The notes under the pieces were generated by a model. The model searched no databases and had not been told where the DNA came from. It was given only the letters and a program-made list of their open reading frames with translations. Below, piece by piece: positions 1 to 64,000 of a stretch of DNA of 64,000 nucleotides; the stretch's first letter is position 1; every line of letters begins with the position of its first letter. Origin of the DNA: Sulfobacillus thermotolerans (GTDB lineage Bacteria; Bacillota; Sulfobacillia; Sulfobacillales; Sulfobacillaceae); contig CP019454.1 in the NCBI GenBank assembly GCA_002951815.1, positions 2,728,001 through 2,792,000 on the forward strand, in the 5' to 3' direction. A program made the translations under genes and the position numbers.

Positions 1-453
1 GTCATAGATGGTTTGCAAGAACTGCTCATAGCCATATGGGCCCCCGACGTCTTCAGGAGGACATGCACCTTCGCCACCCGTACAACGCACAGTCATCTGC
101 CGATGCTCTAAAGGCCTGACCCCTTTGACATGAATCAAATGGACCCAGTTGTCTCCAAAGTCATAGAGATAGGACATGACATCCGATGAAGCCAAGTTCA
201 ACGAGGAAAGCTTCTTCCAGCGTGCATCAAAATGCGTGTCATCCACAACAAAATCTTCATCGGGTAAGGAGATGGTCAAAGGTCCATACTTGAATTCGAA
301 TAAATGATAGCTCTGCCAGCCCATAGCGATCTGGATCGCTTCATGAAATTTCTTAAATGTAATGGTGCTTGGCACCATCAGCCGACGCCATACCGGCCAC
401 GGCATGTCTAGCAAAGACACCTGAATATCGTATAGAAATGACCGCATTGCCAT
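1..453 (-). CDS. pRiA4b ORF-3-like protein, 3' end cut by window edge
   Basis: An open frame runs from an ATG at 453 down to base 1 without a stop, so the C-terminus lies outside the window and 151 residues are visible. The start MAMRSFLYDIQVSLLDMPW, then PVWRRLMVPSTITFKKFHEA, DFGDNWVH and a CPPEDVGGPYGYEQF segment match the plasmid pRiA4b ORF-3 family (linked to IS1096 TnpR-type passengers). Family members have no settled biochemical role; many sit on plasmids or near mobile elements, but many are plain chromosomal genes. An alternative ATG at 460 is in another frame and gives no family match. The family call is secure, the function unknown. The 319 bp up to the next gene (454-772) carry no other gene that I can see. 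Confidence 0.85.
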   Translation of the reverse strand, partial: MAMRSFLYDIQVSLLDMPWPVWRRLMVPSTITFKKFHEAIQIAMGWQSYHLFEFKYGPLTISLPDEDFVVDDTHFDARWKKLSSLNLASSDVMSYLYDFGDNWVHLIHVKGVRPLEHRQMTVRCTGGEGACPPEDVGGPYGYEQFLQTIYD

Positions 454-702
454 GACCCATACAGCTCCTCTGTAATCACCTCAAAAACTCTGGCACACAA
501 AATCCCTAACTCCTATCATAGCTTCTCCCCATGGCGGCGACAAGCATGGGATTTATCTGATCAGGGCTTGAGATCACTCCAAAGCGCGCGCATCAGGCGG
601 CGATACAGCGCATATCTTCTCTATGCGCAGAGACTCAGGATATGAGGCCGCTTCCCTCGACCTCGCCTATTTCTTTTAGCTAAAATGCCGTAAATATTTC
701 CC

Positions 703-724
703 TATACTTACCGAATACAGTATA
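703..724. promoter_or_regulatory. Inverted repeat upstream of phosphatase gene
   Basis: TATACT at 703-708 is mirrored by AGTATA at 719-724, about 50 bp before the ATG at 773. It could be an operator or part of an AT-rich promoter. No regulator gene lies beside it, so the role is a guess. Confidence 0.25.
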
Positions 725-772
725 TCTTAGAAAGAGAAGATGCCCCCGGCACAGGGGAAAGGAGCTTTTAGA

Positions 773-1396
773 ATGTCCTTATCCGTTTTATTTGTTAGAC
801 ACGGTGAAAGTGAAGCAAATCTCAATGATATGCTGGTATCCGAGCATGCCGATCCCCCCTTAACGGACCGAGGACGCCAAGAAGCTCGCATGGTTGCCCA
901 CCAATGGATGATTCACCCTCCCACAGCCATATACGCAAGCCCGCTAAAGCGAAGCATCGACACCGCAAAAATTTGGGCCGAAGAAACCCACGCATCGCCT
1001 GTGCAAATTGATCCCCGCCTGCATGAAATTCGATTAGGCGAATTCGACGGACGCCGTATCCAGGATTTGTTAGAAAACGACCGCATCCGCTATCAACTGT
1101 GGAAAAGCGACCCCGAATCCCCGCCTCGTCATGGAGAAAAGCTTAGCGCCGTTGGGACACGAATGATGTCTTTTCTTAGTGACATGAGCACTCGGTATGA
1201 ATCGGGCTTTGTCGTGGCGATCACGCACGCCGATTGCTTGAAAGCTGTAACCCTCCACATATTGCAAGCGCCATGGCAGTCCGCTCGGTTTTTGCACTTT
1301 TCCAATGTTGCAGGCGTGCATGTCACCAAAACAGGATCCCGCTTCGAATTGCTGGGCCTGCCCTGTTCACCCCCCGCGCACGACGGCTCTCTCTAA
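773..1396 (+). CDS. Histidine phosphatase family protein
   Basis: A 207-residue cytoplasmic protein of the phosphoglycerate mutase-like (histidine phosphatase) superfamily, which moves phosphate through a phospho-histidine. The RHG signature is at residues 9-11 (FVRHGESEAN). SPLKR around residue 60, HEIRLGEFDG around 84-93 and the second catalytic His in ITHAD (residue 152) complete the active site. I take the ATG at 773, preceded by GGAAAGGAGC, over the upstream in-frame ATG at 740, which lacks a ribosome site. Short members of this family include broad phosphatases, cobalamin/ribazole phosphatases and sugar phosphatases. The sequence does not decide the substrate, and there is no cobalamin gene nearby. 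It converges with rpiA. Confidence 0.85.
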   Translation: MSLSVLFVRHGESEANLNDMLVSEHADPPLTDRGRQEARMVAHQWMIHPPTAIYASPLKRSIDTAKIWAEETHASPVQIDPRLHEIRLGEFDGRRIQDLLENDRIRYQLWKSDPESPPRHGEKLSAVGTRMMSFLSDMSTRYESGFVVAITHADCLKAVTLHILQAPWQSARFLHFSNVAGVHVTKTGSRFELLGLPCSPPAHDGSL

Positions 1397-1506
1397 TGCG
1401 TGTCTCGCGGCCCGGCGTGAGCTCGATCCCTCAACTCATCACCCACACTGACGTCATCAAGATCGTAGCGTCATTCACGCTTTCAATATCCCGATACGGC
1501 CATGAT

Positions 1507-2196
1507 TCACCCCGCATCGGGATAATGCAATGCCACCTGCTGCCCGTCACTAGCAACGACAACATATGCCATATTAATGAACAACCCGGTTTCTACTACC
1601 CCCGGCAATGCCTTGAGGTATCCATGTACACTGGCGGGATCGGAAATTTCTCCAAAATCACAATCCAGAATATAATTGTGGTTGTCGGTTACAAACGGTT
1701 GATCCTCGTGCATACGCAATGTACTGCGACAACCCGCAGCCTCAACCCGTTTTTTGGTCAATTGCCAGGCAAATGGCACGACCTCTACAGGCAATGGAAA
1801 CTTTCCGAGATAGCGGACCAGCTTCGTGTCGTCCACAATGACAATAAAGCGGGACGCTGCCGATGCCACAAGCTTTTCCCGCAATAAAGCCCCGCCACCA
1901 CCTTTCGTTAAAGCAAAATCTCGAGACACCTCATCAGCCCCATCAATGGCCACATCCAGTTGCGCCACGCGAGAAAAATCGACAATGGGAATCTGGGCCG
2001 CTTGGGCGAGCGCTTCAGTTCTTTCAGAAGTTCCTACCGCTTGAATTTTCAAGCCCTCGCGAACCCTCTCTCCCAGCCGTTGAATCGCCCAATACGCCGT
2101 CGAACCCGTACCGAGACCGACCATCATACCATCTTCGACAAACTCCACGGCCCGTTCGGCGGCCATTTTTTTAGCCATAGCTATTCTATCCAGCAC
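1507..2196 (-). CDS. rpiA: Ribose-5-phosphate isomerase A
   Basis: Interconverts ribose 5-phosphate and ribulose 5-phosphate in the non-oxidative pentose phosphate pathway. The 229-residue length is typical of RpiA. GLGTGSTAYW (about residues 28-37), DGADEVSRDFALTKGGGGAL with the acid/lysine active-site residues, and KLGKFPLPVEV are the family signatures. The listed start is GTG at 2196, with a GGGGAGGGG tract immediately upstream; an ATG at 2178 is possible but sits about 20 bp from that tract. The gene stands alone. Functionally it joins zwf and phosphoketolase elsewhere in this window as part of pentose phosphate metabolism. Confidence 0.95.
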   Translation of the reverse strand: MLDRIAMAKKMAAERAVEFVEDGMMVGLGTGSTAYWAIQRLGERVREGLKIQAVGTSERTEALAQAAQIPIVDFSRVAQLDVAIDGADEVSRDFALTKGGGGALLREKLVASAASRFIVIVDDTKLVRYLGKFPLPVEVVPFAWQLTKKRVEAAGCRSTLRMHEDQPFVTDNHNYILDCDFGEISDPASVHGYLKALPGVVETGLFINMAYVVVASDGQQVALHYPDAG

Positions 2197-2356
2197 AACC
2201 CCTCCCCATTGTCCGTTATATCGGAATATATTGAAGATATTATCATAACCCTATTCGTGTAACACCCTTTGAAGCCCAAAACACATCAAATTCAGGCAAA
2301 ACGTTTATTCCAAGTCCTAAGCGGTGGGCCATAAAGGACGGGCGCACCGCTTAGCG

Positions 2357-3538
2357 CTATTCTCCAAAATCATTCAAACACACCTTGATTGCACCGGATC
2401 GCTTATTCCATAGTGCTTGAAAAGCCTCACGGTATTCACGCACGGGATAGATATGCGTCACAAAATCCTCTACCGGATGCTCCGTTTTATCCAATAGCGC
2501 TAACGCTTCGCTAAACAGATCACGCTCTTGGCTCCCATAGCCAAAAGTGCCAAAGACACTCACATCGCGAGACCATAACGGCGTTAAATCAAGATGAACC
2601 TCCCCTGTTCCCCCAATTAATAGCATTTGCCCGCCAGGTGCTGTGATTCCTAGCGCGTCTTGCACCGAGGAACGACTGCCAGCCGCATCAATCACCAAGT
2701 CAAATCCCGAAGGCCGCCACACCGGCGCGTTCCACATGCGTGGCGCCGGAGAACCGGCAATAGCTGTGATCGCCTCATCCTCCAAACTCCGTACCACCTT
2801 AGCCCCTAGACGCTGAGCCCACTGCACTTGTTGCGGATAACGAGCCACACTGAAGACCTCTAACGCATACGGACCTTCCGCCAGCGCTAATAGCGTGAGA
2901 AGACCCACGGTTCCCGCTCCAATCACCAACACGGAACGCACTCGCGTCCAATCCACGTGAGACAACCCGTGTAACACAATCGTAAGCGGTTCCGTCAATA
3001 CCGCCCGCGATGGCGGCATCAGCGGCGGAATCGCAAGAATTTGAGATTTGGGCACCCACATCACTTCACCAAATCCTCCGGGATAATCTTGGTGAAAGCC
3101 CATCAACAGGCCCAAATCATGGCGTCCACGGTAGTGACACCAATTCGGCTGGTGATTGGCGCATGCAGGACATGGCTCGGGGGATCCTAGAGCCAAGCAG
3201 GAGAGAGAGGGGTTGACGGTCACCAACGTATCTTTCACCCAATCCCCATCATCCACAGCCACTCGCGCCACTACTTCATGACCTAACACGGCCGGAAAAT
3301 GCGTCAGAGGCGCCAAGTACGGAGAACTGCTTCCTAACAGAAGCGAAACATCTGAGCCACATATCCCAGATAAGACGGGGTTAACCTTTATCCATTGACT
3401 GTTGCGTGCAACAGCAGGCTCGGCCACAGATTCCCAGTGTAAAGACGAAACCGCACCCATTTTGGCCGTGCGGGGAAGAAATTTCTGCCGCGCAACGCGC
3501 GGTAGTGATAAATGATAGCGTAACCCTTGATAGCTCAT
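2357..3538 (-). CDS. Zinc-dependent medium-chain alcohol/polyol dehydrogenase
   Basis: A 393-residue MDR-family dehydrogenase. The catalytic zinc region is visible as SGICGSD followed by GHEVVARV. A structural-zinc lobe is present as CPACANHQPNWC. The Rossmann motif is GAGTVGLL, followed by a nucleotide-binding half. Substrate is not decided by sequence; the nearest types are threonine/sorbitol/glucose dehydrogenase-like enzymes. I start at ATG 3538 (MSYQGLRYH) because the 18 residues of the longer frame are unlike the family. It lies 66 bp behind a MarR-type regulator on the same strand and opposite a 2-keto acid decarboxylase gene. A role in reducing the aldehyde made by that decarboxylase is an inference from position only. 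Confidence 0.8.
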   Translation of the reverse strand: MSYQGLRYHLSLPRVARQKFLPRTAKMGAVSSLHWESVAEPAVARNSQWIKVNPVLSGICGSDVSLLLGSSSPYLAPLTHFPAVLGHEVVARVAVDDGDWVKDTLVTVNPSLSCLALGSPEPCPACANHQPNWCHYRGRHDLGLLMGFHQDYPGGFGEVMWVPKSQILAIPPLMPPSRAVLTEPLTIVLHGLSHVDWTRVRSVLVIGAGTVGLLTLLALAEGPYALEVFSVARYPQQVQWAQRLGAKVVRSLEDEAITAIAGSPAPRMWNAPVWRPSGFDLVIDAAGSRSSVQDALGITAPGGQMLLIGGTGEVHLDLTPLWSRDVSVFGTFGYGSQERDLFSEALALLDKTEHPVEDFVTHIYPVREYREAFQALWNKRSGAIKVCLNDFGE

Positions 3539-3603
3539 AGGTTCACCCGACCTCGGCTCATCGTCTGACCCTCTCCCATCACAATCTTGCAAACGTCAAA
3601 ATA

Positions 3604-4137
3604 TCATTCATCCGTGTTACGGCGTAAGTCTTCAACAAAATGAAATGCCGGCCGCTTTTCCGAAAGAGCCGCCATAATGTGAACCCATGCCTCCTCGGCC
3701 CCTTCTCCCGCCGTCCGGAAAATCTGATCGAGAAATTGGCGCTGCCCACCGCTTAATTCTTGTTCAAGAGCTTGTCCCGCATCGGTCAACGTCAATAGCC
3801 GACTGCGCTTGTCATGAATCGCGGGCGTATAGCGAATCAGCCCAAGCTCAACGAGTTGCTTTAAGGGGCGATGCAACGCTTGCTTGCTCACTTCCAATAC
3901 GGTGAGCAGTTGCTGGATCGTGAGGCCAGGAAAGTGGCCCACAAAAAACAAGATCCGGTGATGTACCCGCTGGAGATGATATTTCGAAAGAATCTGATCA
4001 GGTTTATCCGTAAAAGTCCGGTAGGCCAAATAAAAGAGCACTAAGATTTGATTTAATTCGGCCTTGCGATGCTCATCCAACGGGTTATCCTCCAATCTGC
4101 CATTCAATGGCTGCGTTGCTTGCGATCTGGGAATCAC
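3604..4137 (-). CDS. MarR-family transcriptional regulator
   Basis: A 177-residue winged-helix regulator. The central segment LTIQQLLTVLEVSKQALHRP is the recognition helix-turn-helix, followed by LVELGLIRYTPAIHDKRSRL, the typical MarR wing with its D-K-R-S signature. Flanking helices would form the dimer interface. Members usually repress a divergent gene and release DNA on binding a small, often aromatic or organic acid, ligand. The gene is divergent from the decarboxylase at 4282. The 144-bp gap holds two perfect 6-3-6 palindromes (4202-4216 and 4245-4259) that are natural operator candidates. It probably shares a transcript with the dehydrogenase downstream. Confidence 0.9.
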   Translation of the reverse strand: MIPRSQATQPLNGRLEDNPLDEHRKAELNQILVLFYLAYRTFTDKPDQILSKYHLQRVHHRILFFVGHFPGLTIQQLLTVLEVSKQALHRPLKQLVELGLIRYTPAIHDKRSRLLTLTDAGQALEQELSGGQRQFLDQIFRTAGEGAEEAWVHIMAALSEKRPAFHFVEDLRRNTDE

Positions 4138-4201
4138 ATCCTGACCCGTTCATGATAGCACAGCGCCACTCGCGTCTAGAAAAATCCTGCCGAGAATTTA
4201 G

Positions 4202-4216
4202 GTCAATTATATTGAC
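4202..4216. promoter_or_regulatory. Palindromic operator candidate 1 (GTCAAT-N3-ATTGAC)
   Basis: A perfect inverted repeat, GTCAAT TAT ATTGAC, in the divergent gap between the MarR gene and the decarboxylase gene. The same half-sites recur at 4245-4259, 43 bp centre to centre or about four helical turns, so both copies would face the same side of the DNA. It is most likely the binding site of the adjacent MarR protein. Confidence 0.7.
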
Positions 4217-4244
4217 TTAATTAATGCCGATCTCTAAGATAAAG

Positions 4245-4259
4245 GTCAATGACATTGAC
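4245..4259. promoter_or_regulatory. Palindromic operator candidate 2 (GTCAAT-N3-ATTGAC)
   Basis: A perfect inverted repeat, GTCAAT GAC ATTGAC, ending 22 bp before the decarboxylase ATG and only a few bases before its AGAAGGAGCG ribosome site. A protein bound here would cover the early transcribed region or block initiation. Only the 3-bp spacer differs from copy 1. Confidence 0.7.
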
Positions 4260-4281
4260 TTTTTAGAAGGAGCGACTTACC

Positions 4282-5949
4282 ATGACAACACCTTACACCG
4301 TTGGCCGTTATCTCCTTGACCGCTTAGCCGAACTCGGCATTGATCGCCTCTTTGGAGTGCCCGGCGATTACAATCTGAACTTTCTTAGCCAAGTCATGGA
4401 AGACCCCGTGATTGAGTGGGTGGGGAACCGCAATGAACTCAACGCCGCCTATGCTGCCGATGGTTACGCCCGCCTCAAAGGTATCGGAGCCCTTATCACC
4501 ACATTTGGTGTGGGCGAACTCAGCGCCATCAATGGCGTCGCCGGATCGTATGCAGAACGAGTGCCGGTAGTGGCCATTACCGGAACACCTGCTACATCGG
4601 TGATGGCCGAAGGCCTTTTAGTTCATCACTCGTTAGGCGATGGAGAGTTTCAACATTTCCTGCACGCGTATCAAGAGGTCACCGCGGCGCAAACCGTGTT
4701 ACAACCTGACACCGCGATGGATGAAATTGATCGCGTCTTGCGAATTTGTTGGTATGAGAAACGCCCGGTATACATTGCCCTCCCGTCGGACGTCAGTGGC
4801 AAACCCGCAACACCGCCTCAAGCGCCCTTACTTCATTCCTCTGGGCCGTTGGCACCTCGTGATAATGCTGGCCCCCTGGTGCTCGAACAGATTCTTCACC
4901 GTCTCGCATCAGCAAAGCGTCCCTTCGTCCTAGCCGATTTTGAAGTCGACCGGTATCATGCACAAAATCTTGTTCGGACGTTCATCGAACGCACTGGGCT
5001 GCCTATTGCCACATTAAGCATGGGCAAGGGCATTATTGATGAAACGCATCCTCAATTTGTTGGGGTGTATCATGGAGCACTGAGCAGCAATGAACTTCAA
5101 GAACAGATCACCGGTTCGGACTGTTTGTTACTCATTGGCGTGCAACTAATCGACACCATCACCGGCAGCTTTACCGATAACATCGACTTAAGCACCGTGA
5201 TTGACATTCACCCTCACCACACCCTCATTGAGGGGATGCTCTACGAGGGAATCGATATGTTGTGGCTGCTAGATGCCCTGACCCGGCAAGCGCCCCAACA
5301 CCCTCGGGCGCATAAACCCAATCCAACCACGGTCCCCCCTATATTGCCCGCCGACATGGAAGGCCCCATTACTCAAGAGCACTTTTGGTCCCGATTTCAG
5401 CAGTTTTTAGCCCCCCATGATGTGCTCATTGCAGACCAAGGCACGGCTTACTTTGGTGCGACTTCTCTCGTCCTGCCCCCTGGTACCCGCTTCATTGGTC
5501 AACCTCTTTGGGGATCGATCGGGTTTACCTTACCCGCTCTACTTGGGACGCAACTTGCTGATCCTAAGCGTCGCAATATCCTACTCATTGGAGACGGGTC
5601 CTTTCAACTGACGTTACAAGAGCTTTCCACGATTATCCGTTGGCGTCTGCATCCGGTCATCATTCTAATCAACAACGATGGCTACACGGTTGAACGCGCC
5701 ATACACGGCCCCGAAGAAGCCTATAACGACATTCCCATGTGGAGTTATCACGACATCCCTCGTGTCTTTGGCGACAGTACAGCTCTGACACGCCAAGTCG
5801 CCACGGTGCGCGACCTCGATGAGGCCTTGGCTGCTGTGGACCTAGCGCGTGACCGTCTCGTCTTTTTAGAAGTCATGATGAACCGCATGGACGCGCCCGA
5901 TATCTTGCGCCGTTTAGGTCGTGCTATGGCCGCGCAAAACCGCTATTAA
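4282..5949 (+). CDS. Pyruvate/indolepyruvate-type 2-keto acid decarboxylase (ThDP)
   Basis: A 555-residue ThDP enzyme that decarboxylates a 2-keto acid to an aldehyde. Family landmarks are VPGDYNLNFL (residues 26-35), the cofactor-activating Glu52 in GNRNELNAAYAADGYAR, the HH pair at 115-116 (LVHHSLGDG) specific to the PDC/IPDC branch, and the GDGSFQLTLQEL...INNDGYTVE ThDP/Mg motif near residues 437-470. The start has AGAAGGAGCG 7 bp upstream. Substrate could be pyruvate, indolepyruvate, phenylpyruvate or branched-chain keto acids; sequence reading alone does not decide. It is divergent from a MarR regulator and an alcohol dehydrogenase, which suggests a regulated keto acid to aldehyde to alcohol route. 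True PDC-type enzymes are uncommon in bacteria. Confidence 0.88.
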   Translation: MTTPYTVGRYLLDRLAELGIDRLFGVPGDYNLNFLSQVMEDPVIEWVGNRNELNAAYAADGYARLKGIGALITTFGVGELSAINGVAGSYAERVPVVAITGTPATSVMAEGLLVHHSLGDGEFQHFLHAYQEVTAAQTVLQPDTAMDEIDRVLRICWYEKRPVYIALPSDVSGKPATPPQAPLLHSSGPLAPRDNAGPLVLEQILHRLASAKRPFVLADFEVDRYHAQNLVRTFIERTGLPIATLSMGKGIIDETHPQFVGVYHGALSSNELQEQITGSDCLLLIGVQLIDTITGSFTDNIDLSTVIDIHPHHTLIEGMLYEGIDMLWLLDALTRQAPQHPRAHKPNPTTVPPILPADMEGPITQEHFWSRFQQFLAPHDVLIADQGTAYFGATSLVLPPGTRFIGQPLWGSIGFTLPALLGTQLADPKRRNILLIGDGSFQLTLQELSTIIRWRLHPVIILINNDGYTVERAIHGPEEAYNDIPMWSYHDIPRVFGDSTALTRQVATVRDLDEALAAVDLARDRLVFLEVMMNRMDAPDILRRLGRAMAAQNRY

Positions 5950-5961
5950 CCCCCGTCCCAA

Positions 5962-5996
5962 AAAGCCCCCGCAGCGTCGGCGCGGGGGCTTTATTT
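5962..5996 (+). terminator. Rho-independent terminator after decarboxylase gene
   Basis: AAAGCCCCCGC at 5962-5972 pairs with GCGGGGGCTTT at 5982-5992 around a 9-nt loop and runs into TTATTT. It ends the decarboxylase transcript and separates it from the MFS gene. Confidence 0.9.
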
Positions 5997-6091
5997 CCGG
6001 ATGTTAACACTGAGCCGCCTCCATCGCGTCTTTAATAATGTCTTCATAACAGACCTTTAACCGCATCATCGCACAACAATAACCTGCCCTC

Positions 6092-6117
6092 TTTACACTG
6101 TGGCTAGACGGTGTAAA
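6092..6117. promoter_or_regulatory. Inverted repeat upstream of MFS transporter
   Basis: TTTACAC at 6092-6098 and GTGTAAA at 6111-6117 form a perfect 7-bp inverted repeat 39 bp before the transporter ATG. Its half-site spacing suits a dimeric repressor, but it could also be a small hairpin in the leader. No adjacent regulator is present. Confidence 0.35.
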
Positions 6118-6155
6118 ACCGTGACAACCCACTTTATCTTTGGCAGGAGGTTTTT

Positions 6156-7550
6156 ATGAGCGGTTCCAAAAGTATGTTTGCCCCGTTGGATCAGGCCAAG
6201 TTCAGTTGGTTTCATGGCAAGTCCATTTTTACGACTGGTATGGGGGTTTTTACCGATGGTTACGATCTATCCTCCATTGGTATCGTCCTGACCTTAGCTC
6301 TCGCTTCCTTTGGTGTCAAAAGTCTCACAGGTCTTGAGTCCTCCATGCTCGCTGGGTCGGCCCTTGTCGGAGCCGCCATTGGCGCTATCGTATTCGGGTT
6401 TTTGGCCAATAAAGGCCGCAAGGCGTTTTATGGGTTAGATGTTTTGATTATGGCCATAGCCGCCTTAGCCCAAGCGTTCGTCACCAATATTCCCGAACTC
6501 ATTATTGTGCGGCTGATTTTAGGCATCGGCGTAGGAGCAGACTACGTGTTATCCCCTCTCATCATGGGCGAGCACGCCAATGCGGCCGATCGGGGGAAGA
6601 GCATTGCGTTAGGGTTCGGCATTACCTGGGGCCTTGGCGCCACATTTGCGGCCGTTCTCTATCTGGCCCTCCAAGCCTTGCATGTTCCGCCCAACCTCAT
6701 CTGGCGCATTGTCTTGGCCGCCGGCTCGGTTCCCGCAGCTTCTGTGATTTATTTGCGCCGGAAAATGCCCGAAACTGCCCGCTTTTTGGCTCGCATCGCA
6801 GGGGATAGTGATGGCGTCGAAAAGGTAGTGGCACAAGTCGCCGGTACTCACGAAGCATGGCAACCGCAAGGGCCTATACGAGATACGCATACCTTATCGT
6901 ACTATTTCGCCCATCAATGGAAACGCTTTGTCGCGGCAGCGACTCTCTGGTTTTTGTTTGATATTGTAGCTTATTCGGGAATCTTGTTTGGGCCCTCCCT
7001 GATTGCCAAAGGCATCGGTCTTTCGCCTGGGACTTTTCAATTAGTGATGGAGTTTGCCTTTGTCGTGCCGGGCGGGATTGTCGCGTTGTTGCTCATCGAC
7101 CGCTGGGGACGCAAACCCCTACAGGTCTTGGGATTTATTGGCATGGCACTCTCGCTCTTGGCCTTTAGTCTCTACCGTACGGAAGCCGCCGCCATCCCTC
7201 TCATCGGTCTGATGCTCTATGGCTTGGAAAATTTCATTCAACAAGCAGGGCCCGGTTCGGTTTCAGCCTCAGGCATTTTAGGCGTGGAACTGGCGCCGAC
7301 GAAAGTCCGCAGTTTGGTCCAAGGGCTTACGGTGGCATCTGGACGACTCGGCGCGTCTTTAACCGCCTTTGTGTTCCCAGCCATTTTCAAAGCACTCGGT
7401 GAATCGTTTGCCATTGGATTCTTAGCCTCTATTGCCGCACTGGCCGCAATCATCACGATGGTGGCCATTCCCGAAACCAAGAAGCAGTCACTAGAGGTCA
7501 ATGCCCAAGAGAACATGACAGATTCTCTTGACCTCGAACCGATTGCCTAA
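6156..7550 (+). CDS. MFS transporter (sugar/phosphate-porter-like)
   Basis: A 464-residue polytopic protein with about 12 predicted hydrophobic segments. TGMGVFTDGYDLSSIG in the first membrane segment resembles the phosphate:H+ symporter/sugar porter branch of the major facilitator superfamily. The loop after segment 2 reads GFLANKGRKAFYG, a variant of the MFS G-X3-D/N-R-X-G-R-K motif, and the second half repeats it as LIDRWGRKPLQ. The ATG at 6156 follows GGCAGGAGG. It is a cytoplasmic-membrane importer by family, with the cargo undecided. It is monocistronic between two terminators. Confidence 0.85.
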   Translation: MSGSKSMFAPLDQAKFSWFHGKSIFTTGMGVFTDGYDLSSIGIVLTLALASFGVKSLTGLESSMLAGSALVGAAIGAIVFGFLANKGRKAFYGLDVLIMAIAALAQAFVTNIPELIIVRLILGIGVGADYVLSPLIMGEHANAADRGKSIALGFGITWGLGATFAAVLYLALQALHVPPNLIWRIVLAAGSVPAASVIYLRRKMPETARFLARIAGDSDGVEKVVAQVAGTHEAWQPQGPIRDTHTLSYYFAHQWKRFVAAATLWFLFDIVAYSGILFGPSLIAKGIGLSPGTFQLVMEFAFVVPGGIVALLLIDRWGRKPLQVLGFIGMALSLLAFSLYRTEAAAIPLIGLMLYGLENFIQQAGPGSVSASGILGVELAPTKVRSLVQGLTVASGRLGASLTAFVFPAIFKALGESFAIGFLASIAALAAIITMVAIPETKKQSLEVNAQENMTDSLDLEPIA

Positions 7551-7596
7551 TGCCTTCTAGTCTCCTGTTGCATAAGGCCACAAACCTTGTATCAAG

Positions 7597-7656
7597 AAAA
7601 AACCGCCTGATTGCTAAGGTCTTCTTGGACGAAGACTCTTGCATCAGGCGGTTTTT
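7597..7656. terminator. Branched bidirectional terminator between convergent genes
   Basis: AAAAACCGCCTGAT at 7598-7611 pairs perfectly with ATCAGGCGGTTTTT at 7643-7656. Nested inside is a second perfect stem, GTCTTC at 7619-7624 with GAAGAC at 7631-7636. A-run and T-run on the outer arms make it work in both directions, serving the MFS gene and the convergent flavoprotein gene. Confidence 0.9.
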
Positions 7657-7726
7657 AGGATGGCCAAAGCCTTGGTGCCGGCGCGATATTCTACCCAAGA
7701 CCCACACGGCTTCACCGCCACCCTCT

Positions 7727-9130
7727 TTAGATAGAGCGCGCCAAGCGGTCAAGAATTTCAAATTGCGTCGGATGTGGAAACGTCATATGGCCTAATTCTG
7801 CGGGGGTTAGCCCTAGGCGCACAGCCATATGAGCAGCGGCTGACAAGGCCGAGGCATCAACCCCAACGCCATGAATGCCGACAATTCTCCCCGTGGAACG
7901 ACTCACCACGAACTTCATGAAGCCATCTAGTTCGCCGGCAATCTGGGCCCAAGCTTCTGTGCCCATTGCCCGCGTATACTCCTCGACGGCCATCCCACGC
8001 TGGGCAGCTTGCGTGCGGGTCAAGCCCACCGCCAACCCTTCGGGACGAGAAAATACGGTTGTCGGCATTTCATGCGGGTTAAAGCTGTCGTGCATATCCT
8101 CTCCTAACATAATATCTTGAGCAACGATTTCACTCATCCGCACGGCTGAATGAAATAACATCGACAACCCGTTAACGTCCCCCGAAGCATAGAGGTGTGG
8201 GACATTAGTCCGCATGCGCTCGTCTACCGTAATCCCATGCCGATCATAATAGACACCCGTTTTTTCAAGGTGTAGCGACGAGGGGATGCTTGGCACACGT
8301 CCTACGGCGGCCATCACGCGACTCGTTCGGAACTGGATAGGCTGCGCATCTTGGACCTTGTGGCCTGAAACCACATATTGTCCGTTGTTTTCGGCAACGG
8401 CTTCGACCATTACCCCCGTTACAATCTTTACCCGTTGACCGACGTGTCCCCTAATCGCCTGCACCAAATCCTCGTCCATGCCTTGCAAAATTGTCGGCGC
8501 CATTTCAATAATGGTGACGTTTACCCCTAAGTCCGCCAACATTGACGCACTTTCCACGCCGATATATCCTCCACCCAAGATCACCATATCCGACGGCAAC
8601 GTGGGTTGAGTATCGTTCCACGCAAATAAGTCATGATGGTTCCACGTCAAGTCAAATCCCGGAATCGATAATCGTTGGGCCTCGGACCCGGTAGCAATAA
8701 TAATATCTGTAGCAGAGGCCACAAATTGATCGTGGTGGTCCCAATCGTCGACTTGCACTTGATAAGAGTCCGTAAACGAGGCTTGCCCTCGAATGACCGT
8801 GAGGTTAGGCGTCTTCGCAATCTCTTGGGTATGCTGCTGGTATCGTCTCGTTTGTACGCCGTCTTTGTAGGCACGAATCTTGGCCCAATCCGCCTGCACC
8901 CTTTGAGCGTCTAAGCCGAAGAATCCGGCGCGGGCCACTTGATTCCATAGAACTGTCGCCTCACGCACTGATTTCGAGGGCACGCAACCCTCATAGAGGC
9001 AATTACCACCCAAATTTCCCTTTTCATCGACCATCAATACCTGTCGGCCACTTTGGGCTAATCTTAACGCAGCGGGATACCCTCCTCCGCCGGCTCCAAT
9101 GACAATCAGATCATAGTGCGATTGCATCAC
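7727..9130 (-). CDS. lpdA: Dihydrolipoamide dehydrogenase-like FAD disulfide oxidoreductase
   Basis: A 467-residue class I pyridine nucleotide-disulfide oxidoreductase. FAD site GAGGGGYPAALRLAQSG near the N-terminus, redox-active pair in GGNCLYEGCVPSK, NAD(P) site GGGYIGVESASMLADLGV, a YASGDVNG second FAD motif and the C-terminal HPTQFE acid-base His/Glu are all present. This is complete for a dihydrolipoamide dehydrogenase, the E3 subunit that reoxidises lipoyl groups. The pdhA-pdhB-pdhC operon at 53.7-57 kb has no E3, so this gene may supply it, although mercuric-reductase-like relatives look similar. GTG at 9130 is followed by an ATG at 9127; GGGGGTAAC lies upstream. Confidence 0.85.
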   Translation of the reverse strand: MMQSHYDLIVIGAGGGGYPAALRLAQSGRQVLMVDEKGNLGGNCLYEGCVPSKSVREATVLWNQVARAGFFGLDAQRVQADWAKIRAYKDGVQTRRYQQHTQEIAKTPNLTVIRGQASFTDSYQVQVDDWDHHDQFVASATDIIIATGSEAQRLSIPGFDLTWNHHDLFAWNDTQPTLPSDMVILGGGYIGVESASMLADLGVNVTIIEMAPTILQGMDEDLVQAIRGHVGQRVKIVTGVMVEAVAENNGQYVVSGHKVQDAQPIQFRTSRVMAAVGRVPSIPSSLHLEKTGVYYDRHGITVDERMRTNVPHLYASGDVNGLSMLFHSAVRMSEIVAQDIMLGEDMHDSFNPHEMPTTVFSRPEGLAVGLTRTQAAQRGMAVEEYTRAMGTEAWAQIAGELDGFMKFVVSRSTGRIVGIHGVGVDASALSAAAHMAVRLGLTPAELGHMTFPHPTQFEILDRLARSI

Positions 9131-9359
9131 GTTACCCCCAGTTCTTCCTCGCGAATGCGAGCGTTGCCTTATAATAACGCGATAAAATGGTGTGAATACA
9201 GGACAATATGGTCCTTCCTCGCAAGACCATGGTTCCTGTTATGGTGCGCATCTGGTCCTATTCCCATCAGTCTTTTGGACGATGCATCCGGAATATTGAC
9301 CCTAAAATCACCTTGGTGCAATGTTCCAGAATAAAACCGCTGACGACACGCACAATGAC

Positions 9360-9417
9360 AAGGATTGGATAAGCGGGGTAAACGTCCCGTGACACCTACG
9401 AAAATCCTTAGGAGGTG
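9360..9417 (+). promoter_or_regulatory. Structured 5' leader overlapping the fdhA ribosome site
   Basis: AAGGATT at 9360-9366 pairs perfectly with AATCCTT at 9403-9409, enclosing a small CGGG/CCCG hairpin (9374-9377 with 9386-9389). The outer helix ends directly against the AGGAGG ribosome site at 9410-9415. CACCT at 9393-9397 can alternatively pair with AGGTG at 9413-9417, hiding that site. The two folds are mutually exclusive, as expected of a translational switch. I do not recognise a known riboswitch class. The rest of the 293-bp gap (9131-9359) shows no gene. Confidence 0.4.
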
Positions 9418-9423
9418 CATCCG

Positions 9424-12417
9424 TTGAGTCAGAATGTCTGGGAAATTATAATCGATGGCCAAACCATCACCGGCCACCGGGGCGACACCATTCTCGATGT
9501 GATGCTGAAAAACAATCAAGATATCCCTCACATTTGCTATCATCCGAGTCTTGGGCCCATTCAAACCTGTGATACCTGCATTGTCGAAACAGAAGGTGGA
9601 CTCGTGCGTGCTTGTGCGACCAAAATCGCCCCCAACATGACGGTCAATACCCACAGTGCGCCCGCGCAGGAAGCGCAAGCCGAAGCCATGAACCGCATTT
9701 TGCACAATCATCAACTCTACTGCACGGTGTGTGACAACAACAACGGGAATTGTGTGGTCCACAACACGACTAAACAGGTCGGTTTAGTCCATCAGAAGTA
9801 CCCTTTTGAGCGAAAACCCTATGAAAAGATTGACGCCACTAACCCCTTTTACCGCTACGATGTCGACCAATGCATTCTCTGTGGACGCTGTGTAGAAGCT
9901 TGTCAAGACCTCGAAGTCAATGAGACGCTCTCGATTGATTGGAGTCTGGAGCGTCCTCGGGTGATCTGGGATGACGGTGTGCCCATTGGGGAATCCTCGT
10001 GTGTCTCGTGCGGTCACTGCGTGACCGTTTGCCCCTGTAACGCCTTAATGGAAAAAACTATGCTGGGCGAAGCCGGCTATCTCACCAATATTCCGCAAGA
10101 AACACTCGAGCCCATGATTGAGTGGGTGGAAGATGTGGAACCAAGTTTACCTCCGGTTTTTACTTTATCCGATATTGAATCGGCAATGCGCAAGAGTCGC
10201 ATTAAACGAACCAAGACCGTCTGCACTTATTGCGGGGTTGGCTGCTCTTTTGACATTTGGACCAAGGGCCGCCAAGTCCTGAAGGTTGAGCCAAGCCCAG
10301 AAGCTCCGACTAATGGCATTTCCACCTGTATTAAAGGGAAGTTTGGCTGGGACTTTGTGAATAGTCCGCAGCGCCTCACACAGCCCCTCATTAGACGGGG
10401 GGATGCATTCTACGAAGCAACGTGGGAAGAAGCGTATCGCCTAATTGCCGAGCGCATGCTGCAAATCAAAAAGCAGCACGGGCCCGATAGTTTTATGTTC
10501 ATTGCGTCGTCCAAAGCCACGAATGAAGAGGCCTACCTCTTACAAAAACTCGCCCGCCACGCAATCGGTACGAATAACGTCGATAATGACTCCACCTACT
10601 GCCAAGATCCCGCCACGTACGGACTTCGGCAAACCGTCGGGTTCGGCGGCGATAGTGGTTCTGTGTCCGATATTGCCCAAGCCGATATGGTGATGATTGT
10701 GGGTTCGAATACCGCCGAATCGCATCCGGTTGTGGCCACACGAGTCAAGCGCGCCCATAAGCTTCATGGCCAAAAGTTGGTCGTGGTCGACATTCGCCGC
10801 CATGAAATGGCGGAGCGCGCTGACATTTTTGTTCAACCCAACCCCGGTACCGATGGCGTATGGATTCTTGGTATTTCTAAGTATCTCATCGACCAAGATT
10901 GGATTGATCACGACTTTTTATCTCAGTGGGTCACCGGATTCGAGGACTACAAAGAATTCCTTGCTCCGTATTCTCTCGAGCACACCCGTACCATCACAGG
11001 GGTGCCTGAACAGACCACGATGCAAGTTGCGTCCATGATTCATGAAGCCCATTCTCTGTCCATTTTGTGGGCGATGGGCGTAACTCAGCATCGTGACGGC
11101 TCCGAAACTTCTTTGGCCATCGCTAATTTGCTTCTCTTGACGGGAAACTTTGCCCGCCCCGGCACCGGCGCTTACCCGCTGCGGGGCCATAACAACGTAC
11201 AAGGCGCTTCCGATTTTGGTGCCAAGCCGCATTACTTGCCCGGTTACCAGGACCCAGCCGACCCGGAAGTACGAGAACGATTCAAAGCCGCGTGGGGCAA
11301 AGAATTACCCAAAACCCGCGGTATCAACAACCAAGAATTAGCAGGTGCCATATTACAAGGCCGCATCAAAATGGTCTATATCGTAGGGGAAGATACCGGG
11401 CTAGTGGATGCTAATGCTGAAGAAGCCCGACAGGCTTTTGAACAACTGGAGTTTATGGTGGTGCAAGAAATCTTTTTGACAAAAACTGCCCAATATGCGG
11501 ATGTGATTTTACCCGCATCTCCGTCCCTAGAAAAAGACGGCACGTTCGTCAATACCGAACGACGCATTCAACGGATCTATCAAGCCATGGAGCCTTTAGC
11601 CAACTCCCGACCCGATTGGATTATTTTACAAGACATGGCGTCCCACTTGGGTGCCCAGTGGCCGACGTATACCCATCCTGAAGAGATCATGGCTGAAGCA
11701 GCACGGCTGACGCCCCTATTTGCCGGCGTCACGTACGAACGCCTAGAGGGCTACCGGAGTTTGCAGTGGCCGGTCTTGGAAGATGGCACCGACTCGCCGC
11801 TTTTGTATACCCAGTCCTTTCATCAACCTGATGGCAAAGCCCATTTGGTCGCCTTAACCATGTCCGGCATGAGCCAAGTAGACGCCAAGTATGACCTCCA
11901 TATCAACAACGGTCAATTGTTGGAGCACTTTCACGAAGGCAACATGACCTATCAGTCTGCTGGGATCCGCCACGTCGTTCCTGGGATGTTTGTCGAAGTG
12001 TCGCCTGAGCTAGCCCATGAGCGGAATCTACAAGATGGCACGATGGTACGTCTGGTATCCCCTACGGGATCCTTAACCGCCCCGGTGCTCATTACTGACC
12101 GTGTCAGCGGCAAAGCATTGTATGTGCCGATGAACTCGCTGGGTGAGGGGGCAGTTAATAACATCACCGGAACCGGTATCGATACGCGGACCAGTACGCC
12201 CGCGTATAAAGAAACGCGCGCTTATATGGAAGTCGTTGACCCGCAAGGATTAGGCCGGAGCCCATTGCCGCGGCGTAATTGGCGATTTAAGCACCGCCAT
12301 CCTCAGCGCGGGGTTAACGTCGCAGCCAAATGGGCACGCCGAGACTATATCCCCCTAGTGACCGCCCAAAAACATCTTGAAACGGAGGAAACGCTCAATG
12401 GCACAGCCCACAATTAA
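9424..12417 (+). CDS. fdhA: FdhA-type molybdopterin oxidoreductase with NuoG-like N-terminus
   Basis: A 997-residue cytoplasmic molybdoenzyme like Bacillus YjgC/YrhE. Order: a 2Fe-2S domain (CYHPSLGPIQTCDTC), a His/Cys NuoG-type cluster site (CTVCDNNNGNC), two 4Fe-4S motifs (CILCGRCVEAC, CVSCGHCVTVC), the FdhF-type CTYCGVGCSFDIW cluster near residue 265, the Mo-bisMGD catalytic domain and a C-terminal dinucleotide-binding domain. The molybdenum ligand is Cys393, not selenocysteine, and is followed by Gln where formate dehydrogenases usually have His. AGGAGG at 9410-9415 fixes the start as TTG 9424; the GTG at 9415 overlaps that site. The DUF1641 gene overlaps its end. Formate is the likely but unproven substrate. 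Confidence 0.88.
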   Translation: MSQNVWEIIIDGQTITGHRGDTILDVMLKNNQDIPHICYHPSLGPIQTCDTCIVETEGGLVRACATKIAPNMTVNTHSAPAQEAQAEAMNRILHNHQLYCTVCDNNNGNCVVHNTTKQVGLVHQKYPFERKPYEKIDATNPFYRYDVDQCILCGRCVEACQDLEVNETLSIDWSLERPRVIWDDGVPIGESSCVSCGHCVTVCPCNALMEKTMLGEAGYLTNIPQETLEPMIEWVEDVEPSLPPVFTLSDIESAMRKSRIKRTKTVCTYCGVGCSFDIWTKGRQVLKVEPSPEAPTNGISTCIKGKFGWDFVNSPQRLTQPLIRRGDAFYEATWEEAYRLIAERMLQIKKQHGPDSFMFIASSKATNEEAYLLQKLARHAIGTNNVDNDSTYCQDPATYGLRQTVGFGGDSGSVSDIAQADMVMIVGSNTAESHPVVATRVKRAHKLHGQKLVVVDIRRHEMAERADIFVQPNPGTDGVWILGISKYLIDQDWIDHDFLSQWVTGFEDYKEFLAPYSLEHTRTITGVPEQTTMQVASMIHEAHSLSILWAMGVTQHRDGSETSLAIANLLLLTGNFARPGTGAYPLRGHNNVQGASDFGAKPHYLPGYQDPADPEVRERFKAAWGKELPKTRGINNQELAGAILQGRIKMVYIVGEDTGLVDANAEEARQAFEQLEFMVVQEIFLTKTAQYADVILPASPSLEKDGTFVNTERRIQRIYQAMEPLANSRPDWIILQDMASHLGAQWPTYTHPEEIMAEAARLTPLFAGVTYERLEGYRSLQWPVLEDGTDSPLLYTQSFHQPDGKAHLVALTMSGMSQVDAKYDLHINNGQLLEHFHEGNMTYQSAGIRHVVPGMFVEVSPELAHERNLQDGTMVRLVSPTGSLTAPVLITDRVSGKALYVPMNSLGEGAVNNITGTGIDTRTSTPAYKETRAYMEVVDPQGLGRSPLPRRNWRFKHRHPQRGVNVAAKWARRDYIPLVTAQKHLETEETLNGTAHN

Positions 12418-12853
12418 TGTCATCACAACGAAAGCGCCTGACAACCACGCACCCGTGTCATACGATCTCGAGCGTTTTGTCCATGCGCTCAAGACTGCCG
12501 GGGTCTTAGACTTTGTCACAGGTCTCTTGGAACAGCGCGATTCCGTACTGCATCTGGTGATTAACGAAATCAATCAACCCGGCGTCAAAATGGCGGTAAA
12601 CAATATGGAACAGTTGGCCGCTTTTATCGGCACGATTCCCCAAGAAACATGGCACGTTGTCCTCATGGCCGCTGCCAATGGGATAAAGAGTATGAACGAC
12701 CCAAAAGCTAGCACGCAGAATGAAGGCATGGGAATTTTTCAACTGTTGGGCGCATTGAAAAATCCGGAAACCGCCCGTGCCGTGCGAGTCATTTTAGGAT
12801 TTTTGGAAGGCTTTGGCCGCGCATGGAGCTCGTCATCGAAAACAACACCGTAA
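12398..12853 (+). CDS. DUF1641 protein, partner of FdhA (YjgD/YrhD-like)
   Basis: A 151-residue helical protein. Its position overlapping the 3' end of fdhA by 20 bp, and its segments VHALKTAGVLDFVTGLLEQ and GIFQLLGALKNPETARAVRV, match DUF1641, found beside Bacillus yjgC and yrhE. The exact role is unknown; it is thought to accompany the molybdoenzyme. The ATG at 12398 has ACGGAGGAAACG 7 bp upstream, so the longer frame from 12377 is not used. Co-transcription and coupled translation with fdhA are very likely. Confidence 0.85.
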   Translation: MAQPTINVITTKAPDNHAPVSYDLERFVHALKTAGVLDFVTGLLEQRDSVLHLVINEINQPGVKMAVNNMEQLAAFIGTIPQETWHVVLMAAANGIKSMNDPKASTQNEGMGIFQLLGALKNPETARAVRVILGFLEGFGRAWSSSSKTTP

Positions 12854-12913
12854 TCCCCTGGCGCCTATGCTACACTATCCGCAGGAACATTCTAGCAATA
12901 AGGGGGCACAGGT

Positions 12914-13201
12914 ATGAGCTTTTTCAAATCCCTGAAGAACATGGCTGAAGGCCAGCAAGCCGCTAATATGCCTGATCATCTTTGCAATAGTTGCAATGTC
13001 GCCATGCAGTATCACGGTCCGCATGCGCTGCGTACGGGCGGCATGAACCGAGGATGGGGTGTCGCCGCAGATTTGCTACTGGGCGCACGTGATGAAACCC
13101 TATTTGATCAAATGACAGAGAAAAATGTCATTGTGCACGTCTTTGTCTGCCCGGAATGCGGCCGCATCGAAATGGTCAATGATCCGCGGCGCGGATTTTA
13201 A
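12914..13201 (+). CDS. Small two-CxxC zinc-ribbon-like protein
   Basis: A 95-residue protein with CNSC near residue 23 and CPEC near residue 83, about 60 residues apart, which could form a split zinc ribbon. The region between is Gly/Arg/His rich (YHGPHALRTGGMNRGWG). AAGGGGGCACAGGT precedes the ATG. It follows the fdhA operon after 60 bp and ends at a hairpin. I do not recognise the family, and no function can be given from sequence. Possible metal or nucleic-acid binding is inferred only from the cysteines. Confidence 0.7.
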   Translation: MSFFKSLKNMAEGQQAANMPDHLCNSCNVAMQYHGPHALRTGGMNRGWGVAADLLLGARDETLFDQMTEKNVIVHVFVCPECGRIEMVNDPRRGF

Positions 13202-13212
13202 TCGGAACGCAC

Positions 13213-13240
13213 AAGGAGCGGGGATTCTCCCGCTCCCCTT
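13213..13240 (+). terminator. Hairpin after zinc-ribbon gene
   Basis: GGAGCGGG at 13215-13222 pairs perfectly with CCCGCTCC at 13229-13236 around a 6-nt loop. The following T-run is short (CCTTAGTA), so it is a probable rather than certain terminator. Confidence 0.6.
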
Positions 13241-13378
13241 AGTACCAAAAGCCCCCACACGGATCCGCCAGGCGGGAGCCATCATTTTTCCCCTTCACGG
13301 AAAAAGATCGTCTATCCTGCGAAGTTTAGGATATAATACTATCACATGGTCATAAATTCGATGGCAGGAGGAAAAGTC

Positions 13379-13642
13379 ATGACCCCTCAACAAGTTGAAC
13401 GTCGTAAGAGGCAGTTGATTGCAGAATACTCAGCCATTCATGCTATCCACCCCGGATCGCTTACGACCCCTGATCCCACAATGGTATATCATCGCCAATT
13501 AGTCGCTTTTCACGTGGGTCTGTTTCACGGCTTAGTGTCATTGGCTAAGACAGACGATGATTTTCGTCAAGTCGAAGAAGAGCTCAACACCATCAAAGGT
13601 CTCTTGCCCTATTACGATACTCGCCCTGCTGTCAGCGTGTAA
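13379..13642 (+). CDS. Small hypothetical protein, 87 residues
   Basis: An alpha-helical, soluble-looking protein starting MTPQQVERRKRQLIAEY, with a central HHRQLVAFHVGLFHGLV-like helix and an acidic tail region (DDDFRQVEEELNTIKGLL). AGGAGG at 13366-13371 sets the ATG at 13379, not the earlier in-frame ATG at 13346. A TATAAT box at 13332-13337 is a plausible -10 element. No family recognised; no function can be assigned. It converges on ppk2, the two stop codons being 11 bp apart. Confidence 0.65.
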   Translation: MTPQQVERRKRQLIAEYSAIHAIHPGSLTTPDPTMVYHRQLVAFHVGLFHGLVSLAKTDDDFRQVEEELNTIKGLLPYYDTRPAVSV

Positions 13643-13653
13643 CAAACTACGTC

Positions 13654-14463
13654 TTAGGGCGCTATGCGCCCGTCCGTTAACGCCTCAGAATCGAATGGGA
13701 AGACAATTAGGGGATCGGGATTCAAAAGAGCCAAATCTTTGCCCTCGTAAGGGGTCGCGTGTAAGAAATGCTGGATGACTGCTAAACGCGACCGCCTTTT
13801 ATCGTCGGCTTTCACAACAAACCACGGCGCATCAGGATGGCTCGTCCGCGCAAACATGTGGTTACGGGCTTCGCTATACGCATCCCAATGCTTAAGGGCC
13901 TGCTCATCCATCGGACTTAATTTCCAGCGTTTTAAGGGATCTTTTTTTCGTTCCTCCAACCGTGCCTTTTGTTCCTCTTTATTAATATCCAAGTAATACT
14001 TGAAGATTTTCATGCCGGACTGATGCAGCATTTGCTCAAAAAACGGTACCGTCGTCATAAACTCTTCATATTGCGTAGCCGTGCAAAATCCCATCACCTT
14101 TTCTACCCCGGCGCGGTTATACCAACTGCGATTAAACAGAGCAAGCTCTCCACCAGCCGGCAAGTGGGACACATACCGCTGAAAGTACCATTCCGTACTC
14201 TCTTTATCTGTTGGCTTATCCAGTGCGACCACATGCGTTTGCCTAGGATTCATATGCTTGGCAAAGCGCCGAATGGTCCCGTCCTTGCCTGCCGCGTCCC
14301 GCCCTTCAAAGATGACTAAAATCTTGCGCTGATGAGCCACCACGTCCATTTGTAGCTTAAGAAGCTCGATTTGCAACGCTTTCAACGTCTGCGCATACGT
14401 ATCGGTTTCCATGTGCTCCTTATCTTTATTCGAACCTTTGGCTTTATTATGATGTTTTCCCAC
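13654..14463 (-). CDS. ppk2: Polyphosphate kinase 2 family protein
   Basis: A 269-residue PPK2 enzyme, which transfers phosphate between polyphosphate and nucleotides. The Walker A region FEGRDAAGKDGTIRRF (about residues 47-62), the NRSWYNRAGVEKVMGFC Walker B/lid region and the DYLDINKEEQ-like segment (KYYLDINKEEQKARL) are all family signatures. The basic N-terminus (GKHHNKAKGSNKDK) is an unstructured extension. The start is GTG at 14463 with AAGGGGGCGAC upstream. Single-domain PPK2 proteins of class I act on NDPs and class III on both NMP and NDP; the class is not decided here. Polyphosphate supports acid and metal tolerance in related organisms. Confidence 0.92.
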   Translation of the reverse strand: MGKHHNKAKGSNKDKEHMETDTYAQTLKALQIELLKLQMDVVAHQRKILVIFEGRDAAGKDGTIRRFAKHMNPRQTHVVALDKPTDKESTEWYFQRYVSHLPAGGELALFNRSWYNRAGVEKVMGFCTATQYEEFMTTVPFFEQMLHQSGMKIFKYYLDINKEEQKARLEERKKDPLKRWKLSPMDEQALKHWDAYSEARNHMFARTSHPDAPWFVVKADDKRRSRLAVIQHFLHATPYEGKDLALLNPDPLIVFPFDSEALTDGRIAP

Positions 14464-14565
14464 ACTGTCGCCCCCTTCTTATTGCCACACTAACACGAAT
14501 CTCTCCCGAAATCCATGCAGCCTCGCGGTCTAGGAGGTATGTGATATATTAGATAGGGGGTTTTG

Positions 14566-15378
14566 ATGAACTTACTAGCGGCAGGTCTCGTGAGTGCGTC
14601 GTCGTTTTTGCATTTAGGTTGGAATACTGCCGTCCGATCAACCGAGGGCAGCTTGCGGTTTGTGTGGATCCTGGTCCTCTCTGGAGGCCTGTTTGCTGCT
14701 TTAATCACAATAGCTTTAGGGATTCCTTGGCATTTACAAACCGTTTGGCCGTGGGTTCTCGCCACGATTACCATCCATAGCCTATATTTTTCCTCTCTCG
14801 CCCAAAGCTATCGGCAAGGCGCGTTGCAAGACGTCTATCCCGCTGCGCGGGGCATGGGCATCGTCTTGAGTATTCCCATAGCATGGGGGCTGTTTAGACA
14901 AGTACCCGGGCTTTGGCCTCTTGTGGGTGCCTTGCTCATTGCGGTGGCAGTCATCGTGCCCGCATTTAAAACCCGTTCCACGCTCCGCACACTAGGCTGG
15001 GTTTTGAGTGTGGCGCTTTTTATTGCACTTTACTCTGCAGTTGATAGCCATAGCGTCCATCTCATTTCGCCTTGGCCTTACATCGCTTGCCAATATCTCG
15101 GAACCGCCCTCCTATTAACTCCCTGGGCTCTAAAGACAGCCCCTTTAGCCTCACCCAAAACAGCCATACTGTCTGGAATTGTGAGCGTCGTCTCCTATCT
15201 TCTCATTTTATATGCCTATCAGTTGGCCCTCGTTGGCCCCGTTCTGGCGTTGCGGCAAATATCGATTGCCTTCGCCCCCGTGATGGGTTGGGCCATTTTA
15301 AAAGAACCGTGGCAGCCCCATCGTCTGGCAAGTACCTTCCTTATTTTGATAGGCGTCGCGTTGATTGTTTTTCACTAA
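14566..15378 (+). CDS. EamA/DMT-superfamily transporter
   Basis: A 270-residue integral membrane protein with about 10 hydrophobic segments in two halves, the layout of EamA-type drug/metabolite exporters. The first half ends around VAVIVPAF and the second has the typical closing GWAILKEPWQPHRLASTFLILIGVALIV, close to the ...GE..t...iG..LI..Gv signature of the family. ATG 14566 follows AGATAGGGGG. The substrate is unknown. It stands alone, divergent from ppk2. Confidence 0.8.
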   Translation: MNLLAAGLVSASSFLHLGWNTAVRSTEGSLRFVWILVLSGGLFAALITIALGIPWHLQTVWPWVLATITIHSLYFSSLAQSYRQGALQDVYPAARGMGIVLSIPIAWGLFRQVPGLWPLVGALLIAVAVIVPAFKTRSTLRTLGWVLSVALFIALYSAVDSHSVHLISPWPYIACQYLGTALLLTPWALKTAPLASPKTAILSGIVSVVSYLLILYAYQLALVGPVLALRQISIAFAPVMGWAILKEPWQPHRLASTFLILIGVALIVFH

Positions 15379-15449
15379 ATCAACATAGCCTTTTGGGACT
15401 GGTGAAGGCGCTACACATGTGCGATGATAAAGAGCAAGTGAGAAGAAGT

Positions 15450-15509
15450 CCCGGCATTTTACAAAAATTAATGAGAATACCAGGATTCCTACAAAATTTA
15501 AGGTAGGAG
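15450..15509. repeat. Two imperfect 30-bp tandem repeats before quinone oxidoreductase gene
   Basis: The 22-bp blocks at 15450-15471 and 15480-15501 match at 16 of 22 positions, both containing TACAAAA and ending TTAA. The 30-bp period places them on nearly the same DNA face. The second copy ends just before the GGTAGGAGG ribosome site of the gene at 15518. It could be an operator pair. Confidence 0.4.
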
Positions 15510-15517
15510 GGGTACAT

Positions 15518-16501
15518 ATGAAGGCCGTCGTCGTCACCGCCTTCGGTGGTCCAGAAGTACTCCGGGTCGTCGATGTCGCCCGACCCGACATGAACTCGCA
15601 TCAAGTGCTCATCAAGGTTCACGCCACAAGCGTCAACTTTGCCGATATTAAAGCCCGCTATGGCCAATATCATAACACGGGGACCCCCCCGTTCATACCA
15701 GGCTTAGATGATGCAGGCACTATCGAAGCCGTAGGGTCGGAGGTGACCCGATTTCGACCGGGTCAACGGGTCATCGCCTTCCCTGCAAATGGTTCCTATG
15801 CGGAATATATCGTCGTCGACGAAACCCTAACATTTGCGCTTCCCCCTGAAGTTGACTGGGATACAGCTGCAGCCTGTCCTTTAGTAAGCTTTACCTCATA
15901 TGCTTTGCTCCATGACGTTGCACGTCTAAAGGCTGGTGAAGTGGTGTTTGTCCACGCGGCCGCAGGCGGCATCGGCACGGTGGCAACGCAATTGGCCAAA
16001 ATTCTAGGAGCGGGCATGGTCATTGGCGCCGTCAGCCGCCAAGAAAAAATTGCCGCAAGTTACGCGGCTGGCGCTGACCACGTGATTTGCTACCCCACCG
16101 AGCCTTTTGCCGAACGTGTGAATACTCTTACAGACGGCCATGGCGCCGATGTTATCCTCGACTCCGTCGCCGGCCCTATCACGCAACAAAGCCTGTCCTG
16201 TTTAGCGCCCTATGGCCGTCTTGTGGTTTTTGGCAATGCTAGCGGGGAGCCCGGCATTGTGCAGACCACCGATTTACACGCGAGCTGCCGTTCGGTGCTA
16301 GGCTATAGCCTAGGCACCACGCGTAAAAACCATCCCCATCTATTACAGGTCATAGCCTCGCAAGTTCTGCCCTTGATTGCCAAAGGCCGCCTCAACGTCC
16401 CGATTGGCATGACAGTGCCCCTTGCCGATGCCGCTATAGCTCAGCAGTGGGTCGAGAACCGACAAAGCACCGGCAAGGCCATCTTAAAAGTCGTTTCCTA
16501 A
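15518..16501 (+). CDS. NADPH:quinone oxidoreductase (zeta-crystallin-like MDR)
   Basis: A 327-residue medium-chain reductase without zinc ligands. MKAVVVTAFGGPEVLRVVDV is the typical quinone oxidoreductase start. The NADP-binding motif is VHAAAGGIGTVATQLAKILGA (about residues 144-164). The C-terminal IAQQWVENRQSTGKAILKV closes the fold. These cytoplasmic enzymes reduce quinones or activated alkenes with NADPH. ATG 15518 follows GGTAGGAGG. It forms a single-gene unit bounded by a tandem repeat upstream and a strong hairpin downstream. The exact substrate is not given by sequence. Confidence 0.85.
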   Translation: MKAVVVTAFGGPEVLRVVDVARPDMNSHQVLIKVHATSVNFADIKARYGQYHNTGTPPFIPGLDDAGTIEAVGSEVTRFRPGQRVIAFPANGSYAEYIVVDETLTFALPPEVDWDTAAACPLVSFTSYALLHDVARLKAGEVVFVHAAAGGIGTVATQLAKILGAGMVIGAVSRQEKIAASYAAGADHVICYPTEPFAERVNTLTDGHGADVILDSVAGPITQQSLSCLAPYGRLVVFGNASGEPGIVQTTDLHASCRSVLGYSLGTTRKNHPHLLQVIASQVLPLIAKGRLNVPIGMTVPLADAAIAQQWVENRQSTGKAILKVVS

Positions 16502-16504
16502 CCC

Positions 16505-16539
16505 GTTCGAGGCGCGCAGGGCTTGTGCGCCCCTCGAAC
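16505..16539 (+). terminator. Strong hairpin after quinone oxidoreductase gene
   Basis: GTTCGAGG at 16505-16512 pairs perfectly with CCTCGAAC at 16532-16539. An inner GCGCA/TGCGC stem extends it. The T-run is distant (ATTTTG), so termination is likely but not textbook. Confidence 0.65.
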
Positions 16540-16600
16540 CATACATTTTGTGGTCACAGTACCTTCCTGACATTTCCCATCAACATGAGCAGGAGTTTTC

Positions 16601-19600
16601 ATGTCCAAAGCGAACTCTTCTAAGTACATATGGCAACATGCCGTGAAAAGAGGAGCGCTTGCCGTGAATATCCGTGCCATTCCTTTTATCCTATCCACTG
16701 CTATGATATTACCGTTGATAAATGTCAAAGTTATGGCCGCGACTCCGTTGGCGTATGCGGTACCGATAAAATCATTGCCGCATACGGGATTGCCATCCAC
16801 GCCTTTTTACCAAAGTGAGTTGCCCACCTTGGAGCACTCCGCATCCCAAGGAACCGTGCGCAACGTGACAATCCTGGTGGATACCCCAAGGCGCGCTGCA
16901 TTATTGCAAAATTACGCCCGCGCTGTCAGCACCCCCACCTCGCCTTTGTATCACCACTTTCTCACCCCTCAAAAACTGGCGCAAGAATTCGGGCCGTCAC
17001 CTAAAGCCTTTGCGCAAGTGATGCAAGCCGTCAGCGACGCCGGTTGGCGGATTATCCACCGGACCGCATTAACCCTAAGTGCCGAAATACCCGCCCATCG
17101 TTCAACGTTAAAAATTCCCGTCGCTCGGGATTTGTACGCCATTGATGGACTTTCTCCAGTCCACATCATCACCCCGCACGCGACCCTCGCCAAGGCGTGG
17201 ACGCACTCTCCCGGCCATCTCGTGACCGTGCGTTCCGAGACGTCCACTAGCAATCTCACATCTTATGATTTCTCACAACCGCCTACTCAAGTCGAGTCCG
17301 TGACGGCGAGCAATGGGGACAGCATAACTGTGATGAGTTTCAATCCAGCCATCCGTTCCGACATTCCGGCGGGGTTGCCCTTCAACCTGATTGTCTCGGC
17401 TCAAAGTCCCACAGGCCAGCCTCTGGCTATTCAATCAATCGCCAATATCGCCGATACCTTGAATAACATTGGCTCGTACGGGAACGGCCAAGCATTTCCT
17501 GGCAGTAATAACACGCTTTGGCAGCTCGAGTTAGCTGGCTTTAGTGCCACGAATCAAGTGGACACGCTGAGTGCTACCGTGACCTTGGCCGACGGCACCA
17601 TCCAAAATATCTCGTTCCCACTGCCGACGTTTAGCGGCCCAGCCACTGCACTCTTCCCACTCACCGGCTCTCAGGTTAGCCAACTCTTAGGTGCCCAAAC
17701 GCTTTACCAAAAGGCACTGCAGACCCCTCCAGCACCGGTCGCCATTTTAACCGTGGGAGATGCTCCTAGTCTTTCTGACCTATCGACCTTGATGGCTCAA
17801 GAATCTTTGCCTGTGCCTTCCGTCTCATTTCCCAATACCGGTTCAGGGTCATCGACCACCACGTCTGGGTCAAGCCCCTCAGCCGTCGAACCGAATTTGG
17901 ACCTACAAGCCGTGGCGTCGGTAGCTCCTGGTGCTCCCATTGCCGACTACGTCTATAGCGCCAACGATCCCGCTGACCCTTTGACATCATTTTTGGCATT
18001 ATTGGCCCAAAATGGCGCACCGAAAATCGCGACCATTAGTTATGGCTTTTACGGAGAAAATGCCGCGACCCTGAGCACGTTAATGAATGCCTGCACGGCG
18101 GAAGGCATTACCCTGGTATTCGCCAGTGGGGACGAAGGCGCTTACGCGAGCTCCTCGGGCATGAGTCTTGGTACCCCTGATGCCGACAATCAACCCGACG
18201 CTCTCACGGTGGGAGGGCTCAATCTCGCGGCCGCCGCGACAACAAACAATACGGGTACCATGACAAACTTGTCTGGCCCGGTTGTCCTTAAAGCATGGGG
18301 GGGCGACTATCTGAATGGATTGCCGTTGCCGATCCTGCAAGCCTATCTCGCTGAAAACAATGCCTCAACGGGCGGATTCGGTAGCACGCCCATTCCTAGC
18401 TGGCAAACCCCAGTGTTGCCCGCTAATGCACCAGGTCTTGGAATTCCCGATATTGCCTCCATGGCTGGGTTTCCATCGTTTCAGGGAGTGATTGACGGCT
18501 CGGTGGTGGGACTCGGGGGAACCAGTTTAGCCGCCCCATTAACAGCCGGTTGGCTTGACGATCTTGAAACGGCTGATGGCATACAACATATCGGCCTCGG
18601 TAATATCAACCCGCTGCTGTTTAACGCAGCCCAGGATCATCCGCAGGATTTTATGCAAGCCTTATGGGGCAGTAACGGATATTACAGCGTCACTAGTTCC
18701 ACCCCCGGTTCATGGAATCCCGTAACGGGCTTGGGTGCCCCCAACTGGGATCAGTTAGCACAAGTCTGGGATCCGCAGTCGACGTCTGCCAGTCAATTGC
18801 AATGGACGCATGTCCCCTCGCAAGCAGTGGCCGGCATTCAACAAATGTGGACCTTAAAGGTCCTTAATGGCCAAGGCAATCTTGTATCCACGTTTGCGAA
18901 TACGGTAACTCTGACCAGTTCCGATACTCACGCGCATTTCCCCGCCCAGATTACCTTTACGAATGGCCAAGCCCAAGTTCCTGTCACGTTCGAGTCGCCG
19001 GGCACGCAAAGCCTCACGGCCTTTGGTCCCCACGGCGCCAATATCCAACCCGCGACCGCCTCTCTTTCTGTGGTGCCCGCTCCTACGATATCGACGTCTT
19101 CAAATCCGGTCGTCGGCCACCCCATCACGGTCACCGTGGGATTTTCATCGTCATCTGCAGCTCTATCCTACCAGTTTTGGATTCGCAATCCTCAAACCGG
19201 CTTGTGGAGCGCGCCACAGGGGGGATTTTCCTCCCGCAACACATTGCATTTTACCCCTGTTGTGCCTGGTCGCTACGATCTCATTGTCTATATCCAAGGA
19301 CTCGGCTCCTCACCTGTAACGTTCTCCGATACCATTAACGTCTTAGCTTCCAAGAACACGCCCATGGTGTCTGCGCTGCATCTCAGTGGGCCTTCGGCTT
19401 TCGCGTCCCGCGGCCAATCCCTAACCTTAACCGCTCAGGCTACGGACGCCAACGGCACGCCCCTTTATCAATTCTGGCTGTTAGCTCCTAACAAAGGATG
19501 GGAAATGGTTCAAAACTATTCTCCTCAAAACACTTGGACCATTAGTAATCTCCAACCGGGATCTTATGTCATTGCTGTCTACGCGCTCGATGGCCAACAA

Positions 19601-19927
19601 TTTGCGCAGCATGATTTCTGGCAAGCCTTTGATGCGACGACCGTCATCAACGTGGACAGCCACGTCAACTTAACCATCTCTTCAACCAATCCTGTTGCCT
19701 TAGACGCTCATGCATCTGGGATCTCGAATCCCGTTTATCAGTTCTGGATTCAAAGCCCCAACGGTCAATGGCACGCCAGTGGAGCCTACGGAGCGGGCAC
19801 GGATCTCTTCCAACCTAATGGATCAGGCACTTATACCATTGTCGTCTACGCCAAAGACCTGTATGCTCCAGCCACCAGCGCATTCGCTGTTAGCACCTCC
19901 ATGACCTTCACAGTGCCCGCAAACTAG
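16601..19927 (+). CDS. Secreted S53 (sedolisin/kumamolisin-like) acid protease with C-terminal repeats
   Basis: A 1108-residue exported serine-carboxyl peptidase, active at low pH by family. A basic N-terminus and hydrophobic stretch (about residues 20-55) form a long signal peptide. A pro-kumamolisin activation domain follows (about 75-215; FLTPQKLAQEFGPS). The catalytic domain (about 360-715) shows Glu430 and Asp434 (EPNLD), oxyanion Asp511 in FASGDEGAY and Ser642 in GGTSLAAPL, plus a TGLGAPNWDQL end like the calcium site. After about residue 730 come a linker domain and three repeats each with YQFW-I/L-x-x-P-x-x-G-x-W. GAGCAGGAG precedes the ATG. It ends at a terminator and likely feeds on external protein. 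Confidence 0.93.
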   Translation: MSKANSSKYIWQHAVKRGALAVNIRAIPFILSTAMILPLINVKVMAATPLAYAVPIKSLPHTGLPSTPFYQSELPTLEHSASQGTVRNVTILVDTPRRAALLQNYARAVSTPTSPLYHHFLTPQKLAQEFGPSPKAFAQVMQAVSDAGWRIIHRTALTLSAEIPAHRSTLKIPVARDLYAIDGLSPVHIITPHATLAKAWTHSPGHLVTVRSETSTSNLTSYDFSQPPTQVESVTASNGDSITVMSFNPAIRSDIPAGLPFNLIVSAQSPTGQPLAIQSIANIADTLNNIGSYGNGQAFPGSNNTLWQLELAGFSATNQVDTLSATVTLADGTIQNISFPLPTFSGPATALFPLTGSQVSQLLGAQTLYQKALQTPPAPVAILTVGDAPSLSDLSTLMAQESLPVPSVSFPNTGSGSSTTTSGSSPSAVEPNLDLQAVASVAPGAPIADYVYSANDPADPLTSFLALLAQNGAPKIATISYGFYGENAATLSTLMNACTAEGITLVFASGDEGAYASSSGMSLGTPDADNQPDALTVGGLNLAAAATTNNTGTMTNLSGPVVLKAWGGDYLNGLPLPILQAYLAENNASTGGFGSTPIPSWQTPVLPANAPGLGIPDIASMAGFPSFQGVIDGSVVGLGGTSLAAPLTAGWLDDLETADGIQHIGLGNINPLLFNAAQDHPQDFMQALWGSNGYYSVTSSTPGSWNPVTGLGAPNWDQLAQVWDPQSTSASQLQWTHVPSQAVAGIQQMWTLKVLNGQGNLVSTFANTVTLTSSDTHAHFPAQITFTNGQAQVPVTFESPGTQSLTAFGPHGANIQPATASLSVVPAPTISTSSNPVVGHPITVTVGFSSSSAALSYQFWIRNPQTGLWSAPQGGFSSRNTLHFTPVVPGRYDLIVYIQGLGSSPVTFSDTINVLASKNTPMVSALHLSGPSAFASRGQSLTLTAQATDANGTPLYQFWLLAPNKGWEMVQNYSPQNTWTISNLQPGSYVIAVYALDGQQFAQHDFWQAFDATTVINVDSHVNLTISSTNPVALDAHASGISNPVYQFWIQSPNGQWHASGAYGAGTDLFQPNGSGTYTIVVYAKDLYAPATSAFAVSTSMTFTVPAN

Positions 19928-19928
19928 A

Positions 19929-19965
19929 AAAGGGCCGGGATCCCAACTATGGGGCCCGGCCCTTT
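19929..19965. terminator. Bidirectional terminator between protease gene and zwf
   Basis: AAAGGGCCGGG at 19929-19939 pairs perfectly with CCCGGCCCTTT at 19955-19965 around a 15-nt loop. It lies 1 bp after the protease stop and 4 bp before the zwf stop, so it serves both transcripts. Confidence 0.9.
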
Positions 19966-19969
19966 GCCG

Positions 19970-21379
19970 TTATGATGGCAGTGGACGCCACTGCAATCCG
20001 GCCTCCATCAATCGATCCTGGCTGCGTGGTCCTTGGCTGCCAGCGGGGTAAACTTCTGGTGGGGTATTGGCCCACGCTTTCAAAATAGGGTCCACAATCC
20101 GCCATGACTGCTCAACTTCGTCCCACCGCGGAAAGGCGCTTTGTTCCCCACTGAGCACATCTAAGAGCAATTGTTCATACGCCGAATAATCATGCTCTCC
20201 AGCCTTTTTATACGGCGCGCTCAAAATCACCTGTTTGGTATCCATTTCCAGGCCGGGTTTTTTCGCAAACATCACGAGGTCAATAGCTTCATCGGGTTTC
20301 ATCCGAAAGACGATCCAATCCGCTAGGCCCGCCCCAAATAAGTGGCGCGGAACGGGTTTGAGCTGAATCGCAATTTCAGCGTAATCTGCAGCCAGCCGCT
20401 TACCGCTTCGCAAATAAAATGGAACGCCATGCCATCGCCAGTTATCGACATGGAGTTTCAATGCCGCATACGTTTCCGTCTGGGAATCTGCGGCAATTCC
20501 GTTTTCTTGAACATACCCAGGAACGGCCTGGCCCTGAGTCGTTCCCGGCCCATATTGACCTGCCACCGCACTGTCCGCTTCCAGAGCGCGCACAGCCCGC
20601 AATACTTCCGCCTTGTGATTATGGAGCTCCTCTGCTGCCCATCCACTCGGCGGTTCCATGGCGACCAGTGCGAAAAGCTGCAACAAATGATTTTGCAACA
20701 TATCCCGCAAGGCACCCGCCTTGTCATAGTACTGCCAGCGTCCTTCTAGCCCTAATGTTTCCGCATAGGTAATCTGCACTTGCGCAATATGAGCCCCATT
20801 CCAGACGGATTCCAATAATCGATTGACAAAACGAAAGACAAGAACATTTTGCGCCGTATCCTTACCGAGAAAATGGTCAATGCGAAAGATCTGATCTTCT
20901 GCCCACCACGCGGCAATGGCGTTCCCTAACGTTTGGGCCGATTCCAGATCCAAACCAAACGGCTTTTCTACGACCAGCCGTCGCCACCCATTCGTTTGAT
21001 CATTGAACCCTGCCTCTCCCAGGCCCTTTGCGGCTTGAGCAAACAGTTGCGGTGGCAATGCCAGATAAAACACGGCAGGTCCGGTAATATCTGGAGCCAA
21101 CTGCTTTAGATCGTGAGCCTGCAGATCGCCGGAACGATACGTTACGGAAGCTTTCAAGCGTTCCCAAGTGTTCGCATCAAAAGTCGGCGCAAAAGACTTG
21201 AGGTTGTTTTCAACATGCGTCAAAAACTGCGAAGCACTCCAATCTTCTTTCGCATAGGCAATAATCCGCGTAGGCGCCCATTCACCTTGGGCGTATAAAC
21301 GGTAAATGGCTGGAAACAAAAGTCGACGGGTTAAATCGCCTGTGGCTCCAAAAATAACAAAGGTGCTATGGTCCGTCAT
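19970..21379 (-). CDS. zwf: Glucose-6-phosphate 1-dehydrogenase
   Basis: Oxidises glucose 6-phosphate to 6-phosphogluconolactone with NAD(P)+, the entry step of the oxidative pentose phosphate pathway. The 469-residue length is usual. IFGATGDLTRRLLFPAIYRL (about residues 8-27) is the nucleotide site. VEKPFGLDLESA and the catalytic RIDHFLGKDTAQN motif are intact. GGAGGGCGTTAG precedes the ATG; that TAG is the stop codon of the upstream GH15 gene, so the two genes abut exactly and translation is probably coupled. The pairing suggests glucose released by the glucosidase goes straight to the pentose phosphate route; the kinase step is not encoded here. Confidence 0.96.
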   Translation of the reverse strand: MTDHSTFVIFGATGDLTRRLLFPAIYRLYAQGEWAPTRIIAYAKEDWSASQFLTHVENNLKSFAPTFDANTWERLKASVTYRSGDLQAHDLKQLAPDITGPAVFYLALPPQLFAQAAKGLGEAGFNDQTNGWRRLVVEKPFGLDLESAQTLGNAIAAWWAEDQIFRIDHFLGKDTAQNVLVFRFVNRLLESVWNGAHIAQVQITYAETLGLEGRWQYYDKAGALRDMLQNHLLQLFALVAMEPPSGWAAEELHNHKAEVLRAVRALEADSAVAGQYGPGTTQGQAVPGYVQENGIAADSQTETYAALKLHVDNWRWHGVPFYLRSGKRLAADYAEIAIQLKPVPRHLFGAGLADWIVFRMKPDEAIDLVMFAKKPGLEMDTKQVILSAPYKKAGEHDYSAYEQLLLDVLSGEQSAFPRWDEVEQSWRIVDPILKAWANTPPEVYPAGSQGPRSQDRLMEAGLQWRPLPS

Positions 21380-23185
21380 CTAACGCCCTCCTTCAACTTG
21401 AACTTTGCGTTCCGCGGCATATGGATCTGGAAACCCCCTGGTTGCTTGTTTTCGCTCCATCAACGCCGTAATCACAGCGGCATGAGGAAACAATTGCGGA
21501 AAGTTTCCATGAGGTTCTAGCGTCACCGGATCGATATGTTCAGCAAACAACCCCATGTCAGTCACACCACGTAACTGGGCCGCAATCAGCGCATCAGCTC
21601 GCTCGAGATTGCCTTTGCGCAAATAAACCCGAGCCAGCCAAAATCCTGCAAGCGTAAAAGGATACAGCACTGGACCCATATTGTCTTCACGGTAGCGATA
21701 AACGAAATCTTGGTGTAACAAGGTGGCTTCAATGTGTTCCAAGGTCCTAGCAAACACCGGATCGTCCACACCAACAAACCCATAAAGCGGCATCGTTAAT
21801 AAGGCCGCATCGACATGGCGATGATGTTTGCCCTGCGTAAAATAGGGAAGGCCACTCTCTTTTACATCTTGCCAAAGACTGTTCGCCACCCGGTCCGCCA
21901 CCTGCCCCCATGTCTTCGCGGTTACAAGATCTTGCATGGCCTCTTTCGCTAACGTTTCACCCACTTTGAGAGCCACCCAGCACATCAGTTGGGAATGTGT
22001 GTATAAATCGTCCTCATCGCGAAATTCCCATAACGAAGCATCCGGCGTCTTCCAGTACTCGGCAACCCATGACACCAGTGTCAAAATTGCCCACCAATAT
22101 TCTTTAATAAAGGTCTGATCATGCGTCTGCCGCCAATATAATAAGACCACCCACAGCAAGTCGCCCTCAATGTCCATCTGAATTTGATCACTGGCTGCAT
22201 TCCCGACACGGACGGGCCGCGAATTTTTATACCCCGCCAACCAAAGCAACTCACGCTCGCCTTGACTCCGTGTCCCATCCACGCGGTAAAACGGCGCAGC
22301 CAACGGTTTGCCCACTAAATCCACGGTATTTAACATGAATTCAATAAAACGTCGGCACGCTACCGGATCACCGGCCAACAGCAAGGCTTCTGCTGCATAC
22401 GAAGCATCACGGACCCAGACAAACCGGTAGTCCCATTGTCGCCCCGCTCCCACAGCCTCCGGCAGCGATGTGGTCGCGGCCGCTAATAACGCTCCATTTG
22501 TACGGTACGTGAGGCCCCTAATCACTAACATACTCCGGTTAAATGCCTCGGGGTGAGGTCCGTCATAAGGAAGCAGGCTTCGTTGCCAAAACTTGCGGGT
22601 GGCATCTTCGACGTTTGGCGCATGAGCCAGCGGTTCTTGTAGCCAGATGCGATCTCGTTCGTAATCTTGCCCATAGCGCAGAACTACGACAACTTGCCCT
22701 GGGCCAATTTCCCAATGATCCCGACGAGCAAGTTTTTTCATCGGCCCTTGAATCGTCAAAACTACCACTTCAGGTCCCGCCGGATGGCGAAAAATAGCGC
22801 CATCGTCAACGATTTCATAGGCTGAGCCCGCCGCGCCAAAAGAAAAAGTCGGACGGCAAATCAGTGTTAACGGAATATCGGCATCCACAACCCTCCACAG
22901 CGCCGCACGTCCAATGGGGAGAAAATCCCGCAGTTGCGCCTGACCCTGCTCGGTGTGGAAAGTTGTGACGACAATATTCGTGTTCTCGCCATAGACTTGT
23001 TCACTCTCAAAATCATCGCGGGGCTGGATGCTAAAAAACCCGCCCCGGGTTTTATCGAGCATGCGGCAAAAAATCGCATCACTATCAAAGCGAGGAAAGG
23101 GCAGCCATTCAATAACCCCGTCGGGGGAGACTAAAGCCGATGTATAACTATTGGACAAAAACCCATAAAACAACGGCTGAGACAC
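21380..23185 (-). CDS. Glycoside hydrolase family 15 protein (glucoamylase/trehalase type)
   Basis: A 601-residue cytoplasmic GH15 enzyme without a signal peptide. The N-terminal beta domain has VSPDGVIEWLPFPRFDSDAIF, and the (alpha/alpha)6 catalytic barrel has RQWDYRFVWVRDASYAAEAL and HIDPVTLEPHGNFPQLFPHA near the end. The family inverts alpha-glucosidic bonds of starch-like glucans or, in several bacterial members of this length, trehalose. The start is GTG at 23185 with AAGGGAGCG upstream. The stop abuts the zwf start, so the two form an operon. Trehalose is my preferred substrate guess since the protein is intracellular. Confidence 0.88.
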   Translation of the reverse strand: MSQPLFYGFLSNSYTSALVSPDGVIEWLPFPRFDSDAIFCRMLDKTRGGFFSIQPRDDFESEQVYGENTNIVVTTFHTEQGQAQLRDFLPIGRAALWRVVDADIPLTLICRPTFSFGAAGSAYEIVDDGAIFRHPAGPEVVVLTIQGPMKKLARRDHWEIGPGQVVVVLRYGQDYERDRIWLQEPLAHAPNVEDATRKFWQRSLLPYDGPHPEAFNRSMLVIRGLTYRTNGALLAAATTSLPEAVGAGRQWDYRFVWVRDASYAAEALLLAGDPVACRRFIEFMLNTVDLVGKPLAAPFYRVDGTRSQGERELLWLAGYKNSRPVRVGNAASDQIQMDIEGDLLWVVLLYWRQTHDQTFIKEYWWAILTLVSWVAEYWKTPDASLWEFRDEDDLYTHSQLMCWVALKVGETLAKEAMQDLVTAKTWGQVADRVANSLWQDVKESGLPYFTQGKHHRHVDAALLTMPLYGFVGVDDPVFARTLEHIEATLLHQDFVYRYREDNMGPVLYPFTLAGFWLARVYLRKGNLERADALIAAQLRGVTDMGLFAEHIDPVTLEPHGNFPQLFPHAAVITALMERKQATRGFPDPYAAERKVQVEGGR

Positions 23186-23374
23186 GATAAGCGCTCCCTT
23201 CTAGGCGCATTGCAATGCGGATATGTCTCGCTATACACGCGCCTCTTTTCTACCTTACCGCACTTCCTCGCCAGAAGATACCAGTGTCCGGTATTGGCTT
23301 TGCGGCTAAAATTCCATGAAGTATAGCACACCCATGATACAATGATCCCACAGCACTACGGACTAGGAGGCCTC

Positions 23375-23461
23375 ATGAGTTCACCCAGACACCCCACGAC
23401 CTGTCGTTACCATTTTTTCATATACTGCCTTTTGGACGACCATGGCAACCTTGCTCACTAA
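23375..23461 (+). CDS. Possible 28-residue leader peptide overlapping lipid kinase start
   Basis: A short frame begins at ATG 23375 right after a strong ACTAGGAGGCCTC ribosome site and encodes MSSPRHPTTCRYHFFIYCLL plus eight more residues, ending at 23461. It overlaps the first 20 bp of the lipid kinase frame in a different frame. The kinase start itself has only a weak GGACGA. Coupled translation is a reasonable reading, but the peptide may be a chance frame, and conservation is unknown. Confidence 0.35.
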   Translation: MSSPRHPTTCRYHFFIYCLLDDHGNLAH

Positions 23462-24410
23462 AGACCGTCCGTTATGGGCTCAAGGACGTATGGTTGCCAT
23501 TGTCAACCCGCATGCGGCGTCGGGACGGGCTCTACGTACATGGGAGAGGCTTAAGCGCATGGCCGATACTTGGCACATGTCTTTAGCAACATGGCAAACA
23601 AAGCGTCCTAAGCACGCGACGCAGCTTACTCAACGTGCCCTTGAGCTCAATGCATCAGCGCTTTTTGTTATTGGTGGAGATGGCACGCTTAATGAAGTAG
23701 TCAACGGCCTTATGGCTGACCGAAATCGCCCGTTACCGGTCCTGATTTTAATCCCCGGAGGAACGGGTTCGGACTTTAGCCGGACGCTCTATGCCCCAGA
23801 GCTCAGGCATCTCTCCCCCCAATTGTTCTGGGAAGGGATTATGTCTTGGCCTGTCGCCTATGCGGACATTGGACAGCTGACACTTCAAGGGCCCGGCGGT
23901 ATCGTGCAAAAATACTTTGCGAACGTTGCAGATGTCGGGTTAGGCGGTGTTACGGCATCCTACGTTAATCATCATAGCAAGCGGTTGGGCGGACGAGCAT
24001 CCTTTATCGTAGGCGCGTTCAAAGCCTACCAAATATTTCACCCCCAAGCACTGACGCTCACGATCGACGGATACCAAACACAGATGAGTCCCTTGACTGT
24101 CGTTATGGCTAACGGCGCATATTTTGGGGGCGGCATGTGGATTGCGCCTACTGCTCGCATTGATGACGGCGTGTTAACGGTCGTCTTAGTCGATAATGTT
24201 CCGCGTTCATTCTTTCTCCGCCACTTCTTGCAAGTGTACCGTGGACGGCATACCACCCTTCCTGGTGTACGCGTCATGGAGACTCAAGAACTGCGAATCG
24301 ATGCCAATACCCCTCTCCCTCTCGATATTGACGGCGAGGATTTACTCACCAAGCATATTGAATGCCGGATTATCCCTGCCATTTTGCCAATTCTTAGACC
24401 AATCACATGA
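23442..24410 (+). CDS. YegS/DagK-type diacylglycerol (lipid) kinase family protein
   Basis: A 322-residue lipid kinase. The DAGK catalytic domain shows VAIVNPHAASGRA (about residues 17-29), VIGGDGTLNEVVNGL (about 76-90) and GGTGSDFSRT (about 106-115); the C-terminal half has the beta-sandwich with IDGEDLLTK. These enzymes phosphorylate diacylglycerol or related lipids at the membrane, usually for lipid recycling. ATG 23442 is listed; an in-frame ATG at 23490 (MVAIVNPHA) with CAAGGACG close by is another option. The strongest ribosome site upstream drives a short overlapping frame instead. It is divergent from the GH15 gene. Confidence 0.88.
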   Translation: MATLLTKDRPLWAQGRMVAIVNPHAASGRALRTWERLKRMADTWHMSLATWQTKRPKHATQLTQRALELNASALFVIGGDGTLNEVVNGLMADRNRPLPVLILIPGGTGSDFSRTLYAPELRHLSPQLFWEGIMSWPVAYADIGQLTLQGPGGIVQKYFANVADVGLGGVTASYVNHHSKRLGGRASFIVGAFKAYQIFHPQALTLTIDGYQTQMSPLTVVMANGAYFGGGMWIAPTARIDDGVLTVVLVDNVPRSFFLRHFLQVYRGRHTTLPGVRVMETQELRIDANTPLPLDIDGEDLLTKHIECRIIPAILPILRPIT

Positions 24411-24435
24411 ACTCCCTCTAAAATGAGGAAGTTCT

Positions 24436-25458
24436 TTACTGTCCATGAATTTTCTCACGGCCCTTGAGGTGGTCAGGAGTGCGCTTGGCGCGTACCGCCA
24501 TCATTTCGCTGACAATGCTAATGGCGACCTCTTCCGGCGTTTCGGCTCCCACATCCAATCCCACGGGGAAAAACGCCACATGAGGTTCGAATTGCCTATT
24601 AATATGTCGCAACATCTCTTGGGTGCGGCTTAAGGGCCCCAAAACTCCAACATACCGAGGCTGCGACCGTAAGGCCAAGTCTAGGCAGTGTTCATCACGG
24701 TCTTGATGATGGTTCATGATTACCCAATAGGCATGGGGCCAGCGCTCGGCATCGACATGCTGCGCATCTTGATTCACCCATTCGACGGCTTGCGGGAAGA
24801 CTTGGGGATTATTAAACATTCTGCGCGGATCCAACACACTGACTTCAAAGCCGGCTTGTTGTGCCAAGGCGACCAACGGTTTGACGTCATGTCCGGCCCC
24901 TGTTACCACCACTTTTTGCGGCGGCGTCAAATGGTCTAAGACCCATCCCTCGCGGACGACCGTTTGACCTTCTCCCACGGGCACGACAGAAGGCAACGGC
25001 AAACCTGAAAACGTCGTAATAACGGACCCCGCCTGTAAGAACCTCTCGGGGCCGTTCAGCTCAACACCAAGAACAAAGGGCGCATCCTCTTCCAGCAGAC
25101 GGCCAAAGGCTTGCCAAAACGGATGGGCCACATCAATAGCCGCAACCCAGACATCGATTGCGCCTTTGCACCCAATGCCAAGTCCCCACATATCTTCTTC
25201 GGTTAAGTCATAATGGCACAGCATCGATTCTTTTGTGTTCATTAAATCTTGCGCATGCGCGAAAATATCCCCCTCAAGGCAGCCCCCGCTTAAGGTGCCC
25301 GCCATTTGCCCATCGCTCGCCATCATCATCTTCGCACCCGGCCGCCTATAAGCCGAACCCGTCACTGCCGTAATCATCGCCATACACACCTTATGTCCGC
25401 TCGCCTGCGCCGCGCTCATAAGGTGCCAAAGATTTCGCGCCTCGCGTAGCTGGGACAT
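24436..25458 (-). CDS. xdhC: XdhC/CoxI family molybdoenzyme maturation factor
   Basis: A 340-residue protein of the XdhC/CoxI family, which handles the molybdenum cofactor (sulfuration/insertion) for xanthine- and CO-dehydrogenase-type enzymes. GSAYRRPGAKMMM and TLSGGCLEGDIF form the N-terminal XdhC domain. A C-terminal Rossmann-like domain has VTGAGHDVKPLVALAQQAGF. AAGGAGG at the end of coxG places the start at ATG 25458 (or 25461) rather than GTG 25464. It overlaps or abuts the coxG stop and is the last gene of the cox operon. Confidence 0.9.
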   Translation of the reverse strand: MSQLREARNLWHLMSAAQASGHKVCMAMITAVTGSAYRRPGAKMMMASDGQMAGTLSGGCLEGDIFAHAQDLMNTKESMLCHYDLTEEDMWGLGIGCKGAIDVWVAAIDVAHPFWQAFGRLLEEDAPFVLGVELNGPERFLQAGSVITTFSGLPLPSVVPVGEGQTVVREGWVLDHLTPPQKVVVTGAGHDVKPLVALAQQAGFEVSVLDPRRMFNNPQVFPQAVEWVNQDAQHVDAERWPHAYWVIMNHHQDRDEHCLDLALRSQPRYVGVLGPLSRTQEMLRHINRQFEPHVAFFPVGLDVGAETPEEVAISIVSEMMAVRAKRTPDHLKGREKIHGQ

Positions 25459-25460
25459 CA

Positions 25461-25916
25461 TCACGCCTCCTTGGCCTGCAATGCCGCTTCTTTGGCCATA
25501 GCCGAAAAAAACTGACTGACAATGTAGGTGGCGACACCTGATAACATGCGTTGCCCGACTTGCGCGATGGGCCCCCCAACTTGCGCTTCCCCCTGGTAAG
25601 TGACCAGGGCAGCTTGGTCTTGGGAGGAAAAAACAACGTCCATATGCACTTCTACAAATCCTCCAGGACCCTGTCCCGTCATAACCAAGCGATAGGACTG
25701 AGCCTTGATGGGATCTCTAATCTCCATACGTCCTTGATATTTGCCCTTGATAGACGCCACCCCTATCTCCATCTCTGCCGCATAGACACCTTCTTCTAAT
25801 GGTTCCAGCGCCTTAAGTCCTGGCATAGTCCGCACTAAGACAGCCGGATCCATAAAGAGCCTGTAAGCCATCTCGGGGGAAACGCCAAGCCGTTTATGTC
25901 CATCGATTTTCATCAT
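25461..25916 (-). CDS. coxG: CoxG family protein (SRPBCC fold)
   Basis: A 151-residue CoxG-type protein. MKIDGHKRLGVSPEMAYRLF, MPGLKALEPLEEGVYAAEME and GQMGPxG-like GQGPGGFVEVHMDV are characteristic of the carbon monoxide dehydrogenase subunit G family. In Oligotropha CoxG is thought to help anchor CODH to the membrane. The C-terminus (VATYIVSQFFSAMAKEA) is an amphipathic helix. AGGGAGATT precedes the ATG pair at 25914-25916. It sits between coxE and xdhC in the operon. Confidence 0.9.
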   Translation of the reverse strand: MMKIDGHKRLGVSPEMAYRLFMDPAVLVRTMPGLKALEPLEEGVYAAEMEIGVASIKGKYQGRMEIRDPIKAQSYRLVMTGQGPGGFVEVHMDVVFSSQDQAALVTYQGEAQVGGPIAQVGQRMLSGVATYIVSQFFSAMAKEAALQAKEA

Positions 25917-25942
25917 AATCTCCCTTCTAAAGAACCGTCATA

Positions 25943-27061
25943 TTATGTTAACCGTGCCCACGCTCTGACACAGTCATCGAGACTGCCGGCTGGTTCGATG
26001 CGTGCTGCAAATTGTGCCAAGGTCCGCCCTGTATCCGTCGCAATGCGGTAGCCATCACGCCCTAGCCAAGGGTTCCACCAGACCACACGGTGGGAGCGTC
26101 TTGCAATGTTTCCCAATATCACCCCTAAGCCATCGGCTGGCAGCGCATCATAGCCGTCCGTGATGATCACCACATCGCTCCGCGTCGTCGTATGCGTTTG
26201 CAAGATTTTAGACAGCGCTCGGGCCGCCATGGCAAATTGCGTGCCTCCTCGCAAATCGTGGGCCATCTCAAACACAGCTTCATAGGCATGCGCCTGGTTC
26301 GCAATTTGTAACGCGGCCGTCACGTTAGTGAGACGGGTGCTGAAAATGACCACTTGCAGCCGATTTTTTGTGGCCACTAGCGCATGCAGAAATTGAAAAT
26401 ACATGGCCATAAAGCCATCCATCGAACGGCTCGCGTCCCACACAATCCATGTCGGACGCATGGCCGTGCGCTTGGTTTGGTGCCACAGAGTCATAATTTC
26501 GGAGCGCCCCCGGTTCTTGCGCAAGAGTCTCGACAAATTCCACAACGGACCACGACGCGCATCTCTTCTACGGTAAGCTCGCATGACGTGTGGCGGCATC
26601 GCCAGTAAACGTTGTCTCCATAAATTATCCACGACGGTATGTGTGGGACTTTGGGCCCCATGGACTTCCTCGTCACTGGCTCGACCACTATGCGTCAACA
26701 CAGTACGATTGCTCATGGTCAATGAGAGAGACATAGAGGCGTCAATCCAACTGACCCAAGTCCGTCCTTGTTCGGGCAAACCGATGCCCGACAGCCAGCG
26801 GTCACCGAATGGCGCTACCGGAGTGATCCCCGCTAAAAAAGCGGCAAAATACGCATACGCCCGGTTAAATAACACCCGTTGCTCAGGCGATGAAATCCAA
26901 AGGGCCGACAGGACCGCATGCACACCAGGGAGCGAAAAGTCTTGGGTTAGCGCCATAGCCCGGGCAGCTAAGACCACATCTTCCACACTCAACAAGAATC
27001 CCAACTTACGTAAAGCCCGCGCAAACACCCCTAGATTCTGAGCCGCCCTATCCTCATCCAT
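25943..27061 (-). CDS. coxE: CoxE-type VWA domain protein
   Basis: A 372-residue protein with the CoxE/VWA layout: an N-terminal helical region (AQNLGVFARALRKLGFLLS), and a C-terminal von Willebrand A domain with the MIDAS-like DASRSMDGFMAMY (about 205-217), a distal GGTQFAMAA and VIITDGYDAL. In Oligotropha, CoxD (an AAA ATPase) and CoxE act together in building the [CuSMoO2] centre of form I CODH. I start at ATG 27061 with CCAGGAAATT upstream; a TTG at 27067 is also possible. It overlaps coxD. Confidence 0.9.
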   Translation of the reverse strand: MDEDRAAQNLGVFARALRKLGFLLSVEDVVLAARAMALTQDFSLPGVHAVLSALWISSPEQRVLFNRAYAYFAAFLAGITPVAPFGDRWLSGIGLPEQGRTWVSWIDASMSLSLTMSNRTVLTHSGRASDEEVHGAQSPTHTVVDNLWRQRLLAMPPHVMRAYRRRDARRGPLWNLSRLLRKNRGRSEIMTLWHQTKRTAMRPTWIVWDASRSMDGFMAMYFQFLHALVATKNRLQVVIFSTRLTNVTAALQIANQAHAYEAVFEMAHDLRGGTQFAMAARALSKILQTHTTTRSDVVIITDGYDALPADGLGVILGNIARRSHRVVWWNPWLGRDGYRIATDTGRTLAQFAARIEPAGSLDDCVRAWARLT

Positions 27062-27947
27062 GAGCAATTTCCTGGAGAATGGTGGTTACGGCCTGATGGT
27101 CCGCTTGCCCCATATCTTCGCGGTATTTTAAAACGCACCCCAACGTCCTCTCGACAGCCTCTGCCGAAAGGGTCTCAACCCCAAGAACTTCGAGCGCAGA
27201 AGCCCAGTCCAATGTCTCCGCCAACCCAGGGGGCTTTTGCAACGTCTTCGTTCGTAGACACTGCACATAGCGGACGATGTGCTCCGAAAGTCTAGGATTT
27301 AACTGCGGCATGCGTTCACGCAAGATGGCCATTTCCCTTTCATAAGTGGGGTAATCCAACCACTGGTACAAGCACCGTCTTTTCAGGGCATCGTGCACAT
27401 CGCGTGTGCGGTTCGACGTCAGAATCACAATGGGACGCTCGACCGCTTGAATTGTTCCGAGTTCCGGTATGCTAATTTGAAATTCCGAAAGAACCTCTAG
27501 CAAAAACGCCTCAAATTCATCATCACTCCGATCAATCTCGTCAATAAGCAGGACAGGCGCCGGCCCATTGGGACGAATTGCCGCATAAAGAGGCCTTTTG
27601 AGCAAGAAATCCTCGTGATACAGCGATTGTTCGAGGGTATCGCGGTCATCTCCATCCAATTCGCGAATGCGAATGTGCAAGAGCTGCCGCGGATAGTTCC
27701 ATTCATATAGCGCGCTTTCACGGTCAATGCCCTCATAGCATTGCAAACGGATTAAGGGAACGTCCAACATTTGGGCAACGGCTTGAGCCAGGGCGGTTTT
27801 CCCGACCCCTGGCTCTCCCTCTACAAAAAGTGGACGCTCAAGCGCAATGCTTAAGAATACTGCCGTGGCTAACGCAGAGTCTGCCAAATAATGCTGTGCG
27901 CGCAAGCCCGCTATGACATGGTCAACACTTTGCGGTTTTCTGCCCAT
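27054..27947 (-). CDS. coxD: CoxD/MoxR-type AAA+ ATPase
   Basis: A 297-residue MoxR-family ATPase. Walker A GEPGVGKTALAQAVA (about residues 43-57), Walker B PVLLIDEIDRSDDEFEAFLLE, sensor 1 region IVILTSNRTRDVHDALKRR with arginine fingers, and a C-terminal lid are intact. MoxR ATPases pair with VWA proteins to remodel or insert metal centres; here the partner is CoxE. It begins 6 bp after the coxM stop and overlaps coxE by a few bases, so it belongs to the cox transcript. Confidence 0.93.
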   Translation of the reverse strand: MGRKPQSVDHVIAGLRAQHYLADSALATAVFLSIALERPLFVEGEPGVGKTALAQAVAQMLDVPLIRLQCYEGIDRESALYEWNYPRQLLHIRIRELDGDDRDTLEQSLYHEDFLLKRPLYAAIRPNGPAPVLLIDEIDRSDDEFEAFLLEVLSEFQISIPELGTIQAVERPIVILTSNRTRDVHDALKRRCLYQWLDYPTYEREMAILRERMPQLNPRLSEHIVRYVQCLRTKTLQKPPGLAETLDWASALEVLGVETLSAEAVERTLGCVLKYREDMGQADHQAVTTILQEIAHG

Positions 27948-27952
27948 AGCGC

Positions 27953-28804
27953 TCAGCCTTGATTACCTAATGCCGCAAGCGCGCGCGTCACATAAACACG
28001 ACATAGATTGGCTTTATAGCCATCATCATCGTCATCAAACGACTGGTCACTCGCCACCTGTTCGGCGGCCCGCAATATGACATCACGCGTAAACGTCTGA
28101 CCTACCAGCATCTGCTCGGCACTAAAGGCCCGAAACGGCACCGAGCCTATGCCGGTTATCGCTATACGGCAGGAGTCAACCTGCGCGTCCCTTAGTACAA
28201 CCCATGCAGCAACACCAATGATGGGATAGCCTGAAGCCAGATGAGGACGTTTGAGATATATGGACCGGGCCCCTTGAGCTATTCGTGGAATGCGAATCGC
28301 TGTCAGCACTTCACCCGGGGCCAATGTCGTAATAAAAGGCGCTAAAAAAAAGGAATCAATATCTTCCCGCCGCTTTCCCGCCGGTCCGGCAATCTCCAAC
28401 TCAGCCCCCAAAGCTAGTAGGGCTGCAGGCAGATCAGCGGCCGGATCCGCATGACATAAACTGCCCCCAATGGTCCCTCGGTTGCGCACTTGTAAATCCC
28501 CAATGACCCGCGCTGCTTCGGCAACAAGCGGAGCGGCCAAAGCCACTGATGGATCACGGACAAGTTGCACGTAACGCGTAAACGCCCCAATCCGTAGTTC
28601 GTTATCACTTAAGACGATCCCTTGCAACTCAGGAATCTGGCCAATGTCAATAAGATGAGACACGGTGGATAAGCGCAGCTTCATTAAAGGCAATAAGCTA
28701 TGGCCACCTGCCAATATTTTGGTATTATCCGGGTCTTCTTGTAACCACTCAATGACGTCTTGGACAGAATGCGCATTCCGGTAATCAAATGGCGTCGTGA
28801 ACAT
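27953..28804 (-). CDS. coxM: FAD-binding medium subunit of CODH/xanthine-dehydrogenase-type enzyme
   Basis: A 283-residue flavoprotein subunit, which passes electrons from the iron-sulfur subunit to the acceptor. The FAD motifs AGGHSLLPLMKLR (about residues 31-43) and TIGGSLCHADPAAD (about 103-116) are intact, followed by the CO_deh_flav_C domain. AAAGGAGGTCAC upstream fixes ATG 28804. The gene overlaps the end of coxL by 20 bp. The gene order coxS-L-M differs from the M-S-L order typical of form I CODH operons. Confidence 0.92.
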   Translation of the reverse strand: MFTTPFDYRNAHSVQDVIEWLQEDPDNTKILAGGHSLLPLMKLRLSTVSHLIDIGQIPELQGIVLSDNELRIGAFTRYVQLVRDPSVALAAPLVAEAARVIGDLQVRNRGTIGGSLCHADPAADLPAALLALGAELEIAGPAGKRREDIDSFFLAPFITTLAPGEVLTAIRIPRIAQGARSIYLKRPHLASGYPIIGVAAWVVLRDAQVDSCRIAITGIGSVPFRAFSAEQMLVGQTFTRDVILRAAEQVASDQSFDDDDDGYKANLCRVYVTRALAALGNQG

Positions 28805-31151
28805 GCATGTGACCTCCTTTGGACGCAATAGCCTGCCACACCTTGCGAGGAGTTAACGGCATCGGTAGATCTTGAATCCCAAAAGGTGCGAGGGCGTCCA
28901 TGACCGCATTCACCACGGCAGGGGTGGAAGCAATCGCCCCCGTTTCCCCCACCCCTTTAACTCCTAAGGGATTGTGGGGTGAAGGCGTTGTCGTATGTGC
29001 GGTTTCAAATTTCGGAAAGAACCGCGCTTTAGGCATGGCATAATCTAAAAATGAGCCCGTCATCAATTGCCCATTCGTGTCATATTCCACGCCTTCGTAC
29101 AGCGCTTGCCCGATGCCTTGGACCAGCCCCCCATGAATCTGTCCTTCGACAAGCATGGGATTAATCACGACACCCACGTCATCGACCGCAACATAGCGCA
29201 TCAATTCCACGTCACCCGTATCGGGATCCACTGAGACGATAGCAATGTGCGTACCAAATGGGTAGGTAAAATTTTCCGGGTTGTAAAAAGCCGTGCCTTC
29301 CAACGCCGGTTCCATGCCCGCAGGCAAGCTCCACGCCAAATAGGCATCAAGCGCGGCTTCTTGAAATGTCACAGCACGTGCTGGCAATCCCTTGACCGAA
29401 AAGATTCCCTGCTCAAATTCCACATCATCTTCGCCCACTTCAAGCTTATGCGCCGCGATTTTTCTCGCCTTCGCAATCACCTTTTGATCTGCTAGATGAA
29501 TAGCCGCACCCCCAACGACCGTTGTCCGCGACCCATAAGTCCCCCACCCCATGGCAATTTTGCTCGTATCGCCGTGAACCACTTCAATATCTTCTGGGGG
29601 AACGCCAAGCTCCTGGGCAACGATTTGCGCAAAAGTCGTTTCCTCACCCTGACCGTGTGGTGAAGCCCCTGTAAATACCGTCACTTTTCCGGTCGGGTGC
29701 ACTCGCACCGTGGCACTTTCCCAAAGTCCCCCTTGAAACCCTACAGCCCCTGCCACTTCAGAAGGCCCTAAGCCACACATCTCCACATAGGTACTGAACC
29801 CAATACCAATATATTTGCCTTGCTGGCGCAGATTTTCTTGTTCACGCCGAAATGCCGCATAATCGACAATCTCTAGCGCCTTGGCCAATGCGCCTTGATA
29901 GTTGCCGCTATCATATTGCAGACCGAAAGGATTCGTATAGGGAAAAGCTTCCGCGGGGATTAAATTGATGTTGCGCACTTCTAACGGGTCTTTGTTAATG
30001 GCGTGAGCGTATAAGTCCACCATTCGCTCAACCAAAAACGTAGCTTCTGGGCGCCCGGCGCCCCGATACGCATCGACAGGTGTCGTGTGCGTCAGCATCC
30101 CATAGACCTCCGCCGAAGCCTCGGGAATCGCATAGGCCCCATTCACGATGAGTCCAAATAAAATGGTGGGAACACCAGGCGCTGCGGTCGATAGATAGGC
30201 CCCTAAATTGGCATAAGTCTTGACGCGAATCGCTTCGATGTGCCCATCTTTTGTCCCCGCTAACGCCACCTCTTGCACATGATCGCGCCCGTGACTGGTC
30301 ACAGTAAAGTTTTCTGTACGGGTCTCTGTCCATTTCACGGGCCGATTGAGCCGACGTGCCGCCCATGATACGATGATTTCATCCGGATAGCAGGAAATTT
30401 TACTACCAAAGGCGCCTCCGACATCAATCGCCACAACGCGCAATTTATGTTCTGGAATACCCAAGATGCCAGACATGAGCAAGCGATGAATGTGAGGATT
30501 TTGGGTCGTCGCCCAAAGGGTCAGTTCTTCGGTTGCCGGATTCCATTGTGCCACCGCTGATCGCGGCTCCATGGCATTAGGCACCAGCCGTTGTTGTCGA
30601 AATTCTTGACGCACGACGACTTCGGCCCGGTTGAAGATCTCCTCCACATCCCCTCCGACTTTCCAGTGAAAGGCAACGTTTCCCGCAATATCTTCATGAA
30701 CTAAGGGGGCTCCCTCTTGAGCGGCAGCAAAAGGATTGGTCACAGCGGGCAAGGACTCATATTCCACCTCTACAGCATCGACCCCGTCCCTGGCTTGTGC
30801 TGGTGTCTGAGCAATGACGACAGCCACTCCGTCTCCTTGATAGCGCACCATATCGACAGCCAAGGCTGGATGAGGGGGCATTTTCATATCGGAGTCGGGG
30901 GGAATCCACGCAGTGGGAATGAAACCCACCTCGTCTTTCAAATCAGCGCCCGTAAAGGCGGCGACAACACCCGGCATTTTAAGCGCACGGCTTACATCCA
31001 CTTTAACAAGACGCGCATGCGCATGCGGACTGCGAACAATCCCCGCATAGAGCATGCCTGGCAATTTTATATCATCGGTATATTGACCTTTTCCACGGAT
31101 TAAGCGAACATCTTCATGCCGCTTTAGTGCACTCCCGATTACATCAGCCAC
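28785..31151 (-). CDS. coxL: Form II CODH-like large molybdopterin subunit
   Basis: A 788-residue molybdenum-binding subunit of the xanthine oxidase family. The active-site loop is AYRGAGR (residues 361-367), the signature of form II enzymes; true form I CO dehydrogenases have AYxCSFR. Mo-cofactor segments GGAFGSKI, EMCGLGPSEVAG, SPHGQGEETTFAQI and the C-terminal catalytic Glu in GVGETGAIA are present. AAGGAGG upstream fixes the start as GTG 31151, eight residues inside the longest frame. It is a cytoplasmic alpha subunit of an (SML)2 hydroxylase by family. CO oxidation is possible but not established for this form; an aldehyde, purine or other carbon substrate is equally likely. Confidence 0.92.
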   Translation of the reverse strand: MADVIGSALKRHEDVRLIRGKGQYTDDIKLPGMLYAGIVRSPHAHARLVKVDVSRALKMPGVVAAFTGADLKDEVGFIPTAWIPPDSDMKMPPHPALAVDMVRYQGDGVAVVIAQTPAQARDGVDAVEVEYESLPAVTNPFAAAQEGAPLVHEDIAGNVAFHWKVGGDVEEIFNRAEVVVRQEFRQQRLVPNAMEPRSAVAQWNPATEELTLWATTQNPHIHRLLMSGILGIPEHKLRVVAIDVGGAFGSKISCYPDEIIVSWAARRLNRPVKWTETRTENFTVTSHGRDHVQEVALAGTKDGHIEAIRVKTYANLGAYLSTAAPGVPTILFGLIVNGAYAIPEASAEVYGMLTHTTPVDAYRGAGRPEATFLVERMVDLYAHAINKDPLEVRNINLIPAEAFPYTNPFGLQYDSGNYQGALAKALEIVDYAAFRREQENLRQQGKYIGIGFSTYVEMCGLGPSEVAGAVGFQGGLWESATVRVHPTGKVTVFTGASPHGQGEETTFAQIVAQELGVPPEDIEVVHGDTSKIAMGWGTYGSRTTVVGGAAIHLADQKVIAKARKIAAHKLEVGEDDVEFEQGIFSVKGLPARAVTFQEAALDAYLAWSLPAGMEPALEGTAFYNPENFTYPFGTHIAIVSVDPDTGDVELMRYVAVDDVGVVINPMLVEGQIHGGLVQGIGQALYEGVEYDTNGQLMTGSFLDYAMPKARFFPKFETAHTTTPSPHNPLGVKGVGETGAIASTPAVVNAVMDALAPFGIQDLPMPLTPRKVWQAIASKGGHMHVHDAI

Positions 31152-31178
31152 TGCACATCCCTCCTTGGCATTCACAAA

Positions 31179-31706
31179 TTAACCGATTTTCGTTTCCCGT
31201 TCCTCCGTTTGGCGTTCATCCATAATTTCTTGCGCCCTCTGCACAGAACGCACGATAGTCTCGTACCCCGTACATCGACAGAGCAGCCCATCGAGCGCAT
31301 CACGAATATCGGTTTCAGAAGGATGGGGGTTTGTTGAAAGCAGATACGAGGCCGTCAACATGGCACCAGGCGTGCAAAAACCACATTGCAACCCATGTTT
31401 TTCCCAAAATCCTTGTTGCACAGGATGCAATACCTCTTGTTCTAAGCCTTCGATAGTGACCACTTCCGCACCATTTGCTTGCACCGCCAACACGGTGCAA
31501 GACTTCACCGCGTCGCCATTTAACAACACCGTACACGCACCACATTGTGAGGTATCACACCCGACATGGGTGCCAGTTAAACCCGCTTCGTCCCGTAAAA
31601 AATGGACCAGGAGAGTGCGGGGCTCCACCGAACGCGTGATTGTTGTTCCGTTTACCGTCATCGTGACAGACACTTGGCTAATCTCCACACGACGTCCCCC
31701 AATCAT
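31179..31706 (-). CDS. coxS: 2Fe-2S small subunit of CODH/xanthine-dehydrogenase-type enzyme
   Basis: A 175-residue subunit with two [2Fe-2S] clusters. The plant-ferredoxin-type cluster is in GCDTSQCGACTVLLNG (about residues 54-69) and the second in QCGFCTPGAML and CRCTGYETIV. It transfers electrons from the Mo site to FAD. The C-terminal tail after RAQEIMDERQ is charged. ATG 31706 is listed; a GTG 18 bp downstream or the ATG before TVNGTT would also give a complete domain. It is the first gene of the seven-gene operon; the 212 bp upstream look like its promoter region. Confidence 0.92.
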   Translation of the reverse strand: MIGGRRVEISQVSVTMTVNGTTITRSVEPRTLLVHFLRDEAGLTGTHVGCDTSQCGACTVLLNGDAVKSCTVLAVQANGAEVVTIEGLEQEVLHPVQQGFWEKHGLQCGFCTPGAMLTASYLLSTNPHPSETDIRDALDGLLCRCTGYETIVRSVQRAQEIMDERQTEERETKIG

Positions 31707-31753
31707 GGCTATCAGATTTGTACAACTAGTCCGATGGTATCATACCTACTAAA

Positions 31754-31784
31754 TTGAAACAATAATCAAACACGTTATTATTCA
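31754..31784. promoter_or_regulatory. AT-rich inverted repeat upstream of cox operon
   Basis: TTGAA-AC-AATAAT at 31754-31766 faces ATTATTCAA at 31776-31784, an interrupted palindrome 50-80 bp before coxS. It lies in the only AT-rich part of the gap and may be promoter or operator. No regulator lies next to it. Confidence 0.3.
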
Positions 31785-31867
31785 AATCGACAGTCTCATC
31801 AAATTCAACATTATTCGACAAAGCCCATAGAAAAGTTTAGCAGGTGAGCTTATCCAACAGACACAAA

Positions 31868-31892
31868 AGACCGCCTCGAAGGATGGCGGTCT
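31868..31892 (-). terminator. Terminator after rmuC
   Basis: AGACCGCC at 31868-31875 pairs with GGCGGTCT at 31885-31892. Read on the minus strand the stem is followed by TTTTGTG, 27 bp after the rmuC stop. Confidence 0.8.
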
Positions 31893-31918
31893 AACAATCC
31901 AAAAGAAGCCCCACACAA

Positions 31919-33391
31919 TTATTCGAGCGAAGCCATATCTCCCTCGGGCAATAAGGAAGACATCTGCCCCGGCGAAGCCGCTTCCACCTTCCGCAACTTG
32001 CGCTCAATCGCGCGAGAACGAGTCCGGGCCGTATCAATGGTATTGCTCGCCTCTTGCAGTTTCTTTTGAGTCTTTTCGAGAATATCGCCAAATTTTCCAA
32101 ACTCCGTTTTAACCGCCCCTAAGAGAGACCAGACCTCACTCGAGCGTTTTTGAATGGCCAAGGTGCGAAAACCCATTTGCAAACTATTTAACAGCGCTGT
32201 AATCGTCGTGGGTCCTGTGACAATGACATGGTACTCACGCTGCAACGCTTCCCACAGACCCGGCCGTCGTAGAATTTCCGCGAATAATCCTTCCACAGGA
32301 AGGAACATAATAGCAAAGTCGGTCGTGTGCGGAGGATTGATATATTTTTCTTGAATGGCTTTGGCTTCGTGGCGGACCCGATTTTCCAACATTTTTCCTG
32401 CTTCTGCCGCCACGGCTCCGTCTCCCGCTTCTTCGGCATCTATTAATTTTTGGTAATCCTCCAAAGGAAACTTGGAATCAATCGGCAACAGGACTTGCTT
32501 GGCATCATCATCTTTTCCAGGCAGAAAAATGGCAAAGTCGACACGCTCAAGCGAGTCGGCCCGTACCGCGACGCTGCGCTGATATTGTTCGGGACTAAGC
32601 GTTTGTTCTAAAATATTGTCTAACTGAATTTCTCCCAACGTCCCGCGCGTTTTTACGTTAGCCAATACCTTCTTAAGATCCCCAACTCCCGAGGCTAGAG
32701 TCTGCATTTCCCCTAGTCCTCTATGCACTTGTTCTAAGCGTTCGCTGACCAGCTTAAACGATTCTCCGAGCCGTTGTTCCAGCGTTTGATGGAGCTTTTC
32801 GTCAACAGTGACCCGCATTTGTTCGAGTTGTTTATGATTATCATCCTGCAGTGCTGAGAGTTTCTGCTCCACAGTCGTGCGCATCTGTTCCAGTTTTGTT
32901 TCATTCACCGTCGTCAAATCCGCCAGTTGCTTGGAAAACGAATCTAAAAGCCCTTTATGTTGGGTAGCCATTTCACTAATGGCCGCAATCGTGTTTCGGT
33001 AATGAGCTTCCAACGCGTGCTGAGTCTCTTGGGAGAACGCATCAAAGCGATTCTTATCCGCATTGGCCAAACTTGACAAATTACTGGCGATAAACTGTTG
33101 AATGGTATGGAGAGCTGTTTGTTGCTCCCTAGACTTATCACCTAAGGTCACAAGCAGCGCATCCCCTAAACGCTTGAAGGCCTCTTGCACTTCTTCACGA
33201 GTCATTTTTGCGCTAAGGCTGGACTCTGTGCGTCCTTGCATCAATTCCTCACGAACGGCTTGCTCAACCGTCTTTTGATATTGCCCGATCACATCAGACA
33301 CACGACCGTTCGAACGATATTGGATTAAGAGAATCATAACGATAATGTTTAACACTAACGACAGAGCCACTAAAATTTCCAAGAGCGTCAA
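31919..33391 (-). CDS. rmuC: DNA recombination protein RmuC
   Basis: A 490-residue RmuC family protein. A single N-terminal membrane segment (LLEILVALSLVLNIIVMILLI) is followed by a long coiled coil (about residues 90-240, rich in Q/E/K/L). The conserved nuclease-like domain then has KVLANVKTRGTLGEIQLDNILEQ, LPIDSKFPLEDYQ and VFFLPVEGL-like IMFLPVEGLFAEIL. RmuC limits inversions at short repeats; its mechanism is not settled. The start is TTG at 33391, supported by GAGGGGAAATCGA. It is a single-gene unit. Confidence 0.94.
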   Translation of the reverse strand: MTLLEILVALSLVLNIIVMILLIQYRSNGRVSDVIGQYQKTVEQAVREELMQGRTESSLSAKMTREEVQEAFKRLGDALLVTLGDKSREQQTALHTIQQFIASNLSSLANADKNRFDAFSQETQHALEAHYRNTIAAISEMATQHKGLLDSFSKQLADLTTVNETKLEQMRTTVEQKLSALQDDNHKQLEQMRVTVDEKLHQTLEQRLGESFKLVSERLEQVHRGLGEMQTLASGVGDLKKVLANVKTRGTLGEIQLDNILEQTLSPEQYQRSVAVRADSLERVDFAIFLPGKDDDAKQVLLPIDSKFPLEDYQKLIDAEEAGDGAVAAEAGKMLENRVRHEAKAIQEKYINPPHTTDFAIMFLPVEGLFAEILRRPGLWEALQREYHVIVTGPTTITALLNSLQMGFRTLAIQKRSSEVWSLLGAVKTEFGKFGDILEKTQKKLQEASNTIDTARTRSRAIERKLRKVEAASPGQMSSLLPEGDMASLE

Positions 33392-33637
33392 TCGATTTCC
33401 CCTCTTCTCACGCCGTGTTGCGAATTTCTTTCAAGTATACAATGCAACCATCACGTACGCAGTTAAAGCTTCCCTCGAATACCATATAACCCAAGGCCTG
33501 GTCGCCGCGAAGAAGTATAATCAAACTTATCCGGAGCACCCGTCCAAAATAGCCAGATTTAACCGTGTGCCGTCTTAAAATGCTGTGCTACCATAGTACT
33601 AACGTTTAATAACTACCACCAATAAGGGGTGTTCGTT

Positions 33638-34702
33638 ATGAATATGGGGTCTCCCTTACCACCCGCATTTGCTGAAGCGGAATTTTACCATATTTTTTTC
33701 GTGTTATTAGCTATCGTCGTCGCGGGCGGCCTAATTCTCGGTATCCGGGCATACCGTTTAGGCCACAAAACCATAGCTTCGCCATACCCAGCGGCTCACG
33801 AATGGTTGATGCGCGGCATTGGGGCACTATGGCTTTTAGATGGTCTGTTGCAAGCGCAACCGCTCATGATTACGCGTTTCATCGGCGGATTTCTTGCACC
33901 TATGCTGCAAGGACAACCTGCACCTGTTGAATCCCTAATGAATATTAGCATTCGGCTATGGGCTATCAACCCTGTACTTTGGAATGAATTCGCGACATGG
34001 ATTCAGATCGGCATTGGACTCACCATGTTGTTTGGAGCGGGCACTATTTGGCGTCAAGTCGGACTGTGGACCTCATTGGCGTGGGGACTCATTGTATGGG
34101 TCGGAGGCGAAGCCTTTGGTAGCCTGTTTGTCGGCGGTAGTTGGCTAAGCGGTTCCCCTGGCTCGGTCCTCTTGTATATGTTTGCCGCCATTCTTCTCCT
34201 CGCGCCCGCGACTTACTGGAATTCTCCCCGCGTGGCTAAGGTCTTAAGGCTCTCAATGATTGCCTTGTGGACGCTTTCAGCTTTTCTACAAGCTTGGCCG
34301 GCGGCCGGCTGGTGGCATGGTCAAAACCTCGCTTCGTACGTCTTGAGTATGGCTTCAATGCCGCAACCTGCCATCTTTTCTGCTCCTCTCTTTGCCTGGG
34401 CTAAATTATTGGGTCAGTCTCCTGCCTTATGGAACGGTATCTTAGTCGGCGTGTTTGCGGTATTGGCTGTCTTGTGGGCTCTCAAACCACGTTCTGGGTG
34501 GACGTGGTGGCTCACAGCCCTTGTGACCTTTGCCACTTGGTGGTTGGGCCAGGATTTTGGCGTGCTTGGTGGCATGGGAACCGATCCTAATAGCGGCGTT
34601 GTGGTGTTAATCGGACTGGTTGTCTACGCACAAGTCGTGCAACTCCCCTTATTCCATTGGGTATCACACCACGAACCCGCCGTGGAGCATTCCGCGTTAT
34701 GA
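33638..34702 (+). CDS. Polytopic membrane protein with internal duplication, SCO-operon paralogue A
   Basis: A 354-residue membrane protein with roughly 9-10 hydrophobic segments. It is built from two copies of one unit about 147 residues apart: LLQAQP (70) and FLQAWP (216), NPVLWN (111) and SPALWN (261), GEAFGSLF (157) and GQDFGVLG (304). GTDPNSG follows the second GxxFG motif. Gene 36456 has the same plan. AAGGGG precedes ATG 33638. The stop overlaps the next start as ATGA. I do not know a characterised member, though similar uncharacterised proteins seem to occur in actinobacteria from memory. DoxX/DoxD-like fold is an alternative. A role with the neighbouring SCO protein is inferred from context. 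Confidence 0.8.
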   Translation: MNMGSPLPPAFAEAEFYHIFFVLLAIVVAGGLILGIRAYRLGHKTIASPYPAAHEWLMRGIGALWLLDGLLQAQPLMITRFIGGFLAPMLQGQPAPVESLMNISIRLWAINPVLWNEFATWIQIGIGLTMLFGAGTIWRQVGLWTSLAWGLIVWVGGEAFGSLFVGGSWLSGSPGSVLLYMFAAILLLAPATYWNSPRVAKVLRLSMIALWTLSAFLQAWPAAGWWHGQNLASYVLSMASMPQPAIFSAPLFAWAKLLGQSPALWNGILVGVFAVLAVLWALKPRSGWTWWLTALVTFATWWLGQDFGVLGGMGTDPNSGVVVLIGLVVYAQVVQLPLFHWVSHHEPAVEHSAL

Positions 34703-36408
34703 GTACGGCCAAGAAAAAACTCGTATGGCCTTGGATCGCTGCCCCAGCAGCGATTGTGGCCGGATTGGCAGCCGGTCATTTTTGGGTCTCTTCGCCCTCC
34801 ACGACCCTATCAGCGGCGGCTACCCAGGCATTAGCCGCCGACGGCATGACGCCGGTCAACCATGTGCCGGCCCCTAATTTTCACCTGGTCAACCAAAACG
34901 GCCAGCCTGTCAGCTTAAGTCAATTTCGCGGTAAAGCGGTCGTCATGACCTTTTTGGACCCAGTATGCTGGTGGGATTGTCCGATCGATGCCCAAGAAAT
35001 GGTCGACATGAATCACCTCCTTGGGCCCAAACTAGCGTCACGTGTGGCATTGGTCGCGGTCGTGGCAAACCCCGAGTACCATAGTGTGTCGGATGTCCAG
35101 GCGTTTGACAAAGAGCATGGGTTAACCCATGTGAAAAACTGGACGTATGCCACCTCATCGTCGTTGAGCACGCTGAAAACCATTTGGCATCAATATTATG
35201 AGTACGTGAATGCCCCGAAATATGGCATGGTCCAACACACTGATGTGTTTTGGCTCATTTCGCCCAATGGGCAAGAGGAATGGCTCAGCGATCCCAGCGC
35301 ACGTACGCAATATATTGGAGGCACGTCCCAATTGCTGGCCACGTACGTCGCCAAAATGTTACATGCGTCGTTGCCGACCCAGACTCTAAAAACTTCCAGC
35401 CTGGGGCACGGGATATGGCAGCCCATGGGCCTATCATACGCCTTAAGCGCACAAAATCTTTCCCAAGGATGGGCTCTTTACCCCTATCAAGGGTACCGCG
35501 GCTTAGGTCACACCGTCAGTGGCGGTTCAACATGGCATTTTGCCACGCCCTTAGGAGAAACAGAGCGAGGCGGCATCGAGATTAATAGTCTCAATCCCTC
35601 CACCGCTTGGTTGATGATTGGTGCGTATGGACTACAACCGGACCCTATGGTCCGCGTGACCACCAACAGCGGAGCCTCGTGGAGCACGCCATGGCCGGTA
35701 CCGGGGGCGATTCCCCCAGAAGCCATTCACCCTCTGGCAGCGACCTCATCTAACTCTGCCTGGATATTGGCTAATCACAAGCTTTTAGAGACACAAAATC
35801 AGGGTCAAAACTGGACCACCGTCGCATCACATGCCCCCTGGGTAAAAGATGAAACGCTTTCTGCTCAGACTGCCCAGTCGCTGTGGGTCACGGGAATGGA
35901 TAAAGCCAGTCACCACGTCTCTATTTGGCATTACACCCATGGTTGGCATGCAGTGTCCGTGCCAGTCCCAACCGCATGGAACGGTTTAGGGGTCGTTGCT
36001 TCAGCCCCCGAGTGGAGCTCGTCTACAGACGGGGGCATGGCGTTATCCGTCACCATTCACGGCCGTCAATCCGTCGTGTGGGATGCCACAACCAATGCTG
36101 GGGCCTCATGGCATTTGGTCTCACCCACGGCGACCATTACCGGCAACCCTGCGGCGAGTGTGCGTGCCGACGGCAACACCGTCTACGCGTTGCAAAAAAA
36201 TGGCTCGCAAACTCAAGTCATCTCATGGCAACCGGGGCAGACAACGTGGACCCCTGTGGGCACTCCACTGCCGAATCAGCAAGCGGGCGTAGCATTGGCG
36301 GTGCCCTCTTCGGGCATTCTTTGGGTAATGAGCCCGGATTCTCCGGTTCCCGTTGTCTGGACAAGTACCAACAACGGCGCAACATGGGTTAAATCGGGCG
36401 CTGTGTAA
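34699..36408 (+). CDS. SCO1/SenC thioredoxin-fold protein fused to BNR/YCF48-like propeller
   Basis: A 569-residue exported or membrane-anchored fusion. Residues 8-30 form one membrane segment. Residues about 55-222 are a SCO1/SenC domain with the copper set intact: Cys90 and Cys94 (CWWDC, the CxxxC motif) and His180 (QHTDVFWLISPNG). From about 235 to the end four Asp-box (BNR) motifs recur: TTNSGASW (321), TQNQGQNW (365), TTNAGASW (464), STNNGATW (556), implying a beta-propeller. SCO proteins deliver copper to, or reduce, the CuA site of cytochrome oxidases. No oxidase gene is present here. ATG 34699 lies in an ATGA overlap with the upstream gene. I do not recall this exact fusion being described. 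Confidence 0.85.
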   Translation: MSTAKKKLVWPWIAAPAAIVAGLAAGHFWVSSPSTTLSAAATQALAADGMTPVNHVPAPNFHLVNQNGQPVSLSQFRGKAVVMTFLDPVCWWDCPIDAQEMVDMNHLLGPKLASRVALVAVVANPEYHSVSDVQAFDKEHGLTHVKNWTYATSSSLSTLKTIWHQYYEYVNAPKYGMVQHTDVFWLISPNGQEEWLSDPSARTQYIGGTSQLLATYVAKMLHASLPTQTLKTSSLGHGIWQPMGLSYALSAQNLSQGWALYPYQGYRGLGHTVSGGSTWHFATPLGETERGGIEINSLNPSTAWLMIGAYGLQPDPMVRVTTNSGASWSTPWPVPGAIPPEAIHPLAATSSNSAWILANHKLLETQNQGQNWTTVASHAPWVKDETLSAQTAQSLWVTGMDKASHHVSIWHYTHGWHAVSVPVPTAWNGLGVVASAPEWSSSTDGGMALSVTIHGRQSVVWDATTNAGASWHLVSPTATITGNPAASVRADGNTVYALQKNGSQTQVISWQPGQTTWTPVGTPLPNQQAGVALAVPSSGILWVMSPDSPVPVVWTSTNNGATWVKSGAV

Positions 36409-36455
36409 AGATATCACGGATAAAACCTCATTGTGGATAGGAGGGACAACAAAGC

Positions 36456-37370
36456 ATGCCATGGCGCGAGCGTTTGCGGATAGGAACAGGCGCTTTATGG
36501 ATCATTTCGGGGCTACTCATGTTTCAGCCGCTTATCCGTAGCCCTCTGTTCTTTACCGATGTGCTAGCTCCTGTGGCTGAAGCATGGCAACCTTTTGTTA
36601 TTCGTTCGCTTTTACGCACTGGGGACCGTTTGTGGCTCACCGCCCCGCACCTCTGGCCTCTGCTAATCGGGGTAGGAGAAGTTTTGAGTGGCATTGGTTT
36701 ACTGTGGCATCCTACAAAATGGGGATGGCTAACGCGTCTAAGCGCGTGGATACTAGTGCTATGGAGCATCGTCGTCTGGGTTATGGGAGAAGGCTTCGGA
36801 AGTTTGTTTAATGGAACAGGCAGCGTGCTCGACGGTACCCCAGGCAACGCCTTGCTTTACGGAATTTGCACAGCCTTGTTACTGATTCCCATCGATTTCT
36901 GGGATAGCGGGCAAGTGGCCCACCGCGTCCGCCAAGCCGTGGGGTGGATATGGATTATGATGGCGGGTCTTCAAGCATTACCAGGCGCTGGATTTTGGCA
37001 CGGTTCAAGGCTAGCCGAGCTGTTTGGGCTCGTTACTATGAACGGGGCTGAGCCTGCATGGCTTCAACAATGGATTAATGAGGGAGTCATGTGGAGCTTT
37101 CATGATCCAGCGCTGGTCAATTTGCTTCTCGTCATCATCATGCTAGGGCTAGGTGTAGCGTGGCTTGTCAATTGGCGTTATGCTCCCCTCGCGACGACGT
37201 TATGGGTGCTATGGATTTGGATGATTCCGCAAGCATTTGGCGCCTTGATGACCCACCTGGCTCCCACAGTGGGGATGATAGGGCCTTGGCTGCTGCTTAT
37301 TGGCTTGGCGCGGCATGATCGTAAATCCCTGCGGCAGTCTTCTCCCGCCGCTAAGCCCACCATTGCATAG
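36456..37370 (+). CDS. Polytopic membrane protein, SCO-operon paralogue B
   Basis: A 304-residue membrane protein homologous to gene 33638 over its length. Shared motifs: GALWxxxGLL near the start, VVWVMGEGFGSLFNG (107-120; VWVGGEAFGSLFVG in the paralogue), TPGNALLYG, LQALPGAGFWHGSRLA (172-186; LQAWPAAGWWHGQNLA there). The second half again repeats the first about 147 residues on (PQAFGALM, 258), though more worn and without the DPNS motif. It lacks the 50-residue N-terminal extension. ATAGGAGGG precedes ATG 36456. Function unknown; it sits 47 bp behind the SCO/propeller gene in the same operon. Confidence 0.8.
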   Translation: MPWRERLRIGTGALWIISGLLMFQPLIRSPLFFTDVLAPVAEAWQPFVIRSLLRTGDRLWLTAPHLWPLLIGVGEVLSGIGLLWHPTKWGWLTRLSAWILVLWSIVVWVMGEGFGSLFNGTGSVLDGTPGNALLYGICTALLLIPIDFWDSGQVAHRVRQAVGWIWIMMAGLQALPGAGFWHGSRLAELFGLVTMNGAEPAWLQQWINEGVMWSFHDPALVNLLLVIIMLGLGVAWLVNWRYAPLATTLWVLWIWMIPQAFGALMTHLAPTVGMIGPWLLLIGLARHDRKSLRQSSPAAKPTIA

Positions 37371-37387
37371 CTATGAAGGAGAAGACT

Positions 37388-37933
37388 TTGCGTATGCGCC
37401 TTGGTCACAACGTCTCAACAATACTCATTAAGGCCCTCGGATTAGGCATTCTGATTGTCGGCTACGCTTTAATGGTCTCGGCTTGGGTGACCCGCGGTAT
37501 TGTGTCAGCCGATCGATCAGGATGCCTTGGGCCGCACATTACCACCGCATGGGGCCTCAGCGTATTAGGTATGATAGCCGCCCTACTCCTTATCTCGTCC
37601 GTTTCCTCGCTAATTCATACCGTGATGTCCGCATTCCTTCCCCATCAATCAGAACGGTTGCGGTGGCAAATAGCCCGAACGGTCGCTATCGTTTTTTTGG
37701 TAGGAAACGCCTTAGCGGGCCTGATTTGGACCAACCCGACTTTGGACTTATTTGTCGCCCTACACCGTCCCCTCCGTACAGAGGCTGACCTGTTGATTTT
37801 GGCCATGGGGTTTGCCGGAGGCGTGGCGTGGCGGACGTTATGGCCGAAATGGGCATGGCTTGGTCTAATCATCTCTATCATTATGACCTATATGGTATTG
37901 GCGAATACATTAAGTCGCCACGCATGGTGCTAA
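37388..37933 (+). CDS. Small polytopic membrane protein, last gene of SCO operon
   Basis: A 181-residue protein with four or five hydrophobic segments (LIKALGLGILIVGYALMV, AWGLSVLGMIAALLLIS, ARTVAIVFLVGNALAGLI, LLILAMGFAGGVAW, LGLIISIIMTYMVLAN). No family recognised and no conserved metal-ligand motif is evident. AAGGAGAAGACT sets TTG 37388 as start; ATG 37394 is nearly as good, whereas ATG 37373 overlaps the ribosome site itself. It follows paralogue B by 17 bp and precedes a hairpin terminator, so it closes the operon. Confidence 0.65.
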   Translation: MRMRLGHNVSTILIKALGLGILIVGYALMVSAWVTRGIVSADRSGCLGPHITTAWGLSVLGMIAALLLISSVSSLIHTVMSAFLPHQSERLRWQIARTVAIVFLVGNALAGLIWTNPTLDLFVALHRPLRTEADLLILAMGFAGGVAWRTLWPKWAWLGLIISIIMTYMVLANTLSRHAWC

Positions 37934-37964
37934 GGTAGTTGCACCTCCATCGTCGCTATAATTC

Positions 37965-38010
37965 AAGGAGCACGGCGCCTAGTTTAAGCGCACTATGCAC
38001 GCGCTCCTTT
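37965..38010 (+). terminator. Terminator closing the SCO operon
   Basis: AAGGAGC at 37965-37971 pairs with GCTCCTT at 38003-38009, followed by TCCTGTTTC. A small GCGC stem may nest inside. It separates the membrane operon from the PilZ gene. Confidence 0.6.
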
Positions 38011-38124
38011 CCTGTTTCAAATGTATCCTCCTAACGAAGCATTTTTAGCAGCAATCGTCTTATGGTAGGGTCCATGTCATACAATGGCCTAAGTGACCAA
38101 ACTCGCCAAAAGAATGGGGTAAAG

Positions 38125-38703
38125 ATGGCACATTATTCGGTTTTGTCACCGGGGCTACCGGTTCAGCTGACCGTCGGCAGACAAACATGGCCGGCTACGG
38201 TGCGAGCTAGGCTGCCTGATCGTATCTACTTTGCGTTCGACGACCTTGTGCCCGAACTGTTTCAACATCCCCAGACGGCCACGGTACAGTGGCACAGCCC
38301 CCCATTAACGTGGCAACTGACAATTGAGGCTCAAGCCAGTCCCTTGGATGAGCGCCTTTTAACAGGTTTGTTGGTCAGCGCCCCGCGTCCCGTGGAACAC
38401 CGCCAGTTCCGCCGTTTTCTATGGCAATGGCCCATCCGCATTCAGTGGGGATGGTGGCCCCGCCACGTCTTGGGGACGACCCGCGACCTCTCGACGGCCG
38501 GATGTCGCCTGCAAACATCCCGCCCTTTGCCGGATCGTCAAAACCTAACGGCTATCCTAAGTGGGCCCACGCAGGTATGGACCTGTCAAGCGGCTTTGCT
38601 GCGACAAACTGAAGAAGCCGCCAACACGTGGACCGCTGTCATTTTGTGGATGCCCGGCCTTCAAACTCCCGAATGGCAGCAGTGGATTGCCCAGCAAGGA
38701 TAA
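38125..38703 (+). CDS. PilZ domain protein (probable c-di-GMP receptor)
   Basis: A 192-residue protein with a YcgR-like N-terminal half (SPGLPVQLTVGRQTWPATV, IYFAFDDL) and a C-terminal PilZ domain. The two c-di-GMP binding elements are visible: RQFRRF about residues 93-98 and DLSTAGCRL about 122-130 (DxSxxG). PilZ proteins of this type read out c-di-GMP to change motility or surface behaviour. ATG 38125 is preceded by GGGGTAAAG; longer in-frame starts at 38062 and 38074 are possible. No flagellar or cyclase gene lies in the window, so the target is unknown. Confidence 0.8.
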   Translation: MAHYSVLSPGLPVQLTVGRQTWPATVRARLPDRIYFAFDDLVPELFQHPQTATVQWHSPPLTWQLTIEAQASPLDERLLTGLLVSAPRPVEHRQFRRFLWQWPIRIQWGWWPRHVLGTTRDLSTAGCRLQTSRPLPDRQNLTAILSGPTQVWTCQAALLRQTEEAANTWTAVILWMPGLQTPEWQQWIAQQG

Positions 38704-38918
38704 TCTAAACTCCCCATTCTGTTCTATTCCTTCGTCGCCCTTGCCAAAGACGGCTCGGGCGAACTTTTCCCCTTACAAATTTTGATAACCATCTACATGG
38801 AAAAAATTTCTTATGGTATCATTGGCGTTATCTTTACTAAACACATATCTTTTTGAATACTGTGTGATGTTTCACCATTCATCATTCGTTCTAAGGGCAT
38901 ACCCATAGGAGGCTTACC

Positions 38919-40145
38919 GTGAAAAAACAGAAGTGGACAATGCTCACATTGATCTGGCTCATGATGTTTGTGGCCTACCTCGACCGTATTAATATTTCGG
39001 TCGCAGGCCCGACCATTATGCACTCGTTGCACATGAGCCCCGCCGTATTTGGTGTTGTGCTGTCATCATTCACCTTCGGGTACGCGTTATTACAAATTCC
39101 CGGCGGCTATTTTGCTGACCGGCTTGGCGCTCGAAAACTCTTAGTAATTGCCCTGATTTGGTGGTCTGTGTTTACGGGCATGACGGGACTAGTCTTTTCT
39201 GCAGGATTACTCATTGTGGTCCGAACACTATTTGGTGTCGGAGAAGGGCTTGAAAACGGCGCCCAATTCAAGTTGATTGGAGACTTCTTTTCATCTGAGG
39301 AACGCTCATCGGCCAATGGCTTATTTCTCACTGCCATCGCCTTAGGGCCAGCCTTTGTGGCTCCCGTCTCCACGTGGCTCTTAGCGAAAGTAGGATGGCA
39401 TGGCCTTTTTCTGTGGTTTACGGTTCCCGGCATCATTATGGCGATTTTAATTTGGAAGCTCATCCCGACCACGCCAGACGGTGGGGTCGTGCATACCGAA
39501 GTGCGAAACAAGCACGGGCACCCCGCCAACTGGCGCCAGATTCTCGGTCAGCCCGGTATTTGGCTTGTTTTTCTGGCGTACCTCTTCTTTAATATCGCAT
39601 TCTGGGGATTCTTGGGCTGGATGCCCAGCTATCTCTCGCTGAGCCGGCATATCAATCTCGCAGCCCTGGGCTTTGATGCATCAATTCCTTATGTTGCAGG
39701 ATTTTTCGGCCTCATTATTATTGGATGGCTTGGAAACAAAGTGTTTTACCGAACCCGCGCATTGCTTGTCGCTTTTAGCTATTTGCTCTCCGGTTTCTTT
39801 CTTTACATGGCTTATAGCGCCCACTCTGTCAATTCCAGCGTGATCGGACTGTCTGTTGCTGCATTCTTTCTATTTGGCGGCTTCGGACCTATTTGGGCCA
39901 TTCCCTTGGATCTCATCCCCGATGCTTTACGAGGTACATTTACCGGCTTTGTTAATTTCGGTGGGCAAATTGGCGGATTTGTCGCTCCCATTGTCGTCGG
40001 CATAATTGTCAGCACAACGCATTCGTTTGTCGGCGGATTCTTGTTCATGATTGGCGGACTCATCTTAGCCGCTATCAGCTTGATCTTGCTGCAAATGATT
40101 ACCCGCCCCCGCATGGGTCACGCATATCAAGCCAAGGCTTCCTAA
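38919..40145 (+). CDS. MFS transporter, anion:cation symporter (ACS) type
   Basis: A 408-residue, 12-segment transporter. MMFVAYLDRINISVAGPTIM in segment 1, GYALLQIPGGYFADRLGARK after segment 2 and GFFLYMAYSAHS in the second half are typical of the ACS branch that imports organic anions such as glucarate, galactonate or phthalate-type acids. The start is GTG 38919 with CATAGGAGG upstream; the 215-bp region before it carries no gene that I can support. It is monocistronic and shares its terminator with the convergent MBL hydrolase. The cargo is probably an organic acid, not decided by sequence. Confidence 0.85.
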   Translation: MKKQKWTMLTLIWLMMFVAYLDRINISVAGPTIMHSLHMSPAVFGVVLSSFTFGYALLQIPGGYFADRLGARKLLVIALIWWSVFTGMTGLVFSAGLLIVVRTLFGVGEGLENGAQFKLIGDFFSSEERSSANGLFLTAIALGPAFVAPVSTWLLAKVGWHGLFLWFTVPGIIMAILIWKLIPTTPDGGVVHTEVRNKHGHPANWRQILGQPGIWLVFLAYLFFNIAFWGFLGWMPSYLSLSRHINLAALGFDASIPYVAGFFGLIIIGWLGNKVFYRTRALLVAFSYLLSGFFLYMAYSAHSVNSSVIGLSVAAFFLFGGFGPIWAIPLDLIPDALRGTFTGFVNFGGQIGGFVAPIVVGIIVSTTHSFVGGFLFMIGGLILAAISLILLQMITRPRMGHAYQAKAS

Positions 40146-40155
40146 AGCGCAGAAG

Positions 40156-40196
40156 AAAGATCCGGCGGTGAAGCCTAGTTGCTCCGCCGGGTCTTT
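40156..40196. terminator. Bidirectional terminator between MFS and MBL genes
   Basis: AAAGATCCGGCGG at 40156-40168 pairs with CCGCCGGGTCTTT at 40184-40196, with one G-T pair on the plus strand. It overlaps the final base of the MBL stop codon on the opposite strand. Confidence 0.85.
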
Positions 40197-41038
40197 CAAA
40201 CCTCTATAGAGGGCAGCGCATATCGCCCCTCTCCTACCGATCGAATTTTTTGATCCTCTGCTAAATATTCCAAATGAGCCATCACCATTAAGGTTCCAAC
40301 CTTTTGCAACGGCTCCGGGTAAATGCGCTCGGCTAATTCAGACGCGGATTGCGGCTTTTCACGCAGGAATTCCACAATTTGTTCCAAGCGTTGATAGCGG
40401 TGGGTACGGTATCCGGCAATGTACGCGTGCGGATTTTCAATCAGATCACCATGCGCCGGCGCCGCCAATTTGAGATCAAGCGCAGCCAATCGGTCCAATG
40501 TCTCTAAATAGGTGCGCAGATGTCCATGGGGCGGGATAATGATACTAGTGCTGTTTCCCAACAAATTATCCCCTGCCAATAACAGGCCTTGCGCTGGCAC
40601 GCATACATTGACTTGACCGGGCGTATGCCCCGGAGCTTCCACGAGTATCACCCCCGGCGCAATTTCTAGTCGTCCCCCTTGAAGAACAATCTCCCGCCAC
40701 TTTGGTAACGCGCGCAACCTTGTGGAAAGCAAAAAGAAATCGGCTGAATGCAGCCAAAGGTCACAATCCCACGTATCAACCGCCCAAACAGCACCCCCGA
40801 CGTGATCCGCATGACCATGAGTCATATAGACGGCCTGTATATCAGGTTTTCCCAATTCCTCCCATGCCGACTGTAACACACGCGTGCCCTCTGGCATTCC
40901 ATCTGCCGTATCTACAAGAAGCATCCCATCGCGGCCTTGAATCCAGTAGCAGTGGGTATGTTGATAGGGAGGAATGGTGGCCGATGGTACGGCTGTCTGC
41001 CAGACGTTTGGGACGATTGGCTTTAAATGGCTTTCCAA
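40196..41038 (-). CDS. MBL-fold metallo-hydrolase
   Basis: A 280-residue metallo-beta-lactamase fold hydrolase. The metal motif THGHADHVGG (HxHxDH) is about residues 74-83, followed by further ligands in APGHTPGQVN and APAHGDLI. A C-terminal winged-helix-like region (about 215-270, PQSASELAERIYPEPLQKVGTLMV) matches LACTB2-type members, which cleave thioesters or RNA. The start is TTG 41038 with GGGGGGATAG just upstream, inside the Nudix stop region; the two genes are thus coupled. The substrate is not known. Confidence 0.85.
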   Translation of the reverse strand: MESHLKPIVPNVWQTAVPSATIPPYQHTHCYWIQGRDGMLLVDTADGMPEGTRVLQSAWEELGKPDIQAVYMTHGHADHVGGAVWAVDTWDCDLWLHSADFFLLSTRLRALPKWREIVLQGGRLEIAPGVILVEAPGHTPGQVNVCVPAQGLLLAGDNLLGNSTSIIIPPHGHLRTYLETLDRLAALDLKLAAPAHGDLIENPHAYIAGYRTHRYQRLEQIVEFLREKPQSASELAERIYPEPLQKVGTLMVMAHLEYLAEDQKIRSVGEGRYALPSIEV

Positions 41039-41042
41039 CTGA

Positions 41043-41765
41043 CTATCCCCCCGTTATCGAAGACTTCCATCGTTGATGTATCATACGTAGAATATATTGC
41101 GTGGGAATCGCGAGTTGCGTGGGCGCATAACGCGTTAGCGCCTCGTCAGGCGTAAACCACTCGCCCACCGCCACTTCTTGCGACAAGGCCATTGGTCCCA
41201 CCTCGATATCCCACGGCACCAAAAAGAACGCCGTATCAAACCGCCTTGTGCGCGGCCCTAAGTCCGGGGTCGTAATGCGCCCCGCCACTTCGAGCTGGGA
41301 AATGTCGGGAATAAAGCCTTCTTGCTCCATCAACGTAGGCAATTGGTCTGCCTGAGCAAGAAGACGATGTTGAAGCCTCCTGGCATCAATCCCGTCAAGA
41401 CGCGGCGCAGTGAGCGCCATCCCCGTTTCTTCCCATAGTTCCCGTATCGCCGTCACCGCCAATGCCGTCCAATCCTCCACGGAAAAAGGCTCATGTCTTT
41501 CCAGCAGGGGTTGCTTTCCCATCATTTGATGAAATTCTGGTGCCATCGCCGCTTGAAAGGCTTCTTGTTCAATAAACCCCGCGTCAAACGTCCGAGTGGG
41601 CAACGTCTTCGCCACGAGTTCGTCGGCCGGGTCTTGTTTGCCCCCAGGAAACACCCAAAAACCCGGAAAAGATTGGACCGCTTGAGAACGTTGTGTTAAA
41701 AACACTTCCATACGGCCTTGTTGATGGCGATAGAGAATTATGCTAGCAGCTCGTCGGGTAGCCAT
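41043..41765 (-). CDS. Nudix hydrolase (NUDT19/RPP2-like, with insertion)
   Basis: A 240-residue Nudix protein. The N-terminal RRAASIILYRHQQGRMEVFLTQR strand pair, FWVFPGGKQDPADE and the Nudix helix AIRELWEETGMAL are clear, but about 50 residues separate the GG from the RELxEE helix, as in NUDT19-like CoA or nucleoside-diphosphate hydrolases. AAAGAGGTGAGG precedes ATG 41765. It is followed directly by the MBL gene. Together they may process CoA thioesters or related damaged metabolites; this is inference only. Confidence 0.82.
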   Translation of the reverse strand: MATRRAASIILYRHQQGRMEVFLTQRSQAVQSFPGFWVFPGGKQDPADELVAKTLPTRTFDAGFIEQEAFQAAMAPEFHQMMGKQPLLERHEPFSVEDWTALAVTAIRELWEETGMALTAPRLDGIDARRLQHRLLAQADQLPTLMEQEGFIPDISQLEVAGRITTPDLGPRTRRFDTAFFLVPWDIEVGPMALSQEVAVGEWFTPDEALTRYAPTQLAIPTQYILRMIHQRWKSSITGG

Positions 41766-42042
41766 TGTACCTCACCTCTTTAACCTCACAGCGATTGTCA
41801 TTCGCGAAACCAGACTATTTTTCACTAATAGGCTCAACCCATTTGCTAAGGCCCCTCAGCCTCCATACAGTCATATAAATTGTACTATAAATCGACGGGG
41901 TCCATGGATCCAAGGACGATTACGCGGGAGCCGGATTTGTTGGCGGTGAGTCTGCCTGTCAGGTACTTACAAGTCGTTCCCTCAAGGACCTTCTTCTCAA
42001 CGTGCTTGCTCAAGAACCGAGATTTCTAGTAAATTAAGGAAA
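41766..42042. other. Intergenic stretch with possible decayed coding remnant
   Basis: The 387 bp between the Nudix and MDR genes (41766-42152) carries no supportable gene. A plus-strand frame of about 44 codons ending at 42035 reads CQVLTSRSLKDLLLNVLAQE near its end, looks protein-like and lacks a start with a ribosome site. An alternative 42-codon frame from ATG 41904 also ends near it. An AT-rich TATAAATTGTACTATAAAT tract precedes both. It could be a decayed gene or transposase tail. Confidence 0.25.
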
Positions 42043-42064
42043 GGCTCCCACCTTCGCGGGAACC
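42043..42064 (-). terminator. Terminator downstream of MDR reductase gene
   Basis: On the minus strand GGTTCCC pairs with GGGAGCC (one G-T pair; plus-strand positions 42058-42064 and 42043-42049), followed by TTTCCTTAATTT. It lies about 90 bp after the stop at 42153. Confidence 0.6.
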
Positions 42065-42152
42065 TCTTCCCTCTAAATCCTTAACCAGTCCGCACTCATC
42101 CGTGAGAGATTACGTAATCGAGTCTGAGACGAACGACTGATGCCATGGGTGT

Positions 42153-43103
42153 TTATTTCTGATAGGCTCGACCCTCATCCACCACGATGCCAATCTTTCC
42201 ACGGGTGTGCATAGTCTCGCTCAAGCGGTGGGCCCGGGCAATCTGGGCCAGGGGAAATACTTGACCCACGACCGGGCGCATACGGCCTGTCTCAAACAAT
42301 TGGCCCAATGCCGTAAGTTTTGCCCCATTGGGTTGCAAAAAGAACCATTCAGCCCGCACGTGGTGGGCTTTTGCTGTCGCAGGGTCTGGCATTTGCGCCA
42401 CAGATACCAATATGCCTCCTGGTTTTAGCACCCCAAAACTTTTCTCTTGAACCGCTCCGCCCATTGTGTCAAGGACGACGTCAAAGTCGTGGTACATCTT
42501 CTCGAACGACTGGGTCTCGTAGTCAACGGCTTCATCGGCACCTAAGTCCTTGACATAGTCCAAATTCGAAGCTCGAGCCGTCGTGACGACAAAAGCTTGA
42601 TACGCCTTCGCGAGTTGAATAGCATATCCCCCTACGCCCCCAGCCCCCGCATGCACCAATACCCGCATTCCCGGCTGGATTTGCGCAATTTCCACCAAGG
42701 CCTCCCATGCGGTGAGTCCAGCGAGCGGAACACTGGCTGCCTCAAGAAACGTTAGTGTCGACGGTTTTGGAGCCACAAGTGATTCATCAATCACGACATA
42801 ATCGCTATATGTACCCGGCCTTTCCGTAGCCGGCCGGCTAAAAACGCGGTCACCCACGCGAAAATTCTTGACGTCTGGACCGACCGCCTCTACGATTCCC
42901 GCACTATCCCATCCTAAAATAGCCGGAAAACTAAGAGGCAGCCGTTCCGCCAAGTACCCTTTACGGATCTTCCAATCAACGGGATTAACCGATGTGGCGA
43001 AGTTGTTTACAAGCACATCGTGAGGACCTAGCGGAATAGGCTCCATAACGGCTTCGCGAAACACTTCTGGTGGACCATACTGGTCAATGACCATCGCCTT
43101 CAT
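42153..43103 (-). CDS. Zinc-free MDR NADP-dependent oxidoreductase
   Basis: A 316-residue medium-chain reductase of the quinone oxidoreductase/enoyl reductase branch. MKAMVIDQYGPPEVFREAVM, NPVDWKIRKGYL, the NADP motif HAGAGGVGGYAIQLAKAY (about 150-167) and GKIGIVVDEG at the end are present; zinc ligands are absent. GAAAGGTGGTTGAGGG precedes ATG 43103. It is the second such enzyme in the window (the other at 15518), and the two are only distantly alike. The likely role is NADPH-dependent reduction of quinones or enones. Confidence 0.85.
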   Translation of the reverse strand: MKAMVIDQYGPPEVFREAVMEPIPLGPHDVLVNNFATSVNPVDWKIRKGYLAERLPLSFPAILGWDSAGIVEAVGPDVKNFRVGDRVFSRPATERPGTYSDYVVIDESLVAPKPSTLTFLEAASVPLAGLTAWEALVEIAQIQPGMRVLVHAGAGGVGGYAIQLAKAYQAFVVTTARASNLDYVKDLGADEAVDYETQSFEKMYHDFDVVLDTMGGAVQEKSFGVLKPGGILVSVAQMPDPATAKAHHVRAEWFFLQPNGAKLTALGQLFETGRMRPVVGQVFPLAQIARAHRLSETMHTRGKIGIVVDEGRAYQK

Positions 43104-43276
43104 CCCTCAACCACCTTTCGCCTCGTGAATCTCTTGTATTGTAGACCAAGCATGCACGATTCCCAAGCCTTTCGTTGAGTGCCGAACACCTCAAAAGCCG
43201 TGACTTTTCACCTTTGCGTCTTTTGCCGTACAATAGAACAATTAACTGACACTGAAGAGATAAAGGAGCCGTTCTT

Positions 43277-44131
43277 GTGACTGACCGTTACCGCTTATTA
43301 ATCGCATGTCCCGACACCCCCGGCATCATTGCCAGTGTCTCCGACGCGCTGTGGAAGGAAGGCGCCAACATTACCAGTTTCGATCAATACTCCGAAGGGC
43401 TGGAAAACGGCATGTTTTACATGCGCGCCGAATTTGACGCAGCTCCCGGTACTGATGAGCCTTTAACATCGCGCTTGCAAGTCATGGCGGAAGCATACCG
43501 CATGCAGTGGACATTGGCATTAGCCGGCCGCCCGCAGCGCTTGGCCGTTTTTGTCTCCCGTGAAGATCACTGCTTAAACGAGTTATTATGGCAAACTCAG
43601 CGTGGCGACATCGCAGCCCATATTGCTCTCATCATCAGCAATCATGCCGATTTACAACCTCTTGCCGAGCGCTTTAATATTCCCTATTATCACATCCCCG
43701 TCACCCAAACAACGAAAGCCCACAGCGAAGCCGAAGCCAGACGGCTGATTGAATCCCATGACGCCCAAACCATTGTCCTTGCCCGCTATATGCAAATCCT
43801 ATCAGAAGATTTTGTTTCGGCGTATCCGGAGCGCATCATCAATATTCATCACTCCTTTTTACCCGCATTTGTTGGGCCCAAGCCTTATCACCAAGCGTAC
43901 GCCCGCGGTGTGAAATTAATTGGAGCCACGGCCCATTATGTGACCAAAGATCTCGATGCGGGGCCGATTATCGAACAAGATGTGCACCGTGTTGACCACA
44001 GACACCAACTCGAAGACCTCAAGCGATTAGGACGTCAAGTCGAACGCATGGTCTTAGCACGCGCCGTCAGCTGGCATGTCAGCGACCGCGTCTTGGTTTC
44101 AGGGAACCGAACCGTGGTTTTTCCTTTTTAA
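43277..44131 (+). CDS. purU: Formyltetrahydrofolate deformylase
   Basis: Hydrolyses 10-formyl-tetrahydrofolate to formate and tetrahydrofolate, balancing the folate pool. The 284 residues comprise an N-terminal ACT domain (LLIACPDTPGIIASVSDALWK) and a C-terminal formyltransferase-like domain with ARYMQILS, the catalytic NIHHSFLPAFVGP segment (His) and GATAHYVTKDLDAGPII (Asp). The start is GTG 43277 with AAGGAGCCG upstream. The released formate could supply the FdhA-type enzyme encoded at 9.4 kb; that link is metabolic inference, not gene context. Confidence 0.95.
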   Translation: MTDRYRLLIACPDTPGIIASVSDALWKEGANITSFDQYSEGLENGMFYMRAEFDAAPGTDEPLTSRLQVMAEAYRMQWTLALAGRPQRLAVFVSREDHCLNELLWQTQRGDIAAHIALIISNHADLQPLAERFNIPYYHIPVTQTTKAHSEAEARRLIESHDAQTIVLARYMQILSEDFVSAYPERIINIHHSFLPAFVGPKPYHQAYARGVKLIGATAHYVTKDLDAGPIIEQDVHRVDHRHQLEDLKRLGRQVERMVLARAVSWHVSDRVLVSGNRTVVFPF

Positions 44132-44238
44132 TAAGAATGAAATCACATTCTTCAGGTGGCAAAAGCCTCTCGGCTGTGATCACAAGGCTAGCGCATGGAC
44201 CAACCATTTGCGCTATTTAGTACAGAAGGAGCACCGAC

Positions 44239-44928
44239 ATGCGCACTGCTGGGATTATTGCTGGACTGGGTCCATTAGCCGGAGCCTACTTTTATCGGCG
44301 CCTTATTGAGTTAACCCCCGCCCACCGAGACGAGGACCATATTCCAGTCATCCTGCTCTCGTCCCCACAGATTCCAAGCCGCATTGCCCACTTAGAGCAC
44401 CGCGGCCCTTCGCCTCTCCCGGCTCTGATTCATGCAGCCCAGATCCTTGTCCAAGCCGGGGCCGAATTCCTGGTTATGCCCTCAAGCACGACGCATGCTT
44501 ACTATGATGCATTGTCCCAAGCCGTTTCCGTTCCTTGGCTCAACATGTTAACCGTGGTTTCCGACACCATTGCGTCTCACGGCATCCACCGGTTAGCAAT
44601 TATGGCGACAACACCCACGGTCCAGTATCATCTGTATGATTCACATCTCTTGGCACGCCAGATTACACCCGTCCTTCCTGATGCCACAAGCCAAATGGAT
44701 ATCATGAATATCATTGAGCGTGTCAAAGGACAAGATGACCTTGTAGCCTTAGGCCAGGCCCTGTATGAAATTGCCCAAAGGCCCTGGTCTGCTACGGCCG
44801 ACGGATTGCTATTAGCGTGCACGGAAATCCCGGTGGTCTTTCCTGTGGCATCATGGAACCAGCCTGCTATCTTCAGCGCTACGGATATCCTAGCGCAACA
44901 TACGGCCGCGTGGTCTGGTCTCTCCTAG
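44239..44928 (+). CDS. Aspartate/glutamate racemase-family protein with Cys82 replaced by Ser
   Basis: A 229-residue protein of the Asp/Glu racemase superfamily. GIIAGLGPLAGAYFYRRL is the family start, and the second catalytic cysteine is kept as Cys194 in LLACTEIP. The first, normally in MPCNTAH, is Ser82 here (MPSSTTH). Two-base racemisation normally needs both; E. coli YgeA keeps activity with Thr in the first place, so activity is possible but the substrate may differ. AGAAGGAGCACCGAC precedes ATG 44239. It stands between purU and the ABC operon without an obvious pathway partner. Confidence 0.85.
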   Translation: MRTAGIIAGLGPLAGAYFYRRLIELTPAHRDEDHIPVILLSSPQIPSRIAHLEHRGPSPLPALIHAAQILVQAGAEFLVMPSSTTHAYYDALSQAVSVPWLNMLTVVSDTIASHGIHRLAIMATTPTVQYHLYDSHLLARQITPVLPDATSQMDIMNIIERVKGQDDLVALGQALYEIAQRPWSATADGLLLACTEIPVVFPVASWNQPAIFSATDILAQHTAAWSGLS

Positions 44929-45112
44929 GGGCAAGATTTCGCCCCCCAAGCGTGCGGCGCCATATTCGTTTCGGCTATAATTGAACCACGGTGTCCTCGT
45001 GCTGTTGGTCCCGTATTCGAAAGTCGTATGACTTCTTCCCTTGCATTTTCGGTCGAAGGCCTCATGGGCGTCGACCGTCTTTCCATGGCAATTCCCGAAA
45101 GGACGAATCTAA

Positions 45113-46870
45113 GTGCAAGTGTTTTCCGATTTGATGTGGTTTTTTAAAGAGCATCGCACGCGATATCTGATAGGAGTGGCTTTACTCGTCGTCGTCGCGC
45201 TAATTGCCCTGATCCCCCCCAAAGTCATTGGGATCGTGGTAAATGAATTAGCTCACCACACGCTCACTCACAGACGGCTTGTATATGCACTTCTGGCCAT
45301 TTTGCTATCCGCCCTAGCATCCTACGGTTTGCGGTATCTCTGGCGCATTTTGCTTTATGGAGGATCCATTCAACTCGCCACCGAGCTGCGTGACAGGCTG
45401 TATCACCATTTCACCCTCATGGCTCCAGAATTCTACCATGAACACCGCATTGGGGATCTCATGGCTCATTCGACGAATGACGTGCAAGCGATTCAAGAAA
45501 CAGCCGGAGATGGCGTCTTAACTCTGGTGGACTCCATTACCACGGGAACCGTCGTGATTGCCACCATGGCGATAACCATCAGTTGGAAACTCACAGCCAT
45601 AGCTCTACTGCCCATGCCTTTGATGGCCTATGCGGTCTCGCGCTACGGCAAACTCTTGCATGAACGATTCGCCGTCGCACAAGCCGCCTTTTCCGACATC
45701 AACGACCGTGTCCAAGAATATGTATCCGGCATTCGGGTGGTGCGGGCGTTTGGTCAAGAAGCCTGGGAACGCCAACAATTTGTCCGCCTGTCGCGAGACG
45801 TCGTCAACAAGAACGTGGCTGTCGCCCGCATTGATTCCCTTTTCGATCCCACGATTTCGGTCATTGTAGGGCTGTCTTACTTTCTCTCCATCGCCTTTGG
45901 GGCCGACTTTATTGTCCATCACCAGATGAATATCGGGGAGTTGACAACATTTACGCTCTATCTCGGCGAACTGATCTGGCCTATGCTGGCCTTTGGGTTT
46001 CTCTTTAATATTGTCGAGCGGGGCAGCGCTTCTTATGAACGCGTGCAACGGTTGCTAGAAATTGCCCCGGCTATTCAAGATGCTCCGCATGCCGACACCC
46101 ATGTCCCCACTGGGGATATTGTCTATGATCTTGAACGCTTTACCTATCCCACTCAGGACACTCCGGCCTTAAAACACATTCATCTCCACATTCGGCAAGG
46201 CGAAACCTTGGGCATTGTGGGGCGTACGGGCTCTGGAAAAACCACGTTGATGCGGTTGCTTTTGCGTGAATTTGACGTGGACCAAGGCGACATACGCATC
46301 GGCAATCGGTCCATTAAAATGGTCACGCTAGACGCCTTGCGTCAATGCATCGCGTACGCTCCTCAAGATGATTTTCTCTTTTCTGCCACCATTCGGGAAA
46401 ATATCGCGTTTGCCCGGCCCAACGCCGCACTCGAAGAGATTGAAGCCTCAGCGCGCTTGGCGCAGATCGCCCACGACATTGAACGGTTCCCCGAAGGCTA
46501 TGAAACTCTTATTGGTGAACGCGGCACCACCTTATCCGGTGGCCAAAAACAGCGGATCTCAATCGCGCGGGCATTGTTGCAAGATGCAGAAATCCTACTG
46601 CTCGATGACACCTTATCCGCCGTCGATGGACGTACAGAGGCTCAAATTCTTGAAGCATTGCGTGCCAATCGTTTAGGACGCACCACCATCATTGCTACCC
46701 ATCGCCTTCGCACCATCGCGCATGCTGACCAAATTATTGTGCTTGAGGATGGCATGATCGTGGAGCGCGGAACTCATGACAGTCTCTGGGCGCAGGGCGG
46801 CCGATATCATGACATGTACCAAAGGCAGCAGCTTGAAGCATTTGTCGAAGAAGGAGGAGCAACGGTATGA
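45113..46870 (+). CDS. ABC exporter half-transporter (degenerate-site subunit)
   Basis: A 585-residue half-transporter: six membrane segments in the first 320 residues, then an ATPase domain with Walker A GRTGSGKTT, signature LSGGQKQRISIARA and Walker B ILLLDDTLSAVD. The residue after the Walker B Asp is Asp instead of the catalytic Glu, as in BmrC, TM287 and other subunits carrying the degenerate site of heterodimeric exporters. The start is GTG 45113 with GAAAGGACGA. Its stop overlaps the next ABC gene as ATGA, so the two subunits are made together. The likely substrate is a drug or lipid, unknown. Confidence 0.9.
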   Translation: MQVFSDLMWFFKEHRTRYLIGVALLVVVALIALIPPKVIGIVVNELAHHTLTHRRLVYALLAILLSALASYGLRYLWRILLYGGSIQLATELRDRLYHHFTLMAPEFYHEHRIGDLMAHSTNDVQAIQETAGDGVLTLVDSITTGTVVIATMAITISWKLTAIALLPMPLMAYAVSRYGKLLHERFAVAQAAFSDINDRVQEYVSGIRVVRAFGQEAWERQQFVRLSRDVVNKNVAVARIDSLFDPTISVIVGLSYFLSIAFGADFIVHHQMNIGELTTFTLYLGELIWPMLAFGFLFNIVERGSASYERVQRLLEIAPAIQDAPHADTHVPTGDIVYDLERFTYPTQDTPALKHIHLHIRQGETLGIVGRTGSGKTTLMRLLLREFDVDQGDIRIGNRSIKMVTLDALRQCIAYAPQDDFLFSATIRENIAFARPNAALEEIEASARLAQIAHDIERFPEGYETLIGERGTTLSGGQKQRISIARALLQDAEILLLDDTLSAVDGRTEAQILEALRANRLGRTTIIATHRLRTIAHADQIIVLEDGMIVERGTHDSLWAQGGRYHDMYQRQQLEAFVEEGGATV

Positions 46871-48654
46871 TGGCAAGCGAATCTTTAGATTTTGTTCCCC
46901 AAGCATCTGGTCAACATACATTAAGGCGCCTTTTGCGCTACATGCTGCCTTACCGGCGAACCGTGATCTTCGCTTTGGTCTTATTGCTCCTCGCCACCGC
47001 GACAGACGTCTTGCAACCCATTCTCATCAAGGTCTTCATCGATCGCTATCTGATTCCTCGCCACTTTCCAAAGCCTGCGATGATAGGGCTAGGTGGGGGC
47101 TACTTGGCACTGGTAGTGATGACGGCTGGATTTAATGTTGCCCAATTGCTCTTATTTCAGGTATTGGCGCTCGATGTGATTCAAACGCTTAGAGTCGAAC
47201 TTTTTGACAAAGTGCAAACGCTATCTTTAGCGTTTTTTGATCGAACCCCCGTAGGCGTTTTAGTCTCCCGTTTGACCAACGACACCGAAGCGATTTTAGA
47301 CATGTTTATGACGGTGCTTTCCACGTTTGTCCAAAACATCACCGTGCTCGTAGGCATTTTAATTGCCATGTTTGCTCTTGACGTCCGTCTTGCCACCTAT
47401 TGTCTGGTGCTGCTCCCGGTCACCGTCGCCATCATGTTGTTCTATCGCAAGATCACCGCTCCCGTTTTTCACCGAGCACGGCAACGGCTGTCTTTGCTCA
47501 ATGCCAAACTCAATGAATCTCTTCAAGGCATGGCGGTGATTCAAGCCATGCGTCAAGAACCTCGCCTGCGGGAAGAATTTGGCACCATTAATCAAGCCTA
47601 CCGGCAAGCGCGGTTTCGCAACACACAGCTCAACGCGCTTTTGCTCAGACCATTAATGGACGGTATTTACTTATTGGCCCTCATGTTGATCCTGTGGTAT
47701 TTTGGGGAGCGTTCCTTCGCCCATGTGGTCAACATCGGCGTCTTATATGCCTTCGTCACCTATCTCAGCCGATTTTTTGAACCCGTCAACAGCATGATGC
47801 AGCGCCTGAACTTTTTTCAGCAGGCTATGGTTTCATCGGAACGTGTCTTTCAAATTTTGGATAATCCGGACTTAGCGCCCCAACAAGAAGGAGACCACCA
47901 CCCCGTAATCCAAAGAGGTCAAATTTGCTTTGAAGACGTGTCCTTTTCTTATGATGGCCAAACCGATGTGCTAAAACATATCAGCTTTACCGCACTGCCA
48001 GGCCAAACTGTCGCCCTTGTTGGCCATACTGGTAGCGGCAAGAGTTCGACGGTCAACCTGCTTCTGCGCTTCTATCCGGTCCAACGCGGACGCATTACCA
48101 TTGACGGCATTGACTTGCGGCACTTTAGTGATGACGAGTTGCGCCGCAAGATCGGGCTGGTCCTCCAAGATCCGTTTTTATTTGTCGGGGATGTCAGTTC
48201 AAACATTCGGTTAGGAAACACTTGGATCACCGATGAGCAAGTACAAGACGCGGCTCGTTTTGTGCAAGCCGACACATTCATTGACGCGTTCGATCAAGGA
48301 TATCATGCGCCTATTGGCGAACGCGGGGCCACGCTCTCGACGGGCCAACGCCAATTGTTGTCCTTCGCCCGCACCATGGCGATGAATCCAGCGATTCTAG
48401 TCCTCGATGAAGCCACCGCCAGTGTCGATACGGAAACCGAAGAGGCCATCCAGCAAGCGTTGGCAAAAATGCGTCATGGCCGCACCACGATTGCCATAGC
48501 CCATCGCCTCTCGACAATTCAAGACGCGGACATGATTCTGGTTTTGCATCATGGAGAAATCGTGGAACGCGGCACCCATCAGCAGCTATTGGCCCAAAAA
48601 GGCTTATATTACAACATGTTTTTGCTGCAACAAGGATCAACCGCTGCTCCCTAA
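46867..48654 (+). CDS. ABC exporter half-transporter (catalytic-site subunit)
   Basis: A 595-residue half-transporter with six membrane segments and an ATPase domain: Walker A GHTGSGKSS, Q-loop LVLQDPFLF, Walker B ILVLDEATASVD with the catalytic Glu, and H-loop IAHRLSTI. The signature is LSTGQRQ, not LSGGQ, consistent with its pairing against the degenerate Walker B of the partner at 45113. The arrangement is that of BmrCD/YheIH or TM287/288 heterodimers. ATG 46867 lies in the ATGA overlap, with GAAGGAGGAGC upstream. Confidence 0.9.
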   Translation: MMASESLDFVPQASGQHTLRRLLRYMLPYRRTVIFALVLLLLATATDVLQPILIKVFIDRYLIPRHFPKPAMIGLGGGYLALVVMTAGFNVAQLLLFQVLALDVIQTLRVELFDKVQTLSLAFFDRTPVGVLVSRLTNDTEAILDMFMTVLSTFVQNITVLVGILIAMFALDVRLATYCLVLLPVTVAIMLFYRKITAPVFHRARQRLSLLNAKLNESLQGMAVIQAMRQEPRLREEFGTINQAYRQARFRNTQLNALLLRPLMDGIYLLALMLILWYFGERSFAHVVNIGVLYAFVTYLSRFFEPVNSMMQRLNFFQQAMVSSERVFQILDNPDLAPQQEGDHHPVIQRGQICFEDVSFSYDGQTDVLKHISFTALPGQTVALVGHTGSGKSSTVNLLLRFYPVQRGRITIDGIDLRHFSDDELRRKIGLVLQDPFLFVGDVSSNIRLGNTWITDEQVQDAARFVQADTFIDAFDQGYHAPIGERGATLSTGQRQLLSFARTMAMNPAILVLDEATASVDTETEEAIQQALAKMRHGRTTIAIAHRLSTIQDADMILVLHHGEIVERGTHQQLLAQKGLYYNMFLLQQGSTAAP

Positions 48655-48793
48655 GTCGGTGTCAACGGCCCAGACCTGAACCTGGGATTCCCGCCGTAAC
48701 GCCATAGGATGAAGGTTGGTCTGAGAAACCGTTTTCTTTGTCCGCAATCTTCGCTATGATAGGGAGCACACACTTAAAAAGGAGAGGGTCGCC

Positions 48794-49153
48794 ATTTCTG
48801 CGGAACCAGTTGATACGTTGCTCATTGTGGTGATTCAGTCCCAAGATGCCAAGGCTCTCTCAAAAGCTTTGCGAGCATTGCCCGCACCCTTCACGCAATT
48901 TGCATCACGCGGCGCTTTTCTTGATCAAGGCAATACCACCTACATGATCGGTACGAGGGCGGAAAAAGTTCCGGCGATTCTTGACGTCGTGCGTCAATAT
49001 AGTCATCAGCGCGAAGCGCTAGCGCATGGAGGCCATGTGCCTTTGCATCATGACTTCTATGCCTCTCCGACGACGGTGACCATTGGAGGGGCCACCATCT
49101 TCGCCTTGCCCGTTGAGCGATATATTCGTATAGAAGGCACCCCGAGCGCATAA
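48794..49153 (+). CDS. darA: Cyclic-di-AMP receptor (DarA/PstA-like), apparent ATT start
   Basis: A 119-residue PII-like protein. LLIVVIQSQDAKALSKAL, FASRGAFLDQGNTTYMIGTRAEKV and the following helix match the c-di-AMP receptor DarA/PstA (DUF970), a trimeric cytosolic sensor of unsettled output. The only good ribosome site, AAGGAGAGG at 48779-48787, is followed at the correct distance by ATT 48794 in frame; the first normal start, TTG 48818, is 30 bp away and would trim the N-terminus to the first core strand. I therefore favour ATT. It stands alone after the ABC operon. Confidence 0.85.
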   Translation: MSAEPVDTLLIVVIQSQDAKALSKALRALPAPFTQFASRGAFLDQGNTTYMIGTRAEKVPAILDVVRQYSHQREALAHGGHVPLHHDFYASPTTVTIGGATIFALPVERYIRIEGTPSA

Positions 49154-49198
49154 TCGTGTGACTTTGCATACCCAGTTCGCAGGAGGGATTTTTTCATT

Positions 49199-49567
49199 GT
49201 GAGACTATGGCACGAAGAGTTGCTTTCGCGTTTACCGCGAGCCCAGCTGCTAGGACAACACCGAGAATGTTGTGCGTTAAGAGGAAAGGGGTGGGGACGC
49301 AAACACCAAACCGTCAACTACGTGTTCGATTATCCTAGGGAATATCTCGCCGCCTATCATCAGTTGGTCATGGCAGAAATGGAGCGGCGGGGGTATCATC
49401 CGGATCCCGCGTGGAAAGATCCGGGATATTGCGGCCAGTTTCTGCCTCCGGTAGCCTGGAGCGACAGCCGCTGGCCTCATCATCATCCCATTTATCCCGA
49501 ACATAACGCGCAGTACAAGGAAGAATGCCGCCTTAATCTTGCGGCCAAAGGCATCACGATCGCATAA
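49199..49567 (+). CDS. Pyrimidine-dimer DNA glycosylase/endonuclease V-like protein
   Basis: A 122-residue protein resembling the T4 endonuclease V (Pyr_excise) group and its TIGR02328-type relatives. MRLWHEELLSRLPRAQLLGQ, REccALRGKGWGRKH-like HRECCALRGKGWGRKH and TVNYVFDYPREYLAAYH are the family segments. T4 endonuclease V cuts at thymine dimers; whether this shorter branch does so is unproven. The start is GTG 49199, with AGGAGGG at 49181-49187. It is a separate gene 45 bp after the c-di-AMP receptor gene. Confidence 0.8.
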   Translation: MRLWHEELLSRLPRAQLLGQHRECCALRGKGWGRKHQTVNYVFDYPREYLAAYHQLVMAEMERRGYHPDPAWKDPGYCGQFLPPVAWSDSRWPHHHPIYPEHNAQYKEECRLNLAAKGITIA

Positions 49568-49733
49568 CCCCACGACAAATTCTGGTTCGCCTGTCCTGTA
49601 TCCCCTTCCGACAATGCATAACCATGATATGATTGACATAGAGTCTTTTAACCACTGCGGCATCTACACGGCCTAAGCTTTGCCCTCACCGCATCAACGG
49701 CTCACATCACTATTTAAGAGAGGCAGGAGCGGG

Positions 49734-49802
49734 ATGAGACAATCTAATCCAGCCATACAAGGCTTCCCCTATCAACCCGCCGGGGCTTCCTGTGTTATAT
49801 GA
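49734..49802 (+). CDS. Possible 22-residue leader peptide coupled to gene 49799
   Basis: ATG 49734 follows GCAGGAGCGGG and opens a frame beginning MRQSNPAIQGFPYQPAGAS that stops at 49802, overlapping the next ATG as ATGA. The downstream gene has no clear ribosome site of its own. The arrangement fits translational coupling. Without conservation data it could be chance. Confidence 0.35.
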   Translation: MRQSNPAIQGFPYQPAGASCVI

Positions 49803-50521
49803 TGACGACACGGTCTAAGCTTTTTTGGGGAGCTGGCCTTATCCTTTTGACGGGACTCCTTCTTTGGATATCGTCCACAGCCTCAACGACAATCCCTTCG
49901 AAACCGATATCCCCTGCTAACTTTGCAGCAGATAGGCGCACTCCATGGACACTCCGGTGGGTCTCGCAGGGCATTGCGCCTAAGCTGCGCAATCATCACG
50001 GATGGGCACCGTGGATTGTAGCCAATCCCCAACGTCCACAACAAAGCTGGTGGGTTTGGCCGGTGGTAGAACATCATCGCTTATGGTTTGGACAGAGCGT
50101 ACGAGAAGGTGTGCAGTGGGTAGGCGTTTCCCTCACGGCCAAAGCGCCAAAACTACCCATTCCATGGGGCACGATGCTAGGATGGGGCCAGCAGTTTCAA
50201 CATCAACAATCACCGCCCGCGGACGTTACCATAACGCCGACATCGGCGTGGACCCAAGAAGGCCCCTTGGCAGGGCCTATTGCAGGGTTTATGATGGCCA
50301 TGCAACCGCGAAAAAACACCATCGTGCTGGCGATTTTGTATAAGAAAAAGATTCCAGGATGGATCGAACTCGTGAGTATTTGGCAATGGAATACCCAATG
50401 GACCCCGCGGTACCTTATCATTAATCCCTTACCGCCTCAAGTGTCAGCGCATGATTTATTAATGCCCCCGAACGCAGGAGTCCCGCTGGATATCCCAACT
50501 TGGGTTAAAAACACCTCATAA
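49799..50521 (+). CDS. Membrane-anchored hypothetical protein
   Basis: A 240-residue protein with one N-terminal membrane segment (LFWGAGLILLTGLLLWISS) and an extracytoplasmic Trp- and Pro-rich domain. It contains repeated W-containing strands such as GWAPWIVANPQRPQQSWWVWPV and PGWIELVSIWQWNTQWTPRYL. No lipobox cysteine, catalytic motif or known family is apparent. The start ATG (49799 or 49802) overlaps the stop of a short upstream frame and has no good ribosome site of its own. The role is unknown. Confidence 0.65.
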   Translation: MMTTRSKLFWGAGLILLTGLLLWISSTASTTIPSKPISPANFAADRRTPWTLRWVSQGIAPKLRNHHGWAPWIVANPQRPQQSWWVWPVVEHHRLWFGQSVREGVQWVGVSLTAKAPKLPIPWGTMLGWGQQFQHQQSPPADVTITPTSAWTQEGPLAGPIAGFMMAMQPRKNTIVLAILYKKKIPGWIELVSIWQWNTQWTPRYLIINPLPPQVSAHDLLMPPNAGVPLDIPTWVKNTS

Positions 50522-50533
50522 TTCGTAGACGGT

Positions 50534-50755
50534 TCAGGACACGTTCTTTTGCGGCTCAACCGACTCTTTGCGGGGAGGGCGCACTAGACGCATCGCCAAA
50601 CGCTTCCAACGCGACGGGAACGCCACAACCGGTCCCGATGGATGAGCCATGGCTTCCCATGCCATGCGAGAAAAACGGTTCCATGCAGGCCGTCCAAACA
50701 TAGCAAAGATCACAGGGGAAAAAGCCAATATCAAAATAAATATCATCACAACCAT
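50534..50755 (-). CDS. Small single-span membrane protein
   Basis: A 73-residue protein with an N-terminal membrane segment (VVMIFILILAFSPVIFAMF) and a basic cytoplasmic-type tail (SRWKRLAMRLVRPPRKE). TCAGGAGGG lies 8 bp before ATG 50755, which I prefer over the longer frame from 50800. No family recognised. It converges with the gene ending at 50521. Confidence 0.55.
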   Translation of the reverse strand: MVVMIFILILAFSPVIFAMFGRPAWNRFSRMAWEAMAHPSGPVVAFPSRWKRLAMRLVRPPRKESVEPQKNVS

Positions 50756-50910
50756 TTTTCCATCCCTCCTGAAATAATGCCTCTTTCCCACGGCCAACAT
50801 GGTTCTTACGGACTATTTTTGAAGCATCTGCCCTTATTATATATCAGTTTATTCTTTTAACAACAAAAACTTAGTCATTAATTACTATGCTCTTCGCCTT
50901 GGGTGCATAG

Positions 50911-50946
50911 AAAAACTCCCCCAGGTCATCTCTGAGGGAGTTTTTT
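50911..50946. terminator. Terminator after formamidase gene
   Basis: AAAAACTCCC at 50911-50920 pairs perfectly with GGGAGTTTTT at 50936-50945. On the minus strand it follows the formamidase stop by 22 bp and ends in a T-run; it would also work on the plus strand. Confidence 0.9.
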
Positions 50947-50967
50947 CGAAGTCAGGGTCGTTTTCCT

Positions 50968-52272
50968 TCACGACGTCAAATATTGCTCATAAGCGATGTT
51001 CCACAGCCCCTTGGCCTCCAATAGCTCGCGAGGCAATTGCAGGCTTAATTGCACCACACCGGGCAAGCGCGAAATCTGAACCTCGCCAGCAATGGTGGCC
51101 CGGTTTAAGATCTCATCGTCGCCCACATTCATAAAACGGGCCGCGCGCTTCACGGCATTATCCGTAGCAACATTGAGATCTTTACCGGTTCCGATAAACT
51201 GAACAGGCAGAACGTCCAACGCGGGAATAATTCCCAATGTGTGTCCCAACTCGCTAAATTGCCGGCGTTCCGCCTCGGAAAACGGACGCGCAATGCGCGG
51301 AAGATCCTCGATATTGGGCAGTAAGAGAGGGCCTAACAGCGACAAGCCTTTAATCACCTCGACGCGCACCGTAATATCTGCCGTAATATCGATACTATGT
51401 CCGGCAATTTCTCCTCGTCCCATGATAGAATGCGCATCGCCCATGTACACGCCCGCTCCATCCACCTTGACTGGCACAATCAGAACGGCCCCTTCCCGAA
51501 CATCTCGGCAGTCCAAGTGGGCATCCGTGCGCGCTTCATCCAACTCCTCTTCACTGACATGCCATTCATGATGCGCCCCCACCAAAAAGTACCCAAAGTC
51601 TCCCGCGTTATGGGAATCCGGAAGCGTTCGCGACGGGATCGTGCCGATATTGCCAATGCAAGGCTCAACGCGTACCGGCAACCCTGTCAGCGCATGGGCA
51701 GCATAAAGCAAAATGGGATATTGCTGGCTCGATTCCGGCAAGGCCGCGAGATGCTTAGCATCGTGTGCATAAGATTCCGCATGATTTTGATCAACCGCCA
51801 TGGACACCTGGCGGGCCTTGTCAAACGCCACGGTATAGCCTTGGCCAAAATGAAAAGGGCTGGCCTCCGCGCCACAGTGCGCACAACGAATACTGCCTTC
51901 ACCGATCCCGACCACCCGACTTTGCGGCCACGGCGTGCCACAATGCGGACATTTTTTAGCCACAAAGGGATCGTCCGTAAAGGCGGCCTCATTCGTTTGC
52001 ATTGTACCGGAGCTCGAGGCTTCGGAGAGAACGTTAATTTTTTCGATGTAAATGGCCAGCGCGTCGCCAACTTTCGCATCCTCAACGTAAACGGGTTGCG
52101 TCACTTCATGACCACCCCGGAAATCCGGCGTAATCATGGGGCCCCAGCAACCTGGCGGCGTCACCGCTCGGATGCGGCCTCCATTTCGCACGTGTGCAAA
52201 AAATCCGGTATCTGGCCCAATGAGCCCATGGGTAAATTTTGTGACCACAACCTCATCCATAGCATTTTCCAT
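50968..52272 (-). CDS. fmdA: Acetamidase/formamidase family amidase with zinc-ribbon-like insertion
   Basis: A 434-residue amidohydrolase of the FmdA family, which releases ammonia from formamide or short amides. VRNGGRIRAVTPPGCWGPMI, DLVEDAKVGD-like YVEDAKVGDALAIYIE, VEPCIGNIGTIPSR and VDGAGVYMGDAHSIMGRGEIAG are family segments holding the metal ligands. Residues 108-133 add two CxxC pairs (CPHC and CAHC, 18 residues apart), a zinc-ribbon-like insertion. GGGGGAAGTGGG precedes ATG 52272. If the substrate is formamide the product formate could feed the FdhA-type enzyme; this is inference. Confidence 0.88.
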   Translation of the reverse strand: MENAMDEVVVTKFTHGLIGPDTGFFAHVRNGGRIRAVTPPGCWGPMITPDFRGGHEVTQPVYVEDAKVGDALAIYIEKINVLSEASSSGTMQTNEAAFTDDPFVAKKCPHCGTPWPQSRVVGIGEGSIRCAHCGAEASPFHFGQGYTVAFDKARQVSMAVDQNHAESYAHDAKHLAALPESSQQYPILLYAAHALTGLPVRVEPCIGNIGTIPSRTLPDSHNAGDFGYFLVGAHHEWHVSEEELDEARTDAHLDCRDVREGAVLIVPVKVDGAGVYMGDAHSIMGRGEIAGHSIDITADITVRVEVIKGLSLLGPLLLPNIEDLPRIARPFSEAERRQFSELGHTLGIIPALDVLPVQFIGTGKDLNVATDNAVKRAARFMNVGDDEILNRATIAGEVQISRLPGVVQLSLQLPRELLEAKGLWNIAYEQYLTS

Positions 52273-52320
52273 CGTATTCCCACTTCCCCCGTCTTAGTCC
52301 CGCTGTGGCGGTCACCCTCA

Positions 52321-52572
52321 TTATGGCCGAATTGCGGGTTCACCACTCTTGGAATCACCACAGTCCTGGCGCATATATATGCGCGATTCATCCGCCTCAA
52401 AATCGGCATCACAAAAAACATCTTCAGGATGACTCGCGCGGCATACCCACGCGGTATTTACATGGCTATCCACCTGCTTAAATAGATCGTTTGCCACGGT
52501 CTTGGCTGAGGGTCCCATGAGCGTGCGCCACTGAATCCCTTGCCCCACTTGGATTCGTACAAAATAACGCAT
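52321..52572 (-). CDS. Small hypothetical protein, 83 residues
   Basis: A soluble-looking, acidic protein (MRYFVRIQVGQGIQWRTLMG). It ends with a polar tail and has three cysteines (residues 44, 54 and 70), not in a clear metal motif. AAGGGGGG lies 5 bp before ATG 52572. It lies 48 bp upstream of the formamidase gene on the same strand, so the two may be co-transcribed. No family recognised. Confidence 0.6.
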   Translation of the reverse strand: MRYFVRIQVGQGIQWRTLMGPSAKTVANDLFKQVDSHVNTAWVCRASHPEDVFCDADFEADESRIYMRQDCGDSKSGEPAIRP

Positions 52573-52776
52573 TTCATCCCCCCCTTGTATCGTCTTTCTT
52601 CTACCTTAGACGAGATGCCTTGATCATTCGCACGGCCATTTGACGTGTTTTCTCTGACAAGCCGGTCCTCTTAGAACCCTAGGATTTGGTCCATTCGGGC
52701 CTAACTATGTGTGCCATCCCGATCCATACTGAGACACGCAAGATCACTGGCAAGAACCAAGAAAGGACGACTGGTC

Positions 52777-53685
52777 GTGTTCACGACGTTTGATGCTCTG
52801 TTGGATGCTGTCAAGGGAATGGCTCCCTTACCTGTGGCCGTCGTTGATGCTGCCGAAGCCTACGTATTAGAGGCCGCATGTGAGGCCAAAAGGCGACACA
52901 TGATTGATCCTATCCTTATTGGCAATCAAGAACGTATTGTAAGTATTTTAGCGTCATTGCCCGATTGTCCCACCTTCGACATTGTCAACGTCCAGAGCGA
53001 TGAACAAGCCGCCGAGCAAGGAGTCGATCTGGTGATGAATGGGCAAGCGCAAGCGGTAATGAAAGGCCACATTCATAGCGATGCGTTCTTACATCCGATC
53101 TTAGCCCGTCTGCGAACCAAGGAGCGTCTATCCCACGTGTTTATGGCCGAATTACCCACATATCCCAAACTACTGTGTGTGACGGACGCGGCCATCAACA
53201 TTACACCTTCTCTCATGGATAAAGCACAGATTGTCCAAAATGCTGTCGACTTTCTCCGAGAACTTGGTGTCGAACGACCCAAGGTCGCCTGTTTGTCTGC
53301 CATCGAAGTCATAAATCCCCAAATTCCCTCCACCATTGATGCAGCGTGCTTGGCCAAGATGGCCGAACGTGGGCAAATTCGCCATGCCCTAGTAGACGGG
53401 CCTTTAGCGTTTGACAATGCGGTGTCCCTTAAAGCGGCACAAATTAAAGGCATTCAGAGCGTGGTGGCAGGCGACGTCGATATTCTCCTGGTGCCAGATC
53501 TCGTCTCCGGGAACATTTTGGTCAAAGATTTAGAATACCTGGCCCAAGCCACTTTAGCGGGGATTGTGCTGGGCGGGCGGGTTCCTATCATTCTCACCTC
53601 CCGCGCCGATCCTCCACGAGCACGCTTGGTTTCTGCCGCCCTCGCGGTTCTCATGCATAACCGCCCCCAAGTAACTGCCAGTTAA
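52777..53685 (+). CDS. Phosphate acetyl/butyryltransferase family protein
   Basis: A 302-residue acyltransferase interconverting acyl-CoA and acyl-phosphate. PLPVAVVDAAEAYVLEAACEA, AVMKGHIHSDAFLHPIL, HVFMAELPTYPKLLCVTDAAIN and GPLAFDNAVSL match the Ptb/Pta family at the 300-residue Ptb length. I start at GTG 52777, preceded by AGAAAGGACG; the longest frame from 52711 adds 22 basic residues foreign to the family. The three PDH genes follow after 31 bp and acetate kinase follows those. Acetyl-CoA is the likely substrate, giving acetyl-phosphate for ATP synthesis; a butyryl or branched-chain substrate, as in bkd operons, cannot be excluded. Confidence 0.87.
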   Translation: MFTTFDALLDAVKGMAPLPVAVVDAAEAYVLEAACEAKRRHMIDPILIGNQERIVSILASLPDCPTFDIVNVQSDEQAAEQGVDLVMNGQAQAVMKGHIHSDAFLHPILARLRTKERLSHVFMAELPTYPKLLCVTDAAINITPSLMDKAQIVQNAVDFLRELGVERPKVACLSAIEVINPQIPSTIDAACLAKMAERGQIRHALVDGPLAFDNAVSLKAAQIKGIQSVVAGDVDILLVPDLVSGNILVKDLEYLAQATLAGIVLGGRVPIILTSRADPPRARLVSAALAVLMHNRPQVTAS

Positions 53686-53716
53686 CGAGAGGTTGCCTTT
53701 CGAAAGGAGAAGTCTC

Positions 53717-54769
53717 ATGGAATCGGAGCAACTGCAACAGTTCTTGTACGATATGTTGTTGGCTCGCGCCTTCGAAGAACGCGCAGCTGAAGAGTATACC
53801 CAAGGGCATATCGCAGGGTTTTTACATCTCTATCCGGGGGAAGAAGCGGTCGCCGTCGGCACCATTCGGGCCGCGGAACCCTCCGATTATATTGTGAGCA
53901 CGTATCGTGAACATGTGCATGCCTTAATCCGCGATATCGAACCCAAAAAGATTATGGCCGAACTTTATGGCAAACGGACGGGCATCAGCCGCGGAATGGG
54001 CGGATCCATGCACCTATTCGACAAAGAACATCGCTTCATGGGCGGCTATGCCATTGTCGGAGAAACCTTTCCGATTGCCACAGGCATAGGCTATTCGATT
54101 GCCTATCGCCACCTCCCCGAAGCCGTTCTCTGCTATTTTGGTGATGGAGCGGTCAATCAAGGCACGTTTCACGAATCGCTGAACATGGCGGCGTTGTGGA
54201 AACTCCCGATTTTATTTATCTGTGAGAATAATCATTACCAGATTGGTACAGAAATTCATCGCCATTCCGCTGTGGTAGACGTCTATAAGCGGGCAGCTTC
54301 TTATGCCATCCCTGCCGAACAAGTGAACGGCATGAACGTCGAAGATGTGTATCATCACACGAAAAGTGCGTTAGCCCATATACGGGCCGGGGGCGGACCC
54401 TACCTACTAGAATTTCAAACATACCGCTACCGCGGCCATTCGATGGCCGATCCCGGCACGTACCGGCCTCCCGCCGAAGTTCGGGCGTATAGCGGTCTTG
54501 ACCCCATCGTGTTGGCCACTCGCGAACTGACCCGTCACACCCATTTAGTGTCCGCCACACCGCCGTTCGACACGGATGTGATCCAACAGCATATTGAGCA
54601 AGGCTACCAAGCGGGACACTGGCAAGTCGCCGATGTCGAGACCATGAAGGCGCAGATTCAGCAAATCTTAGATGACGCGGTGGCTTTCGCCCAAAGCAGC
54701 CCTTCGTTAACCATGGACGAGGCTATCCAGTTGGTCAACCAAAATCATGCCCATGAAGGGCTCATCTAA
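53717..54769 (+). CDS. pdhA: Pyruvate dehydrogenase E1 alpha subunit
   Basis: A 350-residue ThDP-dependent E1 alpha subunit of a 2-oxo acid dehydrogenase complex. GGSMHLFDKEHRFMGGYAIVG is the typical PDH/acetoin-type segment. The ThDP/Mg motif starts GDGAVNQGTFHESLNMA and ends ENNHY. YRYRGHSMADP is the phosphorylation-loop region. GAAAGGAGAAGTCTC precedes ATG 53717. It decarboxylates the keto acid and acylates the E2 lipoyl group. Sequence favours pyruvate; acetoin-type (AcoA) is close. It is the second gene of the ptb-like, pdhA, pdhB, pdhC, ackA series. Confidence 0.9.
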   Translation: MESEQLQQFLYDMLLARAFEERAAEEYTQGHIAGFLHLYPGEEAVAVGTIRAAEPSDYIVSTYREHVHALIRDIEPKKIMAELYGKRTGISRGMGGSMHLFDKEHRFMGGYAIVGETFPIATGIGYSIAYRHLPEAVLCYFGDGAVNQGTFHESLNMAALWKLPILFICENNHYQIGTEIHRHSAVVDVYKRAASYAIPAEQVNGMNVEDVYHHTKSALAHIRAGGGPYLLEFQTYRYRGHSMADPGTYRPPAEVRAYSGLDPIVLATRELTRHTHLVSATPPFDTDVIQQHIEQGYQAGHWQVADVETMKAQIQQILDDAVAFAQSSPSLTMDEAIQLVNQNHAHEGLI

Positions 54770-54782
54770 GGGGGACGACACA

Positions 54783-55778
54783 ATGACCGATACGTTGTTT
54801 TACTGGCAGGCGGTTAATTTAGCACTCGACCATGCGTTAGCCGAGGATCCGAATGTGTTTATTATGGGTGAAGATGTGGGGCTATACGGCGGCACATACC
54901 GTGCGACAGAAAACCTCATGGCCAAATACGGAGAAATGCGAGTACGCGATACCCCCATCTCCGAAAATAGTTTTACCGGTCTAGGCGTCGGCGCTGCCAT
55001 GACCGGTTTGCGCCCCGTCATCGAAATTATGACGGCCAATTTTGCCTTGTTGGCCCTAGACTCGATTATTAACCTCGCTGCCAAAATTCCTTTCATGTCC
55101 GGCGGACAATTCCCGGTGCCTCTGACCATTCGCATGCCCCAAGGCGTCGCCAAACAATTGGGCGCGCAACACTCCCAACGGCTCGAACATACCCTCATGA
55201 ACGTGCCTGGACTGCGGATTGCGGTACCATTTACCCCGCACGATGCCTACCACCAAATCCGGCAGGCCATTCGTAGCGACGATCCCATCATCATTCTTGA
55301 GCATGATTTGCTCTACTTTTCCAAAGGCCCCGTCGATCCAAGCCAAGCACCTATTCCTATGCATCAAGCCGTGGTGCGGCAAGAAGGCACTGACATCACG
55401 TGCATTAGCTATTCGCTTATGGTGGGCGAAGCCCTAAAAGCGGCACAAGAATTGCAACAAGACGGCATCTCCATGGAAGTCATCGACTTGCGTAGTTTAT
55501 CTCCCATCGATTGGAATTGTCTTGAGCAATCCGTACAAAAAACGCATCATGTCCTCATTGCCGAAGAGGATAGCCGGTATGCAGGCGCTGGAGCCGAATT
55601 AGCCGCCACGTTGCAAGAGCGATGTTTTTATACATTAGATGCCCCCATCGCGCGAACCGCTGGGCTCGACATCCCTATTCCCTTTAATGCGGAATTAGAA
55701 CAAGCGTCGATTCCCCACGCCAACGACATTGCCCGCGCAGCGCGAACTATTTTATTGCAAAGGAGCCAGAAATCATGA
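54783..55778 (+). CDS. pdhB: Pyruvate dehydrogenase E1 beta subunit
   Basis: A 331-residue E1 beta subunit. It has the pyrimidine-binding half with FIMGEDVGLYGGTYRAT (catalytic Glu), RVRDTPISENSFTGLGVGAA, and the transketolase C domain with ITCISYSLMVGEAL and EVIDLRSLSPID. It pairs with pdhA as an alpha2beta2 enzyme. AAGGGGGACGACACA precedes ATG 54783, 13 bp after the pdhA stop. Its stop overlaps the E2 start as ATGA, so translation is coupled. Confidence 0.92.
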   Translation: MTDTLFYWQAVNLALDHALAEDPNVFIMGEDVGLYGGTYRATENLMAKYGEMRVRDTPISENSFTGLGVGAAMTGLRPVIEIMTANFALLALDSIINLAAKIPFMSGGQFPVPLTIRMPQGVAKQLGAQHSQRLEHTLMNVPGLRIAVPFTPHDAYHQIRQAIRSDDPIIILEHDLLYFSKGPVDPSQAPIPMHQAVVRQEGTDITCISYSLMVGEALKAAQELQQDGISMEVIDLRSLSPIDWNCLEQSVQKTHHVLIAEEDSRYAGAGAELAATLQERCFYTLDAPIARTAGLDIPIPFNAELEQASIPHANDIARAARTILLQRSQKS

Positions 55779-56959
55779 AACACCCCATTGTTATGCCTGT
55801 TTTATCCGATACCATGGATACCGGTCGCCTCACGCAGTGGGTTCGCTCCGTAGGAGACAAAGTCCAAAAAGGTGAGGCGGTTGCCGAAGTAGAAACAGAC
55901 AAGGCGGTACTGGAAGTGGAAGCCTTTCGGGATGGCTATTTAGCAGGTCCTTTAGCGCCGGTCGATCAAGATATTCCGGTCAAGCAAACCATTGGCTTTC
56001 TCGCCGATACGGCCGAAGAAGCTCTAGATAATGCCCAAACACCGACGTCCCCGCAACGGACTGAGGAGGCGAAGATCCCAGAAGCGCAGGCCAGCACACC
56101 GCAAGTCCCAATGTCTACCAATTTGGCCCCGCCGTCGCCCTCTCTTACGGTCGTCCCGACTCCAGACGAAGGGCTGCCAACAGATCGCCAAGCCTCTCCC
56201 TATGCAAGAGCCTTGGCCCATGATTTGGGACTCGATCTGAAAAACATCGCACCGGGCGCTGATGGTATCGTCCACGCGGCTGAGGTGATAGCCGCGTTGT
56301 TGTCACCGGCAACGCCGCCGCTCGACTATGGCCCCCCCTACCGCATCGAATCCCCAAGCAAAAGTCGGGACGCTGTCGCCCGCTCCATGGCCGCTACCGT
56401 GTCCACGCCCACATTTCGGGTCAGTGCCCGTCTGCCGATTCGTGAAGTGCAGCGTCAAGCCAACATCCATCAGGTGAGTCTCACTGTCGCCCTGAGTAAA
56501 GCCTGCGCGATGACTATTCAAGCCTATCCGCGGTTTAACGCGGCTTGGACGGCTCAAGGACTGGCTGTTCGCGACCGCGTAGATATCGGAATTGCCGTGG
56601 AAGCTGGCGATAGTTTGCTAACACCCGTATTACGAGATATGGGAGAAAAGTCGCTGGCAGCCATTCAAACGGAATGGAAGGCTCTCCTGGAACGCACGAA
56701 GGCTGCGCGTCTTCTTCCCCCTGAGTATTCTGGGGCGACGTTTTACTTATCCAATCTGGGCGTCTATCCTATCGTCAAGCAATTTGATGCGGTCGTTCCC
56801 TTAGGGGCTAGTGCCATTTTGGCCATTGCCGCCATGGATAAAGAAGGGACAGCGGATTGCACCTTGACCTGTGACCACCGCGTGGTGTTTGGCGCGGATG
56901 CCGCCCATTTTCTCACACACCTGGCTGGACTCCTCGTGTCTTCCGACCTATGGCAATAA
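55775..56959 (+). CDS. pdhC: Dihydrolipoamide acyltransferase (E2) with plastid-type HRVVFG active site
   Basis: A 394-residue E2. One lipoyl domain (residues 1-80) has the lipoylated Lys in VETDKAVLEVEA. A Pro/Thr-rich linker follows, then a peripheral subunit binding domain (ASPYARALAHDLGLDL, about 142-180) and the catalytic acyltransferase domain. His368 is kept, but the usual HxxxDG reads HRVVFG, with Phe372 in place of Asp; cyanobacterial and plastid E2 proteins have an aromatic there too (YGAD), so activity is expected. ATG 55775 overlaps the pdhB stop. No E3 gene follows; the flavoprotein at 7727-9130 is a candidate. Confidence 0.9.
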   Translation: MKHPIVMPVLSDTMDTGRLTQWVRSVGDKVQKGEAVAEVETDKAVLEVEAFRDGYLAGPLAPVDQDIPVKQTIGFLADTAEEALDNAQTPTSPQRTEEAKIPEAQASTPQVPMSTNLAPPSPSLTVVPTPDEGLPTDRQASPYARALAHDLGLDLKNIAPGADGIVHAAEVIAALLSPATPPLDYGPPYRIESPSKSRDAVARSMAATVSTPTFRVSARLPIREVQRQANIHQVSLTVALSKACAMTIQAYPRFNAAWTAQGLAVRDRVDIGIAVEAGDSLLTPVLRDMGEKSLAAIQTEWKALLERTKAARLLPPEYSGATFYLSNLGVYPIVKQFDAVVPLGASAILAIAAMDKEGTADCTLTCDHRVVFGADAAHFLTHLAGLLVSSDLWQ

Positions 56960-57078
56960 GGCGTCGTCCGTCATTGAGAAGGCTACAATGTCCAAGGACC
57001 CAATGAGGCGCATGGGGGCAATACCTCGGCAAGGTCTCAAGGGTTGCCCCTCCTACTACTGAACATGAGGCGATGAGT

Positions 57079-58266
57079 ATGTCGACTGCTACCATTCCCG
57101 TGCTGGCCCTTAACAGCGGATCATCCTCGCTTAAGTTTTCTCTCTATCTTGTCAACGACACGGGCAATTCACAGGCGCCCCATTTGCTGGCCGATGGGGC
57201 CGTGGAACGCATTGGCCTACCGGACAGTCGAATGTGGTTGAAGCGCCCCGGCAGCTCCCCAATAGAGAATAGCGTGGCCATTCGCCACCACCACGACGCG
57301 GTTGCCGCGGTGTTTTCGCTCCTCAGCGCCCAAGGTATTCCAAGCCCCCAGGCGGTAGGACATCGCTTGGTGTCGGGGGGGCCTCGCTATGTGAACCATC
57401 AACTGATCACCGCGGCATTTCGCGCCGATATCAAAAACTATTTCCGATTTGCTCCGTTGCATCTTCCTGCCGAGGTCCAAGCTATCGATGCGGTCACACA
57501 GCATTTTCCCGATATCCCGCAGGCCGCATGTTTTGACACGGCTTTTCACCAACACATTCCTGAAGTCGCGGCCCGCTTCCCACTGCCCCAGAATTTCTGG
57601 AACGAAGGCATCAAGAAGTATGGCTTTCACGGCCTTTCATATGAGTATCTTGTCAGCCAACTGCCCCTGAATTCTAAGGAACGCATTGTGGCTGCTCACT
57701 TGGGCAATGGCGCAAGCCTCGCCGCCATTCAAAATAGCCGATCCCTAGACACCACGATGGGGCTCACCCCAACCGGCGGTCTGATTATGGGCACACGTCC
57801 TGGGGATCTTGATCCTGGTGTCCTGGTCTACCTCATCAACGAAAAAGGCTATAGTGGGGCGGAACTCGAGCACCTTCTAGATCATTTATCCGGCCTTTTG
57901 GGCATCTCCGGCATTTCCCCCGACATGCAGACGCTTTTGGCCTCTTCCGATCCTGCCGCGCAACTAGCGATTGACATGTTTGCCTATAGCATCCGCAAGG
58001 CGGTGGCAGCCATGGCCGCGGCCCTAGGGGGACTAGACACGCTGATTTTCACCGGGGGAATTGGTGAGCACGCCCCCTTGATTCGTCACAAGGTTTGCGA
58101 GGCCCTCGGTTTTTTGGCGATGACCATAGATGACCGCGCCAATGCCCAAAACGCTCCCGTGATTTCTACCCCTACCAGTCCAGTGACGGTCCGCGTCATT
58201 CCCACGAATGAAGATATTGTTATCGTCCGTCACACCGTTCGTCTTATTCAAAACAAACCGGCATGA
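57079..58266 (+). CDS. ackA: Acetate kinase
   Basis: Converts acetyl-phosphate and ADP to acetate and ATP. A 395-residue ASKHA-fold kinase with VLALNSGSSSLKFSL, VGHRLVSGG, FDTAFHQ, YGFHGLSYEYL, AHLGNGASLAAI and FTGGIGEHAP. GAGGCGATGAGT favours ATG 57079 over 57073. It follows pdhC by about 120 bp, with no terminator seen between them. Acetyl-phosphate may come from the acyltransferase at 52777 or from the convergent phosphoketolase, so this gene is the shared ATP-yielding step. A butyrate kinase reading is less likely, given the length. Confidence 0.93.
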   Translation: MSTATIPVLALNSGSSSLKFSLYLVNDTGNSQAPHLLADGAVERIGLPDSRMWLKRPGSSPIENSVAIRHHHDAVAAVFSLLSAQGIPSPQAVGHRLVSGGPRYVNHQLITAAFRADIKNYFRFAPLHLPAEVQAIDAVTQHFPDIPQAACFDTAFHQHIPEVAARFPLPQNFWNEGIKKYGFHGLSYEYLVSQLPLNSKERIVAAHLGNGASLAAIQNSRSLDTTMGLTPTGGLIMGTRPGDLDPGVLVYLINEKGYSGAELEHLLDHLSGLLGISGISPDMQTLLASSDPAAQLAIDMFAYSIRKAVAAMAAALGGLDTLIFTGGIGEHAPLIRHKVCEALGFLAMTIDDRANAQNAPVISTPTSPVTVRVIPTNEDIVIVRHTVRLIQNKPA

Positions 58267-58278
58267 CGCTCACACAAA

Positions 58279-58319
58279 AACCTTCAGCGCCTGGCACGGT
58301 TTCGCTCGACGCTGAAGGT
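58279..58319. terminator. Terminator between ackA and phosphoketolase genes
   Basis: AACCTTCAGCG at 58279-58289 pairs with CGCTGAAGGT at 58310-58319. On the minus strand it ends in TTTTTGTG, a good terminator for the phosphoketolase gene; on the plus strand the T-run is poor. Confidence 0.85.
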
Positions 58320-58335
58320 CTTGATGGAGCTCGCT

Positions 58336-60717
58336 TTAGTTCACAAGATAGGTCCACTCACGAATTTCTTGCGGATCAATCCCATTTGTCCGAGCGTAAT
58401 TTAAGTGAAAGATCTGCTGATCCTGCAGCCATTGCTTAACAGATGCCGCACGAATAGACAGGCCCGGTACATGGTCGATGACATCGATCGCGAGCGAAAA
58501 ACGGTCAATATGATTCTCAATAGCCAGCTGTAGGGGTGTGTTGATACTTCCCATTTCTTGATAGCCGTGGACATGAAAATATTCATGGTTGGGCCTTCGG
58601 TATATCAACTTGTGGATCAAAGCAGGGTAGCCGTGGAAATTGAAGATCACGGGCCGGTCGGCCGTAAACAATCCGACAAAATCTGAATCTGACATTCCAT
58701 GAGGATGAAGACTGGGAGGAGGCAATTTAAATAGGTCGACGACATTGATAAACCGCACGCGCAACTCGGGCAATTTCTCATGCAGCAAAGCTACTGCTGC
58801 CAATGCCTCCATGGTGCTCACATCGCCCGCCGACGCAACCACCGCGTCTGGCACTTGCCCTTCATCATTCGAAGCCCATGGCCATAAGCCGATGCCTTTG
58901 CTGCAATGGGTCACCGCTTCATCCATCGTCAAATACTGCAAATGGGGCTGTTTGTCCGCGACAATAATGTTGACGTAGTCTGTGCTCGCCAAACAATGGT
59001 CGGCAACGCTTAATAAACAGTTGGCGTCGGGCGGCAGATAGATCCGCACCACATCGGCCCGCTTATTCGTGACCACATCCAAAAACCCAGGATCTTGATG
59101 GGTAAACCCATTGTGGTCTTGGCGCCATACGGTTGAGCTAATCAAAATGTTCAACGACGCAATCGGGGCGCGCCATGACACCTCGAAACGCGCCTTCTCA
59201 ATCCACTTGCTATGCTGGTTGACCATGGAATCAATCACATGGACAAAGGCTTCGTAGGAATTCAACAACCCGTGCCGACCCGTCAGGAGATATCCTTCTA
59301 ACCATCCTTCAAGGGTGTGCTCGCTCAACATTTCCATGACCCGACCATCTGGCGACAACTCGCCGCCATCGCTATCAACCGGAAAGGATTCCGCCATCCA
59401 CGTCTTTTGCGTAACCTCATATATCGCTTGAAGACGGTTTGATGCGGTTTCATCCGGCCCAAATACCCGGAAATTGTGCATATTGCGCCGCATGACGTCG
59501 CGCAGGTATTGCCCTAGAACATAGGTGTTCTCGATAGTGATCTGTCCGGGCTTGGCGAGGCGAACTTGATAATCGTGAAAATCCGGTAACCGCAAAGGCT
59601 CGCGCAGTAGTCCACCATTCGTATGCGGATTCGCACTCATACGGCGCTTTCCTCGCGGTGCTAAGGCTTTCAAAGAGTCTCGCAACCGGCCCACCTCATC
59701 AAACAACTCCTCGGGATGATAGCTTTTGAACCAATCTTCCAGCACGGTGAGATGTTCAGGGTTCGTCTTAACATCCAACACCGGAACTTGGTGCGCACGC
59801 CATGACCCTTCAATGATATGACCATCTAACGTTTTAGGCGCGGTCCAGCCTTTCGGTGTACGTAGAATAATCATGGGCCATACCGGCCTCTGATGGTTAT
59901 GGTCTTGCCTTGCGGCAGCTTGGATGGCTTGAATCTCGGCAATACAGGCATCAAGCGCGGATGCCATGGCCTCGTGCATGAGTCCAGGATCATCACCCGC
60001 GACCAGATGCGGTGCATAACCGTACCCGCGAAATAAATTTAAGAGCTCCTCTTCAGGAATACGCGCTAATATCGAAGGATTGGCCAACTTGTAGCCATTA
60101 AGATGCAAAATGGGCAAAACCGCTCCATCACGCGCCGGATTCAAAAATTTATTTGAGTGCCATGCCGTGGCCGCTGGCCCCGTTTCCGCCTCGCCATCTC
60201 CGATGACCACTGCAACTAAGAGGTCGGGGTTGTCAAAGGCTGCTCCGAAAGCGTGGGACAACGAGTACCCAAGTTCTCCTCCTTCGTGAATGGACCCCGG
60301 AGTCTCTGGGGTACAATGGCTTCCGACGCCCCCGGGAAACGAAAAAAGGTGAAAAAACCGGCGCAGGCCTTCTGCATCCTGGCTACGGTCGGGATACACT
60401 TCGGAGTAGGTGCCTTCGAGGTAGGTGTTGGCAAGCGTGGCAGGCGCCCCATGGCCTGGGCCTGCTATGTAAATCATATCAAGGTCTTCGCGGCGTATCA
60501 CCCGGTTAAGATGCGCCCATATAAAATTTTGGCCGGGGTCTGATCCCCAATGCCCGAGAAGTCTCGGTTTAATATCCGTCGGTTCTAATGGTCTGGTCAT
60601 CAAAGGATTATCTTGAAGATATAACATCCCCAAAGAAAGATAGTTTGCGGCTCTCCACCATTGATTGAGCTGGGCTTGCTCCTCTTGGGTCAGTACGTGC
60701 TGGTCTGGCGTCTGCAT
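58336..60717 (-). CDS. xfp: Phosphoketolase (xylulose-5-P/fructose-6-P)
   Basis: A 793-residue ThDP enzyme that splits xylulose 5-phosphate (and often fructose 6-phosphate) with phosphate into acetyl-phosphate plus a triose or tetrose phosphate. [69 protein letters not shown] and the [20 protein letters not shown] ThDP motif are the signatures. The C-terminal [20 protein letters not shown] is typical as well. GGAGCTGATGGAGTGAT precedes ATG 60717. It converges with ackA. With zwf and rpiA in the window it completes a carbon-saving route to acetate and ATP. Confidence 0.96.
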
Positions 60718-60902
60718 ATCACTCCATCAGCTCCTTATTCTGTCCCCTCTTACATGGATTTCAAGTCCAGTATGGTCCCCTCTCCATTTTGCGCCAATGT
60801 CCATTCGGTCCAAGGTTAAGGAGCATTGTCCCATGGTTCCATACGGTCTCATAGCAGGTCCAGGTCGAGCCCTAAGAGCTAGCAGCGTCCGTGGTCAACG
60901 TA

Positions 60903-61325
60903 TCAATCCCATCGTTCTGGCACCCCAGGATCTAAGAACACCAAGAGTGCTAACCGCATCCAGCCCTGTAAGTCGTCCTCAGCAAGTTCCGTAGTAGAAA
61001 CCGTCGTCACACGCGTGCTTTTCACACGTTTTTCTCCATATCGGCCATAAAACTCGACGAATATCTCCCCTCCCTCGCGCCGAAAAGCCCAAGCCCGGTC
61101 ATAGATCGGCAAGCCGTTGACCCAAAAGGAACCGTCGGTTGCACGTGTGATCTGGCAACGGCATCGGCTGAGCAATCGGTCTAAACGCGAAGCATTAAAC
61201 GCTGTGGGGTCATTATCCCACTCCTTACGGATCTGCCGGCCAATAGGGAAATACCGGGCCATATCCATAAACGAAGCGGTCGATGATAGACGGCGTTTCT
61301 GGCCTTGTTGTGTAAATGGTTTCAT
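60903..61325 (-). CDS. Hypothetical protein, 140 residues
   Basis: A soluble, basic-to-neutral alpha/beta protein with FMDMARYFPIGRQIRKEWDN, SRLDRLLSRCRCQITRATDG and AWAFRREGGEIFVEFYGRYG. The middle resembles a small beta-sheet domain after a helical start. No family recognised. GAAAGGAAATGGGCCCT places the start at ATG 61325 (MKPFTQQ), since ATG 61334 touches the ribosome site. Alone on its transcript. The 355 bp upstream (61326-61680) hold no gene I can support. Confidence 0.6.
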   Translation of the reverse strand: MKPFTQQGQKRRLSSTASFMDMARYFPIGRQIRKEWDNDPTAFNASRLDRLLSRCRCQITRATDGSFWVNGLPIYDRAWAFRREGGEIFVEFYGRYGEKRVKSTRVTTVSTTELAEDDLQGWMRLALLVFLDPGVPERWD

Positions 61326-61680
61326 AGGGCCCATTTCCTTTCGTTACCTGATAGCAATCCATTCCCCGTTTCATGTTGCCCTACTTTTTTACTATACTCG
61401 GTGAATTCAGGCTTTGAGCGAGTTAATCTTTCTTAGCTTCTATCATAACGGGTCTGTATCGTCAGGTATATCACTTGCAGCAAAATTGGCGGTTCAAACA
61501 ACATCTCCGTAAGGAGACATGTCGTAGAACACGATTTAATCGAAAGAACTTCCGGTGTAACAGTTCCTAGGTTTTTCTCATCATGCCGAAGCCAAACGCT
61601 AAAAAAGCTCTATAGAATGGGCACATCATTGTGTACACTAAAAGGCGTCGTGACAATGTCTAAGAAGCGGAGGTTCCATC

Positions 61681-62172
61681 ATGCCAGATTTAGTAAGTTG
61701 TTGCGCCGTTGCCGTTGACGGCTCTGATTCGAGCATGGAAGCGGTAGCATGGGCATGCCGTCTGACACAGCCGAACGGCCGAATTATTATGGTCGATATT
61801 CAAGACTTTACCCCCTTATATGCTGAAATGGGTATGACGCCATTTAGTGGGGGCCCCAATATTGACGTGGACCAAATTAGCGAGGATTGGAACCGTGCTG
61901 CTGACTCTATAAAAGAGACCGCCATGCGCCTGGTAACGCAGGCAGGATGCGTTGGTGAGTGGCACGTTCGCACTATGGAACCGGGAGACGGCAGTCCTGC
62001 CGCACTTTTCGCAAAAGTGGCAGCGGAGCACCAAGCAGAATTAATTCTCGTCGGCCAGCATCATGGGTCGACGCGCATCGAGGGGCTGTTTGGTAGCTTT
62101 CCGCGCTGGCTTGTTGCCCATAGCCATTTACCTGTTCTCATCGTCCCAATTCCTTCGCACGCCTCCCAATAA
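61681..62172 (+). CDS. Universal stress protein (UspA family, ATP-binding type)
   Basis: A 163-residue UspA domain. CAVAVDGSDSSMEAVAWACRL is the N-terminal strand/helix with the Asp of the nucleotide site. The C-terminal ATP motif G-x2-G-x9-G-S appears as GQHHGSTRIEGLFGS, then LVAHSHLPVLIVP. Such proteins bind ATP and respond to stress or energy state. GCGGAGGTTCCATC precedes ATG 61681. A hairpin follows the stop. A direct link to the hyp genes on the other strand is not evident. Confidence 0.92.
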   Translation: MPDLVSCCAVAVDGSDSSMEAVAWACRLTQPNGRIIMVDIQDFTPLYAEMGMTPFSGGPNIDVDQISEDWNRAADSIKETAMRLVTQAGCVGEWHVRTMEPGDGSPAALFAKVAAEHQAELILVGQHHGSTRIEGLFGSFPRWLVAHSHLPVLIVPIPSHASQ

Positions 62173-62176
62173 GAAG

Positions 62177-62215
62177 CCACGCCAGAGCTTGGCGATAAGC
62201 CGGGCTCTGGCGTGG
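62177..62215. terminator. Hairpin between uspA-type gene and His-rich protein gene
   Basis: CCACGCCAGAGC at 62177-62188 pairs perfectly with GCTCTGGCGTGG at 62204-62215. There is no strong T-run on either strand, but the 12-bp stem lies between convergent stops, so termination is likely. Confidence 0.65.
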
Positions 62216-62232
62216 ATGGTAAAGCATATATT

Positions 62233-62574
62233 TTAAGCATGCACATGACTGTGGGGATGAGGGTGCTGTTCTGAATCATCATCAGGCGCATGTGTGTGCC
62301 CAGACGAGGACTCTTCGTGAACATTAAATGCCTCCACGTGAACATGTTCATGAAGCTGCTCGTCATAAAACATCTTAGCCGCTTTGGCCATTTCACTCTG
62401 AGCCATCTCCAGCGCCATCACGGCCCGCTCGAAGGCTTTTGTGCCCCCCGACGTATCCGTCGCTCCCATGTGTTTGACCCAGACGCTTAAGTGATCCGAA
62501 CACCACTGCATTTGTGTAGAGAATTGTTCGGCTACGAGTTGCCATTCGGCGTAATTGTTTGCTCCCATGCACAT
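62233..62574 (-). CDS. His-rich-tailed protein next to hypB, possible nickel binder
   Basis: A 113-residue protein: a helical N-terminal part (residues 1-75, NYAEWQLVAEQFSTQMQW, FERAVMALEMAQSEMAKAA) and a C-terminal tail with 11 histidines in about 39 residues (HEHVHVE, HTHAPDDD, HPHPHSHVHA). AAAGGAGG sets ATG 62574 over TTG 62580. It is the last gene of the hypA-hypB transcript. HypB here lacks its own His-rich N-terminus, so nickel storage for hydrogenase assembly is an attractive inference. It does not resemble SlyD, HypA or a known metallochaperone by the motifs I know. Confidence 0.7.
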   Translation of the reverse strand: MCMGANNYAEWQLVAEQFSTQMQWCSDHLSVWVKHMGATDTSGGTKAFERAVMALEMAQSEMAKAAKMFYDEQLHEHVHVEAFNVHEESSSGHTHAPDDDSEQHPHPHSHVHA

Positions 62575-62619
62575 TGACAAATCCTCCTTTAATGTATCCG
62601 TGTTCTATCGAAATAAACC

Positions 62620-63264
62620 CTAACCATTACGCAGCAATGCCTCAAACCATACAGCAAGGGCATCAATACCCTTGCCTTTAGACAAGGTGAAAATCGGACG
62701 ATTCGCGCCCAACTCCTGAAAATCGTGGGATACTTGCCCCATGTCAAACTCCGTATACGGCAAGAGGTCCGTCTTCGTGACAGCCAATGCATCCACTCGA
62801 CGAAACAACGTGGGGTACTTGACAACTTTGTCCGCGCCTTCAACTGTACTCAGAACCGCCAAGCGCCGATGTTCACCAAGGAAAAAATCCGCCGGACACA
62901 CTAAATTGCCCACATTTTCGATAAAGAGCAAATTCAGCTGAAGCGACTCTAGCGCCTCCAATCCCGACCGCACCATTCTTCCATCCAAGTGGCACACGCC
63001 TTGAGTCTCCAATTGGATCACAGCCACCCCCAGTGCCGCAATCCTTTGAGCATCGCGAGACGTCGCCACATCCCCCTCAATAACCCCGATGCGGAAGTCC
63101 TTTTGCAATACGGGGAGAAGGTATTCAAGCAAAGTCGTCTTTCCAGCTCCAGGTGACCCCATGATATTGACCGCACGAATGCCATGTTTGTCGAGCCACT
63201 GGCGATTGCTATCGCCCTCACTATTGTTCAATGCCCAAACATCGTGATGCAGATCTACGTGCAT
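62620..63264 (-). CDS. hypB: Hydrogenase nickel incorporation GTPase HypB
   Basis: A 214-residue GTPase that drives nickel insertion into [NiFe]-hydrogenase (and in some organisms urease). P-loop GSPGAGKTT at residues 36-44, GDVATSRDA, the G-domain metal site Cys-His in GVCHLDGRMV, FIENVGNLVCPADFFLGEH and VTKTDLLPYTEFD are intact. The N-terminus holds only a small HVDLHH patch and neither the CxxCGC motif nor a polyhistidine run. It follows hypA by 21 bp and precedes the His-rich protein. The presence of hypA/B implies a hydrogenase outside the window. Confidence 0.95.
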   Translation of the reverse strand: MHVDLHHDVWALNNSEGDSNRQWLDKHGIRAVNIMGSPGAGKTTLLEYLLPVLQKDFRIGVIEGDVATSRDAQRIAALGVAVIQLETQGVCHLDGRMVRSGLEALESLQLNLLFIENVGNLVCPADFFLGEHRRLAVLSTVEGADKVVKYPTLFRRVDALAVTKTDLLPYTEFDMGQVSHDFQELGANRPIFTLSKGKGIDALAVWFEALLRNG

Positions 63265-63285
63265 TCTCTTCTCACTTCCTCGCCA

Positions 63286-63642
63286 TTACAGGATTTCTTC
63301 ATCCTCTCCGTCGTACCCCACGACCGCAAATTCCTCGCCATGCACCAACCTTGTCAAAACTGAATGGCAGTCAGGGCACATCAGATCGCGAGCTGGCCCT
63401 TCAAAATGGCATTCCAAACACTGCAGGTGAACGGGTACCATCTCGATCCGTAAAACAGCCGCATCATCCAGCCACGCATAGCTCGATCGCATGGCATCGA
63501 ACGCAAAGGTTAGGGCATCAGGCAACGCTCCATTCATGACCCCGACCTGCAACTCCACCGTCTTTACCCATTTGAGATGATTGTCCTGCCGAGATTCATC
63601 AACAATTTGCAGCACACTGGCGATTAGCCCTGCTTCATGCAC
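63286..63642 (-). CDS. hypA: Hydrogenase maturation nickel metallochaperone HypA
   Basis: A 118-residue HypA. The nickel-binding MHE start (His2) is present, as is the zinc site of two CxxC pairs, CLECHFEG and CPDCHS (about residues 75-94). It passes nickel to the hydrogenase large subunit with HypB. A TAGGAGGGACAACGTGC ribosome site overlaps the stop region of the upstream gene, so it belongs to the same transcript. The C-terminal tail is acidic (DGEDEEIL). Confidence 0.94.
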   Translation of the reverse strand: MHEAGLIASVLQIVDESRQDNHLKWVKTVELQVGVMNGALPDALTFAFDAMRSSYAWLDDAAVLRIEMVPVHLQCLECHFEGPARDLMCPDCHSVLTRLVHGEEFAVVGYDGEDEEIL

Positions 63643-63652
63643 GTTGTCCCTC

Positions 63653-64000
63653 CTAACGCACCCATCCGAGTGAATCTAAGAAAATTGTGCCGGTCACATC
63701 TATCCATGCTAAAGCTTTTAATACCGTCTCCTCCGGTTTGTCAGGCCATTGCGCTTCGCCAATCCAGTCGGTTAATGTGGCAGATAATCGGCCTTGTTCT
63801 CGCTCTAGCGTCATTCGCATGGGCAACAGATCACGAATAGAGGGCGAAACCCGGCTTAGTTGCTCAACAAATTGCAGCGGTGTCAATTCCAGCAAAGCGT
63901 GGTCACTGTCTAGGAGAAGTCCTGTGACCTCATAGTCATTGGAACGAGCGATCTCGGCAAGATGGTCCAAAAATTTTTGCATTGGAAGCCGTGACCGCAA
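63653..64000 (-). CDS. Unknown acidic protein upstream of hypA, 5' end cut by window edge
   Basis: The frame is open to the last base of the window, so only the C-terminal part (about 115 residues) is visible. An internal ATG at 63982 has no ribosome site, which favours a start outside. Visible segments include MQKFLDHLAEIARSNDYEV, LLELTPLQFVEQLSRV and the end AWIDVTGTIFLDSLGW. No family recognised. Its stop overlaps the hypA ribosome site, so it probably belongs to a hydrogenase operon continuing to the right. Confidence 0.6.
   Translation of the reverse strand: MRSRLPMQKFLDHLAEIARSNDYEVTGLLLDSDHALLELTPLQFVEQLSRVSPSIRDLLPMRMTLEREQGRLSATLTDWIGEAQWPDKPEETVLKALAWIDVTGTIFLDSLGWVR

Follow-up and report, generated by a model that had tools for sequence, protein, structure and literature searches.

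The window, that is, the whole 64,000-nucleotide stretch of DNA analysed here, covers positions 2,728,001-2,792,000 of the genome of Sulfobacillus thermotolerans, an acid-loving, mineral-oxidising bacterium; the genome is a single contig of 3,317,203 bp. According to the open reading frame calls, an operon of four + strand genes lies at 33638-37933 of the window (Table 1). It encodes a polytopic membrane protein (poly1), a protein that joins a SCO1 domain to an Asp-box propeller (SCO-propeller), a second polytopic protein (poly2) and a small membrane protein. An AGGGG Shine-Dalgarno sequence is located just 5' of poly1. The tight spacing of the four same-strand genes reported in the initial annotation was confirmed, including the ATGA overlap and the 47-bp gap. 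Its 17-bp gap before the last gene corresponds to TTG 37388, which is preceded by AAGGAG and is one of three possible starts; the other two, ATG 37373 and ATG 37394, leave gaps of 2 and 23 bp, respectively. The hairpin that had been described as closing the operon was also found as a fold. However, it was absent from the output of a simple terminator scan, and its designation as a terminator, which would not be of the textbook type, is therefore only plausible.

Table 1. Features of the four-gene operon (positions in the window)
Feature	Position	Strand	Description
poly1	33638-34702	+	354 aa; N-terminal TM helix, then two tandem 4-TM repeats; cysteine-free
SCO-propeller gene	34699-36408	+	569 aa; 4-bp ATGA overlap with poly1
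Membrane-anchored SCO1 domain	34699-35403	+	CWWDCP, Cys90/Cys94; distal His180
Asp-box beta-propeller domain, fused to SCO	35404-36408	+	
poly2	36456-37370	+	304 aa; 47-bp gap after SCO-propeller; poly1 paralogue
Small 5-TM protein	37373-37933	+	Outer-face (predicted) D47, C51, H55, H131, E137, H183, C186 conserved
Hairpin 3' of operon, possible terminator	37965-38009	+	-18.4 kcal/mol, z -1.6

The operon is flanked by genes for RmuC (31919-33391, minus strand), a weak PilZ-domain protein (38062-38703) and an MFS transporter (38919-40145), none of which has an evident link to it. The earlier statement that the operon lacks companion genes for an oxidase, a copper exporter or assembly holds for the open reading frames of 31.5-40.5 kb, but not for its relatives, which do have such genes nearby. 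In S. thermotolerans the companion assembly genes are dispersed over the genome, which contains five COX1 genes, the nearest about 61 kb away from the operon, and two SCO genes, each adjoining a poly gene. Two of the cox clusters, L102 (at about 900 kb) and L104 (at about 3121 kb), have the same predicted oxidase proteins, lie on opposite strands and are a recent duplication; a sulfocyanin-like gene is found near one of the two copies (9438-9959 of L104).

The SCO domain matches the Pfam SCO1 model PF02630 (E 1.9e-11, 44.5 bits, cut-off 22.8), and its metal ligands CxxxCP...H (C90, C94 and H180) are kept in 17/17 aligned sequences. This match and the Asp-box motifs S/T-x-D/N-x-G-x-x-W, of which about five were seen by eye and three by script, bear out the proposed SCO1/Asp-box fusion, with Sortilin/BNR Pfam matches of the propeller below cut-off only. 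The propeller domain of the window contains no cysteine and has no match above cut-off to the Ycf48/PSII_BNR model PF14870; the corresponding propeller of L083 reaches 23.8 bits (E 3e-5), below the cut-off of 27. In L083, L158 and Actinobacteria the propeller is a gene of its own, not fused to SCO.

The third gene had been taken for a paralogue of the first, and a phmmer comparison agrees (4e-28). Poly2 lacks the N-terminal helix of poly1 and has the C-terminal motif PQAFG where poly1 has GQDFG. The membrane proteins, regarded in the initial annotation as parts of a candidate undescribed system, showed no sequence match to any characterised family. Neither poly1 nor poly2 has a Pfam match, poly1 has no NCBIfam match, and the poly parts of 26 family members match no Pfam model, the DoxX-type PF07681 and its relatives included. 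Poly1, poly2 and the small protein do not match the Caa3_CtaG model PF09678, and PDB sequence searches with poly and the small protein gave no informative match. The AlphaFold model of poly1 (mean pLDDT 89.8) consists of a single N-terminal helix followed by two 4-TM repeats, and its N- and C-terminal halves match in an hhalign profile comparison (E 2e-12); poly1 is an internal duplication. Its top fold match is the membrane domain of GGCX, the vitamin K gamma-carboxylase (Z about 12 over 235-243 residues at about 5 Å), and its C-terminal half matches NACHO/TMEM35A with Z 8.9, on a scale where unrelated rows reach up to 9.2 and helical bundles can give Z 13 by chance. Because the Foldseek E-values of these matches are non-significant (>0.1), they represent a resemblance and not proof of kinship. 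The conserved motifs of the family are LDGLLQxQP, GE and GQDFGVLGGxGTDPN. Poly1 has no cysteine and no conserved histidine, which makes direct copper binding by poly1 improbable, and a function as a copper channel or thiol relay was judged unlikely for the same reason.

Seven poly copies are present in the S. thermotolerans genome, ruling out a single-copy reading, and four of them have no SCO neighbour. One paralogue lies near a CopA-type ATPase gene and adjoins TnsD/TniQ- and TniB/AAA-like (also tnsC-like) genes (L011 6104-12987, at 150-157 kb), an arrangement that looks like the cargo of a Tn7-like element; a near-identical copy in G144 (L080) suggests recent transfer. Another copy, divergent and shorter, overlaps a sortase-domain gene (L015 6063-7987, at about 1832-1834 kb). 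In several Sulfobacillus genomes poly carries a sulfocyanin (SoxE) domain as a C-terminal fusion (L037/L090, at 1274-3001 in L037; L081 3005-4720; L082 3560-5284; L088 3192-4880), possibly forming a membrane-anchored electron carrier for iron oxidation. A sulfocyanin-like gene is located 5' of poly in L023, and cupredoxin-like neighbours of poly occur in L023 and L029. Since most poly paralogues lack an SCO neighbour and one is beside a sortase gene, poly is not copper-specific; it is thus a platform used often, though not exclusively, with extracytoplasmic copper proteins.

The small protein has no meaningful Pfam or NCBIfam match, with stray Pfam matches in single members only, and a fold search with its model, a bundle with five long helices (pLDDT 86), found nothing above background (Z up to 6.6). 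Among 20 relatives, D47, C51, H55, H131, H183 and C186 are each conserved in 19 or more, and E137 is invariant; by the positive-inside rule all are predicted to face outwards. In the exception, L149, D47, C51, H55 and C186 are lost together and the remaining sequence pattern is retained, as expected if these residues form one site. In S. thermotolerans, a small-protein paralogue is found in a cluster with genes for a YtkA/FixH-like protein, DsbD_2 and a FixI-type Cu ATPase (L020 3009-7362, at about 961-965 kb). This cluster is conserved in other Sulfobacillus-group genomes, with the small paralogue between the YtkA/FixH-like gene and DsbD_2-FixI, and in G156 (L152) it also includes CtaG and lies near coxA/coxB.

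Recurrence of the four genes together, on which the earlier proposal had been made to depend, was found in four Sulfobacillus-group genomes (G000, G143, G144 and G145), and G141 additionally has the poly2-small pair. Poly was detected in 42/42 genomes of the order. Among 119 genomes sampled from the phylum Bacillota only that of S. thermotolerans was positive, so poly is not a general feature of the phylum. Of the 58 SCO genes of the order, 14, in 10 genomes, adjoin or are fused to poly, where about 0.3 would be expected at random positions; this count was made by hand from tables and includes both SCO genes of S. thermotolerans, and its P-value of 1e-18 overstates independence because the genomes are related. 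Duplicate records were counted once (L022=L076, L023=L079, L025=L085, L037=L090, L038=L122, L042=L129). Several rearranged forms were observed. G127 has poly and SCO-propeller followed by CtaG. In G126 (L158), a Bacillota genome, poly-SCO, propeller, small, CtaG, DsbD_2 and FixI-type ATPase genes are contiguous on one strand, a run that joins two clusters separate in Sulfobacillus, namely the four-gene operon and the L020 cluster. In G139 (L087 3116-8817), a poly and SCO-propeller pair is found 3' of cydA/cydB on the same strand; these genes encode a copper-free bd oxidase, which is unexpected beside a copper system. In G146, poly1 is near cydB, and SCO-propeller was also found alone.

Outside the Bacillota, poly was found in 14 of 395 sampled genomes of the actinobacterial class to which L042 belongs. 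Actinobacteria carry a poly-SCO fusion at ten loci (REARRANGEMENTS), as identified by Pfam on L042 and by open reading frames and tblastn. A propeller gene lies directly 3' of the fusion in 9/9 loci with enough flank, and CtaG and/or coxA/coxB are present in all seven loci whose flanks extend over several kb (L121, L122, L123, L125, L126, L129 and L041). In a tree, the actinobacterial poly fusions cluster together, along with one MAG copy without an SCO part (L040), and the operon copies of poly1 form one group and those of poly2 another, suggesting that the poly-SCO linkage was kept along lineages. L083_SCOfus groups with a Bacillota poly without a listed SCO neighbour, so gain or loss of the poly-SCO fusion may have occurred repeatedly.

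The intact SCO ligands, the poly1-type protein tied to SCO by fusion or adjacency, the propeller as the third constant part and the Cys/His cluster of the small protein, together with the linkage of relatives to CtaG, DsbD_2 (CcdA-like), FixI-type Cu ATPase and coxAB, suggest that the operon is probably the membrane-bound part of a module for copper loading and assembly of haem-copper oxidases (cytochrome c type). The module occurs in two bacterial phyla. The initial annotation had suggested either copper delivery or a redox reaction outside the cell; the CtaG, coxA/coxB and FixI-type ATPase genes beside relatives speak for copper delivery to oxidases rather than for an unspecified redox reaction. 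Because SCO genes are often near oxidase genes, SCO itself may account for part of the cox linkage. In the proposed mechanism, a FixI-type ATPase, encoded elsewhere in the S. thermotolerans genome, would export Cu(I), and the small protein would receive or hold the copper at its outer-face Cys/His site. SCO would then take the copper and deliver it to CuA of subunit II, or would reduce the CuA cysteines, the propeller may clamp an immature oxidase subunit, and poly1 and poly2 could form a membrane platform that docks SCO and the propeller on the oxidase. The broad role in oxidase copper loading or assembly is more certain than any single one of these steps. Tentatively, the module may represent a separate, as yet undescribed copper-insertion system for haem-copper oxidases, common to Sulfobacillales and some Actinobacteria, in which SCO and an assembly propeller are carried by a DoxX/GGCX-like membrane platform, and copper passes from the FixI-type ATPase to a new 5-TM family with an outer-face Cys2His3 site, which replaces PCuAC/CtaK.

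The main rival to copper delivery is thiol reduction by quinol via poly, in which the module would keep the cysteines of subunit II and SCO reduced, with poly1 passing menaquinol reducing power to the SCO thiols. MauE/DoxX-type proteins are thought to pass reducing power to thioredoxin-fold partners, relatives of the module have DsbD_2 neighbours, and the poly1 fold resembles the membrane domain of GGCX, a quinol-using enzyme (Z 12). The lack of cysteines in poly1 speaks against a direct relay, since electrons would have to travel from quinol to SCO with no relay thiol in between, although it would still be compatible with quinone binding by poly1. SCO proteins are able to act as thiol reductants (PMC9145763), but a metal is indicated by the Cys/His cluster of the small protein and by the copper ATPase linked to the module, and we consider thiol reduction an unlikely main function of the module.

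The poly-sulfocyanin fusions, the cupredoxin-like neighbours in L023 and L029 and the poly paralogue with a CopA-type ATPase adjoining tnsC/tnsD-like genes would also fit a role of poly in anchoring extracytoplasmic copper redox proteins (SCO-like, sulfocyanin) of iron or sulfur oxidation or of copper defence, not in oxidase assembly. However, the SCO-propeller forms adjoin CtaG and coxAB and not resistance regulators, and they also occur in actinobacterial MAGs not shown here as iron oxidisers, which makes this role improbable for the operon. It is more improbable still that SCO was simply recruited beside an unrelated multi-copy membrane family with no common function, as might be suspected from the four poly copies of seven without an SCO neighbour and from the lone SCO-propeller in G146. 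The SCO-poly adjacency is far above chance, fusions occur in two phyla and the same parts are re-ordered in several ways; recurrence thus largely refutes such a chance association.

SCO-dependent oxidase maturation is already known. The libraries and open papers searched gave no description of the propeller/polytopic fusions or of the poly and small-protein families. The published text on the S. thermotolerans Kr1 chromosome (PMC6803676) makes no mention of SCO1 or DoxX, and the open literature on SCO1 with Sulfobacillus, DoxX or Asp-box, judged mostly by title and abstract, contained nothing on the module. A 2022 review describes diverse and missing factors in copper delivery to oxidases (PMC9145763). 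How copper gets to CuA and CuB has been worked out only in part for bacteria other than Proteobacteria and Bacillus. The module offers candidate components with clear target residues for mutation, and two of these components are families that no database model covers. Its acidophile hosts live in metal-rich leach liquors, where extracytoplasmic copper handling is of practical interest.

Several parts of the module resemble components of known systems. The predicted halves of poly1, with about four TM helices each, resemble the DoxX-like superfamily (TMEM35A/NACHO) and are paired as in GGCX, and NACHO is itself an assembly factor; however, poly1 does not match DoxX in Pfam, lacks the carboxylase lumenal domain and has other conserved motifs. 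Ycf48/HCF136, which acts in photosystem II assembly, is likewise an extracytoplasmic Asp-box propeller linked to the assembly of a redox membrane complex, but the sequence match is weak and sub-cut-off, and the propeller here is attached to SCO. As in the CcoGHIS/FixGHIS system for cbb3 maturation, a FixI-type Cu ATPase, FixH/YtkA-like proteins and DsbD_2 accompany the small-protein paralogues, whereas the oxidase genes linked here are coxAB; to our knowledge, the small protein is not part of the described CcoGHIS/FixGHIS set. Caa3_CtaG, the caa3 assembly factor of Bacillus subtilis, which acts tentatively at CuB (PMC9145763), is encoded directly beside poly-SCO-propeller in relatives and would serve the same proposed process, but it is a separate protein, and poly1 and the small protein do not match its model. 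SCO1/SenC (YpmQ) and PCuAC or CtaK act in CuA assembly (PMC9145763), and none of the loci examined showed a PCuAC gene. The module shares with SCO1/SenC the SCO CxxxC...H domain, the membrane anchor and the linkage to oxidase genes, and differs from it in that SCO is fused to an Asp-box propeller or a polytopic protein and is joined by two extra membrane families.
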